A stretch of DNA of 41,304 nt, from NCBI GenBank assembly GCA_017458105.1, contig JAFTGC010000021.1, positions 1 through 41,304 on the forward strand. Reading direction: 5' to 3'. Made by a program: the position numbers and the translations under genes. The stretch is from Ruminococcus sp. Lineage in GTDB: Bacteria > Bacillota > Clostridia > Oscillospirales > Acutalibacteraceae. Below, one piece after another: positions 1 to 41,304 of the stretch. The first letter of the stretch is position 1. Every line of letters starts with the position of its first letter. The notes beneath the pieces were generated by a model. The model searched no databases. It was not told the DNA's origin and saw only the letters and a list, made by a program, of their open reading frames with translations.

Positions 1-699
1 GTCAGATATTTTTGTAACACCATTTGGAATACTAACAGATGTCAAATTTGTACAGTTTAAGAACACACCGCTTTTAATTTCTGTAATATGTTCCGGAAGA
101 TGTACCGATGTCAAACCTGTACAATCTGAGAAAGCATTGCTGTCGATTTCCGTAACACTGTCAGGAATATCAATTGATGTCAAACCTTTACAGTTTGAGA
201 ACGCATTTTTGCCAATTTTCGTAACACCATTGGGAATTTCGATCGATGTCAAGCCTGTACAATCTGAGAAAGCATAGCTGCCGATTTCCGTAACACTGTC
301 AGGAATATCAATTGATGTCAAACCTTTACAGTTTGAGAACGCATTTTCGCCAATTACCGTAACACTGTCGGGAATAGTAATTGATTTCATTTTACTACCT
401 CCGACACCTGAAATTGATGTAATACCGTCCTCAAAAATTACAGTTTCTGCCAGATTACGCCCGTTATAATAATAATATCTATTGTTGTTCAGATTTACCG
501 CTCCCGTACCTGAAAAGGTAAGCACTTTTGTATCCGGATCATATTCCCATGAAACAGAGCCGACAGTTACTGCACTTGCCGTAATGCTCATGTCCGTAAA
601 CTCTGATAACTTCTGCACAGGTGTAGCACCTGTAACAAACATCAAAACTATTGCCGCCGAAATAACTCTTTTTAGGTGGCGGCTTAACCTACCATTCAT
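1..699 (-). CDS. BspA-like leucine-rich-repeat surface protein, 5' part (runs off the window)
   Basis: The first 233 codons of a secreted protein are present and the frame is still open at the window edge. Residues 1-28 form a signal peptide with a basic start (MNGRLSRHLKR) and a hydrophobic core. After a short spacer with WEYDPDTKVLTFSGTG come about five 23-residue repeats of the form LTSIDIPDSVTEIGSYAFSDC, the BspA/TpLRR pattern (LRR_5 type) found in surface proteins of gut and oral anaerobes. The start at 699 is chosen because an AGGAGG lies 8 bases upstream; an ATG at 705 is only 2 bases from it. The family is usually involved in adhesion or binding; the specific ligand is unknown and the C-terminal anchor lies outside the window. 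Confidence 0.85.
   Translation of the reverse strand, partial: MNGRLSRHLKRVISAAIVLMFVTGATPVQKLSEFTDMSITASAVTVGSVSWEYDPDTKVLTFSGTGAVNLNNNRYYYYNGRNLAETVIFEDGITSISGVGGSKMKSITIPDSVTVIGENAFSNCKGLTSIDIPDSVTEIGSYAFSDCTGLTSIEIPNGVTKIGKNAFSNCKGLTSIDIPDSVTEIDSNAFSDCTGLTSVHLPEHITEIKSGVFLNCTNLTSVSIPNGVTKISD
13..390 (-). repeat. 69-bp coding repeats of the LRR domain
   Basis: Tandem 69-base units each encode one 23-residue LRR. Two adjacent units starting at 151 are repeated almost exactly 138 bases later (from 289), including GGAATATCAATTGATGTC, which points to a recent two-unit duplication or gene conversion inside the gene. Confidence 0.8.
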
Positions 700-721
700 A
701 ATCATTTCCTCCTTTTATTTT

Positions 722-770
722 GCAGAAATATGTTTCTCTGCATTGTTAATTATATAAAAAATATTTCTGC
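722..770 (-). promoter_or_regulatory. Putative promoter of the LRR gene with flanking inverted repeat
   Basis: On the minus strand TATAAT (754-749) lies 16 bases after TTAACG. A perfect 10-base inverted repeat, GCAGAAATAT at 722-731 and ATATTTCTGC at 761-770, is centred on the -10 region. It could be an operator or a hairpin; no T-run follows on the minus strand, so a terminator is unlikely. Confidence 0.4.
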
Positions 771-781
771 CGTTAACAAAG

Positions 782-1435
782 TTATTCTTCCACCTCAACA
801 GCCTCTTCGGCTGAATTGTCGGGAAGTTTTTCTTTAAGTTTTCCAATCGGCTTAAGGTTATCGGTCGGCACAAACTTAACCTTTTCACCCGGAATGTCAG
901 GAGAATCGTCTTTGTTCTCCATTATTACCGTTTCAAGCCAATCAACAAGAATTCCTTCGCCGTCATACTTAATGGAACTTAAGTCATATTTCCCCGAATT
1001 GTTATAACAAATGCACAAACGATTCGTTTTATCTGAAATATACGCCGTAATATTCGAGCCGTCAAGAGAACCGATATTTTCAATATTGTATTCATCAACG
1101 GTATAAAATTCAAATTGACATTCTTTTTCGTATTCGCCGTATAATAAAACAAGCTGATAATCTTCGATGCCGCCAATTTTACAGATTGTGTAGCCGTCAG
1201 CATCGGAATTTTTCAGAATGGATTCTATTGCAGAATCACCCAAAAGTTCCGTGTCTGTAGCTGTGTCGATTTTGCTTGCGGCTGAACTCTCTCCGCTCAC
1301 TTCGGATACAACCGTTTCTTCCTGCCCGCTATTCAATTTGCTGTCAGAATTTTTATCGGAATCACAGCCGACAAGACTTAGAAACATTACCGCCGCAAGC
1401 AAAGTTAATGTTAATATTTTATGTTTTTTGTACAT
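782..1435 (-). CDS. Putative lipoprotein, unknown function
   Basis: A 217-residue protein with a lipoprotein signal: basic start, hydrophobic stretch and lipobox LVGC with Cys24, followed by an acidic, Ser/Glu-rich linker (residues 25-65). The rest (about 66-205) is a mixed alpha/beta domain I do not recognise; the tail is acidic (EEAVEVEE). It should be a lipid-anchored protein on the outer face of the membrane. AGAGGAATAAT precedes the ATG. It starts 10 bases after the AraC-type regulator ends, so the two are probably co-transcribed. Confidence 0.75.
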   Translation of the reverse strand: MYKKHKILTLTLLAAVMFLSLVGCDSDKNSDSKLNSGQEETVVSEVSGESSAASKIDTATDTELLGDSAIESILKNSDADGYTICKIGGIEDYQLVLLYGEYEKECQFEFYTVDEYNIENIGSLDGSNITAYISDKTNRLCICYNNSGKYDLSSIKYDGEGILVDWLETVIMENKDDSPDIPGEKVKFVPTDNLKPIGKLKEKLPDNSAEEAVEVEE

Positions 1436-1445
1436 ATTATTCCTC

Positions 1446-2441
1446 TTACGAACTGCTCTCAGCCCTTTCTATACTGGCATTACAACGATACTCAAAAGGT
1501 GTAACACCATAATAATTGTTAAAAGCCTCTCCAAATTTGGCTCGGCTGTGATAACCGACTTTCAAAGCTATCTCTTTGACTTCTGTTTTAGTATCACGAA
1601 GAAGTTCGGCAGCCTTTGTCATACGGATTTTCACTTGATATTCCTTAAATCCGCAGCCGTAAACATTGCGGAAATAATTCTTAATGGTTGAGGCACTCAA
1701 ATTGTACTTCTTGGCAAAAATATCTGCTGTCCATTTTTCGCCGTACCTCTCGCTTAGACTTCTGTGAACATCCTCGGCAATATGTGCCTGAGCAGGTGTG
1801 ACGAATGTATGAACATTTGGGCTTGAGGTGGTAAGATCCGTTCCGATATTATGACCCAACTCGGCTATTTTTATAATAATAGCCTCGCAGTCATAATCGC
1901 TAAAGCAGTATTTGAGCAGCCTGTCGAGAGTGTTCCTCGTATCCTCGGAAGATTCAACAAAGTACAGCGAGTTGATATTTGTCGCATAGTCAGGCAAGTC
2001 CATTCTCTTAATCGCCTTTTTGAGCATAGCAAGAGTGGGAATTTCAGTAATGACATTGTCTACTTGCATAATGATTTCAACACCGACATAATAATCGGCA
2101 GTCAGCGAAAAAGTGCCGTCATCATCTATATAGTAATCCATAGACACTTCGCCCGAAGAGATATAAGCACTCTTTCCGTCCTTGCGTTTTAACTCACACC
2201 GACCGCTCTTGCAGCAATTAACTCTGAGGTATCTGCCCATACCGCTTTTTTCAAAATTTATATCGGGCATATCCCTTTTGTGAATATCATAAGCAATCAC
2301 CTGAATGTTTTTAGAGGGAAAATAGCCTGCAATTCGGCTTTTACTGCCGTCAGGCAATGTCACTGCAAGTTCGACACGCTTTTTCTCTTCATTGATTACT
2401 GCACCCTTCTCTGTCAGATTTGTTAAATCTTCAAAATTCAT
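1446..2441 (-). CDS. AraC family transcriptional regulator
   Basis: 331 residues. The C-terminal ~100 residues hold the two helix-turn-helix motifs of AraC/XylS proteins (NLSASTIKNYFRNVYG and EIALKVGYHSRAKFGEAF, then the typical ending YYGVTPFEYR). The N-terminal ~220 residues resemble the sensor part of PchR/YbtA-type regulators and contain RVNCCKSGRCELKRKDG. The C-terminal half resembles the AraC regulator at 8198-9220. It lies directly upstream of the lipoprotein gene and in tandem with the LRR gene, so it may control these surface proteins. No strong ribosome-binding site is visible before the chosen ATG. The ligand is unknown. Confidence 0.88.
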   Translation of the reverse strand: MNFEDLTNLTEKGAVINEEKKRVELAVTLPDGSKSRIAGYFPSKNIQVIAYDIHKRDMPDINFEKSGMGRYLRVNCCKSGRCELKRKDGKSAYISSGEVSMDYYIDDDGTFSLTADYYVGVEIIMQVDNVITEIPTLAMLKKAIKRMDLPDYATNINSLYFVESSEDTRNTLDRLLKYCFSDYDCEAIIIKIAELGHNIGTDLTTSSPNVHTFVTPAQAHIAEDVHRSLSERYGEKWTADIFAKKYNLSASTIKNYFRNVYGCGFKEYQVKIRMTKAAELLRDTKTEVKEIALKVGYHSRAKFGEAFNNYYGVTPFEYRCNASIERAESSS

Positions 2442-2473
2442 TTCATCAAATCTCTTATCTTTTAATTTTTAAT

Positions 2474-2501
2474 ATTATATCATTTTTCTCCAAAAAATCA
2501 A
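2474..2501 (-). promoter_or_regulatory. Promoter of the AraC-lipoprotein operon
   Basis: Minus-strand TTGATT (2501-2496), a 16-base spacer and TATAAT (2479-2474), about 33 bases before the AraC start codon. Confidence 0.55.
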
Positions 2502-2540
2502 TAACCCAAACGGCATTATGCACCCTTTTAACAACGAGTT

Positions 2541-2712
2541 TTAGAGAGCTGTGCATAAGCGAAGTATTCTCACTTCGTTCTTAGCAGTTTCTTTGTTTTT
2601 TGCGAAAAATCTTTCTAACGGACAACTTAGATTCCCTTCTGCATCAATTTTGAAATTGACCGCCCGGAATGGATTAATGTCATTACCGGATCCGATATTT
2701 TTATGCAATTAT
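2541..2712 (-). pseudogene. Transposase relic (IS1182-like fragment)
   Basis: One minus-strand frame reads NPFRAVNFKIDAEGNLSCP at about 2676-2620, followed by LERFFAKNKETAK and a stop at 2541. The segment D-A-E-G-N-L-x-C-P resembles the middle of IS1182-family transposases. There is no start codon, catalytic triad or terminal repeat, so this is a dead fragment. Recognition rests on one short motif. Confidence 0.4.
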
Positions 2713-3040
2713 TTTTATGCAATTTTAAAAAAACACCGAAAATCTTCATTGTTCAGGCATTTGGGGATTGTTCAGTTTATACTAATTAGATTTTATAATT
2801 CCTGCTTTTTTGATATACCCTATACTGTCATAGCAACCTCTGAAATAGATTGCTTCCTGTTGCTTATCGAAAATACCGATGTATCAGTCAATAAAAGTTT
2901 CCATTTTTTCATGTTTTTTCATTCTCACTCATCTCAAAAATCTCTACCACTATATGATATGTATATTACCTTAATATTCTTCTTTTGGGCACAGGACAGC
3001 TTGATGATTTCATCTATCACATCGGTATATTTATAGAAGA
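2713..3040. other. AT-rich intergenic stretch without a recognised gene
   Basis: Neither strand gives a recognisable protein. A plus-strand reading frame across it has no ribosome-binding site and a composition unlike a real protein. The stretch may be decayed DNA around the transposase relic. Confidence 0.5.
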
Positions 3041-3046
3041 TTAGGT

Positions 3047-3082
3047 AAAAAGCACCTGTCAGTTTTGAACAGGTGCTTTTTT
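3047..3082 (-). terminator. Rho-independent terminator after the chorismate mutase gene
   Basis: AAAAAGCACCTG and CAGGTGCTTTTTTT form a hairpin with A/T runs on both sides, so it can act on either strand. It lies 12 bases beyond the stop of the minus-strand gene. Confidence 0.85.
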
Positions 3083-3093
3083 TATCTCTACGC

Positions 3094-3375
3094 TTAGTTT
3101 TTCTTGAACTCATTCATTTCCATATTTATAAATTTTGAAATCATTTCTCTATACAACGATTCAACCATATCAGGATTTGCACCATATTCCAATGATTTTT
3201 CTCTAACCTTTTGAATAACTGCTTCAACACGATTTGGTGCCTTTACCCCATCTTCACTCTTTTTAAATGACGAGGCTTGTTTAACACAAGCTGTTCTTTC
3301 CGCTATTAATTTTATGATTTCATCGTCAATTCTGTCAATATCAGAGCGTACTTCGTCTAAACTGTTAAATTTCAC
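3094..3375 (-). CDS. Chorismate mutase, AroQ type
   Basis: A 93-residue all-helical protein of the usual single-domain AroQ length. It would convert chorismate to prephenate in phenylalanine/tyrosine synthesis. Family features are RSDIDRIDDEIIKLIAERTA (residues 10-29), the Lys/Arg-rich segment ending APNRVEAVIQKVRE, and MVESLYREMISKFI. The start is GTG, with GAGGTG seven bases upstream. Related isochorismate-pyruvate lyases share this fold, so the substrate is inferred. It stands alone between its own promoter and terminator, with no other aromatic amino acid genes nearby. Confidence 0.8.
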   Translation of the reverse strand: MKFNSLDEVRSDIDRIDDEIIKLIAERTACVKQASSFKKSEDGVKAPNRVEAVIQKVREKSLEYGANPDMVESLYREMISKFINMEMNEFKKN

Positions 3376-3414
3376 AACAATTCACCTCAAAAATTTTAAT
3401 TTATACTGCTAAAA

Positions 3415-3443
3415 ATTATACCACGCATTTCCCAAAATTTCAA
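3415..3443 (-). promoter_or_regulatory. Promoter of the chorismate mutase gene
   Basis: Minus-strand TTGAAA (3443-3438), 17-base spacer, TATAAT (3420-3415). The distance to the GTG start is about 40 bases. Confidence 0.7.
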
Positions 3444-3558
3444 ACCGTGAAAAGTTAAAATAATTTTGGTTTTGCCCAAAGCTTTTACTCCACCACAAAA
3501 TCTGTCCGCTCAGCTTTGCAGAGGTCATCATTTTCAATATTGCTCATTACCGACTAAA

Positions 3559-4476
3559 CTATTCCTTACAAGTTTTCCTATATTCATCCGAATACCATTT
3601 AGGAATATAAGACCTGAAATTATCATAATTTTCAAATGCAGTTTTGCACCGTCTTACCATTCCGTCAATATCATTCTGTCCGAATTTCTCAGCCCATTTT
3701 ATAGAAAAAAGCGATGCGTGAGCAACATAGACAGCCAGCGTAATCCAAAAATCTTCGGGTATGTCATCATTAAAATAAGCGTCTATCTGCCCAATACAAT
3801 ACGGAACACTATGCTCTATTCCAAAGCTATCAAGCTTATAGAATTCCTCATAAGGGTCGCTAACCTTCCAGCGGTTAAAATCAATCACGCCGATTGAACC
3901 GTCTTTTAAATAAATCAAATTGCCCGGGTGAAAATCACCGTGTAAATACACAGGCTCGTTTTTCCATATTTGGTCGATGTTATCTTTAACATACCTAATG
4001 GCAATTTCATCATCTAAAATACGCACCTGAGATTCTTCATATTGTGATAACTGCCGTAGTTTTTTCTGCTTTTTAGTATCAGTAGGAGCGTCCTCCCTAC
4101 TGATTGGGATTGAGTGTATTTTTTGTAAAATTGTTCCTGCTTCTCTGCCGAGTTGGTACTGCTCCTTTTCTGTCAAAGTCGGCAAGACTTCTTCCAAATC
4201 GCTGCCCTCTAACCAAGTCAACAGAATATATACATTTTTGCCTTCATTGCAAACACCAAACTCAACAGGCACTGACATATTGATTCCTAACTGAGAATAT
4301 TTCTTAATAATCTCATATTCTTTTTTCTTTGCTTCATACTGAGCAATATCGGATATTCTAAGAAGAAACTTATCGCCTGCGTTTGTTTCAATCAGATACT
4401 TTTTATCGCTTGACCAGCCTTTGTTAATCGGAGTGAGTGATTTCCACTTAACACTTGATTCTATATTAAAATACAT
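3559..4476 (-). CDS. Aminoglycoside phosphotransferase-family kinase
   Basis: 305 residues with the APH/choline-kinase fold. The N-lobe holds a nucleotide-binding Lys in DKFLLRISD; the C-lobe holds the catalytic loop HGDFHPGNLIY (Asp as base, Asn for Mg) and the DFN motif in IGVIDFNRW, followed by SDPYEEFYKL. Such proteins phosphorylate small molecules; many enzymes of this subgroup in Firmicutes are not proven resistance genes, so no drug is assigned. The start at 4476 is chosen because a good promoter at 4511-4539 would make the longer 344-residue frame untranscribed at its 5' end. It has its own promoter and lies behind the terminator of the ABC operon. Confidence 0.82.
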   Translation of the reverse strand: MYFNIESSVKWKSLTPINKGWSSDKKYLIETNAGDKFLLRISDIAQYEAKKKEYEIIKKYSQLGINMSVPVEFGVCNEGKNVYILLTWLEGSDLEEVLPTLTEKEQYQLGREAGTILQKIHSIPISREDAPTDTKKQKKLRQLSQYEESQVRILDDEIAIRYVKDNIDQIWKNEPVYLHGDFHPGNLIYLKDGSIGVIDFNRWKVSDPYEEFYKLDSFGIEHSVPYCIGQIDAYFNDDIPEDFWITLAVYVAHASLFSIKWAEKFGQNDIDGMVRRCKTAFENYDNFRSYIPKWYSDEYRKTCKE

Positions 4477-4510
4477 ACTTACACCAATACAAACATTATT
4501 TTTTGCAATT

Positions 4511-4539
4511 ATTCTACCACTAATCCAAAAATATGGCAA
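4511..4539 (-). promoter_or_regulatory. Promoter of the phosphotransferase gene
   Basis: Minus-strand TTGCCA (4539-4534), 17-base spacer, TAGAAT (4516-4511), 34 bases upstream of the ATG at 4476. This fixes the start choice for that gene. Confidence 0.6.
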
Positions 4540-4595
4540 TAAAAGCTGAATTAAATCTCGGAACGAAGTATAAAAAATACAATTCTTTCTCATAG

Positions 4596-4636
4596 CAAAA
4601 AGCCGTACCGCTCATTATGTAGAGGATACGGCTTAT
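4596..4636 (-). terminator. Terminator of the ECF/ABC operon
   Basis: AAGCCGTA (4600-4607) pairs with TACGGCTT (4627-4634). On the minus strand the stem is followed by TTTTT. It lies about 34 bases past the stop of the last ABC gene. Confidence 0.8.
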
Positions 4637-4669
4637 TGTTTTTATTCAGCCTTTCTTACATAAATGACT

Positions 4670-6406
4670 TTATCCTATCTTCCACCCAATCGCTTGCCTT
4701 CTGGAATCAACGAATCTGCGATAAATTCCATCCTGCTTCATCAGTTCATCGTGTGTTCCGTGCTGTGCAATTCGACCTTTATCAACTACAAAGATACGAT
4801 CCGCATTTCTCACAGTCTTTAGACGATGTGCAATCATCAGAATCGTCTTTTCTTTCGTGAGTGCCAAAATAGCCTCCATCAAATCCTTTTCATTTTCAGG
4901 ATCGACATTGGCGGTTGCTTCATCAAGGATAATCACCGGTGCATCCTTCATAATTGCTCTGGCGATGGAAATACGCTGTTTCTCACCACCTGATAGAGAA
5001 GCACCATTTTCTCCGATGATGGTGTCATATCCATCAGGCAACGCCATGATAAAGTCATGACAGCAGGCTTTTTTTGAGGCAGCCATCACCTCGTCCATAG
5101 ATGCATCCGGCTGCCCGAAACGGATGTTGTTTGCAATCGTATCGTGGAACAGGTAAACATTCTGGAATACAAAACTGAAGTTTTCCATCAGGGAATCCAT
5201 AGAATACTCTTTCACATTCTTCCCATCAAGTCGTACTTTTCCCTTATCCACATCCCAGAACCTTGCAATCAGATGGCAGAGTGTAGTCTTGCCACCGCCG
5301 GAAGGTCCCACAAAAGCGACCGTTGTTTTTTCCGGTACTATCAAAGACACATCATCAATGATTTTCTTCTTATCATAAGCAAAGTCGATGCTCTCTACCT
5401 CGATATTGTTTGTATTCGGTGCGTACTCTTCTCCCGAAATATCCATCAGTTCCAGGTCAAGTACCTCTCTACCGCGATCCACGCACAGGTCAACCACACG
5501 GAGCAGGGACGAATAAGAACCCATCGTTTCAAGTCCGGCGAATACCATAAACGACATAATCATCATAATAATTGCCATGAGCAGTTCCATCGTACCATTC
5601 AGATAAAAGCCTATCGAGGCAATCAGTATAGCGACGCCTGTCAGTTTTACCACGATATTTTGAAACGGAATGTAGCGGTTGCAGATCATTTCCATTTCGG
5701 TATTCGTATTGCCTGCCATACGAATTGTGTCGTCCAGCTTCTTTCTTGAAGTGCCGATCATGTTATAAGCCTTTACCTCCGAAATACCCTGGATATATTC
5801 CAGCACACCGGAGATCACCTTCGTATCGACTTCCACTTTCTTTGAGGAGGTTTCGGCGTTAGCCTTTCGCATTGCATGATTGATAAAGGCAAATATTGCT
5901 ATTCCGGCAAGGCAGATGAGTCCTATCCTCCAGTCAAACGCCAGAATCAAAAGGACGATAATTGCCGTGTTTAAGATTCCTTGTGTTGTGAGCATAACGA
6001 CACGGGTAGCCACATCGCTAAGTTGCTCCATTACATTGGTCGTGATAGTCGTAATCTTGCCGAGGCTGTTCTCGTTAAAATACCCCATCGGTAAGTATCT
6101 CAAATGTTCCGCAATTTCGATTCTTTTGCCTGCACACTCCCGATAGCCTGCCCTGCACTGCAACATGGTGGATCTGCCCCGCAGGAAGGATTCAAAAATA
6201 ACGGAAACAAGCAGAATCAAAAGACCTGTCAGAATTCTGCCGGTGGATACAGTGTCTTTCAGGAAACCATCCAGCACAAGATAAATTGCAGGAAATTTGC
6301 AGGCTTCGCATACCGCAATCAGCACCCCGATGACGAGCGTATGATAAAACATACGACGATTCTTCTCCGAGCAAAAATCAAAAAACTTTTTCAGTGTGGC
6401 AATCAT
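4670..6406 (-). CDS. ABC transporter, fused permease and ATPase (partner 2 of pair 1, YbtPQ/IrtAB-like)
   Basis: 578 residues. Residues 1-310 form a type-I exporter-fold membrane domain; about 330-578 form the ATPase with Walker A GPSGGGKTT, signature LSGGEKQRIS, Walker B VIILDEATANVDP with the catalytic Glu, and the switch His in IAHRLKT. Its start overlaps the stop of the upstream gene by 4 bases (ATGA), typical of obligate heterodimers. Proteins with this fold include drug exporters but also the siderophore importers YbtPQ and IrtAB. The linked ECF importer and PchR-like regulator favour uptake of a metal complex, but the direction of transport is inferred. Confidence 0.88.
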   Translation of the reverse strand: MIATLKKFFDFCSEKNRRMFYHTLVIGVLIAVCEACKFPAIYLVLDGFLKDTVSTGRILTGLLILLVSVIFESFLRGRSTMLQCRAGYRECAGKRIEIAEHLRYLPMGYFNENSLGKITTITTNVMEQLSDVATRVVMLTTQGILNTAIIVLLILAFDWRIGLICLAGIAIFAFINHAMRKANAETSSKKVEVDTKVISGVLEYIQGISEVKAYNMIGTSRKKLDDTIRMAGNTNTEMEMICNRYIPFQNIVVKLTGVAILIASIGFYLNGTMELLMAIIMMIMSFMVFAGLETMGSYSSLLRVVDLCVDRGREVLDLELMDISGEEYAPNTNNIEVESIDFAYDKKKIIDDVSLIVPEKTTVAFVGPSGGGKTTLCHLIARFWDVDKGKVRLDGKNVKEYSMDSLMENFSFVFQNVYLFHDTIANNIRFGQPDASMDEVMAASKKACCHDFIMALPDGYDTIIGENGASLSGGEKQRISIARAIMKDAPVIILDEATANVDPENEKDLMEAILALTKEKTILMIAHRLKTVRNADRIFVVDKGRIAQHGTHDELMKQDGIYRRFVDSRRQAIGWKIG

Positions 6407-8178
6407 GAAAGCTCTCCCCCTTCCACTTCGTCAGTATCCTTTGCATAGACATGAGCTTCCCACATATTCCGATAAAGGTCGCAGGAATCAAGAAGCTCCG
6501 AGTGGGTTCCTTTCGCTTTCACAGTTCCGCCTTTTATCACAACAATCTGGTCGGAATCTATGATAGTGGAAAGTCTGTGTGCTATCACAATCAGCGTCTT
6601 TCCCTTTGATAGTTCGGAAACCGAATTTTGGATTACGGCTTCGTTTTCAGGATCGGTGTAGGCGGTTGCTTCGTCAAGGATCAAAATCGGTGAATTTTTC
6701 ATCATGGCTCTCGCAACAGAAATGCGTTGTCGCTCTCCTCCGCTAAGATGTGCTCCGCTTCCGCCGACAATCGTATCAAATCCATCTTCCAGTTCCATAA
6801 TGAAATCATAACATCCGCTTTTCTTTGCAATATCTTCCACTTCCGCATCGGATGCAGAAGGTCTGCCCATGCGGATATTCTCCCGTATCGAAGTATCAAA
6901 GAGGAAACTTTCCTGTGAAACATACGCAATCTGTGAGTTATAGTCGGAAAGCGACAGTTCCCGTATGTCCACTCCTCCAATCTTGATGCTTCCGCTGTCC
7001 ACATCCCACAAAGAAGCAATGAGTCTGGCTATCGTTGATTTACCGCTGCCCGACGGTCCCACGAGTGCTGTGACGCTTCCCTCCGGAATATCAAGATTGA
7101 TGCCATGAAGGATTTCCTTTTCGTCATATCCAAAACGGACATCAGAGAGCTCGATTCCGTAATGCTTTGAAGCTGTTTTACTAACTTCCGGACGCACAAG
7201 CTCCGGCAGTTCCAGGATGACATCAATCTCCCCCAAAATCGAAGTCGCCTTTGTGACATCGTCATTATAGCTCATCACTGTAATGAGCGGTGTAATCAGT
7301 CCGCAGGACAGAACCACAATCATAATGAAATCAGGCAGAGGAAGAGAGCCGTTCATTGTAAAGATTGCACCAATTGGCAGGACGGACAGCAGCGTTGCCG
7401 GGGCAATGACCATACCAAGCGAAAAGGGAACAATACAGTCCTTCATCCAGTCGATGAAGCTGTTCGCATTTTCTTTTGCCGCATCCGCAAACCGCTGATA
7501 GGAACTTTCCGCTTTTCCAAATGCTTTGATGACCTCAATGCCACCAATATACTCCACTGCCGTATCGTTCAGCTCTTTCGTTGTATCCTGCGTCTTTTGG
7601 AACCTGGCACCGCTATCTTTGAACATCCAGATCATTGCAATTCCCGCAATCGGAAGCGTGGCAAGCGAGAGCAGTGCCATACGCCAATCAATCGTCATAA
7701 TGTAGATAAACAACATAATCGGTGCACAGATGTTTGCCGTAAACTCAGGCAGAACATGGGCTAAGATAGGCTCCATCGAGTCCGTGCGTTCACAGATGAT
7801 ATTTTTTAGCACACCGCTCGGCATTCCCTGCACTGTTCCGAGCGGCAGGCGTGAGAGTTTATCAATAAGTGCGATCCGCACATTGCCAATCAGTTTGAAA
7901 GTAGTTCGATGGGATGTGTTTGTGGAAAGGGTATGAAAAATCACACGCAAGATCCAAAACGCAGCCATCACCAGCCCTTCTATCAGATAGGTATTAAATG
8001 TCCTGTCTCCGGAAAGAAGTTTCTTTACCATATCTCCCATAAGAATATAAGGTGCAAGCGAAAATGCCACGCCAATCACGGCATAAACAACACTTTTTAT
8101 ATAAACACCCTTATACTCTCCCGCAAATTGAAATATATAGTCCAGAATCCCCTTTTGCTTTTTCTTTTCTGCAGTCAT
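6403..8178 (-). CDS. ABC transporter, fused permease and ATPase (partner 1 of pair 1, YbtPQ/IrtAB-like)
   Basis: 591 residues from the chosen start, with AAAGGAGAG 8 bases upstream of the ATG at 8178; the longer frame adds a 15-residue Arg-rich stretch overlapping the regulator gene. An N-terminal six-helix membrane domain is followed by an ATPase with GPSGSGKST, LSGGERQRIS and ILILDEATAYTDP. All catalytic residues are present, so both ATP sites of the heterodimer should work. It is the fifth gene of the operon, after the AraC regulator, with about 20 bases between them. It shares architecture with the ABC protein at 14028-15812. Confidence 0.88.
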   Translation of the reverse strand: MTAEKKKQKGILDYIFQFAGEYKGVYIKSVVYAVIGVAFSLAPYILMGDMVKKLLSGDRTFNTYLIEGLVMAAFWILRVIFHTLSTNTSHRTTFKLIGNVRIALIDKLSRLPLGTVQGMPSGVLKNIICERTDSMEPILAHVLPEFTANICAPIMLFIYIMTIDWRMALLSLATLPIAGIAMIWMFKDSGARFQKTQDTTKELNDTAVEYIGGIEVIKAFGKAESSYQRFADAAKENANSFIDWMKDCIVPFSLGMVIAPATLLSVLPIGAIFTMNGSLPLPDFIMIVVLSCGLITPLITVMSYNDDVTKATSILGEIDVILELPELVRPEVSKTASKHYGIELSDVRFGYDEKEILHGINLDIPEGSVTALVGPSGSGKSTIARLIASLWDVDSGSIKIGGVDIRELSLSDYNSQIAYVSQESFLFDTSIRENIRMGRPSASDAEVEDIAKKSGCYDFIMELEDGFDTIVGGSGAHLSGGERQRISVARAMMKNSPILILDEATAYTDPENEAVIQNSVSELSKGKTLIVIAHRLSTIIDSDQIVVIKGGTVKAKGTHSELLDSCDLYRNMWEAHVYAKDTDEVEGGELS

Positions 8179-8197
8179 ATATGCTTCTCTCCTTTGC

Positions 8198-9220
8198 CTA
8201 ATGCTTCTGATTCCGATATTCATTCGGAGTCATTCCGCACAGTTTTTTGAACACCGCACCAAATTTTGCCTGACTTTTGTAACCAACAGCTCCCGCTATA
8301 TTGCAGATGCTCATATCATCCCGTTCCGTCAAATATTCCCTGGCCTTTCCGATGCGATATTCTTTCAGCCATGTATAGATCGGTTTGCCATATAGACTTT
8401 TGAAACAATCCTTTAACGCCGTCTGCGAAATATCAAACTGTTCCGCCAGGCTTTCGATGGTGTAATCCTGATCCATGTTCTCGGAAATCAGCTTCTGCAC
8501 TGCCCGTGTTTTTTCCACCTTGTCCTTATAGAAATAGGTGCCTCCGTCTACCGCATCTTTCGCTTCCATAACAGAAAGGCACACGAGCAGTTCCAATACC
8601 TTGGTGCGGAAATATGGGAGCTTTGCGTTTTCAGGCACACGGTATAAATCGGTAAACAATCGTTTTAAGGTCTTATCCTCCTGGATAATAAAATATCCGT
8701 CGCCACCGCAGAATTTCTTCCGTATTGCCGCAAGGTCAATAGGAATACCGGCAGCACTCTCTTCCAGTGATTTTTCTGCCAATGAACTTGTAAATCCGAT
8801 TGTAATACCATGATAATGATTTGTCGGGAAATAGGTCACCCCTTTGTGGTGGACACGGGAATCAATACAGACGCTGCCGGCCTTCTTCATGCAGTACATA
8901 CCATTATCCCACTCCATCGTAAGGCTTCCTTCCCTGCAGTAATCCACTGCAAGCATCGTATTTACCGCCTGATACATGGAATGATACTGCGACATATGAA
9001 AATCGTTATACATTAGGAATATGCCGTCAAAAACCTGATAGAGGATCATATCGCCCTCACCGGTTTCGTTTTCCAATCGAATGACAACGCAGTCATCCGT
9101 CTGTGCCAGCACACGGTATTCGCCGATTTGCCCAAAATTATGGAATGTATCCCAAAGAGCACCCGGAACTTTATTAAAATCCTCTGTCCGCCCTTCATAG
9201 GCGGGAGTATCCTGTTTCAT
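8198..9220 (-). CDS. AraC family regulator, PchR/YbtA-like
   Basis: 340 residues. The C-terminal domain has two helix-turn-helix motifs (IESLAEQFDISQTALKDCF and NIAGAVGYKSQAKFGAVFKK) and ends MTPNEYRNQK. The long N-terminal domain with YQVFDGIFLMYNDFHMSQYH and VHHKGVTYFPTNHYHG resembles PchR/YbtA regulators, which sense siderophores and activate their uptake genes. The start at 9220 has GGAGG 8 bases upstream, lying in the last codons of the ATPase gene; there is one base between the two genes. Being inside the transporter operon it probably activates its own promoter, where direct repeats are found (12023-12054). Confidence 0.87.
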   Translation of the reverse strand: MKQDTPAYEGRTEDFNKVPGALWDTFHNFGQIGEYRVLAQTDDCVVIRLENETGEGDMILYQVFDGIFLMYNDFHMSQYHSMYQAVNTMLAVDYCREGSLTMEWDNGMYCMKKAGSVCIDSRVHHKGVTYFPTNHYHGITIGFTSSLAEKSLEESAAGIPIDLAAIRKKFCGGDGYFIIQEDKTLKRLFTDLYRVPENAKLPYFRTKVLELLVCLSVMEAKDAVDGGTYFYKDKVEKTRAVQKLISENMDQDYTIESLAEQFDISQTALKDCFKSLYGKPIYTWLKEYRIGKAREYLTERDDMSICNIAGAVGYKSQAKFGAVFKKLCGMTPNEYRNQKH

Positions 9221-9221
9221 A

Positions 9222-10631
9222 CTATGCCTCCTCCATACGGATGACATCATCACAACAATGCTCGATAAACTCGCTGTCATGTGTCACCGTAATGATAGTT
9301 CTTCCTTCGTTCTTCAGACGGTTCAGAATCTCTGCCACGGCATACATCTGTACATGGTCCAATCCGCTCGTTGGTTCATCCAAAAGCAAAAACGGCAGGT
9401 TTGATGCAATGGCACATGCAAGTGCGATACGCTGTTTCTGCCCGCCGGAAAGCGACATAGGATGCCTTTCTGAAAAATCTTTCAAACCGACTTCGGCGAG
9501 TATTGCCTTTGCCCCGTTTTCATCCTCCTCCGGCTGGCTGATCAGCACTTCATCGAGAACCGACTCCGTAAAAAGTTGATGGTTCACATCCTGCATGACC
9601 ATAAAGATCATGCCGATTCGTTTTTTATAGGTGTAAGATACCCCGTCCGACACCATAATGCCACTGTTCTTTCGGATACCGCATACGGACTCAAGGAATG
9701 TTGTTTTTCCCGCACCATTCGCACCGACAATCGCCGTAACTTTTCCTTTACGAATCTTCATTTCCGGGATGGAATAAAGCTCCTGTTTCTTGTCGTAGGA
9801 ATAGTGAAAGTTCTTTAAAATAATCGTATCGTCCATCTGTGTCTGTCCCGAAGCTTCGTTCTCTACTTTGACAAGACTGGTCGGAGCTGTCCTTGCAAGG
9901 CAACGCAACCCAAAACGAGTGGCGTCTTCCTCTGTAAAGCGGGCTATCCGGTCCCGCTTTATCTCTCTTGCCAAGACTCCGTTTTCCAGGATAACTACCC
10001 TGTCCGCCAAGTCCCATATATAGTTAATTCGGTGTTCCGCAATCAGTATCGTTTTACCTGCATTCTTCCAGTGGAGAATCAGCTCTCTTAAATTCTCTGC
10101 CGCCTCAAAGTCCAGATTTGCAGACGGCTCGTCCAAAAGGATGATTTCCGGAGCAAGCACATCCACGGACGCACAGGCGATTTTCTGCTTTTCGCCACCG
10201 GACAGTTCAAAGATGCTCCGATCCATGAGTGTTCCAATACTGAAATTCTTTACTGTCTTTGCAATGCGACGCAGTATCTCATCTTCCGGCAGAGCTAAAT
10301 TCTCCGGGCCGAACGCAAGCTCGCTTGTCGTATCTACATTAAAAAACTGTGAGCGTGGATTTTGAAAGACCGTGCCGATCTTACCCGCCTGATCAACTAC
10401 ACTGCTCTCCCGTATCTCATTGCCATCAATCTTTATACTACCTTCGGTCTTACCGCCATAAAACTCCGGTATCAGCCCGTTTAAGAGCCGTAGGAGCGTG
10501 GATTTCCCACATCCGGAAGGTCCCGTAATCAGGACGCATTCTCCACCCTCTATGGTCAAGGAAAAATTCCTAAGGCTTTTTTCTTCGGGTGTTGCATCAT
10601 AGGCAAAACTCACATTTTCAAATTTAATCAT
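9222..10631 (-). CDS. ECF transporter energizing subunit, two fused ATPase domains (EcfA-EcfA' type)
   Basis: 469 residues with two ATPase domains in one chain. Domain 1 (about 1-225) has GPSGCGKST, LSGGEKQKIA and IILLDEPSANLD; domain 2 (about 245-469) has GANGAGKTT, LSGGQKQRIA and FLLLDEPTSGLD. Tandem EcfA fusions pair with one T and one S subunit, as encoded just upstream. The start at 10631 overlaps the stop of the T gene by 4 bases (ATGA); the longer frame lacks a ribosome-binding site and reaches well into that gene. It powers import through the ECF complex at the membrane. Confidence 0.92.
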   Translation of the reverse strand: MIKFENVSFAYDATPEEKSLRNFSLTIEGGECVLITGPSGCGKSTLLRLLNGLIPEFYGGKTEGSIKIDGNEIRESSVVDQAGKIGTVFQNPRSQFFNVDTTSELAFGPENLALPEDEILRRIAKTVKNFSIGTLMDRSIFELSGGEKQKIACASVDVLAPEIILLDEPSANLDFEAAENLRELILHWKNAGKTILIAEHRINYIWDLADRVVILENGVLAREIKRDRIARFTEEDATRFGLRCLARTAPTSLVKVENEASGQTQMDDTIILKNFHYSYDKKQELYSIPEMKIRKGKVTAIVGANGAGKTTFLESVCGIRKNSGIMVSDGVSYTYKKRIGMIFMVMQDVNHQLFTESVLDEVLISQPEEDENGAKAILAEVGLKDFSERHPMSLSGGQKQRIALACAIASNLPFLLLDEPTSGLDHVQMYAVAEILNRLKNEGRTIITVTHDSEFIEHCCDDVIRMEEA

Positions 10632-11353
10632 GCAAACACCCCCAGTATCCAATAAACTAAAGTCGCTGCCACAAGCAGGAAAATTACAATGTCTGCCCAT
10701 CCGAATCCAATATGGCAGATATTTGTCCTCTTCTTTTCTTTTCCAAGTCCTCTGGTAAGAGCTGATGCGGATAACTCTTCACCAATCTTCGCCGTGCAGG
10801 TTATCATGGGCACAACACGGTATTCCAGCATCTTTCCTGCTTTCCTGCCACAAAAGCGAATGCCACGCATCTTCATAGCCGCACGAATGGAGTCGTTTTC
10901 CTCTTTAATTGTCGGAAAGAGGCGAAACATGACGCACATGGGAATCGTCAGTGCGTCCGGCACATACAGCTTATCCATAGCCGCTTTGAATTCACTGACG
11001 GTAGTCGAACCCATTACATATACACCCATCAGATAGGCAGGAAGGAATCTGTTGATAATCATTATGATAATCAGCAGAATCCCGGCAATTGCACCGTTTA
11101 CATATGGAAATACGGTGTACTCCAGAAAATAGATCACACCGAGGACAAGCAATCCTATGAAGCAGGTCTTATACCGTTTTGCAGTAAGAAGAAGCAAAAA
11201 GGGAAGCATAGCGAACACGACTCTGAACCAGAAGAGGTGCTCCCCTCCGGTTGTCGCAAGAACAAGAACTGCTTCCACAAAAATCAGAAGCAGTTTTGTC
11301 CTGGGATCGAGGAGGCTCTTTTTCTTAGATGATGTCCATGTATCCTCGCTCAT
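10628..11353 (-). CDS. ECF transporter T component (CbiQ/EcfT family)
   Basis: 241 residues with five to six membrane helices and the two cytoplasmic Ala/Met-Arg-Gly signatures that couple T subunits to the ATPases (AAMKMRGIRF near 155-164 and ASALTRGLGKEKKR near 195-208). It couples ATP hydrolysis by the fused ATPase to substrate movement through the S component. It overlaps the S gene upstream and the A gene downstream by 4 bases each, so the three are translationally coupled. Confidence 0.9.
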   Translation of the reverse strand: MSEDTWTSSKKKSLLDPRTKLLLIFVEAVLVLATTGGEHLFWFRVVFAMLPFLLLLTAKRYKTCFIGLLVLGVIYFLEYTVFPYVNGAIAGILLIIIMIINRFLPAYLMGVYVMGSTTVSEFKAAMDKLYVPDALTIPMCVMFRLFPTIKEENDSIRAAMKMRGIRFCGRKAGKMLEYRVVPMITCTAKIGEELSASALTRGLGKEKKRTNICHIGFGWADIVIFLLVAATLVYWILGVFA

Positions 11354-11943
11354 ACAATGCCAGCCCTCTCAAAATGCTTTTTCAGAAGGGCTTTGCCCAA
11401 AAATCCGCCGATGATGCCACAGACGAAAGTCGCAATCAGCAGCACAAAGAACATCCAATTCGGCGTAAACTTCATGACAGCATCTATGTATTCCTGTCCG
11501 TAGCTGGTTCTGTCCGCAAAATACTGCTCTCTCTGCAGGAAAAGCGGAAGATAGTTTCCGCAAGACCAAAGGGGGAATGCCCCGGCTGTCAGGATAGCTG
11601 CTTTCATGCTCTTATAACCGCCACTCCGATAAACCAGTTCAGCGATGATTCCTGTCAGAATGGAAAACGGGATAGGCATCCATGTCATGCCGGTAACGAA
11701 CATTAAAATACCCATGATCAGGCTCATGATCAGGAGCATGCCCGGCTTCTTAACCTTGGTAAGAAACAGCATAAACGGAATGCCCCCGATAATGCCGATC
11801 ATAGATGACAGCAGGATGAGGAATATCGGAATAAGACCCGTCATAGCCAATGCCATCGCAATCACAAAATAAATGGCAGTGTAGATACCAATGTTGATAA
11901 AATCCCTTCCGTTCAGCTTGTTTCCTGATTCTTGTTTGCTCAT
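11350..11943 (-). CDS. ECF transporter S component, MptD/Trep_Strep family
   Basis: 197 residues, almost all membrane helix, starting NGRDFINIGIYTAIYFVIAM and ending in a basic tail (GKALLKKHFERAG). The segments GIIGGIPFMLFLTKVKKPG and MTWMPIPFSILTGIIAELV match the Trep_Strep/MptD group of S components, whose substrate is not established by sequence. It would be the substrate-binding membrane subunit. AAAGGAT lies 9 bases before the ATG. First gene of the six-gene operon. The regulatory context (palindrome at 11974, AraC repeats) suggests a metal-related substrate; this is inference. Confidence 0.85.
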   Translation of the reverse strand: MSKQESGNKLNGRDFINIGIYTAIYFVIAMALAMTGLIPIFLILLSSMIGIIGGIPFMLFLTKVKKPGMLLIMSLIMGILMFVTGMTWMPIPFSILTGIIAELVYRSGGYKSMKAAILTAGAFPLWSCGNYLPLFLQREQYFADRTSYGQEYIDAVMKFTPNWMFFVLLIATFVCGIIGGFLGKALLKKHFERAGIV

Positions 11944-11973
11944 AGTAATCTGATCCTTTCTGAATTTCGTTTA

Positions 11974-11989
11974 GTTAGGCACTGCTAAC
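11974..11989. promoter_or_regulatory. Palindrome GTTAG-N6-CTAAC, candidate metal-repressor operator
   Basis: GTTAGGCACTGCTAAC lies about where transcription of the ECF operon should begin, just downstream of the -10 hexamer. It is preceded by TTA, giving TTAGTTAG, and resembles binding sites of DtxR/IdeR-type repressors. The same GTTAG-N6-CTAAC layout recurs at 15831-15846. Confidence 0.5.
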
Positions 11990-11995
11990 GAACAC

Positions 11996-12054
11996 AGTAT
12001 AGCATCAGATTCAGAACTTGTATATTCCGTTTAGCCATTTTTATTCCATTTGGC
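11996..12054 (-). promoter_or_regulatory. ECF operon promoter with AraC-type direct repeats
   Basis: On the minus strand two direct repeats, GCCAAATGGAATA (12054-12042) and GCTAAACGGAATA (12035-12023), match at 11 of 13 bases with a period of 19. The inner repeat ends 21 bases before TATACT (12001-11996), so it would cover the -35 region, which has no good hexamer. This is the layout of an AraC-activated promoter. Confidence 0.55.
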
Positions 12055-12084
12055 TGATAAAATTTTAATCAACCAGGAAGAATG

Positions 12085-12234
12085 TCACGCATTTTTAATC
12101 TTAAACAACTTATATCCTACCATAGCGGCAATCTGTGTGACATTGCGTTCGCCTTCTGCAAGCATAGCCGAAGCCTTCTCCAACCGTTTATCGATAATAT
12201 ACGCATTATGTCCTAATTGTATGTGAATGACCAT
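12085..12234 (-). pseudogene. Relic of an AraC regulator C-terminus
   Basis: A 49-codon frame reads DKRLEKASAMLAEGERNVTQ followed by IAAMVGYK, the second helix-turn-helix of an AraC protein, and then loses similarity (LFKIKNA, stop). The sensor domain and the rest of the DNA-binding domain are missing. It lies between the two transporter operons, so it is probably what remains of a regulator once tied to one of the ABC pairs. Confidence 0.65.
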
Positions 12235-12235
12235 T

Positions 12236-12278
12236 CAAAAAGAACCGCTCCAAACCTATGATTCAGAACGGTTCTTTG
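12236..12278 (-). terminator. Terminator of the second ABC operon
   Basis: AAAGAACCG (12239-12247) pairs with CGGTTCTTT (12269-12277). On the minus strand the stem is followed by TTTTTG. It lies 20 bases past the ABC stop codon. Confidence 0.8.
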
Positions 12279-12297
12279 TTTATCCGCTTAAAGTGCT

Positions 12298-14031
12298 TTA
12301 TGCTATTGACCAGTTCTGTCCTTCCGTCTGGAGACGCACCATGTCGGCAAAAACACCGCCACGCTCCATCAGCTCTTCGGGCGAACCCTGTTCTGCTACG
12401 ACGCCGTCTGACAGCACCACGATCTTGTTTGCTCCGGCAACGGTTCGCATACGGTGGGCGATGACCATGACCGTCTTGTCTTTGATCAAGCGAGATAATG
12501 CACTCTGCACCTTTGTCTCATTTTCTACATCGAGGGATGCTGTGGCTTCGTCAAGCAGGATAATCGGTGCGTCCTTCAGGAACGCTCTCGCAATTGAAAT
12601 ACGCTGACGCTCACCGCCGGAGAGCTCACTGCCGTTCTCGCCAATCACTGTATCATAGCCGTTTGGTAGCCCCCGCACAAACTCGTCGCAGTTGGCAAGC
12701 CTCGCCGCATTAAGCACTTCCTCATCCGTGGCGTCCTTTTTACCCACCCGGATGTTCTCCATCACCGTGTTGTTAAAGAGCGTAACATCCTGAAACACGA
12801 TGGAGAACGAGCCAAGCAGAGTTTCCGGATCTACCGTCTTTACATCCACGCCACCGACTGTGACCTTGCCCTTGTCTGCGTCCCAAAACCGAGCAGCCAG
12901 TCGGCTGACGGTCGTCTTTCCGCCACCGGAAGGCCCAACAAGTGCGGTAACCTCGCCCTGTTTCGCTGTAAAAGAAACATCGGAAAGCACAGTCTTTTCA
13001 TCCTCATAGGAAAAACCCGCATGGTCAAACACAATGTCATATCCCTTTGGTTCAAAATCGGCCGAACCCTCCTGTTCCTTTGTGTTGTTGATCTCATTCA
13101 TACGGTCCACATTGATTTGCAATGCGTTAATCGCCGCTAAGTTGATGAGTGTGCTGCTCATCGGTTCATAGAGTCTTGAAGCTACCAAAAGAAAACAGAA
13201 AAACTGCATAAGCGTCAGATTACCTCCGATCAGCATCGTACCGCCGACAAGTGCTACTGTACCGATGCCGAATTTCAAAAGCATCTGTGCTGACACCACA
13301 AACATGGCTGTACCAAGCTCACTTCCAATAGCCCGCTTTTCAAGCGTATCAATCTTCTCATCTAATCCTTTCAGATACTCGTTTTCCGCATTGTTGCTCT
13401 TTAAGTCACGAGAGGTTTCGATAAACTCCTGTACACTTTCGTTAAGATCAATCTGTGCTTTCCTTTGCCTGCGTGAGAAATGATTCTGTACGCTCTTGGA
13501 TGTAAGCACAATGATAAGAGCCATCGGAATCGGCCACACTGCCGCCAGTGCCATTTTCCACTGGAAAAAGAAAAGACCGATGCTGATGATCAGCGTGGAA
13601 ACGATGCTGCCGTAATACTGCGGGATCATATGAGAGCCGGAGTGCTCCATAACCTCCGCATCAGACATAATGGTGCCGGTAAGATCCGCCAGGTCTCTCT
13701 TTGCAAAGAATGAAAGCGGTAGTTTCCGAAGTTTCTCCGCAAGGGAGATTCTCCTTGCCGCCGATTCCTTGTATGTCGCCTTATAAGCCGTGTTGTACTG
13801 CCAGATGCTCGTCAGAACGATGAGCACCAAGCAAATTACGATTCCGACGATGTAGAATCCCGTGCGACTTTGCAAATTCACACCATCGATATAATCCCCT
13901 GTGAAGAGATACAGCAAAGTAACAGGGAACATCAATGCCAGATTCTGTGCCGCAACTGACACGATGCCGAGGATCATTTCCTTTGCACCCTGGTCGGACA
14001 GGGCAAATTTATTCTTAAAGTATTGTTTCAT
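12298..14031 (-). CDS. ABC transporter, fused permease and ATPase (partner 2 of pair 2)
   Basis: 577 residues: a six-helix exporter-fold domain (1-310), then an ATPase with GPSGGGKTT, LSGGERQRIS, IILLDEATASLD and the switch His in IAHRMRT. All catalytic residues are intact. It overlaps the upstream partner by 4 bases (ATGA). It has the same size and domain order as the ABC protein at 4670-6406 and the same NVTLFNNT/NVYLFHDT-type Q-loop region, so the two are likely paralogs. Pair 2 is controlled by a TetR regulator instead of an AraC one; it may be the export counterpart or a second importer. Confidence 0.87.
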   Translation of the reverse strand: MKQYFKNKFALSDQGAKEMILGIVSVAAQNLALMFPVTLLYLFTGDYIDGVNLQSRTGFYIVGIVICLVLIVLTSIWQYNTAYKATYKESAARRISLAEKLRKLPLSFFAKRDLADLTGTIMSDAEVMEHSGSHMIPQYYGSIVSTLIISIGLFFFQWKMALAAVWPIPMALIIVLTSKSVQNHFSRRQRKAQIDLNESVQEFIETSRDLKSNNAENEYLKGLDEKIDTLEKRAIGSELGTAMFVVSAQMLLKFGIGTVALVGGTMLIGGNLTLMQFFCFLLVASRLYEPMSSTLINLAAINALQINVDRMNEINNTKEQEGSADFEPKGYDIVFDHAGFSYEDEKTVLSDVSFTAKQGEVTALVGPSGGGKTTVSRLAARFWDADKGKVTVGGVDVKTVDPETLLGSFSIVFQDVTLFNNTVMENIRVGKKDATDEEVLNAARLANCDEFVRGLPNGYDTVIGENGSELSGGERQRISIARAFLKDAPIILLDEATASLDVENETKVQSALSRLIKDKTVMVIAHRMRTVAGANKIVVLSDGVVAEQGSPEELMERGGVFADMVRLQTEGQNWSIA

Positions 14032-15812
14032 AACGCTTCACCTACCTTCCAGCTGATTGCACTCCGGTACTCTTTCCACATTGTGCTGTAGAGTCCTTCT
14101 TTACCGATCAGTTCATCGTGCTTGCCTGTTTCTACGACCTCACCGTGGTCGAGGACATATATCTTATCTGCATTGCGAATGGTAGAAAGCCTGTGTGCGA
14201 TCATGATAACCGTGCTATGTTTGGTCAGCTCCGTGAACGCTTTTTGAACCAACACTTCATTTTCAGGATCAGCAAACGCCGTGGCTTCATCGAGTATAAC
14301 AACGGGAGCTTTCTTCAAAATTGCCCTTGCGATGGCAATACGCTGCTGCTCTCCCCCGGAAAGATATGTACCTTCCGAACCAAGCACAGTGTTAATTCCC
14401 TGCGGGAGTCTGCCTATAATATCATCGCACTGTGCGGCATGAAGTGCTTCATTCAGTTCCGCATCTGTAGCATTCGGCTTCGCTATTCGCAGGTTGTCTG
14501 CAATAGAGCGTTTCAAAAGCCTTGAATCCTGGAACACATAGGAGACTGTGTTCATCAGCTCATCCTTGCCGATGTTCCGCACATCTACGCCGCCAATCAT
14601 TACGGTGCCTTCCTGTGCGTCAAAGAACCGGGAGATCAACCCTGCCGCCGTGGTCTTGCCGCTGCCGGACGGACCCACAAGGGCGATAATCTGATCTTTA
14701 TCCGCAGACAGGGACAAGTTCTTTACAGCAGGGTTTGCGTCCTCACTGTAGCGGTAGGTTACATTCTTAATTTCCACAAAAGCACCGGACGGTGTCTTTT
14801 TATCCCCCGCTTCAGCAAGCGGCTGAATATCAAGGATGGATTTCACTCTTGCAATCGCATCATCTATCTTCATGCTGTTTTCCGACATAAACATCACACG
14901 CATCATCGTCGTGGTGATTATGGGTGTGAAAATCACATAGAACAGGAAATTCACCAGAATATCCTGCGTTGCCGCACCGCCACTCGTGAGGATTAATGTC
15001 AAACCAATAAGGAATGCGAACGCCGAGTTGATGAACATAGTAAACAATATCATGGAGCTTCGGCACTCGAATGTATATTTCAGGCAGAAATTGCCGTAAT
15101 CGTCAATTGATTTCTTGAAGCGATGGAACGAGAACACAGTTTGTCCGAAGGTCTTGACCACCGGAATACCACGCACATATTCCACTGCTTCATTACTCAT
15201 ATTCTCCAAAGCATCCTGATACTTTCTCATATCCTCCGCCATCTTTGGTCCCATCATACGGAACATCATGGCAAAAGCCGATATAATCGGTACAATGCAG
15301 GCAATGCCGAAACGCCAATCGTAGATGAAAAGCATCACGACCATCGCCAGCGGGGTTACAATGGCCTGTGCCATATCCGGCAGATTATGGGCAAGCAGCG
15401 TCTCCGTGCTGGATGTCGCCTCCGTCACGATACGGCGCACACGGCCGGTTCCCATCTCGTCCGCAAAACCGATAGGCAGCTTCGCGATGTGGTGTAGCAG
15501 GTCTTTCTTCATATTTCCTGCCACACGGAAAGCCGCAACATGGGAGCACATCAGAGCCCCGAAGTAGACAAGCATATAGATCAGGGAGAAAATCACCGCC
15601 ATCCAGCCATTATGTGTAATATTTGTTGCTGCAGAAAAATAGGGAGCGACCTCTATTACCTCCCTGATGATCCGCCAGAGGTAGACAAACGGCATCAATG
15701 CCAATATACCCGTCACCGCAGACAAGAGAAGTGATAGGTAAGTTAATGCCTTGTGCCCTCCTGCATAGCCCATCAGCTTAGAAAATGCCGATGGTTTTTT
15801 CTGTTCTTTCAT
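14028..15812 (-). CDS. ABC transporter, fused permease and ATPase (partner 1 of pair 2)
   Basis: 594 residues: an N-terminal membrane domain starting with GYAGGHKALTYLSLLLSAV, then an ATPase with GPSGSGKTT, LSGGEQQRIA and VVILDEATAFADP. It would form a heterodimer with the product of the overlapping downstream gene. AAAGGAAC lies 11 bases before the ATG. A 91-base gap with a palindrome (15831-15846) and a hairpin (15862-15883) separates it from tetR, so the pair may be transcribed both from the tetR promoter and from its own. It is equivalent in position to 6403-8178 in pair 1. Confidence 0.87.
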   Translation of the reverse strand: MKEQKKPSAFSKLMGYAGGHKALTYLSLLLSAVTGILALMPFVYLWRIIREVIEVAPYFSAATNITHNGWMAVIFSLIYMLVYFGALMCSHVAAFRVAGNMKKDLLHHIAKLPIGFADEMGTGRVRRIVTEATSSTETLLAHNLPDMAQAIVTPLAMVVMLFIYDWRFGIACIVPIISAFAMMFRMMGPKMAEDMRKYQDALENMSNEAVEYVRGIPVVKTFGQTVFSFHRFKKSIDDYGNFCLKYTFECRSSMILFTMFINSAFAFLIGLTLILTSGGAATQDILVNFLFYVIFTPIITTTMMRVMFMSENSMKIDDAIARVKSILDIQPLAEAGDKKTPSGAFVEIKNVTYRYSEDANPAVKNLSLSADKDQIIALVGPSGSGKTTAAGLISRFFDAQEGTVMIGGVDVRNIGKDELMNTVSYVFQDSRLLKRSIADNLRIAKPNATDAELNEALHAAQCDDIIGRLPQGINTVLGSEGTYLSGGEQQRIAIARAILKKAPVVILDEATAFADPENEVLVQKAFTELTKHSTVIMIAHRLSTIRNADKIYVLDHGEVVETGKHDELIGKEGLYSTMWKEYRSAISWKVGEAL

Positions 15813-15830
15813 GAATAACAGTTCCTTTCT

Positions 15831-15846
15831 GTTAGCCTCGGCTAAC
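15831..15846. promoter_or_regulatory. Palindrome GTTAGCC-TC-GGCTAAC, candidate metal-repressor operator
   Basis: A perfect 7-base inverted repeat with a 2-base centre, 18 bases before the first ABC gene of pair 2. It shares the GTTAG-N6-CTAAC frame with the site at 11974-11989. Resemblance to DtxR/IdeR sites is by eye only. Confidence 0.5.
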
Positions 15847-15861
15847 CAAGATTCATTTTTT

Positions 15862-15883
15862 ATGGGGACTTGAGCGTCCCCAT
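15862..15883. other. Strong hairpin between tetR and the ABC pair
   Basis: ATGGGGAC and GTCCCCAT form an 8-base perfect stem with a 6-base loop (TTGAGC). No T-run follows on the minus strand, so it is not a standard terminator in the direction of the genes; it may set relative expression of tetR and the transporter or protect an mRNA end. Confidence 0.5.
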
Positions 15884-15903
15884 TAAATGTACTTATGATG
15901 TTT

Positions 15904-16524
15904 TCAAAGACCCATCAGTGCTTTCCATCCCGCAGTGTAAAAATCATGAAGCTGTCGGACGCACTTAAGTGCCTTTTCTTTAGGCACATCGTGGATAACC
16001 AGTTCAAACATCCCCTCAAACATACCGCTTGTAATGCTGTGTTCCAAGGCAGGTTCAATCTGCGTTCCCATCGGATGCCCAAGTTCTGCCATATGTTTTT
16101 CAAACTCATGCGTGCTGTCGATCTCACGCTGTGTCAGCTCATGGAGGAGGTTATCATACTTTGTGCCGGGTGAGGCGGTCAGGAGCAATTTAAACTCCGT
16201 TAAGTGCCTGTACATATACTCGACCATAGTTGCCATACATTCGCCACCGATGTCACCCATATGCTCTTTTTGTTCTTTCTTGCTCATTTTCCAGAAAGAC
16301 TCCAGTGCATTATCGTACATTTGCAGGATATGATTGTAATGTTCCGCCACAAGGGCATCATAAAGATCTTCCTTACTGCTGTAATACCAATAAAAGGATC
16401 CCGTCGTGACGCCTGCTTCCTTTACAATGTTCCGAAGGGATGCATCCCGAAAGCCTTTGTCCAAAAACTCGGCTATGGCTATTTCATGAATCCGGTCCCT
16501 CGTAACTTTTTCATCCTTACTCAA
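15904..16524 (-). CDS. TetR family transcriptional regulator
   Basis: 206 residues. Residues 8-53 are a typical TetR DNA-binding domain (IAIAEFLDKGFRDASLRNIV and GVTTGSFYWYYSSKEDLYDAL); the rest is the helical ligand and dimer domain. The start is a TTG at 16524: an in-frame stop lies 24 bases upstream and the nearby ATG at 16538 is out of frame. A 33-base operator-like palindrome lies 12 bases before the start, so the gene is probably autorepressed. It is likely the ligand-responsive repressor of ABC pair 2. Confidence 0.87.
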   Translation of the reverse strand: MSKDEKVTRDRIHEIAIAEFLDKGFRDASLRNIVKEAGVTTGSFYWYYSSKEDLYDALVAEHYNHILQMYDNALESFWKMSKKEQKEHMGDIGGECMATMVEYMYRHLTEFKLLLTASPGTKYDNLLHELTQREIDSTHEFEKHMAELGHPMGTQIEPALEHSITSGMFEGMFELVIHDVPKEKALKCVRQLHDFYTAGWKALMGL

Positions 16525-16535
16525 TCTCTCGCCCC

Positions 16536-16568
16536 CATAACACTGTTACATTATATAACAGTGTTATG
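16536..16568. promoter_or_regulatory. TetR operator: 13-base perfect inverted repeat
   Basis: CATAACACTGTTA (16536-16548) and TAACAGTGTTATG (16556-16568) are exact reverse complements around a 7-base spacer. Each arm contains TAACAnTGTTA, itself palindromic, so the site could hold two TetR dimers 18 bases apart. It sits just upstream of tetR. Confidence 0.75.
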
Positions 16569-16584
16569 GAAAAGTCAAGATATA

Positions 16585-16609
16585 AGAGGCAACTTTTTAT
16601 GTTGCCTCT
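16585..16609 (-). terminator. Possible terminator after nrdD
   Basis: AGAGGCAAC and GTTGCCTCT form a 9-base stem with a 7-base loop, 76 bases past the nrdD stop. The T-run on the minus strand is weak (interrupted), so function is uncertain. Confidence 0.4.
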
Positions 16610-16684
16610 CACTTTTTACACTCTGTTTATCAATTAGCACAGTAGAGCCGATTATCCGGCCGGGCTTTCCGAACGAAACACTGA

Positions 16685-18844
16685 TTAAAGATGCAAGACT
16701 CTTTCCTTAATTTCCTGAGTTCTGCCCTGGTTCCAATACTGGGTGCCGATATAGCCACAGGTTCTTCTTGCAACATTCATTTTATCCTGGTCACGGTTTC
16801 CGCAATTCGGACACTCCCAAAGGAGTTTGCCCTCTTCCTCAACAATTTGAATCTCGCCGTCGTAACCGCAGTTTTGACAAAAATCAGATTTTGTGTTAAG
16901 CTCGGCATACATTATATTGTCGTAGATAAACTGCATTACACTGATTACGGCGTCAAGGTTATCCTGCATATTAGGCACTTCAACATAGCTGATTGCTCCG
17001 CCGCTTGAAAGCGACTGGAACTGCGACTCAAATTTCAACTTTGAAAAAGCGTCAATCTCCTCTGTTACATTTACATGGTAGCTGTTTGTAATGTAGCCCT
17101 TATCGGTCACACCCTCAATAACACCAAAACGCTTTTGAAGGCACTTTGCAAATTTATATGTAGTGCTTTCAATAGGTGAGCCGTAGATGCTGAACTTTAT
17201 GTTTGTTTCTTCGTACCATTTATCGCAGGCTGCGTTCATATACTTCATAACATCCAGTGCAAACTGTGTGGATTGCGGGTCGGTATGAGAATTACCTGTC
17301 ATATACCGCACACACTCGCAAAGGCCGGCATAGCCGAGAGAAATTGTTGAGTAACCGCCGTAGAGCAGTTTATCAATAGGCTCGCCTTTTTTTAGCCTTG
17401 CAATGGCTCCGTTCTGCCAAAGAATAGGTGCAGCGTCAGACAATGTGCCCTTGAGTCTTTCGTGACGGGCCATAAGTGCTACATAGCAAAGGTCAAGTCT
17501 TTCATCAAAAATCTTCCAGAATTTATCCATATCCTTGCCGGACGAAAGTGCAACATCAACCAAATTAATGGTAACAACACCCTGATTAAATCTACCGTAA
17601 AATTTATAATTTCCGTTCTCGTCTTTCCAAGGATTAAGACAACTGCGGCAGCCCATAACAGGGAAACAGTTGCCCTCTTTGAGTTCCTTCATTTTCTTTT
17701 CGGAAATATAATCCGGCACAAGTCTTTTTGCACTGCACTTTGCAGCAAGCTTTGTCAGATAAAAATACTCTGTACCCTCACGGATGTTGTCCTCTTCAAG
17801 GACATAAATCAGCTTTGGAAATGCAGGTGTAATCCACACCCCTGCTTCGTTTTTGACACCCCGGTATCTCTGTTTGAGAGTTTCTTCAATAATGAGAGCC
17901 AAGTCTTTCTTTTCACGCTCGTTTCTTGCCTCGTTCAGATAAAGGAATACCGTCAAAAACGGTGCCTGTCCGTTGGTTGTCATAAGCGTAACGACCTGAT
18001 ACTGGATTGTCTGAACACCACGCTCAATTTCTTTTCTCAAACGGGTTTCTACCACACTGTCAATTTTGCTTTCGTCAGTTCCGCCAAGTTCACTAAACTC
18101 TTCCAGAACCTCGCCCTTAATCTTTTCCCTTGAAATTTGCACAAAAGGTGCAAGGTGAGTAAGGCTTATGCTTTGACCTCCATACTGGTTTGAAGCTACC
18201 TGTGCAATAATCTGAGTGGCGATGTTGCAGGCAGTTGAAAAACTGTGGGGTTTTTCAATGAGGGTTTCGCTTATTACCGTTCCGTTTTGGAGCATATCAT
18301 CAAGGTTTACCAGGTCGCAGTTGTGCATATGCTGGGCATAATAGTCTGAATCATGAAAGTGAATAATACCATCCCTGTGAGCCTCAACAACTTCTTTAGG
18401 CAAAAGGATTCTGTTGGTGAGGTCACGGCTGACTTCACCTGCCATATAGTCACGCTGAACGCTGTTTACTACGGGATTTTTGTTTGAATTTTCCTGCTTT
18501 ACTTCCTCGTTATTACACTCAATAAGCGAAAGGATTTTATCGTCTGTGGTATTAGACTTTCTTATGAGCGAACGATTGTAACGATACTTTACATAGTTTT
18601 TTGCAACCTCAAAAGCACCGCTCGCCATAATCTGATTTTCAACCATATCCTGAATTTCTTCAACTGAAACAGCACGGTTCATTTTCTCGCATTTAAAGGC
18701 GATATACTCGGCTGCCTCGTTGATTTTTTCTTCTGTCATCTCCATATTAACAACAGAACTGTTGGCTCGCCTCATAGCCTGAATTATCTTTTGAATGTCA
18801 AAATCAACTTCCGAGCCGTTTCGTTTGATAACTTTCAAAACCAT
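16685..18844 (-). CDS. nrdD: Anaerobic ribonucleoside-triphosphate reductase (class III)
   Basis: 719 residues. The N-terminal ATP-cone (about 1-90, KVIKRNGSEVDFDIQKIIQA) is the allosteric site. The large barrel reduces ribonucleoside triphosphates to deoxy forms. The C-terminus has the zinc site CQNCGYDG...CPNCGN and the glycyl-radical loop RRTCGYIGTQYWNQGR, which needs the radical SAM activase NrdG; no nrdG is present in this window. AGGAGG is only one base from the ATG at 18844 but seven from an in-frame TTG at 18838, so translation may start at the TTG (KVIKRNG). The gene is divergent from the Crp/Fnr regulator at 19011. It indicates strictly or facultatively anaerobic DNA precursor synthesis. 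Confidence 0.95.
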   Translation of the reverse strand: MVLKVIKRNGSEVDFDIQKIIQAMRRANSSVVNMEMTEEKINEAAEYIAFKCEKMNRAVSVEEIQDMVENQIMASGAFEVAKNYVKYRYNRSLIRKSNTTDDKILSLIECNNEEVKQENSNKNPVVNSVQRDYMAGEVSRDLTNRILLPKEVVEAHRDGIIHFHDSDYYAQHMHNCDLVNLDDMLQNGTVISETLIEKPHSFSTACNIATQIIAQVASNQYGGQSISLTHLAPFVQISREKIKGEVLEEFSELGGTDESKIDSVVETRLRKEIERGVQTIQYQVVTLMTTNGQAPFLTVFLYLNEARNEREKKDLALIIEETLKQRYRGVKNEAGVWITPAFPKLIYVLEEDNIREGTEYFYLTKLAAKCSAKRLVPDYISEKKMKELKEGNCFPVMGCRSCLNPWKDENGNYKFYGRFNQGVVTINLVDVALSSGKDMDKFWKIFDERLDLCYVALMARHERLKGTLSDAAPILWQNGAIARLKKGEPIDKLLYGGYSTISLGYAGLCECVRYMTGNSHTDPQSTQFALDVMKYMNAACDKWYEETNIKFSIYGSPIESTTYKFAKCLQKRFGVIEGVTDKGYITNSYHVNVTEEIDAFSKLKFESQFQSLSSGGAISYVEVPNMQDNLDAVISVMQFIYDNIMYAELNTKSDFCQNCGYDGEIQIVEEEGKLLWECPNCGNRDQDKMNVARRTCGYIGTQYWNQGRTQEIKERVLHL

Positions 18845-18912
18845 TCCTCCTAAATATACCTATCTATATCTAAATAATTACTCTTATTTTTACTCTAATT
18901 TTTGTCATACTG

Positions 18913-18918
18913 ATTATA
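18913..18918 (-). promoter_or_regulatory. nrdD: -10 element of the nrdD promoter
   Basis: TATAAT on the minus strand, 69 bases before nrdD. The -35 region is poor (CAGTTT at 17 bases), which fits a promoter needing an activator; the divergent Crp/Fnr protein is a candidate. Confidence 0.4.
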
Positions 18919-18941
18919 TCAAATTCAATAAAAGAAAACTG

Positions 18942-18970
18942 TTGCACTTACCACTATTTTTTGATATAAT
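18942..18970 (+). promoter_or_regulatory. Promoter of the Crp/Fnr regulator gene
   Basis: TTGCAC (18942-18947), a 17-base spacer and TATAAT (18965-18970), 40 bases before the ATG at 19011. This supports the shorter start for the gene. Confidence 0.75.
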
Positions 18971-19010
18971 AACTACATATAGAAAACGCTCTACAAAGGA
19001 AACGCTAAAT

Positions 19011-19625
19011 ATGGACACACGAATTTCAAAAAACGAAATTGATTTTTTGATGAAAAACTTAAATCCAAAAATTGTTGAACTGCAAAGAAACACAATTATT
19101 CACGCTGACGATATGAAATATCACCTTTCAATCATCTTAAACGGCTTGGTGTACCTGTGTGTTGAACACGAGGACTGCAACCGAAGCATACTGAATTTTT
19201 TTCGTGCAAGAGAATACTTTACAAAAAATATGCTGATACCTGTCGAAAACGGAATCAGCTACTTTGCCGTCAAATCAAAATCATATGTAATTTATTTTAA
19301 CCGATATGATATTATCAGTTTAAACTCAAAAGACAAACGCTGGATAAACAACACCGTTGAAAATATTTTTACGCTTTCCGAAAGCAGTCTGCTTAAAACC
19401 AATCTGATGCTGCACAACAAAAGCCTACGCAGCAAACTTACTTATTTTTTTAAAAATGAGGTTGACAAACAGCACAGCAACAATATAAATGTACCTGTAC
19501 CTTTTTCTGACCTTGCAGATTTTTTGTCGGTTGAACGGACAGCCATGATGAAAGAAATCCGCCGAATGAAAGACGAGGGGATTATTTCGGGAAAAAACCG
19601 CAAGCTCACTATAAATAAATTATAG
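19011..19625 (+). CDS. Crp/Fnr family transcriptional regulator
   Basis: 204 residues. The N-terminal ~115 form a cyclic-nucleotide-type beta-roll without the Cys cluster of Fnr, and the C-terminal helix-turn-helix reads FSDLADFLSVERTAMMKEIR followed by a winged segment (ISGKNRKLTI). Only two Cys are present (CVEHEDC), so an iron-sulfur sensor is unlikely. The start at 19011 has AAAGGA 10 bases upstream and a promoter further up; the longer frame would include the promoter. The effector is unknown. It may control nrdD, from which it is transcribed divergently. Confidence 0.85.
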   Translation: MDTRISKNEIDFLMKNLNPKIVELQRNTIIHADDMKYHLSIILNGLVYLCVEHEDCNRSILNFFRAREYFTKNMLIPVENGISYFAVKSKSYVIYFNRYDIISLNSKDKRWINNTVENIFTLSESSLLKTNLMLHNKSLRSKLTYFFKNEVDKQHSNNINVPVPFSDLADFLSVERTAMMKEIRRMKDEGIISGKNRKLTINKL

Positions 19626-19636
19626 CATAAATTTAT

Positions 19637-19657
19637 CCCCTGCATTTTCCGCAGGGG
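19637..19657 (+). terminator. Terminator after the Crp/Fnr gene
   Basis: CCCCTGC and GCAGGGG form a 7-base stem 11 bases past the stop, followed by an AT-rich stretch with a modest T-run (GAATTTTG). Confidence 0.55.
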
Positions 19658-19740
19658 AAGAATTTTGTAATTTTAAAATAATTCGTACTTTTGTATCAAT
19701 TTGAGTATATCTTAATATGAAATTGTTGGTTAATTTAATA

Positions 19741-19772
19741 AAAGGCTATACCGCTAAAACGATACAGCCTTT
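19741..19772 (-). terminator. Terminator of the ilv operon
   Basis: AAAGGCTATA and ATACAGCCTTT pair; on the minus strand the stem is followed by TTTTATTAAATT. It lies 24 bases past the ilvC stop. Confidence 0.65.
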
Positions 19773-19795
19773 AATAGGTAATTTTTTTAAGCCAA

Positions 19796-20875
<1,080 letters not shown>

Positions 20876-20892
20876 TCAAGCCTGTGTAAGTA

Positions 20893-20909
20893 ATAGTGAA
20901 ATTCACTAT
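20893..20909. promoter_or_regulatory. 17-base palindrome between ilvN and ilvC
   Basis: ATAGTGAAATTCACTAT is symmetric except for its central base. It lies upstream of a TATACT-like -10 on the minus strand in the ilvN-ilvC gap, so it may be an operator for a separate ilvC promoter or a short mRNA hairpin. Confidence 0.4.
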
Positions 20910-20935
20910 ACTTTTAATAACAATTTCATTAAAAA

Positions 20936-21442
20936 TCAATCATTAAATCCGCTGTGGTAAACTTCGCCCTGACCTTTTTCGATTGCAACTGTTCCTGTAC
21001 GTACAATTTCTTTAATTCCGTACGGCTTGACCAGGTCTGACAAAGTCTGGATTCTGTCGTTTGTATCGGTAATTTCAAAAGTTAGGGTGTTTTGTGCAAC
21101 ATCAACAATCTTTGCCGACATAAGCTCAGCTATTCGCATAAGGTCACCCCTCTGCTTACTGTTGCAATGCACTTTAATCAACGCCAGCTCACGGCTGACA
21201 TATTCACCCTCTACAAGTCTTTTTACTTTAATAACCGGGATTAGTTTATTAAGCTGTTTTTCAAGCTGTTCAACCACATACTCGTCACCGTTGGCTACAA
21301 TTGTAATCCTTGAAATTGCAGGATTGCTTGTTACGCCGACGGCAAGGCTGTCAATATTGAAGGCTCTTCGTGAGAAAAGTCCCGAAATTTTTGACAGAAC
21401 ACCCGAGTGGTTCTCTACAATAACAGATAATGTATATTTCAT
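20936..21442 (-). CDS. ilvN: Acetolactate synthase small (regulatory) subunit
   Basis: 168 residues. An N-terminal ACT domain (1-75, VIVENHSGVLSKISGLFSRR and FNIDSLAVG) binds valine for feedback control, and a C-terminal domain (about 80-160, LALIKVHCNSKQRGDLMRIA) contacts the catalytic subunit. The start has AAGGTGA upstream and lies 15 bases after ilvB, so the two subunits are made together. Confidence 0.94.
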   Translation of the reverse strand: MKYTLSVIVENHSGVLSKISGLFSRRAFNIDSLAVGVTSNPAISRITIVANGDEYVVEQLEKQLNKLIPVIKVKRLVEGEYVSRELALIKVHCNSKQRGDLMRIAELMSAKIVDVAQNTLTFEITDTNDRIQTLSDLVKPYGIKEIVRTGTVAIEKGQGEVYHSGFND

Positions 21443-21457
21443 AGTCTGTGTTCACCT

Positions 21458-23077
21458 TTATATAGACGGAGTTTCAGGGGCTACATTGCAGATAAGTACA
21501 AACGGCTCTTTGAGCTTAAACATCTTTTCCGCAATTTTTTCTGCCTCTTCGTTTGAGTTTACCTCTGCTGTTTTAATTCCGTAAGCTTCGGCAATTTTCT
21601 TAAAATCAGGGTCTTCAAGAATTGTTCCGCTAAAGCGGTTTCCGTAAATATTTGTCTGAAGTTCTCTTACCATTCCAAGGCGATTGTTACGCATTACAAT
21701 AATTTTAACATCAACCTTGTTCTGCATAATTGTACCCAGCTCAGTCAGGTTCATCTGGAACGAACCGTCACCGCACACTGCAACAACATCTCTTGTAGGT
21801 CTTGCCAATTTCGCACCGATTGCAGCAGGAACACTGTATCCCATTGTTCCCATACCGCCTGTGGTAAGGAACCTGCCCTCTCGAATTCTAAAGTTATTTG
21901 CACACCAAATCTGATTTTGACCTACATCCGCCACCAAAATGCCCTTGCTCTTCATCATAAATGAAAGTTTAGCTACCAGTGAACGAGGCTCAACAAAGCC
22001 CTCGTGAACCGGAGGAATACGGAACATTTTCTTCTTCCATTCGCTGTAGGTATCGCACCATTCCTGTGTGATATGGTAGTCGCCGACATCTTCCAAAAGT
22101 TTTTCAATAACATTCTTCATATCGCCAACTATCGGAACGGTTGTCGTAACATTTTTGCCAATTTCGGCAGGGTCTATATCTATATGTATAATCTTACTTG
22201 TACGGCTAACCTGGTCAGGTTTTGCAACCGCTCTGTCGCCAAGCCTTGCTCCGCAAACTATGAGCAAGTCGCTCTCATGCAATGCACGGTTTGCGTATTT
22301 TTTGCCGTGAGTTCCAAGCATACCCAGGTAATTTTCGTGTTCGCTCGGCATAACGCCGATTCCCATAAGTGTTGATATAACCGGAATACCTGTTTTTTCG
22401 GAAAAACGCACAAGCTTAAGTTTACTTCCTGACGAAAGAACACCGCCGCCCGCCACAATAAGAGGCTTGTCTGCCTTTTTAATCAGCTCCACAGCTCTCT
22501 TAATCTGCATTTTGTGACCACGGTAGTTAGGCTTATAGCCAACTATGTCTACCTTTTCGGGATATTCAAAAGACTCAATGGTTTCTTCCTGAACATCCTG
22601 CGGAATATCAATGAGGACAGGTCCCATTCTGCCGGTTGTTGCAATATGGAAAGCCTCCTTGAACACCCTAGGCAAATCCTTTGTGTCATTTACAAGGTAG
22701 CTGTGTTTTACAAACGGTTCGCAGGCACCGGTTATGTCCGCCTCCTGAAAAACATCTCTGCCGAGAAGCTCCCTTTTGACCTGACCGGTAATACATATAA
22801 CAGGTATGCTGTCCGCATAAGCCGTAGCAATACCGGTAACCATATTGGTTGCACCCGGGCCTGAAGTTGCCACGCACACACCCACTTTGTTGCTGCATCT
22901 GCTGTAACCGTTTGCCGCATGAACAGCCGACTGCTCCATACGGACAAGTATATGTTTGATATTAGATTTATAAAGTGAATCGTAAAATGGACAAATCGCC
23001 GCACCCGGATAGCCAAAAACTGTATCTACGCCCTCGGCCTCAAGGCACTTAATCATAATATCTGCACCGCTAATCAT
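21458..23077 (-). CDS. ilvB: Acetolactate synthase large (catalytic) subunit
   Basis: 539 residues, a thiamine-diphosphate enzyme that joins two pyruvates (or pyruvate and 2-oxobutyrate) in the first common step of branched-chain amino acid synthesis. Features: the N-terminal motif FGYPGAAICPFYDSL, the cofactor-activating Glu48 in VRMEQSAVHAANGYSR, the FAD-binding middle domain, and the thiamine-diphosphate motif CGDGSFQMNLTELGTI...RNN near the C-terminus. First gene of the ilvB-ilvN-ilvC set, with its own promoter. Confidence 0.95.
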   Translation of the reverse strand: MISGADIMIKCLEAEGVDTVFGYPGAAICPFYDSLYKSNIKHILVRMEQSAVHAANGYSRCSNKVGVCVATSGPGATNMVTGIATAYADSIPVICITGQVKRELLGRDVFQEADITGACEPFVKHSYLVNDTKDLPRVFKEAFHIATTGRMGPVLIDIPQDVQEETIESFEYPEKVDIVGYKPNYRGHKMQIKRAVELIKKADKPLIVAGGGVLSSGSKLKLVRFSEKTGIPVISTLMGIGVMPSEHENYLGMLGTHGKKYANRALHESDLLIVCGARLGDRAVAKPDQVSRTSKIIHIDIDPAEIGKNVTTTVPIVGDMKNVIEKLLEDVGDYHITQEWCDTYSEWKKKMFRIPPVHEGFVEPRSLVAKLSFMMKSKGILVADVGQNQIWCANNFRIREGRFLTTGGMGTMGYSVPAAIGAKLARPTRDVVAVCGDGSFQMNLTELGTIMQNKVDVKIIVMRNNRLGMVRELQTNIYGNRFSGTILEDPDFKKIAEAYGIKTAEVNSNEEAEKIAEKMFKLKEPFVLICNVAPETPSI

Positions 23078-23137
23078 AAACCCACAATACTCCTAATATA
23101 TTTTAATAATGTTAGATTCAAACACTAACTTTATAAC

Positions 23138-23166
23138 ATTATACAATAAAGTATTTATCATTTCAA
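23138..23166 (-). promoter_or_regulatory. Promoter of the ilv operon
   Basis: Minus-strand TTGAAA (23166-23161), 17-base spacer, TATAAT (23143-23138). The leader before ilvB is only about 55 bases, too short for a T-box; it contains a small inverted repeat (GTTAG...CTAAC, 23111-23129). Confidence 0.75.
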
Positions 23167-23188
23167 GTACAAAACCTAAAAAAACACC

Positions 23189-23217
23189 TTGATTTTATTG
23201 AAGCGTTGTGTTATAAT
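23189..23217 (+). promoter_or_regulatory. Promoter of the SRP RNA / dnaX unit
   Basis: TTGATT (23189-23194), 17-base spacer, TATAAT (23212-23217). It faces away from the ilv promoter with 22 bases between the two -35 boxes. Predicted start of transcription near 23224. Confidence 0.75.
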
Positions 23218-23227
23218 ACACTTAAAG

Positions 23228-23407
23228 TTGTAAACTCGTTATAATTCGGGTTTATATAAACGAGCGGCAGGCCCTATACGATTGGGGTCTGTGAACCATG
23301 TCAGGCGGGGAACCGAGCAGCATTAAGCAGTTCTTTCGATGCGATATAGTAAGTCTGTCGTTCGTTTATGTAAATCCTCAGCCGTTAGTCGGCATAACGG
23401 TTTACAA
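23228..23407 (+). ncRNA. ffs: Signal recognition particle RNA
   Basis: The conserved domain IV is clear: GTCAGGCGGGGAACCGAGCA at about 23300-23320 (the tip loop GGAA and the asymmetric loop that binds Ffh). It is extended by a stem AAACGAGCGGCAG (23258-23270) with CTGTCGTTCGTTT (23355-23367). A further outer helix pairs TTGTAAACTCGTTAT (23228-23242) with ATAACGGTTTACAA (23394-23407) with one bulged base, and a T-run (23408-23413) follows. The boundaries given are those of the outer helix; the core is 23256-23369. The position before dnaX-ybaB-recR matches the SRP RNA gene of Bacillus. The RNA forms the particle that targets membrane proteins. Confidence 0.88.
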
Positions 23408-23414
23408 TTTTTTG
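23382..23414 (+). terminator. Terminator of the SRP RNA
   Basis: A local hairpin CCGTTA/TAACGG (23382-23400) and, alternatively, the long outer helix ending at 23407, are followed by TTTTTTG. Read-through into dnaX, 45 bases on, is possible. Confidence 0.5.
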
Positions 23415-23457
23415 TTTTATGACAGCTTATACATTATATTTACAGAAAGATGATTTT

Positions 23458-25146
23458 ATGTATCAGGTACTTTACCGCAAATGGCGGCCTGCCTGCTTTG
23501 CCGATGTTTCGGGACAGCCACAGGTCACACAAACCCTAAAAAACGAAATAAAAAACGGTAGAATACACCACGCTTACCTCTTTACCGGTTCAAGGGGAAC
23601 AGGTAAAACCACCTGTGCTAAAATCCTTGCAAAAGCCGTCAACTGCCTTGACCCCAAGGACGGCGAGCCGTGCGGTCACTGCCAAAACTGTATAGACTTT
23701 GCCGACGGAAATATGCTCGATGTAATTGAAATGGACGCAGCAAGCAACCGACGCATTGATGACATAAGGGCATTGATCGATGAGGTTTCGTTCTCCCCTG
23801 CAAAAGGCAAATACAGGGTTTACATCGTTGACGAGGTTCATATGCTCACCAACGAGGCATTCAACGCTTTGCTCAAAACACTTGAGGAGCCTCCGGCACA
23901 TGTAATTTTTATTTTGGCAACTACCGAAGTTCACAAGCTTTTGCCGACAATACTCTCACGGTGTCAGCGTTTTGATTTTCACAGAATTGCTCCGGAGGAT
24001 ATTGCCGACCGACTTGAATACATTGCATCGCAGGAAAACATCACTATAACAAGAGAAGCCGCTTTGCTGACTGCAGTAATCGCAGACGGTGCAATGCGTG
24101 ACTCGCTTTCGATAATGGACAGGTGTATAGGTATCAATTCTGCCATTGACGCCGATGTTGTCCGCCAAGCTGCAGGACTTGCACAGACTGACTATCTGTT
24201 CACAATTTCGGCTGCGTGTATCAATAAAAATGTCCGCAGAGCCATTGATATAATAGATAAACTCCATTCCGAAAGCAAAGATATGGCTAAACTTTGTGCC
24301 GAAATTATCAACCATTTCAGGAATTTTATGCTGATTAAAACAGTTAAAAATCCTCGGAATATGCTGATTATGAATGACAGCGAGTTTGAAGAGGCACAGA
24401 CCCAGTGCGACTATGTTTCGCTTGCCGACATCATATACTTTATGGATGTTCTTCAACGCAGTGCTGAAAGGATGGGCAAAAGCTCTTCTGACCGCACCGA
24501 GCTTGAAACAGCACTTGTAAAACTCTCCTCCCCCGAACTCGACGGCAGTCCCGAAGCCTTGATTGCAAGAATTGTAAAGTTGGAAAAACAGGCAAAGCTC
24601 GGTGGGCTGACAAACACTGAAAACCTACCGCCTCTTAACGAGGACAAGCTCACTGAAAATAAAAAAGCTGAACAACCCGTTGCTCCGCCAACAACCGCCG
24701 AGCCTGCACCAAGTACTGAACCTGCTGAACAAACTCAAAATCAACCTCAGCAAAGCCAAACCAAACAACCGCAACAACCTACTGCAAGACGGGCGGTAAA
24801 TCAGGAAGAACTCTATGCAAACGCAAGGCCGTTCCCCGAATGGGCTGAAATTGTAGAAAATATGAAAAACTACAGTATGACAATCGGCACGGCTTTTTCA
24901 AACAGTGCAGCGTTTGTAAGCGGGGATTTTTTGCTGATTGATGTCAACAATGATATGGCATTTAATCTTCTCAGGCACGACCCAAATCAAAAAGAGCGAA
25001 TCCGCACAGCTGTTCAGGAAATGACAGGCAAGCGGTATAAGCTTGGGCCGTACAAACCGCCTGTTCAAGAAATAAAAAAAGACGACCCTCTCAAAAAATT
25101 TGCAGAGGATTTAACAAACAAAGGTATTGAATTTACCGAAGAATAA
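23458..25146 (+). CDS. dnaX: DNA polymerase III subunit gamma/tau (clamp loader)
   Basis: 562 residues. It opens and loads the sliding clamp and couples polymerases at the fork. AAA+ domain: Walker A GSRGTGKTTCAKILAKAVNC, zinc site C-x8-C-x2-C-x2-C (CLDPKDGEPCGHCQNC), Walker B YIVDEVHML, sensor 1 FILATTEVHKLLPTILSRCQ. A lid and collar follow (about 170-370), then a Pro/Gln-rich linker (about 410-455) and a C-terminal tau domain. The start at 23458 gives the standard MYQVLYRKWRP N-terminus. First coding gene of the dnaX-ybaB-recR-smpB series. Confidence 0.95.
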   Translation: MYQVLYRKWRPACFADVSGQPQVTQTLKNEIKNGRIHHAYLFTGSRGTGKTTCAKILAKAVNCLDPKDGEPCGHCQNCIDFADGNMLDVIEMDAASNRRIDDIRALIDEVSFSPAKGKYRVYIVDEVHMLTNEAFNALLKTLEEPPAHVIFILATTEVHKLLPTILSRCQRFDFHRIAPEDIADRLEYIASQENITITREAALLTAVIADGAMRDSLSIMDRCIGINSAIDADVVRQAAGLAQTDYLFTISAACINKNVRRAIDIIDKLHSESKDMAKLCAEIINHFRNFMLIKTVKNPRNMLIMNDSEFEEAQTQCDYVSLADIIYFMDVLQRSAERMGKSSSDRTELETALVKLSSPELDGSPEALIARIVKLEKQAKLGGLTNTENLPPLNEDKLTENKKAEQPVAPPTTAEPAPSTEPAEQTQNQPQQSQTKQPQQPTARRAVNQEELYANARPFPEWAEIVENMKNYSMTIGTAFSNSAAFVSGDFLLIDVNNDMAFNLLRHDPNQKERIRTAVQEMTGKRYKLGPYKPPVQEIKKDDPLKKFAEDLTNKGIEFTEE

Positions 25147-25167
25147 GATATAAGAAAGGAAATTATT

Positions 25168-25518
25168 ATGAAAGCAAGATTACCAAAAAATTACGGCGGA
25201 AACGGAATAGGAAATATGCAGCAGCTTGCCCGCCAGGCACAAAAAATGCAGGAAGAAATGGAAGCAAAAACAGCAGAGCTTGAAGAGAGAGAGTATTCTG
25301 CAACTGCAGGCGGCGGTGCCGTTAAGGCAACCGTAAGCGGTGCAATGGAAGTTAAGTCGCTTGATATTGACCCTGAAGTTGTTGACCCTGAGGATGTAGA
25401 AATGCTCAGCGACATTATCCTTGGTGCAGTTAATGAAGCACTCAGAAATGCCGCAAAGGATAAGGAAGAATCCTTGACTGCAATTTCCGGCGGACTTAAC
25501 ATTCCGGGTATGTTCTGA
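25168..25518 (+). CDS. YbaB/EbfC family nucleoid-associated protein
   Basis: 116 residues of the YbaB family: a Met/Gln-rich N-terminal helix ([20 protein letters not shown]), a central beta sheet ([20 protein letters not shown]) and C-terminal helices ending with GGLNIPGMF. Such proteins form dimers that bind DNA and are conserved between dnaX and recR in Firmicutes. GAAAGGAAA precedes the ATG, 21 bases after dnaX. Its stop overlaps the recR start by one base (TGATG). Confidence 0.93.
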
Positions 25519-26120
25519 TGCCGTCTTATAATGTTGTTCCACTGCAAAGATTGATTGAAAATTTTGAAAAGCTCCCGGGAATCGGTGCAAAAACTGCTCA
25601 ACGGCTTGCATATTTTGTTCTGAATATGCCAAAAACAGAAGCAGATGATTTTGCAAAAGCAATCACCGATGCTCAGGAAAAAATCCACTATTGCAGTGTG
25701 TGCTGTAACCTGACAGACAAGGAAAAATGCCCTGTTTGTTCAAGTGCAACCCGTGACCACAGCTCAATTTGCGTTGTGGAAACACCCAGGGATGCAATGG
25801 CTATGGAATCCACAAACGAATACAAAGGCACATACCATGTTTTGCACGGTGCTATTTCTCCGCTGAACGGAATAGGACCCGACCAACTAAAAATCAAGGA
25901 ACTGCTTGTAAGGCTTAATAACAACGAAGTCAACGAGGTTATTATGGCAACCAATCCCACAGTTGAGGGTGAGGCAACCGCTATGTACATCAGCCGGCTG
26001 TTAAAACCGCTCGGCATAAAAGTTACACGGCTTGCATATGGTATTCCTGTGGGCGGTGACCTTGAATATGCTGATGGAGTTACCCTTGCCAGAGCACTCG
26101 AGGGCAGAACTTCACTTTAA
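25518..26120 (+). CDS. recR: Recombination mediator RecR
   Basis: 200 residues, the normal length. Helix-hairpin-helix [15 protein letters not shown] (about 15-30), C4 zinc finger [16 protein letters not shown] (about 58-73), Toprim domain starting [14 protein letters not shown] and including [15 protein letters not shown], and the C-terminal Walker-like segment [17 protein letters not shown]. With RecO it loads RecA onto SSB-coated single-stranded DNA. It is translationally coupled to ybaB by TGATG. Confidence 0.95.
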
Positions 26121-26130
26121 AGGTGTTATT

Positions 26131-26589
26131 ATGAAAGAGAGTACAAAAACTATAGCACAAAACAAAAAGGCTCATCACGATTATTTTATTCTTGAAAGCT
26201 ACGAGGCTGGCATTGAACTCTGCGGAACAGAGGTTAAGTCACTCCGGGCGGGGCGGGTAAATTTAAAGGACAGCTGGTGCAATATTGTTGACGGCGAAAT
26301 TTTTGTCAACGGTATGCACATCTCCCCTTACGAACAGGGAAATATATTTAACCGTGACCCGCTGCGTGTGAGAAGACTTCTTATGCACAAAAGAGAAATT
26401 TTAAAATTGTTCGGCACAATTCAGCAACAGGGGCTTTCTCTCATACCGATAAGCCTCTATTTCAAAGGAAGCAAAGTAAAAATGCAGGTAGGTCTGTGCA
26501 AAGGTAAAAAACTGTACGACAAAAGAGCCAGCATAGCCGAAAGAGATGCAAAACGCAATATGGAAAGAGCCATAAAAGAACGCTTTTGA
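26131..26589 (+). CDS. smpB: tmRNA-binding protein SmpB
   Basis: 152 residues. The beta-barrel core contains [20 protein letters not shown] and [12 protein letters not shown], and the C-terminal tail [20 protein letters not shown] mimics mRNA in the empty channel of stalled ribosomes. It escorts tmRNA for rescue. The start at 26131 has AAAGGTG upstream, 10 bases after recR; a longer frame would overlap recR. The tmRNA gene follows 109 bases downstream. Confidence 0.95.
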
Positions 26590-26621
26590 TGTTATAAATG
26601 TGTGTTTTTAAACATTTCCTG

Positions 26622-26650
26622 TTGACATTCTTAGTAATCAAGAGTAAAAT
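26622..26650 (+). promoter_or_regulatory. ssrA: tmRNA promoter
   Basis: TTGACA (26622-26627), 17-base spacer, TAAAAT (26645-26650). A precursor leader of about 40 bases with a small hairpin (TTCCGTC...GGCGGAA) would be removed by RNase P. Confidence 0.7.
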
Positions 26651-26698
26651 ATAGTTTCAAAACAGTTTTAACTTCCGTCGACAACGGCGGAAAAATAT

Positions 26699-27046
26699 GG
26701 GGGTGCAATGGTTTCGACGGGGGTTTTGACCCTTGGTAAGCGAGTAGCGGTGCAGGACCGCTTGTAACCTGCAATTTTTAAAAATAAACGACAATAATAA
26801 AGTTGTTTTAGCAGCCGCTTAAGGTTGCTTGTCTGAGTTGAGAGTACCACGGCTCTTCTCGGGCATCACTCAGTGGTAAATGTGAACTTCGGAATGCCTC
26901 GGCCGTTGTCACACATCAGAGGCTACCAAGTGCATAAGCCTGTCTGTGGGCGTGTGTATGAGGGAATGCAAGTACACAAACTACACTCGTAGAAAGCCAT
27001 GGCAATGAATCTTCGGACAGGAGTTCGATTCTCCTCACCTCCACCA
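26699..27046 (+). ncRNA. ssrA: Transfer-messenger RNA
   Basis: The 5' end GGGGGTGCAATGGTTTCGAC and the 3' end GTTCGATTCTCCTCACCTCC-ACCA form the tRNA-like part; the acceptor stem GGGGGTG pairs with CACCTCC with one G-U, and the encoded CCA ends at 27046. The tag frame at 26784-26822 reads (I)NDNNKVVLAAA and stops with TAA, the usual Firmicutes-like degradation tag. It frees stalled ribosomes together with SmpB. Confidence 0.95.
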
Positions 27047-27117
27047 GAGAACTTAACGGTCGAACAAATGAAAATTCTGTAATATTTTTCAAAAACTCAT
27101 TGTTCGAACTATTTATG

Positions 27118-27146
27118 AAACGCACAGAATAGTCCTGTGCGTTTTA
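27118..27146 (+). terminator. tmRNA terminator
   Basis: AAACGCACAG and CTGTGCGTTTT form a 7-base GC-rich stem with a 7-base loop and short T-run. A second inverted repeat (CGAACAAATGA...TCATTGTTCG, 27061-27107) lies between it and the tmRNA end. Confidence 0.75.
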
Positions 27147-27334
27147 GTCTTCCGAAAAACTCTGAATTCACTTTTTTGAAGAGCTTGTAAAATTCAACAA
27201 TAAAATTTTTTGCGGCTGCCCGTAACAACTCACGGACAACCGCATTTTTTAATTCATCTAAAATATTTTTAAGCACAGAAACCAATAATTCCTTAATTAA
27301 TATTTTAAACCGCTTATTAAACTTCAAAAGAAAA

Positions 27335-27739
27335 TTACATTCCCTTTAACATATCTACAAGGTTGTCAATCTGTTCTTTATGAGAACCATCCATTTCAGA
27401 GAACGCCGGAACATCCTTGCCGTTTGCATAATCGGTAATCAAAGACAGTGTTGCGGTTATTCCCAAAGCAAAAATAGCTATGATAACAGCAAAAATACCA
27501 ATGATAATGCCCGACTTGCGGGGACCCTTTTTGTCAGTGGGCTTTCTACTCAGAGCACCTGCTACAATAGCCACAATACCAAGCACAATGCCTGCTACCG
27601 CAAAAGCAATGTTTATACTTCCATAGAAAACTGCGTTAGTTCCCTCGATAGGGGTTGTAGGAATAAAAGCGATAATTATACTTACGAAAGCGAGAAGTCC
27701 GGCAATTAAACCAACAAAACCTTTTACATTCTTTTGCAT
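27335..27739 (-). CDS. Small membrane protein, DUF4190-like
   Basis: 134 residues with about four hydrophobic segments (GLIAGLLAFVSIIIAFI, INIAFAVAGIVLGIVAIVAG, IIIGIFAVIIAIFALGITA) and a basic linker RKPTDKKGPRKSG, followed by a soluble tail (residues 105-134). The repeated Gly-Ile-Val-Leu-Gly pattern resembles DUF4190-type proteins of unknown function. It is the last gene of the operon beginning at 31808, 25 bases after the permease gene. Confidence 0.7.
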   Translation of the reverse strand: MQKNVKGFVGLIAGLLAFVSIIIAFIPTTPIEGTNAVFYGSINIAFAVAGIVLGIVAIVAGALSRKPTDKKGPRKSGIIIGIFAVIIAIFALGITATLSLITDYANGKDVPAFSEMDGSHKEQIDNLVDMLKGM

Positions 27740-27764
27740 AGTAATTTACCTCCAAAAATTTAGT

Positions 27765-28535
27765 TTATTTAACATCCTTGCGGTTGAACACCTTTACAGT
27801 AATCGTTAAGAAAACTACAATACAAACAACAGAAACAATAATAGCATTTACAACCGCAGTATTCGCAGCAACATTTACTTCTCTAATTAGCTGGTCAGGT
27901 GCATAGTCCGAAATATTAAAATCATTTATTTTAAATATATTGCTAATAGCTGAATCCAGTCCCATATAAACAAGGAACAGAAAACCCGAACCAAGTAATA
28001 CGCCGACAATGCTTGCAAAGGTTTTGCTTTTAAGTCCTGTGGTTACAAAAAGTAAAATAGAACTGATTGCCATTGAGAGCAGCCATTTAATCAACAGGGT
28101 AAGGATACCTGCAAAAACCTGATTATCCACAATGAGTGTACCTGAAATCACATTACCAATTACAATTGAAGCTGAACCTGCCACAAAGAAAATAATATTA
28201 TGAATACCGATCACTATAAATTTAGAAATAACAGTAATGCCTTTGTTTGGAACCTGTCCTGCAATATTTTTGATGTATCCGTTAGCTATATCAGCGTAAG
28301 CAAAAGTACTAATTGAAACAAACATCAATACCATAAGTATCCCAAAAGAAAAAGGGTTAGATATAGATTCGGATAAATCCATTTTATCATTTATTTCTTC
28401 CAGTTTAAAAAAATTGATAAGAAGATGACACCCCACAATCCAAGCACAGTTAAGTACAAAAGTAACAATTAAAGAAATAATAAACATCTTTGACTTTCTG
28501 AGTCTGTACCAATCCATTTTTACAAGATTACCCAT
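27765..28535 (-). CDS. ABC-2 type transporter permease
   Basis: 256 residues with six predicted membrane segments and the characteristic start MDWYRLRKSKMFIISLIV seen in permeases of lantibiotic-immunity/bacitracin-type transporters. It overlaps the ATPase gene by 8 bases and must form one transporter with it. The substrate is unknown; the neighbouring kinase, PqqD-like protein and peptidase suggest a modified peptide or protein, while the YtrA-type regulator suggests a response to cell-wall stress. Confidence 0.85.
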   Translation of the reverse strand: MGNLVKMDWYRLRKSKMFIISLIVTFVLNCAWIVGCHLLINFFKLEEINDKMDLSESISNPFSFGILMVLMFVSISTFAYADIANGYIKNIAGQVPNKGITVISKFIVIGIHNIIFFVAGSASIVIGNVISGTLIVDNQVFAGILTLLIKWLLSMAISSILLFVTTGLKSKTFASIVGVLLGSGFLFLVYMGLDSAISNIFKINDFNISDYAPDQLIREVNVAANTAVVNAIIVSVVCIVVFLTITVKVFNRKDVK

Positions 28536-29442
28536 TGTGCTGACCTCCTGTTACGCTAAGATAATAATCCTCTAGGGATACATTTTTGATAAACGCCTCT
28601 TTAACATCAACATTAGCATTGACTAATGTCTTAATCATCTTTGCACTTTCGTCAAGTTTTTCACTGATGCGAACATTATTGTCATTATCGACCAAAACAA
28701 GTTTGTAGCCTGCACTTTTCAAAGCCTTTACAGCTGCATCTGTCTGTGATGTTTTAACAGTAACATACTGACCGCAGCGTGACGAAAGTTCCTCGGTAGT
28801 GAACTCGTCAATCAGTTTACCTTCGTGGATAATTCCGTAAGAGTCCGCGAGTTTTCCAAGCTCATCCAGAATATGGCTGGAAATCATAATCGTTATTTCC
28901 TTTTCATCACGGAGCTTTTCGAGCATTTGTCTGACCTCTACGATACCCTGTGGGTCAAGTCCGTTGATAGGCTCATCAAGAATGATAAGCTTCGGGTCGC
29001 CCACAAGTGCAAGTCCTATGCCGAGTCGCTGACGCATACCCAGCGAAAAAGAGCCTGTGTCTTTATCGCCTACATTCTCCAGCCCTACAAGATTAAGTAT
29101 ATTTTTTATATACTCTGAGTCGTTGCAACCCATAGCAATACACTTAATCTTTATGTTCTCATAAGCAGAGATATTTGGATAAATACCCGGGTGCTCAATC
29201 AAAACACCTACCTTTGAGAGATGTCGCTTTGCAGCATCTCCTTTGTCACCAAAAAGCGAAAATGTTCCGCTTGTAGGTGTTGAGAGTCCGCTTAACATTC
29301 TCATAATTGTGGTTTTACCGGCACCGTTACGCCCAATAAGACCATAAATCTCGCCCTCACGAATATGGATACTGATGTCCTTTGCGGCATCTTTAGTTCC
29401 ATATGTTTTCGTAAGCTTGTCGGTTGTCATTATGTAACTCAT
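28528..29442 (-). CDS. ABC transporter ATPase (lantibiotic/bacitracin-export type)
   Basis: 304 residues. ATPase domain 1-220: Walker A GRNGAGKTT, signature SLGMRQRLGIG (the variant SLGMRQR typical of BcrA/LanF ATPases), Walker B LIILDEPINGLDP and switch His in ISSHILDEL. A C-terminal extension of about 80 residues follows, as in this subfamily. AGGAGA precedes the ATG. Pairs with the permease encoded next to it. Confidence 0.9.
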   Translation of the reverse strand: MSYIMTTDKLTKTYGTKDAAKDISIHIREGEIYGLIGRNGAGKTTIMRMLSGLSTPTSGTFSLFGDKGDAAKRHLSKVGVLIEHPGIYPNISAYENIKIKCIAMGCNDSEYIKNILNLVGLENVGDKDTGSFSLGMRQRLGIGLALVGDPKLIILDEPINGLDPQGIVEVRQMLEKLRDEKEITIMISSHILDELGKLADSYGIIHEGKLIDEFTTEELSSRCGQYVTVKTSQTDAAVKALKSAGYKLVLVDNDNNVRISEKLDESAKMIKTLVNANVDVKEAFIKNVSLEDYYLSVTGGQHNG

Positions 29443-29480
29443 AAATTTCTCCTATATAATAGTTTGTAATAGTAAAATAT

Positions 29481-29903
29481 TTATAAACTCTTTAGTTTTC
29501 TGAAAACTCGCAAAACAAACGCCCTGAGAGGAAACAAATCACACCACAAAAACAAATACATACGGTAGCAAAACCCGTGCAGTTTTATCGTTTTATTATT
29601 TCGGATAATTCCGGTTAAAATTCCGATAATATGCCTGTCGGTCACACCGTACTCTTTATTGCTGCGGTTGTCGCCGCAAATAACATAGTCGTTTTCTCTG
29701 ACTTTTAATATTCTGTGCAGCACATACTGACCGCTGTCTCGCTTATACAATGGAATATCGTATTTTTTGAGTCTGCCGTTTGGCTTTTCTATGATAAGTA
29801 AATCTCTCCCCTGTTTAATAAGAGGAAACATACTGTCACCGACATTTGTATAGACCAGCTTGCCGTTTTTTGCAATTACTTCTTCAAAAGTAGTTTTACT
29901 CAT
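29481..29903 (-). CDS. S24/S26 family peptidase (signal-peptidase-like)
   Basis: 140 residues. The Ser motif is VGDSMFPLIKQG, followed by DIPLYKRDSGQYVLHRILKV and VICGDNRSNKEYGV, the box D of signal peptidases. In the position of the usual general-base Lys there is His (VLHRI), as in the Ser-His peptidases of the SipW/ER type. No N-terminal membrane helix precedes the Ser; a hydrophobic/basic segment near the C-terminus (CYRMYLFLWCDLFPLRAFVL) may hold it at the membrane. The start at 29903 has GGAG upstream and overlaps the PqqD-like gene by 8 bases. It may cleave the substrate of this operon; inference. Confidence 0.75.
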   Translation of the reverse strand: MSKTTFEEVIAKNGKLVYTNVGDSMFPLIKQGRDLLIIEKPNGRLKKYDIPLYKRDSGQYVLHRILKVRENDYVICGDNRSNKEYGVTDRHIIGILTGIIRNNKTIKLHGFCYRMYLFLWCDLFPLRAFVLRVFRKLKSL

Positions 29904-30156
29904 CAAGTGCTCCGATTTTTCTCAAATTCACAAGAGTGTTTTGAACATCTTTGGCAATCGTTTCTTTGTCAGCGTCGTATTTTTCACTTAATTTTAAAAC
30001 TATTTCTTCCTCAGTGGTTTCTGTTGCAAGACATTCCAAAATACAGCCAAAGGTCTTGTTTCCCTTAACAAGTCCCGAAAATTCGGATGCGTTAGCTGAT
30101 ATTAAAATGCTTTCTGTTCCGTCATTGTGCATAATAAAGCTTTCTTTTAGTTTCAT
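29896..30156 (-). CDS. PqqD family protein (peptide-recognition-like)
   Basis: 86 residues with the PqqD winged-helix pattern: N-terminal strands including ESILISANASEFSGLV, then ILECLATETTEEEIVLKLSE and DVQNTLVNLRKIGAL. PqqD domains (RiPP recognition elements) hold leader peptides for modifying enzymes. AAAGGAT lies 5 bases before the start and 3 bases separate it from the kinase gene. There is no radical SAM or cyclase gene beside it, so the partner is likely the kinase or the peptidase. Confidence 0.8.
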   Translation of the reverse strand: MKLKESFIMHNDGTESILISANASEFSGLVKGNKTFGCILECLATETTEEEIVLKLSEKYDADKETIAKDVQNTLVNLRKIGALDE

Positions 30157-30159
30157 ATG

Positions 30160-30897
30160 CTATCCTTTCATTTTATGGTAGGAAATTTCTGCCGCTTCGA
30201 TATTCTGATTACAGAACAATTGATAAAAACCTACCTTTTGGGCAATCAAATCCAATAAAACGAGTGTTTTTTTCAGGCTGTCTATTTTTGCAGGGCGATA
30301 GCACTGCTGTAAAAGCTCACCATACACAGCTTGCTTTGTAACCGGAGCAATGCTGTTATTTTCTGCCCTTTTCAAAAAACAGATTACCTTTAAGGGAGCA
30401 GATATATTATTGCCCAGATGGTGCTTACCGTTCCAAGGCGTACCGTAGGCGAACACCCCGCTGTCGGTAATTTTGAGCAGAGGTTTATCGTCATTCACCA
30501 TAACCGCACGATCTTTGAAAAGTTCTTTCCACAGTCTTGTATGTGTAGATTTACCTGTTCCGCTTTTTGCCGTAAACAAATATCCCTCGCCGTCAACTGC
30601 AATTACCGAACCGTGGAACAAAAGCGTATTGTAGGCAGGCATTTTTTCGGCAATTTTTCGATAAAGAGCAAGTGTTTCGAGGTACTCGTCGGGATAACAG
30701 ATAACCCTGTGACCTTCTGCTATATTTTCACGAGCTGATTTCATACTTTCAAAATCAATATCATCTTTTGAAACAATCACATTGAAATCAGCTTTATTTT
30801 CAGTAATATATGCCCTGCAAAAATCATAGGTTGAGTCAAAAATACAGCTCACACCAATATTTTTGTCGGCAAGTTTAATAACAAATTCTTTTCTCAT
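30160..30897 (-). CDS. HPr-kinase-like P-loop kinase (HprK-related)
   Basis: 245 residues. The core reads LLFHGSVIAVDGEGYLFTAK, then the P-loop SGTGKSTHTRLW and the acidic site MVNDDKPLLKI, followed by FAYGTPWNGKHHL. This is the layout of HprK/PEP-carboxykinase-type kinases found beside peptide-modification genes, where some phosphorylate a C-terminal Ser of a precursor. It is half the family-typical size of true HprK in its N-terminal part, so it is not the sugar regulator. Four bases separate it from the Ser/Thr-rich lipoprotein gene, and three from the PqqD-like gene. Confidence 0.8.
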   Translation of the reverse strand: MRKEFVIKLADKNIGVSCIFDSTYDFCRAYITENKADFNVIVSKDDIDFESMKSARENIAEGHRVICYPDEYLETLALYRKIAEKMPAYNTLLFHGSVIAVDGEGYLFTAKSGTGKSTHTRLWKELFKDRAVMVNDDKPLLKITDSGVFAYGTPWNGKHHLGNNISAPLKVICFLKRAENNSIAPVTKQAVYGELLQQCYRPAKIDSLKKTLVLLDLIAQKVGFYQLFCNQNIEAAEISYHKMKG

Positions 30898-30901
30898 TGT
30901 T

Positions 30902-31417
30902 TTAACTTATCGGAATAAATGGCAGCTCGTTTTCTTCGGTTGGCAAATTCATCTCTGTTGTCGGTTTTGTGGCAGATGGCTTTGTCGTTGCGGATTGTGA
31001 ATGTGTAACAGATTCTGTCTGCTTTGCAGGCTTAGTGGCAACGGGCTTTGCTGTTGTAGCTTGAGATTTTGTTTTATTCTTTTGGGTTGTGGATTGAAAT
31101 TTGCCGGTACTATTAGAATTGTTGTTAGAATTCTGAGAACTAACAGGTTGACTGTCTGAGCCTTTTGACTGAGAAAAATTTGAAGAAATTGTTGACTGCA
31201 CAGAGTGACTTATGCTTTGTGTTGAATTTTTTTTGTTTGATTTTTCTGCCTTGACGGTAGTTGTGTTTACGGCAGAAGTTGATGAAGATTCTGCAGAGGT
31301 GCTTGTTTGCTGAACAGAAGAACTATCCGTTGGAGTTTTGTCGGAACAGCCTTTTGTACAAGACGACATAGACACCGCTAAAATTAACACTGTAATAACA
31401 AAATATATTTTTTTCAT
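30902..31417 (-). CDS. Ser/Thr-rich lipoprotein, possible substrate of the operon
   Basis: 171 residues. A lipoprotein signal (MKKIYFVITVLILAVSMSSC, Cys20) is followed by about 140 residues of low-complexity Ser/Thr/Gln/Lys sequence without a recognisable fold, ending in a more ordered acidic-hydrophobic tail ENELPFIPIS with Ser as the last residue. The region looks like an extended surface stalk. The ribosome-binding site is weak (AGG right before the ATG), and the gene begins 10 bases after the GntR gene. Its place directly before a kinase that may modify C-terminal Ser makes it a candidate substrate; that is inference. Confidence 0.7.
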   Translation of the reverse strand: MKKIYFVITVLILAVSMSSCTKGCSDKTPTDSSSVQQTSTSAESSSTSAVNTTTVKAEKSNKKNSTQSISHSVQSTISSNFSQSKGSDSQPVSSQNSNNNSNSTGKFQSTTQKNKTKSQATTAKPVATKPAKQTESVTHSQSATTKPSATKPTTEMNLPTEENELPFIPIS

Positions 31418-31427
31418 AACCTATAGC

Positions 31428-31808
31428 CTATGCATTTTTATCATCGGGCGAGTAAATCTCTTCTACCATATTTTGCAGATCTTCCTGTGTATAGCGGAGT
31501 CTTTTTGCTTCTTCCAGTGTAGAAACAATATATCTTTCTTTAAAAGTCTTTCGGCGTTCTTCTATCAGCTTATCGACAGCTCCCTCGGCAACAAACATAC
31601 CGATTCCTCGCTTTTTGTAGACAAATCCTTCAGAAACCAGCACATTAATGCCTTTATTAACCGTTGCGATATTAATTCCAAATTCTTTTGAAAGTTGGGT
31701 TGTCGATACGAGCTTTTCGCCCTCCTTGATATCGCCCATCAGAATGTGGTCCTTGATACCCTCACTGATTCTGAGAAAAATCGGGATACTTTCTTTTACA
31801 TTTTCCAT
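31428..31808 (-). CDS. GntR family regulator, YtrA subfamily
   Basis: 126 residues: a winged helix-turn-helix (PIFLRISEGIKDHILMGDIK, then LVSTTQLSKEFGINIATVNK and GFVYKKRGIGMFV) with only a short C-terminal dimer segment, as in YtrA-type repressors that control ABC transporter operons. AAGGAG precedes the ATG by 9 bases. It is the first gene of the operon reaching to 27335, so it probably represses its own unit; a matching inverted repeat flanks the promoter. Confidence 0.9.
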   Translation of the reverse strand: MENVKESIPIFLRISEGIKDHILMGDIKEGEKLVSTTQLSKEFGINIATVNKGINVLVSEGFVYKKRGIGMFVAEGAVDKLIEERRKTFKERYIVSTLEEAKRLRYTQEDLQNMVEEIYSPDDKNA

Positions 31809-31833
31809 AATATTAATCTCCTTATTACATTAG

Positions 31834-31899
31834 TTATACAATTAGACAATTAACCCGTTATCATTATAGCACAATAGTCATTCTAAGTCAATTGTATAA
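31834..31899 (-). promoter_or_regulatory. Promoter and candidate GntR operator of the kinase/PqqD operon
   Basis: Minus-strand TTGACT (31891-31886), 17-base spacer, TATAAT (31868-31863). A perfect 10-base inverted repeat, TTATACAATT (31834-31843) and AATTGTATAA (31890-31899), brackets the promoter; the upstream arm touches the -35 box. Confidence 0.65.
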
Positions 31900-32016
31900 T
31901 ATAATGTTCTTTAGTTTCGGTTTTGAAATGGCAGAACACTATATATTAATTTTTTCAATTAATAAAGCGTAACCGGAAGTAATAAGGTATTTATCCTTTT
32001 TCTTACAATAATACAA

Positions 32017-32197
32017 TTTTAAAGTAATAAACTTTGCTGTCTTATCCGGAATTGAAGTTATCTCGGTTAGTTGGTTAAGTGATTATCTCATTGTGTATAT
32101 AATATATCATATATATTTTCATTTGTTAACACTTTTTTAAAGAAATTTTAAAAAATATCTTAGCCCTATTTCAAGGTACTGCGATTGATTAAATATT
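32017..32197 (-). pseudogene. Decayed fourth copy of the secreted-inhibitor gene region
   Basis: The sequence matches the copy-A region in three pieces: the coding stretch around 34050-34110 (CTTTGCTGTCTT, CCGGAATTGAAGTT), then, after loss of the 5' coding part, the promoter region at 34285-34360 (AATATATCATAT) and the hairpin at 34381-34420 (GATTGATTAAATATT). The hairpin stem is broken here. The rest of the 31900-32188 gap shows only AT-rich DNA with traces of the same gene. Confidence 0.7.
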
Positions 32198-32974
32198 CAG
32201 TTTACTGATAATTTCAGAGTATGATTCTTCCCAGTCTTTGTAAGGATTATCGAGTATTACATATTGAATATTCAAGCTCTGCAGTATTTCAAGTTCTCGT
32301 CGCTGGCGTTCTTCTAATGCTGTTATATAACCGTCAAATCCGTTAAGGTGATTTGCCCTTCCATACATACCATTACAATGATATTCTATTACTCCGTTAA
32401 GCCAATTTATATCACGCTCAGAAACAGCTTTTTCAATTTCACTTCGTATATTATCATATTTCAGATAGACAACAAACGGCTCTAACGGTTTAATGATATT
32501 GCAAATTTCACCGATATATTCAGCTGATACGGCTGTATCAAATCCGAATCTCATCATTGTTTCACACATTGGGTTCTGCAGCAAAACACAATTAAAAACA
32601 TATCTGTCACCCGGAGCAATGCTATTTACAAATTCACTCCATTTATCAAGCATTATCGGCTTTTCTGTTTCCCAAGGCAAAAAATCATAGATTTTATACT
32701 TTAACAGCCTATCAAAAAAATCACCTGTATATTTTTTCAGTTCAACAATGTATCCATCAAATTTTTGAATTGAATCTGCTTTTATCAGCTTTTGTTCATC
32801 ATTTGAAAAATTGTTTAAATCGCTATTCTTAATAAATGCGTGAAATTCGTAATCCGCAGGGTGCAAACCACTGCCTTCATCGAAGTATTTGGCATTTAGC
32901 CTGTTTGCAATATATTTTGAGGTTGTGCTTTTTCCCGAACAGGGCAGTCCTTCAACGATTATAAGTTTTTTCAT
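32189..32974 (-). CDS. P-loop kinase-like ATP-binding protein
   Basis: 261 residues starting with a clear P-loop, KLIIVEGLPCSGKSTTSKYI, then KYFDEGSGLHPADYEFH. The remaining sequence (LLQNPMCETMMRFGFD, IKPLEPFVVYLKYD) fits small-molecule or nucleotide kinase-like P-loop proteins of unknown substrate found singly in Clostridia. GGGGAGAAAAAC precedes the ATG. The last codons and stop lie inside DNA that matches the repeated inhibitor-gene flank, so its C-terminus may have been altered by that repeat. Confidence 0.75.
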   Translation of the reverse strand: MKKLIIVEGLPCSGKSTTSKYIANRLNAKYFDEGSGLHPADYEFHAFIKNSDLNNFSNDEQKLIKADSIQKFDGYIVELKKYTGDFFDRLLKYKIYDFLPWETEKPIMLDKWSEFVNSIAPGDRYVFNCVLLQNPMCETMMRFGFDTAVSAEYIGEICNIIKPLEPFVVYLKYDNIRSEIEKAVSERDINWLNGVIEYHCNGMYGRANHLNGFDGYITALEERQRRELEILQSLNIQYVILDNPYKDWEESYSEIISKLNI

Positions 32975-33044
32975 GTTTTTCTCCCCTGTAAATCCCGATT
33001 TATATTACTAAAATTTTATCATACAAATGTGTGTTTGTCCATAA

Positions 33045-33083
33045 TAAAAAAGAGGTTGCTCAAAATGAACAACCTCAATTTTT
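33045..33083 (-). terminator. Terminator after the inhibitor gene array
   Basis: GAGGTTG (33052-33058) pairs with CAACCTC (33070-33076), with A-run and T-run on both sides, so it works on both strands. On the minus strand it ends the tandem gene array. Confidence 0.8.
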
Positions 33084-33145
33084 AAAAATCAGGTAAAACC
33101 ATATCCGAGTATTTCATAGTATGCTACAGAATATAAATTTTCTTA

Positions 33146-33289
33146 TTAAAAGTGGTGTGGAGTTATCTTCGATTGTGTAATTCCTTTCGCTCTTATAATT
33201 ACTGATGTTAATGCAACCGCAGAAGATACTGCTAATACTGTTGACATTGTGATTGCTGCAATTTTTGATTTTCCCTTACTGTTTTTCAT
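33146..33289 (-). pseudogene. Truncated third copy of the secreted-inhibitor gene
   Basis: A 47-codon frame keeps the signal peptide of the family (MKNSKGKSKIAAITMSTVLA then VSSAVALTSV) and then runs into unrelated codons (IIRAKGITQSKITPHHF, stop). The mature domain is missing. The upstream bases (ACTCCT box, AGGAG on the minus strand) are conserved, so it may still be translated into a short secreted peptide, but it most likely is a degenerate copy. Confidence 0.75.
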
Positions 33290-33326
33290 TATTAAAACTC
33301 CTCTATATATTTGTTATATTTTTTAA

Positions 33327-33764
33327 TTAAGCTTGTCTGATGATATTTTTCTGGCTGTCTACAAAGAAAGTCATTTTTACGCTAACCCACTTTTTGTCGC
33401 TTGTCTTATATTTCAGAACAAAGTGGTTAAGTCCGTATGATGTACCTGTAATTTTGAAGGTGTATTTATGTGTTGTAAAGTCGTAACTGCACTTTACTTT
33501 TAAGTTACTATTGTCAGCGGTGTAAGTCCAGTCATAACCGTATGATGTTTGTCCTACTGCTTTAAAGTAATAAGCTTTTGCAAAAGTATTAAGCTTTGCT
33601 GTCTTGTCCAGAACGGAAGTTGTTTGTGAAACACTTGACTGGACTGTACCGCTGTTGCTTGCGGCACTTGCACTTACTGATGTTAAAGCAAATGCAGAAG
33701 ATACTGCTAATACTGTTGACATTGTGATTGCTGCGATTCTTGATTTTACCTTACTGTTTTTCAT
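33327..33764 (-). CDS. Secreted chagasin-like (I42-type) protease inhibitor, copy B
   Basis: 145 residues: a Sec signal peptide (1-34, cleavage after SASA) and a mature domain of about 110. The mature part shows the three loop signatures of chagasin-type inhibitors in order: YGYDWTY (compare TGYxW), GTSYGLNHFVLKYK (compare GxGGxxxF) and KKW (compare RPW), ending FFVDSQKNI. These inhibitors block papain-like cysteine proteases. The protein differs from copy A at only two residues (Val-Leu for Ile-Pro at 51-52). AGAGGAG precedes the ATG; 48 bases separate it from copy A. Assignment by motif, not search. Confidence 0.7.
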   Translation of the reverse strand: MKNSKVKSRIAAITMSTVLAVSSAFALTSVSASAASNSGTVQSSVSQTTSVLDKTAKLNTFAKAYYFKAVGQTSYGYDWTYTADNSNLKVKCSYDFTTHKYTFKITGTSYGLNHFVLKYKTSDKKWVSVKMTFFVDSQKNIIRQA

Positions 33765-33812
33765 TTTTGAAACTCCTCTTGTTTTGTTATATTTTTATTT
33801 GATTATATTTAA

Positions 33813-34250
33813 TTAAGCTTGTCTGATGATGTTTTTCTGGCTGTCTACAAAGAAGGTCATTTTTACGCTAACCCACTTTTTGTCGCTTGTCTTATATTTC
33901 AGAACAAAGTGATTAAGTCCGTATGATGTACCTGTAATTTTGAAGGTGTATTTATGTGTTGTAAAGTCGTAACTGCACTTTACTTTTAAGTTGCTATTGT
34001 CAGCGGTGTAGGTCCAGTCATAACCATATGATGTTTGTCCTACTGCTTTAAAGTAATAAGCTTTTGCAAAAGTATTAAGCTTTGCTGTCTTGTCCGGAAT
34101 TGAAGTTGTTTGTGAAACACTTGACTGTACTGTACCGCTGTTGCTTGCGGCACTTGCACTTACTGATGTTAAAGCAAACGCAGAAGATACTGCTAATACT
34201 GTTGACATTGTGATTGCTGCGATTCTTGATTTTACCTTACTGTTTTTCAT
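33813..34250 (-). CDS. Secreted chagasin-like (I42-type) protease inhibitor, copy A
   Basis: 145 residues, identical to copy B except Ile-Pro at 51-52. Signal peptide 1-34; mature domain with YGYDWTY, GTSYGLNHFVLKYK and KKW. This copy has its own strong promoter (34323-34351), and copy B probably follows in the same transcript because no terminator lies in the 48-base gap. The near identity, also at the DNA level including the spacer, indicates a very recent tandem duplication. A cysteine-peptidase-fold lipoprotein (NlpC/P60) is encoded upstream on the same strand. Confidence 0.7.
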   Translation of the reverse strand: MKNSKVKSRIAAITMSTVLAVSSAFALTSVSASAASNSGTVQSSVSQTTSIPDKTAKLNTFAKAYYFKAVGQTSYGYDWTYTADNSNLKVKCSYDFTTHKYTFKITGTSYGLNHFVLKYKTSDKKWVSVKMTFFVDSQKNIIRQA

Positions 34251-34322
34251 TTTTGAAACTCCTCTTGTTTTGTTATATTTTTATTTGGTTAATCGGTTGA
34301 GTGATTAACTTGTTGTGTGTAT

Positions 34323-34351
34323 AATATATCATATGTATTTCCATTTGTCAA
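34323..34351 (-). promoter_or_regulatory. Promoter of the inhibitor gene array
   Basis: Minus-strand TTGACA (34351-34346), 17-base spacer, TATATT (34328-34323), about 73 bases before copy A. A decayed version occurs at about 32100-32140. Confidence 0.65.
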
Positions 34352-34372
34352 CACTTTTTTTAAAAAATTTTT

Positions 34373-34409
34373 AAAAAAATATCGCAGCCCTATTTCTAGG
34401 TACTGCGAT
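34373..34409 (-). terminator. Terminator upstream of the inhibitor array
   Basis: ATCGCAG (34381-34387) pairs with CTGCGAT (34403-34409); on the minus strand the stem is followed by ATATTTTTTT. It would end transcripts from the NlpC/P60 gene and the dockerin relic. Confidence 0.8.
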
Positions 34410-34423
34410 TGATTAAATATTAA

Positions 34424-34590
34424 CAGTTTGTTGCATATTGGTATAAACGGTAACTCATATTATCGTAGCTTATGGTTTCTACTATGTAAGGAGCATCAAA
34501 CTCGCCTAAAAAAACGCTTAATCTTGGTTGCGTCTGTAATCTCCAAGCCGTTGCCGTCAATATCGGCAGCCGGACTCCACGGGAATATTC
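34424..34590 (-). pseudogene. Relic of a dockerin-module C-terminus, frameshifted
   Basis: The minus strand reads WSPAADIDGNGLEITDATKI-KRF and, one frame over, LGEFDAPYIVETISYDNMSY-RLYQYATNC-stop. The joined sequence has the calcium-loop pattern D-x-D-G-N-G-x-E-I-T-D-A-T of a dockerin type I repeat. The frame breaks in a run of seven T (about 34507-34513); six would restore it. No start codon or upstream domain exists before the NlpC/P60 gene, so this is the tail of a lost secreted protein, left after a deletion or insertion. Confidence 0.65.
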
Positions 34591-34649
34591 GCAAGCACCC
34601 TTTGAATTACAGTTATATCGGTTATGGTTAAACAGACAAATTTCTGCGG

Positions 34650-35891
34650 TCAGCTTTTGTTCTTAGCCAAAGATTCGAAAATATATGCAAGCACCTTTGA
34701 CGGCTCCAGGTCACTGATATTCTCCGGGTCGGTCAGTCCATCCCCTTTTGTATTCCAGGTGAATCTACCTGCATTTTCACCGTCAAATGTAAAGTATGTT
34801 TCCGGGTCTGCCAACTTGACCGGATATCTTTCATACCATTCCGGATAATATTCTGACATATACTTATCCGCAAGCAGATAAGCCTCGCATTTTTTAGATA
34901 ATCCGATGGCGCTCATTTCCACACCGCCTCCGGGCTGCCCTGTCCTGCTGACAGCAGGGGTGCTGTGAAGTATGACTACACTTCCGTCACTGCAAGTTCC
35001 GAGACTGATCCAAACATGGCCGTCGAGGCTCATGATGTCGCCGGGCTTCATTTTGTAGTCATTATCACTCACCGGAGCAGCTATATCCTGCGTCCATTCT
35101 CCATAGCCCATCTCTGAGAGCATTTTTGAAATTCTAACAGCCCCAACTACATACCCATCTTTTCCACTCTCTGTTTCAAGCGTGTTATAAATGGCCCAAC
35201 CGACATATCCCGAACAGTCGAGACCCGCGTAATAGTATTCATTGTACTCGCCGTAAGGATAATAACTTGTGGTTGGATCTGCGTTACGCTCATCCTCATC
35301 CTTTGACTTATAGGTAAAGTTTTCATCCTGCTCATTAAAGAATTTCACCCAGTCAGAAGAAACGCCGATGGTTCTTGCCTGTATGGAAGAGCCTTCATCC
35401 TGCCAGTCCCAGCCACCGCCGTAGATATATAATGTAGTACCCACAGGTTCCATTGCTGTTTTCAGAAAATTGCCAAGTGTCAGTTCTCCCGGTATGCCGC
35501 TTACCACAGGTTTAAATGTGGATTTTTCCGATGTATTGAGCTCCGTTGCCGCAATCACCGTATCGTCCTCTATTGTGATCTCATAGTTGTAATTTTCCTT
35601 CAGCTGATTTTGAATCGGATAATCATAGCTTCCGTCCTTTTTAGGTTTTCCGGAATCGATTTTTAATATGTTCTCTTTCCCGTCAATGAGAAAGCGATAC
35701 CGGAAATCTTCTTTTGTGTCCTTGTTGACATCCTCGGCTCCATAGTTTTTAACGCCCTCATACAGCGCTTTAACCTTAGTAATATCTGAAGTGTTCTCGT
35801 CCTTTGATGTATTGTCTCGCACGGCAGTACAGCCGATTAAACCAACTGCCAGAGCAGCCATAATAATACATGTCAAAGCTTTTCTTTTCAT
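34650..35891 (-). CDS. NlpC/P60-type lipoprotein (cysteine peptidase fold)
   Basis: 413 residues. A lipoprotein signal with lipobox LIGC (Cys21) is followed by a domain of unknown type (about 35-140), then a papain-like NlpC/P60 domain: catalytic Cys in YYAGLDCSGYVGWAIYN, and the His in MKPGDIMSLDGHVWISLG. Such enzymes cut peptide stems of peptidoglycan. YIYGGGWDWQDEG matches the region that leads into these domains. AGGAGCGATC precedes the ATG. It acts outside the membrane. The next genes downstream encode putative cysteine-protease inhibitors. Confidence 0.87.
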   Translation of the reverse strand: MKRKALTCIIMAALAVGLIGCTAVRDNTSKDENTSDITKVKALYEGVKNYGAEDVNKDTKEDFRYRFLIDGKENILKIDSGKPKKDGSYDYPIQNQLKENYNYEITIEDDTVIAATELNTSEKSTFKPVVSGIPGELTLGNFLKTAMEPVGTTLYIYGGGWDWQDEGSSIQARTIGVSSDWVKFFNEQDENFTYKSKDEDERNADPTTSYYPYGEYNEYYYAGLDCSGYVGWAIYNTLETESGKDGYVVGAVRISKMLSEMGYGEWTQDIAAPVSDNDYKMKPGDIMSLDGHVWISLGTCSDGSVVILHSTPAVSRTGQPGGGVEMSAIGLSKKCEAYLLADKYMSEYYPEWYERYPVKLADPETYFTFDGENAGRFTWNTKGDGLTDPENISDLEPSKVLAYIFESLAKNKS

Positions 35892-35941
35892 TTTTGATCG
35901 CTCCTGTCTAATTGATAATTTCGTGATTAATGCACATCCTT

Positions 35942-35969
35942 TTTATAAACTACAGTGTCTATTATCCAA
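35942..35969 (-). promoter_or_regulatory. Promoter of the NlpC/P60 gene
   Basis: Minus-strand TTGGAT (35969-35964), 16-base spacer, TATAAA (35947-35942), 50 bases before the ATG. Confidence 0.5.
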
Positions 35970-36057
35970 TATAGGAAACTTCTACACCCGCTGTTAATGA
36001 GCATTACCAAAAAGCATACATTATCAAAAGCGGAAAGGAGAACCCACCGGATGCTTT

Positions 36058-36732
36058 TCATCTTCTGTTCATCTTAGCAATAGAAGCGAGAGTGGGGATT
36101 TTCATAGGACAGACATCCACGCAGGACATCGCTTTTGAACAGCTCTTTGCAAAATTCGCCTTGTAGGATTCCTTGATTGCGACTTTTCTTGAATCACTGC
36201 GGGACGAAATAAGATAACAGTCGTTTGCGAACGCAGCACCGTAGAAGGATTTGCCGTCCTTATAATTAGGGCAAACCTCAAGGCACAATCCGCATTTCAG
36301 ACACTTACCCGCCGAATACATATGGTCGTACTGCGTCATATCGGAGTTCTTATATTCTTTAATGTATGTATTAGCTTTTTTGAGGTTTTCCTGAATAATT
36401 CCCCTGTCTACAACAAGGTCGCAAATCGTAGGGAATTTGGACAGAGGCTCAAGTATTATTGTATCGCCCTTAATATCTCTGAGAAATGTTTCGCAAGCCA
36501 GAGCGGGACGGCGGTTAATCACCATAGCACACCCACCGCACATTCCCTGCAAGCAAGAGCATTCCCACTGGATTCGAGGTGCATGCTTGCAAAAAATATC
36601 CGTTAAATCATCCTTATAATTAAGCTCGTCAAGCATACCCGCTACAGTCTGGTTGTCCTTATATTCATAACTGAATTCCTGCCAATACGGCTGTGAGTTC
36701 GGCGATTTCTGTCGCAGTATTTTAACTCTCAT
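36058..36732 (-). CDS. Fumarate reductase / succinate dehydrogenase iron-sulfur subunit
   Basis: 224 residues from the chosen start. The N-terminal plant-ferredoxin-like domain binds the 2Fe-2S cluster (CSCLQGMCGGC ... ALAC); the C-terminal domain carries CLKCGLCLEVCP and C-x5-CVDVCP for the 4Fe-4S and 3Fe-4S clusters. It passes electrons between the membrane cytochrome and the flavoprotein. AGGGA lies just before the ATG at 36732; this start overlaps the flavoprotein stop by 11 bases and removes an unsupported 46-residue extension. Last gene of the C-A-B operon. Confidence 0.9.
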   Translation of the reverse strand: MRVKILRQKSPNSQPYWQEFSYEYKDNQTVAGMLDELNYKDDLTDIFCKHAPRIQWECSCLQGMCGGCAMVINRRPALACETFLRDIKGDTIILEPLSKFPTICDLVVDRGIIQENLKKANTYIKEYKNSDMTQYDHMYSAGKCLKCGLCLEVCPNYKDGKSFYGAAFANDCYLISSRSDSRKVAIKESYKANFAKSCSKAMSCVDVCPMKIPTLASIAKMNRR

Positions 36733-38356
36733 ACTTTCCCTCCGTATCAAGATATGTATGGTACTTTCCGTCATCATACGAGATGATTGTAGAGGCTGTC
36801 CAATCGTCCTTAGTCTCAGGATAATCAGACCTGTAATGTGCTCCTCGGCTTTCTTTTCGGTTTTTAGCACAGATTAGCGTCGCTTTCGCAAGCGTCAGTA
36901 TTCCCGAAAGGCTGTAACCGAGATACGCAAATTCTGATTTGTCAAAATTCAGCTTATCAGCTATAGAAAGATAGAACGAAACATCGTCAATTCCTTTTTC
37001 CAGTTCTTGAGCGGAGCGGACAATACCGAGATTTTCGTGCATAGTTTCTGCGAGCATATCCCTGACATATTTTACGGGATAAAGACTTTTGGATTTTCTC
37101 ATAGTGCTAAGTTTTTCTTCCGCTTCTTTCAGCTCCGATGAAAAATCATTATCCAATTCTGTCTGCTCGCTCTTTTCAATCGACGAAGCGGCGACCTTAC
37201 CGCCGTGTATAGCCGCGAGCAGCGAATTACCGCCGAGCCTGTTTGCACCGTGATAAATAGAAGCACACTCTCCTATTGCGTAAAGATTTTTGATGTTTGT
37301 TTCGTGGTTGTTCTTTACTGCGATACCGCCCATAAAGAAGTGAACCGACGGCGTTACAGGGATACTTTGCTTAGTTATATCAATACCTCGATATTTCTTA
37401 CACAGCTCGTAAACCTCGGGCAGTCTTTTCAGAATTTTTTCTTTACCGAGGAAGGTTATATCAAGATAGATTTCTTTTTTTGTTTCTTCCATACACCGTG
37501 CTACTATATCTCTCGGCATAAGGTTGCCACGCTCTCCGAAGCGTTCTTCCATAAAATAAACATACCTGCCGTTATCCTCATAATAAAGCCGTCCACCCTC
37601 TCCCCTGACGGCTTCGGAAACGAGCATCATCTTCTGAGAGGTTTCGATTGTTGTAGGATGATACTGTATAAATTCGAGATTTTTTAGTTCTACTCCCTGC
37701 GTAAAAAGCTTGCCTGCGGCGTAACCGTCGCATTGAGTAGAACCTGTTGTCTTACCAAACAGAGCGTTTTGTCCGCCTGTGGCAAAAACTACGCTGTCCG
37801 CTGTGATAATTTCGGGAGAACCTGTCGCTTCGTTATAAAATACTGCACCGCAGCAGATACCGTCCTTTATCAGTGCACTGTAAAAATCCATCCATAAACG
37901 CCTTTTTATCAAGCCCAAGCCCTCGTAGCGTCTAGCTTCCATAACAAGAGCGGTTACGATTTGCTTACCTGTTGACGCACCGCAATAGCAGGTGCGTTTG
38001 TGCGACTGTCCGCCGAAAGCTCTTTTACTTACTCTGCCGTCAGTCTCGAGAGTAAATATCGTTCCGAGCTTTTCGAGCCATTTTATAACATCATTAGCGT
38101 TCTCGCATAAGCCCTTGACCGCCTTCTTTCCCGCGATATGACATCCGCCCTTAAGGGTATCCTCAATATGGCTCTCTATACTGTCTTTGTATTCAGGGAA
38201 ATCGGTCACGGCGTTAATACCGCCGGCGGCGAGTACGGACTGCGACCTCTCAGACGGGAAAGGAGATACAAGCGTTACCTCAATGCCCTTTTCCGCACAG
38301 CTTATCGCACAGCTGAGCCCTGCTATTCCGCTTCCTATAATCAATACCTTTTTCAT
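36722..38356 (-). CDS. Fumarate reductase / succinate dehydrogenase flavoprotein subunit
   Basis: 544 residues. FAD-binding start VLIIGSGIAGLSCAISCAEK; substrate-site residues in GGQSHKRTCY, EFIQYHPTTI, SEAVRGEGGRL, SVHFFMGGI and HGANRLGGNSLL. The segment where FrdA/SdhA proteins link FAD to a His (RSHTVAAEGG in the family) reads RSQSVLAAGG here, so the His is replaced by Gln and FAD is probably bound non-covalently. The linked cytochrome b and iron-sulfur genes argue against L-aspartate oxidase. The start at 38356 lies 8 bases after the cytochrome gene. In an anaerobe it most likely reduces fumarate. Confidence 0.88.
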   Translation of the reverse strand: MKKVLIIGSGIAGLSCAISCAEKGIEVTLVSPFPSERSQSVLAAGGINAVTDFPEYKDSIESHIEDTLKGGCHIAGKKAVKGLCENANDVIKWLEKLGTIFTLETDGRVSKRAFGGQSHKRTCYCGASTGKQIVTALVMEARRYEGLGLIKRRLWMDFYSALIKDGICCGAVFYNEATGSPEIITADSVVFATGGQNALFGKTTGSTQCDGYAAGKLFTQGVELKNLEFIQYHPTTIETSQKMMLVSEAVRGEGGRLYYEDNGRYVYFMEERFGERGNLMPRDIVARCMEETKKEIYLDITFLGKEKILKRLPEVYELCKKYRGIDITKQSIPVTPSVHFFMGGIAVKNNHETNIKNLYAIGECASIYHGANRLGGNSLLAAIHGGKVAASSIEKSEQTELDNDFSSELKEAEEKLSTMRKSKSLYPVKYVRDMLAETMHENLGIVRSAQELEKGIDDVSFYLSIADKLNFDKSEFAYLGYSLSGILTLAKATLICAKNRKESRGAHYRSDYPETKDDWTASTIISYDDGKYHTYLDTEGKYES

Positions 38357-38364
38357 ATGATTCA

Positions 38365-38910
38365 CTACCCAAAAATTTTCAAGTGTGTACTTGTAATAGT
38401 TAAGCTCGTTATAAGGAACATAACAGTACATACTCCCAACAATATTCTGTCGATAATACGCTTCTTCTTTATATCCTCAAGCCATCCGAGCGTTATAAGG
38501 GCGTTCGTGAAAGACATAGCAACATGACAGTAAAGTGAGGCATAAAAAAGAATCTGACAGGCTTCTATAAGATAATAGCCCATGCTCCCGGCACTGCCTT
38601 GCAACAAGACAAAGGAGAAAATATGAAGTGGCAGTAAAAGCAACATCACAGCCGCACTTATGCGTTGCAAAACTGTTTTAATATTCAGCTTTTTATATGC
38701 TGTTGTTTTTGAATCGTGTAATGCAAAAACACTGATTACAGACAGTATTGCGTGCAGAACTATAACTCCCGCGAGAGTATATCCCGACACCGCCGACAGA
38801 ATCGGGTTGTAATAAAAGGTTATGTAGGCGAAAGTTTGATAACCCGTATGAAATAATATCGCAAAAACCGCTAAAAGCGACAGGCGTGCATTCCATTTTT
38901 TTATTCTCAT
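38365..38910 (-). CDS. Fumarate reductase / succinate dehydrogenase cytochrome b membrane subunit
   Basis: 181 residues with five membrane helices and His residues placed for heme binding inside them (FHTGYQTF, IVLHAILSV, LLPLHIFSFVL, SLYCHVAMSF). This is the diheme-type single anchor of SdhC/FrdC as in Bacillus and epsilon-proteobacteria. It would link the menaquinone pool to the flavoprotein. GAGGTG lies before the ATG, and the gene has its own promoter at 38966-38994. First gene of the operon. Confidence 0.85.
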   Translation of the reverse strand: MRIKKWNARLSLLAVFAILFHTGYQTFAYITFYYNPILSAVSGYTLAGVIVLHAILSVISVFALHDSKTTAYKKLNIKTVLQRISAAVMLLLLPLHIFSFVLLQGSAGSMGYYLIEACQILFYASLYCHVAMSFTNALITLGWLEDIKKKRIIDRILLGVCTVMFLITSLTITSTHLKIFG

Positions 38911-38965
38911 TGAACACCTCAGATGTTTTCTAAAATCGTTTTATACTCCGACAAAATATAGATTA

Positions 38966-38994
38966 ATTATACATTACCGTCCTTTATTTTACAA
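38966..38994 (-). promoter_or_regulatory. Promoter of the fumarate reductase operon
   Basis: Minus-strand TTGTAA (38994-38989), 17-base spacer, TATAAT (38971-38966), 55 bases before the cytochrome gene. Confidence 0.65.
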
Positions 38995-39056
38995 CGATTC
39001 GGTAACAGAACTTCACTTGTATTATTTTGCCCAATTTATTAAAGTTTCCTATACAA

Positions 39057-39095
39057 TAAAAAAGCAGAAGCATCCTAAATAATGGATACTTCCGC
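39057..39095 (-). terminator. Terminator of the VanY-like gene
   Basis: GCAGAAGCATCC (39064-39075) and GGATACTTCCGC (39084-39095). On the minus-strand RNA all twelve positions pair (two as G-U) and TTTTTTATT follows; on the plus strand two positions mismatch, so it is directional. Confidence 0.85.
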
Positions 39096-39150
39096 CTGAT
39101 TCATTTATTTAACTTTAATCTTAACCGTTACCGTTCTTTAGGATTGAAAA

Positions 39151-40206
39151 TTAATAACCTTTGTCTACAATCTCCCAACCGTCGTCCTCGGTGCGTCCGA
39201 GCCACCAGTTATAATCCTTGTAATCGGTATCTGCTTTAAATGTTAATTCTCCGACATCCTTCGGCGTATGGAAATCCATAAAGAATTCCGCAACCTGAGT
39301 GTATTTTCCGTCCGGATTAATCTCGTTAAGACGCTTAAGGTTTTCATCGGTAACAGCCTCGTCGCCCGCATAACGAATTCTTTTGAGCTCACAGCCCTCC
39401 CAAGAAGCGAATTGACACTTTATCTGAATTACAGCGGCTTCGAGGTCCTCTTTTGAATAAATGTCGAATTTGCCGTAGTCAATATCCACCTTAGCACTGC
39501 TTGCGGTGCCGAGGTATTCCTCAAATGTAATACCCTTTGAGGTAATCTCTTTGGCAACATCAACATTATCAATATAGCGAATATGCCACGGCTCGTAGCC
39601 ATATCCCGTGATATGCTCGCTGCCATCGAGATAGCGGAGAATGAAGCCGTAGTCGGCGAGTTTTTTATGGATTTTTGCCCAAATATCAGTATATTCAATC
39701 ATATCCTCGTTCTCGGTAATATCCTTACCGTCAACAATCAGATACAAATCAAGTGCGAGTCCTGTATGGTGTTCGGAATAGCCCGGAGTTGCAACAGTTT
39801 TAAGTGCGTAGTCCTTGCCGTATTTCTCGGTAAACTCGTCCATAATTCTCTGTTGTTCTTTAACGCTTCTGCGTGCGGAGTCGAGGTCTACATAGATGTC
39901 TTCTTTCTCTAAATCCGCCTTGAGCTTAAGATAAGCGTCGTATGCTTTTTTCTCTACTTCGACTTCATCCTTGACAGAGTTTGTCATTTTAACGGTTTCA
40001 AGCTCTTTCTCCCAATTGTCGGGTAGCTTGTGCGTCTTGTTGACAAGTGCCATATAGTCGATGGCGTCAGTCTTTGATGTATCGGAGGTTGTCGCTGTTG
40101 TTTCGGACTTATCCGCTGAATTTTCAGCACTGCAACTCACACAGGAAATCACAAGGATTCCCATCGTTAATAATGCAATAATTGGAACTAACACCTTATT
40201 TTTCAT
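39151..40206 (-). CDS. D-alanyl-D-alanine carboxypeptidase, VanY/M15B family lipoprotein
   Basis: 351 residues. Residues 1-25 form a lipoprotein signal (ISCVSC). The M15 zinc peptidase domain (about 60-215) has SARRSVKEQQRI, the zinc His and Asp in SEHHTGLALDL, and the catalytic Glu and third zinc ligand in YEPWHIRYI. It trims the terminal D-Ala from peptidoglycan stem peptides outside the cell. A C-terminal domain of about 130 residues (AAVIQIKCQFASWEGCELKR, ending WWLGRTEDDGWEIVDKGY) looks like a separate, unrecognised module. AGGAAG precedes the ATG. Confidence 0.88.
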   Translation of the reverse strand: MKNKVLVPIIALLTMGILVISCVSCSAENSADKSETTATTSDTSKTDAIDYMALVNKTHKLPDNWEKELETVKMTNSVKDEVEVEKKAYDAYLKLKADLEKEDIYVDLDSARRSVKEQQRIMDEFTEKYGKDYALKTVATPGYSEHHTGLALDLYLIVDGKDITENEDMIEYTDIWAKIHKKLADYGFILRYLDGSEHITGYGYEPWHIRYIDNVDVAKEITSKGITFEEYLGTASSAKVDIDYGKFDIYSKEDLEAAVIQIKCQFASWEGCELKRIRYAGDEAVTDENLKRLNEINPDGKYTQVAEFFMDFHTPKDVGELTFKADTDYKDYNWWLGRTEDDGWEIVDKGY

Positions 40207-40236
40207 AGATTTTCTTCCTGTATAATTCTAACTAAA

Positions 40237-40345
40237 TCAGGCGTCAAGGTCGCCGCCCATTTTATCAAGTGAATTAATGGTGATTTTGCATCAGAGTGGA
40301 AACGGCTAATACCATTACAAGTACCAAAGATAATATTTTCTTCAT
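40237..40345 (-). pseudogene. Deletion relic of a secreted protein gene
   Basis: The minus strand begins with a normal signal peptide (MKKILSLVLVMVLAVSTLM) and then, in another frame, ends with TINSLDKMGGDLDA-stop. The two look like the first and last parts of one gene with the middle deleted. In its own frame the first part stops after QNHH. It sits between the decarboxylase relic and the VanY-like gene. Confidence 0.5.
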
Positions 40346-40368
40346 TTTTTAAACCTTCTTTCTGAATG

Positions 40369-41167
40369 TTATTCTTCGTTGGTTTCAACTTTCTTGATAG
40401 CATCGTTTACATCCTTTGAAAGTTCCATCTCCTGAAAATCGGTATCATCGGATAGGCACATATCGAAGCCCTGCGTTGCGTCGAACTCCGCTTCTGAACT
40501 GTCAAAAGCCAATTCCAAGATATGACCACCCTTTGTTCTGTCATCAGAAACAAAGTGGAAATGCCGGCCCGGTGTATTCAAACCGTCCATATAATCAGGA
40601 CAGTCCAGTGCCACAATAGTTCCCTTGATGTTTTCGTAGTTGAATTCTATCTGGTCTGTAGCCAAAGCTTTATCGAGGCTCTTGTATGGCTTTTCCTGTT
40701 TCAGCTAACTTCGCACATTCATTGTCTTGAACTTACCATTGATTTTCACCATATAAAACAGGTTTTTTCCGTTTTCGTTGACAGTTTTCGTGAGCGAATC
40801 CTTCAAGCTGTTTATATCGTTAATCTTAGACAATTTTACAGAAAGGTCTTTATCAAAAAAGTTACATTGGAAAACGGAACCGTTTCGTTATCGTCAGCTT
40901 CTTTAACGCTGCCGTCACCAAGTGCCTGATATACCTTGCCGTCGAGCACAATCATCTCACCATTGACGCCTTCAAAGGTTCCTATGCCTGTATCTCTATG
41001 CTGTTTGAGTTCACTAACTTTAATTATACCGTCATAGTAACCCTGTGTAAGTGATTGCCGCAGTGCAACCTGATAGATAGTTTCTCTGTCTGACTCAGCT
41101 GTTTGCCCGGATGAACAAGCTGTAAGAGCCAGCACCATCACTGCGATTAAAAAAAGTTCCTTTAAAT
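40369..41167 (-). pseudogene. Broken acetolactate decarboxylase (secreted form)
   Basis: The parts of an alpha-acetolactate decarboxylase are all recognisable. The 5' part (41160-40860) reads a lipoprotein signal (LALTACSS), then IYQVALRQSLTQGYYDG and GIGTFEGVNGEMIVLDGKVY. After a frame break in a run of six T (near 40854-40859, seven needed) come FDKDLSVKLSKINDINSLKD, a TAG stop at 40707-40705, and the C-terminal part with the zinc-site motif GRHFHFVSDDRTKGGHILEL. The start codon is lost at the IS element border (41168). The enzyme would turn acetolactate into acetoin, a branch that competes with the ilv pathway. Confidence 0.85.
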
Positions 41168-41304
41168 TGACCCGACCCCCAAAAGTTAGACCAAAAATCT
41201 AATTTTCGGAGGTCGGTATTTTTATGGCAAAATACAGTTATGAATTCAAGAAAAAAGTGGTGACAGAGTATCTAAACGGCGAGGGAGGCTACGAATATCT
41301 TTCA
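41168..41304 (+). mobile_element. Left end of an IS3-family-like insertion sequence (runs off the window)
   Basis: The end reads TGACCCGACCCCCAAAAGTT, typical of the terminal repeat of IS3/IS150-type elements, and is followed by a transposase OrfA start. The left border coincides with the point where the decarboxylase frame loses its start codon. The right end and any target duplication lie outside the window. Confidence 0.75.
41224..41304 (+). CDS. IS3-family transposase OrfA, N-terminal part
   Basis: The first 27 codons are present: MAKYSYEFKKKVVTEYLNGE continuing GGYEYLS, the start of the helix-turn-helix domain that binds the element ends (compare FKxxVVxxYLxGxGGYxxLA). GGAGGT lies 10 bases before the ATG. 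The frame is open at the window edge; the normal element would continue with OrfB. Confidence 0.8.
   Translation, partial: MAKYSYEFKKKVVTEYLNGEGGYEYLS

Follow-up and report, generated by a model that had tools for sequence, protein, structure and literature searches.

In a Ruminococcus sp. contig, the genes of an HprK-like kinase (K), a PqqD-like recognition protein (D) and an S24/S26-type Ser-His peptidase (S) lie side by side in one operon, and gene neighbourhoods and profile matches indicate that this trio recurs as a cassette among Firmicutes of the gut and rumen. The sequence ELPFIP at the end of the lipoprotein encoded in the same operon is, at the sequence level, a conserved terminal motif common to peptide cores, lipoproteins and small dockerin proteins, sometimes of one operon. 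The chances appear about even that the trio belongs to a RiPP-like pathway in which the tailoring enzymes are of the lasso type but the operon encodes no cyclase, and that the peptide of this pathway has its counterpart at the tip of a surface stalk. The window referred to below is the whole stretch of DNA analyzed (41,304 nucleotides).

Operon structure and predicted enzymes

The operon was confirmed to comprise eight genes, all on the minus strand and at the coordinates given in the first-pass annotation. From the GntR gene to the gene of the small membrane protein, the intergenic gaps are 10, 4, 3, −11, 38, −8 and 25 bases, which reproduces the tight packing described there. The first gene encodes a GntR/YtrA-type regulator (31428-31808), which matches PF00392 above the cut-off and reaches 54.5 of 200 bits with the PmtR model. 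The promoter-like site TTGACT-17-TATAAT before this gene (31863-31891, minus strand) is a consensus match only (11 of 12 positions), and 23 promoter-like sites were counted in the whole scanned region compared to 17.1 (sd 4.1) in shuffled sequences. The second gene encodes a lipoprotein (30902-31417) with a lipobox-like Cys at residue 20, a Ser/Thr-rich stalk and the terminal motif ENELPFIPIS (30905-30934).

K (30160-30897, 245 aa) was assigned by profile matches below cut-off together with invariant catalytic residues. The matches were Hpr_kinase_C (E 0.0016), the HPr kinase/phosphorylase equivalog TIGR00679 (E 3e-5, 23.3 of 240 bits), the ScmC equivalog TIGR04249 (E 6e-7, 29.1 of 125 bits) and HprK_rel_A (14 of 200 bits). 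Residues H95, K116 and D137 are present in 95 of 95 relatives and D136 in 79 of them. These residues are of the same kind as the His-Lys-Asp-Asp set that has been reported in kinases of lasso peptides (PMC9266682), the positions being unaligned with PadeK itself. Compared by sequence to solved structures, the K family profile gave no match at E values up to 0.1.

D (29896-30156, 86 aa) matches PF05402 with 40.1 bits (E 4.6e-10, cut-off 23.4) and the lasso_PqqD_Strm model with 29.1 of 70 bits. S (29481-29906, 141 aa) starts with TTG and was assigned by the archaeal-type signal peptidase I model TIGR02228 (E 1.8e-6; 27.9 bits, below the cut-off of 51.85). Residues S25, H64 and D79 are invariant in 64 of 64 relatives, and the family profile weakly matches the structures of signal peptidase I (4nv4, E 0.0011) and SEC11A (7p2p, E 0.009). 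S shares the GxSMxP, H and GDN blocks, including the invariant Ser and His, with signal peptidase I of the archaeal/SEC11/SipW Ser-His type, whereas an N-terminal membrane anchor is not visible in its 141 residues.

A profile scan of nine window proteins gave no match for radical SAM, asparagine-synthetase-like cyclase or Transglut_core3 (B2), in agreement with the earlier statement that radical SAM and cyclase are missing from the operon. For 122 neighbours of PqqD loci, a cyclase was also not among the 25 families listed, with 55 further families beyond the listing. Elsewhere in the window's own genome (83.6% complete), two Asn_synthase proteins (frames of 646 and 616 aa) are encoded on other contigs, and one Transglut_core3 match below the cut-off was found on contig C28 (23.9 of 26 bits).

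The last three genes encode an ABC ATPase (28528-29442), an ABC-2 permease (27765-28535; PF12730, ABC2_membrane_4, above cut-off) and, 3′ of the latter, a small membrane protein (27335-27739). A gene resembling the last one by eye also follows the permease in L209, L213, L218, L220 and L221. The ATPase matches ABC_tran above cut-off, and its best match is galliderm_ABC (E 1.8e-69, below the curated cut-off of that model). The permease was found in 54 of 161 genomes of the genus, including the window's own, and the same ATPase-permease unit occurs elsewhere in the genus. In 19 other short neighbourhoods of the unit neither a kinase nor a peptidase was detected, and a PqqD-like gene was present in two (L214 and L216). 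The ABC/GntR unit thus appears separable from the trio, which weakens the case for the transporter as an obligate member of the trio pathway.

The operon might instead be mainly a GntR-controlled ABC unit for resistance to antimicrobial peptides of the gallidermin/bacitracin type, with the trio inserted between regulator and transporter and its products not necessarily concerning the latter. The galliderm_ABC match and the 19 stretches lacking kinase and peptidase are consistent with this reading, which nevertheless leaves the trio unexplained. In addition, tight spacing and common direction suggest co-expression, and a PqqD-like gene adjoins the unit in two of the 19 stretches. Overall, this explanation is considered unlikely.

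The cassette and its short peptide in related genomes

If the proposed pathway exists, it would be common yet unrecognised, since a kinase of the K family was found in 156 of the 161 genomes of the genus and relatives are known from human-gut and rumen species. For all locus counts, genes were called with a plain longest-ORF method, signal peptides were assigned with a home-made rule and only the first kinase per locus was counted. "Near" refers to 3.2-4.5 kb on the same strand, and "directly upstream" to within 150 bases.

Of 57 well-flanked kinase loci, 33 contain both D and S. The cassette is often accompanied by a PF14907 nucleotidyltransferase and an ABC exporter, the latter being of a fused type in many relatives; the nucleotidyltransferase was found in 10 of 36 well-flanked loci with PqqD compared to none of 21 without it. 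Natural fusions connect the kinase with PqqD (one frame of 371 aa matched by both profiles), the kinase with the peptidase (L154) and the peptidase with the nucleotidyltransferase (L188, L305). Co-occurrence and fusions both strengthen the earlier view of kinase, PqqD and peptidase as one unit with a ribosomal-peptide logic. The locus L168 belongs to the same genus as the window and its kinase is 54% identical to K. It encodes, in one direction, an LRR surface protein, a peptide, a dockerin-like protein, a lipoprotein, K, D, S and a nucleotidyltransferase. The peptide, D, K, S and the nucleotidyltransferase are also all encoded at L279 of the cultured Kandleria vitulina DSM 20405.

Short ORFs near the kinase were detected in many relatives, with a median length of 42 aa. 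Their products carry a leader of the type Y-x-x-P-E-(M/L)-E-(I/V)-x-x-F-D-x-E-D-V-I-T-(T/A)-S, followed by a short acidic core. Of 80 named loci, 30 have the peptide near K and 50 lack it. Among the well-flanked loci, it was present in 17 of the 36 that contain PqqD (absent from 19) compared to 1 of the 21 without PqqD (Fisher 0.0009), a share that does not represent a random sample because the neighbourhoods L034-L073 and L125-L164 were chosen from the better kinase matches, some of them for a nearby peptide match. From 114 distinct peptides, 110 cores were obtained after removal of four without a recognisable junction. Ser, Thr and Tyr are all missing from 21 of these cores.

In the window, neither the leader pattern nor the peptide model revealed a hidden peptide gene, and a candidate on contig C23 of the same genome is a weak match (E 1.4e-6 with model A1, 2.1e-5 with model A2). 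This agrees, for the window in cis, with the first-pass observation that a classical short precursor is absent; in relatives, a precursor-like peptide is conserved.

Another explanation would be that the kinase is a housekeeping enzyme and that its association with the peptide is incidental in a subset of loci. Its presence in nearly all genomes of the genus would fit, as would kinases without PqqD or peptide that lie beside pfkA-like genes (L140, L158, L163) or a thiamine-pyrophosphokinase-like gene (L034), all recognised by eye. This is very unlikely in view of the association between peptide and PqqD, the natural fusions and the co-inheritance of kinase and tail class described below.

A terminal motif shared by peptides and secreted proteins

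The importance attached earlier to the lipoprotein tail was borne out. Its ELPFIP motif recurs in peptides and dockerins. In L168, the peptide ends in DDLPIIGPEF, the dockerin-like protein in DLPFIPAN and the lipoprotein in ELPFVPAE. In L271, the peptide core is GELPFVPAE and the lipoprotein tail IELPFVPAF. Intact small dockerins with an ELPFIPI-like tail adjoin the peptide in L168, L106 and L045, those of the latter two scoring above the Dockerin_1 cut-off. The window itself contains a frame-broken relic (~34420-34620, minus strand) that ends in ELPFIPI and whose dockerin character was recognised by eye. Both this relic and the precursor-like peptide of the related loci had been overlooked in the first-pass annotation.

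The motif of class 1, [EDNM][LTM]P.[VIL]P, was found within the last 14 residues of 14 out of 68 small secreted proteins encoded upstream of K, 6 out of 239 other small secreted proteins and 4 out of 115 peptides. It was not found in this position in 1,078 small non-secreted and 778 large proteins. The tail classes were drawn by eye, and classes 2, 3 and 4, which were chosen after viewing the data like the wider tree patterns, also match 2, 3 and 3 of the 778 large proteins. Only 12 of 115 peptides fit any of the four classes.

Within loci, the pooled similarity between the tails of peptides and secreted neighbours was 638 compared to 461.9 (sd 27.7) in permutations, none of 20,000 of which reached this value, whereas the control with non-secreted neighbours gave 11,684 of 20,000. 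On the other hand, the tail tests gave first rank to the peptide's own neighbour in 5 of 17 and 3 of 13 loci only. Since L235 is a repeat of L035, it was removed from the pooled permutation test, while both are included in the counts of motif classes, N-terminal motifs and upstream genes. The tail class tracks the kinase tree with 7 changes compared to a mean of 19.5 after shuffling (0 of 200), a clustering that is inflated by closely related loci; L133 was excluded from this tree since it has two tail classes. In L228, in two proteins of L304 and in one protein of L121, the motif is not at the tail but follows a likely signal sequence, close to the N-terminus of the mature protein. The DNA pattern for E-L-P-x-(I/V)-P occurs at three sites in the window's genome, two of them within the window, in the tail of the lipoprotein and in the dockerin-like relic; a reversed control pattern also gave three sites, so this count is not evidence.

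Of 183 K loci, 39 have a small secreted gene, in many cases a lipoprotein-like one, directly upstream of the kinase (30 of 131 with PqqD and 9 of 52 without). The occurrence beside kinases lacking PqqD suggests that kinase and lipoprotein may be linked in their own right.

The first-pass annotation had proposed a paeninodin-like reaction in which the lipoprotein is phosphorylated by the kinase on its C-terminal Ser, and had named three observations that would speak against it, all of which were made. The trio mostly occurs without a small secreted gene directly upstream, a conserved precursor-like peptide exists in relatives, and Ser is the last residue in only 1 of the 39 upstream genes, namely that of the window. 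The His-Lys-Asp-Asp residues of K and the terminal Ser of the window lipoprotein are what would recommend such a reaction. Ser is the last residue in 4 of 110 peptide cores, and in L168 the lipoprotein, the dockerin-like protein and the peptide end in Glu, Asn and Phe. A C-terminal Ser as general modification site was rejected on the basis of the cores and upstream proteins, and hardly any weight is given to the paeninodin-like reaction on the window lipoprotein.

Alternatively, the Sec-exported carriers themselves might be the substrates of the trio, which would act on their tails before export, with the short peptide as a second substrate or a decoy bearing the same tail. In the window, 4 bases separate the end of the lipoprotein gene from K, and this gene encodes the sole intact tail carrier in cis; the nine upstream genes at loci without PqqD and the agreement between tail class and kinase clade point in the same direction. 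However, the carriers (lipoprotein and dockerin) are not matched by the peptide-leader model, the N-terminal motifs of L228, L304 and L121 would be out of reach of a C-terminal reader, and the class 1 tail is missing from the small non-secreted proteins. This reading is regarded as somewhat unlikely.

Proposed pathway and comparison with known systems

The cassette, the peptide family, the common tails and the conserved active sites are evident from sequence, whereas all biochemical steps and the extracellular partner of the RiPP-like pathway outlined here are inferred. K, D and S, in many relatives together with the PF14907 nucleotidyltransferase and the fused ABC exporter, would constitute the maturation part, and the substrate would be the short leader-bearing peptide. 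PqqD would bind the leader, and the kinase would phosphorylate a hydroxyl group, most likely of the conserved Thr/Ser in the VIT(T/A)S junction. This site is a guess, placed there because about one fifth of the cores lack a hydroxyl residue. The peptidase would cleave after the junction and the ABC exporter would release the core, which may serve as a terminal recognition epitope. In some operons, Sec-exported carriers (the lipoprotein stalk, sometimes a small dockerin) would show the same epitope at their tip. The window would have kept the modifying trio and the stalk, while its dockerin-like gene decayed and the peptide is missing in cis.

The common tail suggests a shared extracellular recognition signal for peptide and lipoprotein, and one extracellular partner may accordingly recognise both the soluble peptide and the surface display. 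A more detailed version is put forward tentatively, as a possibility with clearly less than even chances. Here, one short acidic motif would reach the outside of the cell via three routes (ABC-exported peptide, stalk lipoprotein and dockerin protein), and the receptor would probably be a co-encoded large surface protein with a shared C-terminal domain. By modulating the surface display or competing with it, the peptide would give rise to kin-specific adhesion or assembly in gut Firmicutes, and the motif classes would represent different specificities. Tail sharing yields a testable prediction of the form and site of action of the peptide.

Lasso leaders contain YxxP and a Thr shortly before the cut. 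Both features are also found in the peptide leader of the relatives, shortly before the likely cleavage site in the case of Thr. The paeninodin and pseudomycoidin lasso clusters (PadeK/PsmK, PsmN, B1, B2, C, D) share a PqqD-like B1 and an HprK-like kinase with the operon, and their PF14907 nucleotidyltransferase and ABC exporter are present in relatives of the window. In contrast to them, the window operon contains no cyclase and no leader peptidase of the transglutaminase fold, and the Ser-His S24/S26 peptidase stands in place of B2. A further difference to the paeninodin type is that the cores have no conserved C-terminal Ser and are mirrored on Sec-exported carriers.

An HprK-like protein is paired with a PqqD-like partner in the SynChlorMet and HPr-rel groups (ScmC, HprK_rel_A/B), as it is here. 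K remains under the ScmC and HprK_rel_A cut-offs, however, and the window operon is free of radical SAM. Enterococcal peptide pheromones are cut from the signal peptides of lipoproteins. They likewise are short peptides related to a lipoprotein, whereas in the present loci a separate gene encodes the peptide, and the part in common is the distal end of the lipoprotein.

In the open-access literature, no paper combining PqqD, HPr kinase, S24 and peptidase was found, nor were the leader or tail strings or the terms HprK-related kinase, SynChlorMet and HPr-rel-A; an earlier description of the shared peptide/lipoprotein tail signal could not be found. In a 2025 paper on structure-based RRE detection, the terms kinase, HPr, S24, signal peptidase and lipoprotein do not occur. 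Lasso clusters of ruminal bacteria were reported to be accompanied by kinase, PqqD and nucleotidyltransferase genes (PMC7533575), the same three kinds of protein as in the present cassette and also from rumen Firmicutes. In the excerpts of that paper considered here they are accessories to LasB/LasC lasso clusters, and a cassette without cyclase, a Ser-His peptidase and tail sharing are not described. According to the RRE-Finder paper, only about 4,000 of almost 8,000 proteins retrieved by its discrete lasso-RRE model co-occur with a lasso peptidase and cyclase, and the remaining ones were termed possible false positives. Cassettes like that of the window could explain part of these unpaired proteins.

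Conservation of the kinase–PqqD–peptidase cassette

The eight-gene operon described in the first-pass annotation agrees with the sequence in its genes and spacing. In the window, PqqD, GntR, ABC_tran and ABC2_membrane_4 were matched above the Pfam cut-off. The HprK-like kinase and the Ser-His peptidase are caught weakly by curated models, yet their active sites are kept across relatives: H95, K116 and D137 are invariant in the kinases of 95 relatives (D136 in 79 of them), as are S25, H64 and D79 in 64 peptidases.

Within the family, 117 of 250 genomes carry the kinase, as do 156 of 161 within the genus. A total of 81 kinase loci were read (the window and the neighborhoods L034–L073 and L125–L164), 57 of which have at least 2.5 kb on either side of the kinase. 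In these well-flanked loci, PqqD and the peptidase occur together in 33, PqqD without the peptidase in 3, the peptidase without PqqD in 8, and neither in 13. A nucleotidyltransferase (PF14907; E 4e-37 for the L037 protein) was identified in 10 of the 36 well-flanked loci with PqqD and in none of the 21 without it. Near the kinase in the 80 named loci, PqqD was found 64 times, the peptidase 57 times and the nucleotidyltransferase 38 times. Among 122 neighbors of PqqD loci, ABC_membrane and ABC_tran were each matched by 29 (fused exporters) and Radical_SAM by 6. Natural fusions join kinase and PqqD (a single 371-aa frame matched by both, on contig C28 of the window's own genome), kinase and peptidase (L154), and peptidase and nucleotidyltransferase (L188, L305). 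A survey of ruminal bacteria already records HPr kinase, PqqD and nucleotidyltransferase genes, in a lasso-cluster setting (PMC7533575).

In L154, the fusion is a single ORF of 380 aa that follows a DNA polymerase III-like gene, and kinase–peptidase pairs without PqqD adjoin pfkA-like genes in L140, L158 and L163 (gene names by eye). Upstream of the C28 fusion (locus L001, 29.4–30.2 kb) are two short peptide-like ORFs, of which one has a leader of double-glycine-like type. Downstream is a radical-SAM-like gene, recognized by eye from its CxxxCxxC; L001 is a second kinase-bearing peptide cluster in this genome.

A short precursor-like peptide upstream of the kinase

The first-pass annotation had reported that a classical short precursor is absent. 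Many relatives do have a precursor-like ORF, immediately or a short distance upstream of the kinase, whose leader is conserved (MKKYYKTPEMDVINFESEDVITTSGVGEDETPMFGM in L234 is one). No family was matched by six example peptides in NCBIfam, nor over the cut-off by five in Pfam. The 115 peptide ORFs from all loci read are 29 to 128 aa long (median 42), although called starts may be too far upstream. The peptide was found near the kinase in 30 of the 80 named loci and goes with PqqD (17 of 36 well-flanked PqqD loci vs. 1 of 21 others; Fisher p 0.0009).

Signal-peptidase-like enzymes favor small residues at certain positions. Such residues sit at these positions in the VIT(T/A)S end of the leader, and the cut was therefore placed at this junction. 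The resulting 110 cores have a median length of 16 residues, with 23% D + E and 2% K + R. S, T and Y are all absent from 21 cores, and Ser is the last residue in 4.

No peptide ORF was detected in the window by the peptide model or pattern, and contig C23 of the same genome holds a weak candidate. The model missed peptide-like ORFs of 74 aa (L169) and 63 aa (L178) whose cores contain Cys. They lie upstream of the kinase, with a 454-aa protein encoded downstream, and are possibly a modified variant of the peptide. In one group of the genus (L173–L177, L179, L180), the kinase has upstream of it a conserved 57–66-aa ORF (..DPMILLSYxNTKLRDxY..), not peptide-like by the peptide model.

Shared C-terminal tails

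In L168, from the window's genus, genes for an LRR_5 surface protein, the peptide, a dockerin-like protein, a lipoprotein, kinase, PqqD, peptidase and nucleotidyltransferase follow in one direction. The tails are DEDDLPIIGPEF (peptide), DLPFIPAN (dockerin-like) and ELPFVPAE (lipoprotein). The window lipoprotein ends in ENELPFIPIS, and ELPFIPI is the end of a broken dockerin-like relic located 3 kb upstream. Further pairs are GELPFVPAE (peptide) and IELPFVPAF (lipoprotein) in L271, QVDPFAG and LLDPFE in L247, GWSDWWTPEF and GWSDWWTPEY in L049, and YELPPVWVDP (peptide) and YELPFVPVN (dockerin) in L106.

The last 16 residues of the peptide were compared with small secreted neighbors, within-locus pairs against pairings shuffled between loci. 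The p-value was 0.0005 for the family sets (17 loci; 0.63 for the control with non-secreted neighbors, 34 loci) and 0.0077 for 13 named loci (control 0.27). When both sets were combined and duplicates removed (31 loci), none of 20,000 shuffles reached the observed value, vs. 11,684 of 20,000 in the control (49 loci). An earlier test including large proteins gave p 0.0001 for 30 loci. The locus's own neighbor was the best-ranked one in 5 of the 17 family-set loci and 3 of the 13 named loci; a minority of strong pairs carries the signal.

Four tail classes recur. The class 1 tail ([EDNM][LTM]P.[VIL]P in the last 14 residues) was found in 14 of 68 small secreted genes upstream of the kinase, 6 of 239 other small secreted genes and 4 of 115 peptides, and in none of 1078 small non-secreted proteins, 778 large proteins and 505 enzymes. 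A search for a similar motif at any position in 742,289 residues gave 31 matches. Of these, 23 end within 5 residues of the C-terminus, in peptides or in small proteins judged exported by rule or eye. Five lie within the first 50 residues: four follow a likely signal sequence (L228, two L304 proteins, one L121 protein), and one, in a cytoplasmic-looking L034 protein, was taken as chance. The remaining three are internal, one each in L134 and L202 and one as a second copy in the lipoprotein of L271. The motif thus tends to sit where an exported protein has its free end. When tail class is mapped onto a tree of 40 kinases, it changes 7 times vs. 19.5 when shuffled (0 of 200), a clustering that near-copies help, and the class 1 and class 2 clades both contain species of the window's genus. 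Tail class thus goes with the kinase rather than the genus.

Proposed function and the probably separate ABC unit

The first-pass annotation had proposed a paeninodin-like phosphorylation of the C-terminal Ser of the window lipoprotein, with recognition by PqqD, cleavage by the peptidase and transport or sensing by the ABC unit. All three findings it had named as contrary to this model were made: the trio mostly has no small secreted gene directly upstream (30 of 131 PqqD loci have one), relatives have lost the terminal Ser (of 39 upstream small secreted genes, the window's alone ends in Ser), and a precursor-like peptide exists. In the reading judged likeliest, at about even odds, PqqD would present the short peptide to both kinase and Ser-His peptidase, and the core, after export, would have the same extracellular partner as the tips of the lipoprotein and dockerin; we infer each chemical step. 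By position, the best candidate for this partner is a kind of large surface protein whose members share a C-terminal domain. It lies close to the kinase in 22 of the 55 loci with the peptide vs. 4 of 128 without (Fisher 6e-10). The domain has no Pfam name in the one example scanned (L168), and no such protein was found in the window. Because the peptide is missing in cis, the window locus would be an incomplete copy supplied in trans, or else one where the tipped lipoprotein took over.

In how it works, the cassette resembles the tailoring half of a lasso cluster that includes a kinase. However, it was not classed as a lasso pathway, since neither a cyclase nor a B2 peptidase was found in the window operon; the incomplete assembly of this genome gave no B2 match over the cut-off. 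If proven to be a display system, the mirroring of tails would be more than a variation on a known pathway.

The GntR/ABC unit of the window looks like a separate module. Of 161 genus genomes, 54 have its permease. The 19 other ATPase–permease stretches read (about 2.4–3.8 kb each, covering near genes only) showed neither kinase nor peptidase, and a PqqD-like gene occurs in two, L214 and L216. There it is convergent with the ABC unit, behind a helicase-like gene, with no kinase within the stretch.

Elsewhere in the window, two tandem, nearly identical 145-aa secreted proteins are encoded at 33327–34250 (minus strand), with a truncated third copy at 33146–33289. Similar-looking proteins precede the ABC ATPase in L211 and L227. 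Convergent with the operon end is a tmRNA gene (26699–27046, plus strand; tag DNNKVVLAAA), directly preceded by an smpB-like ORF (26032–26589).
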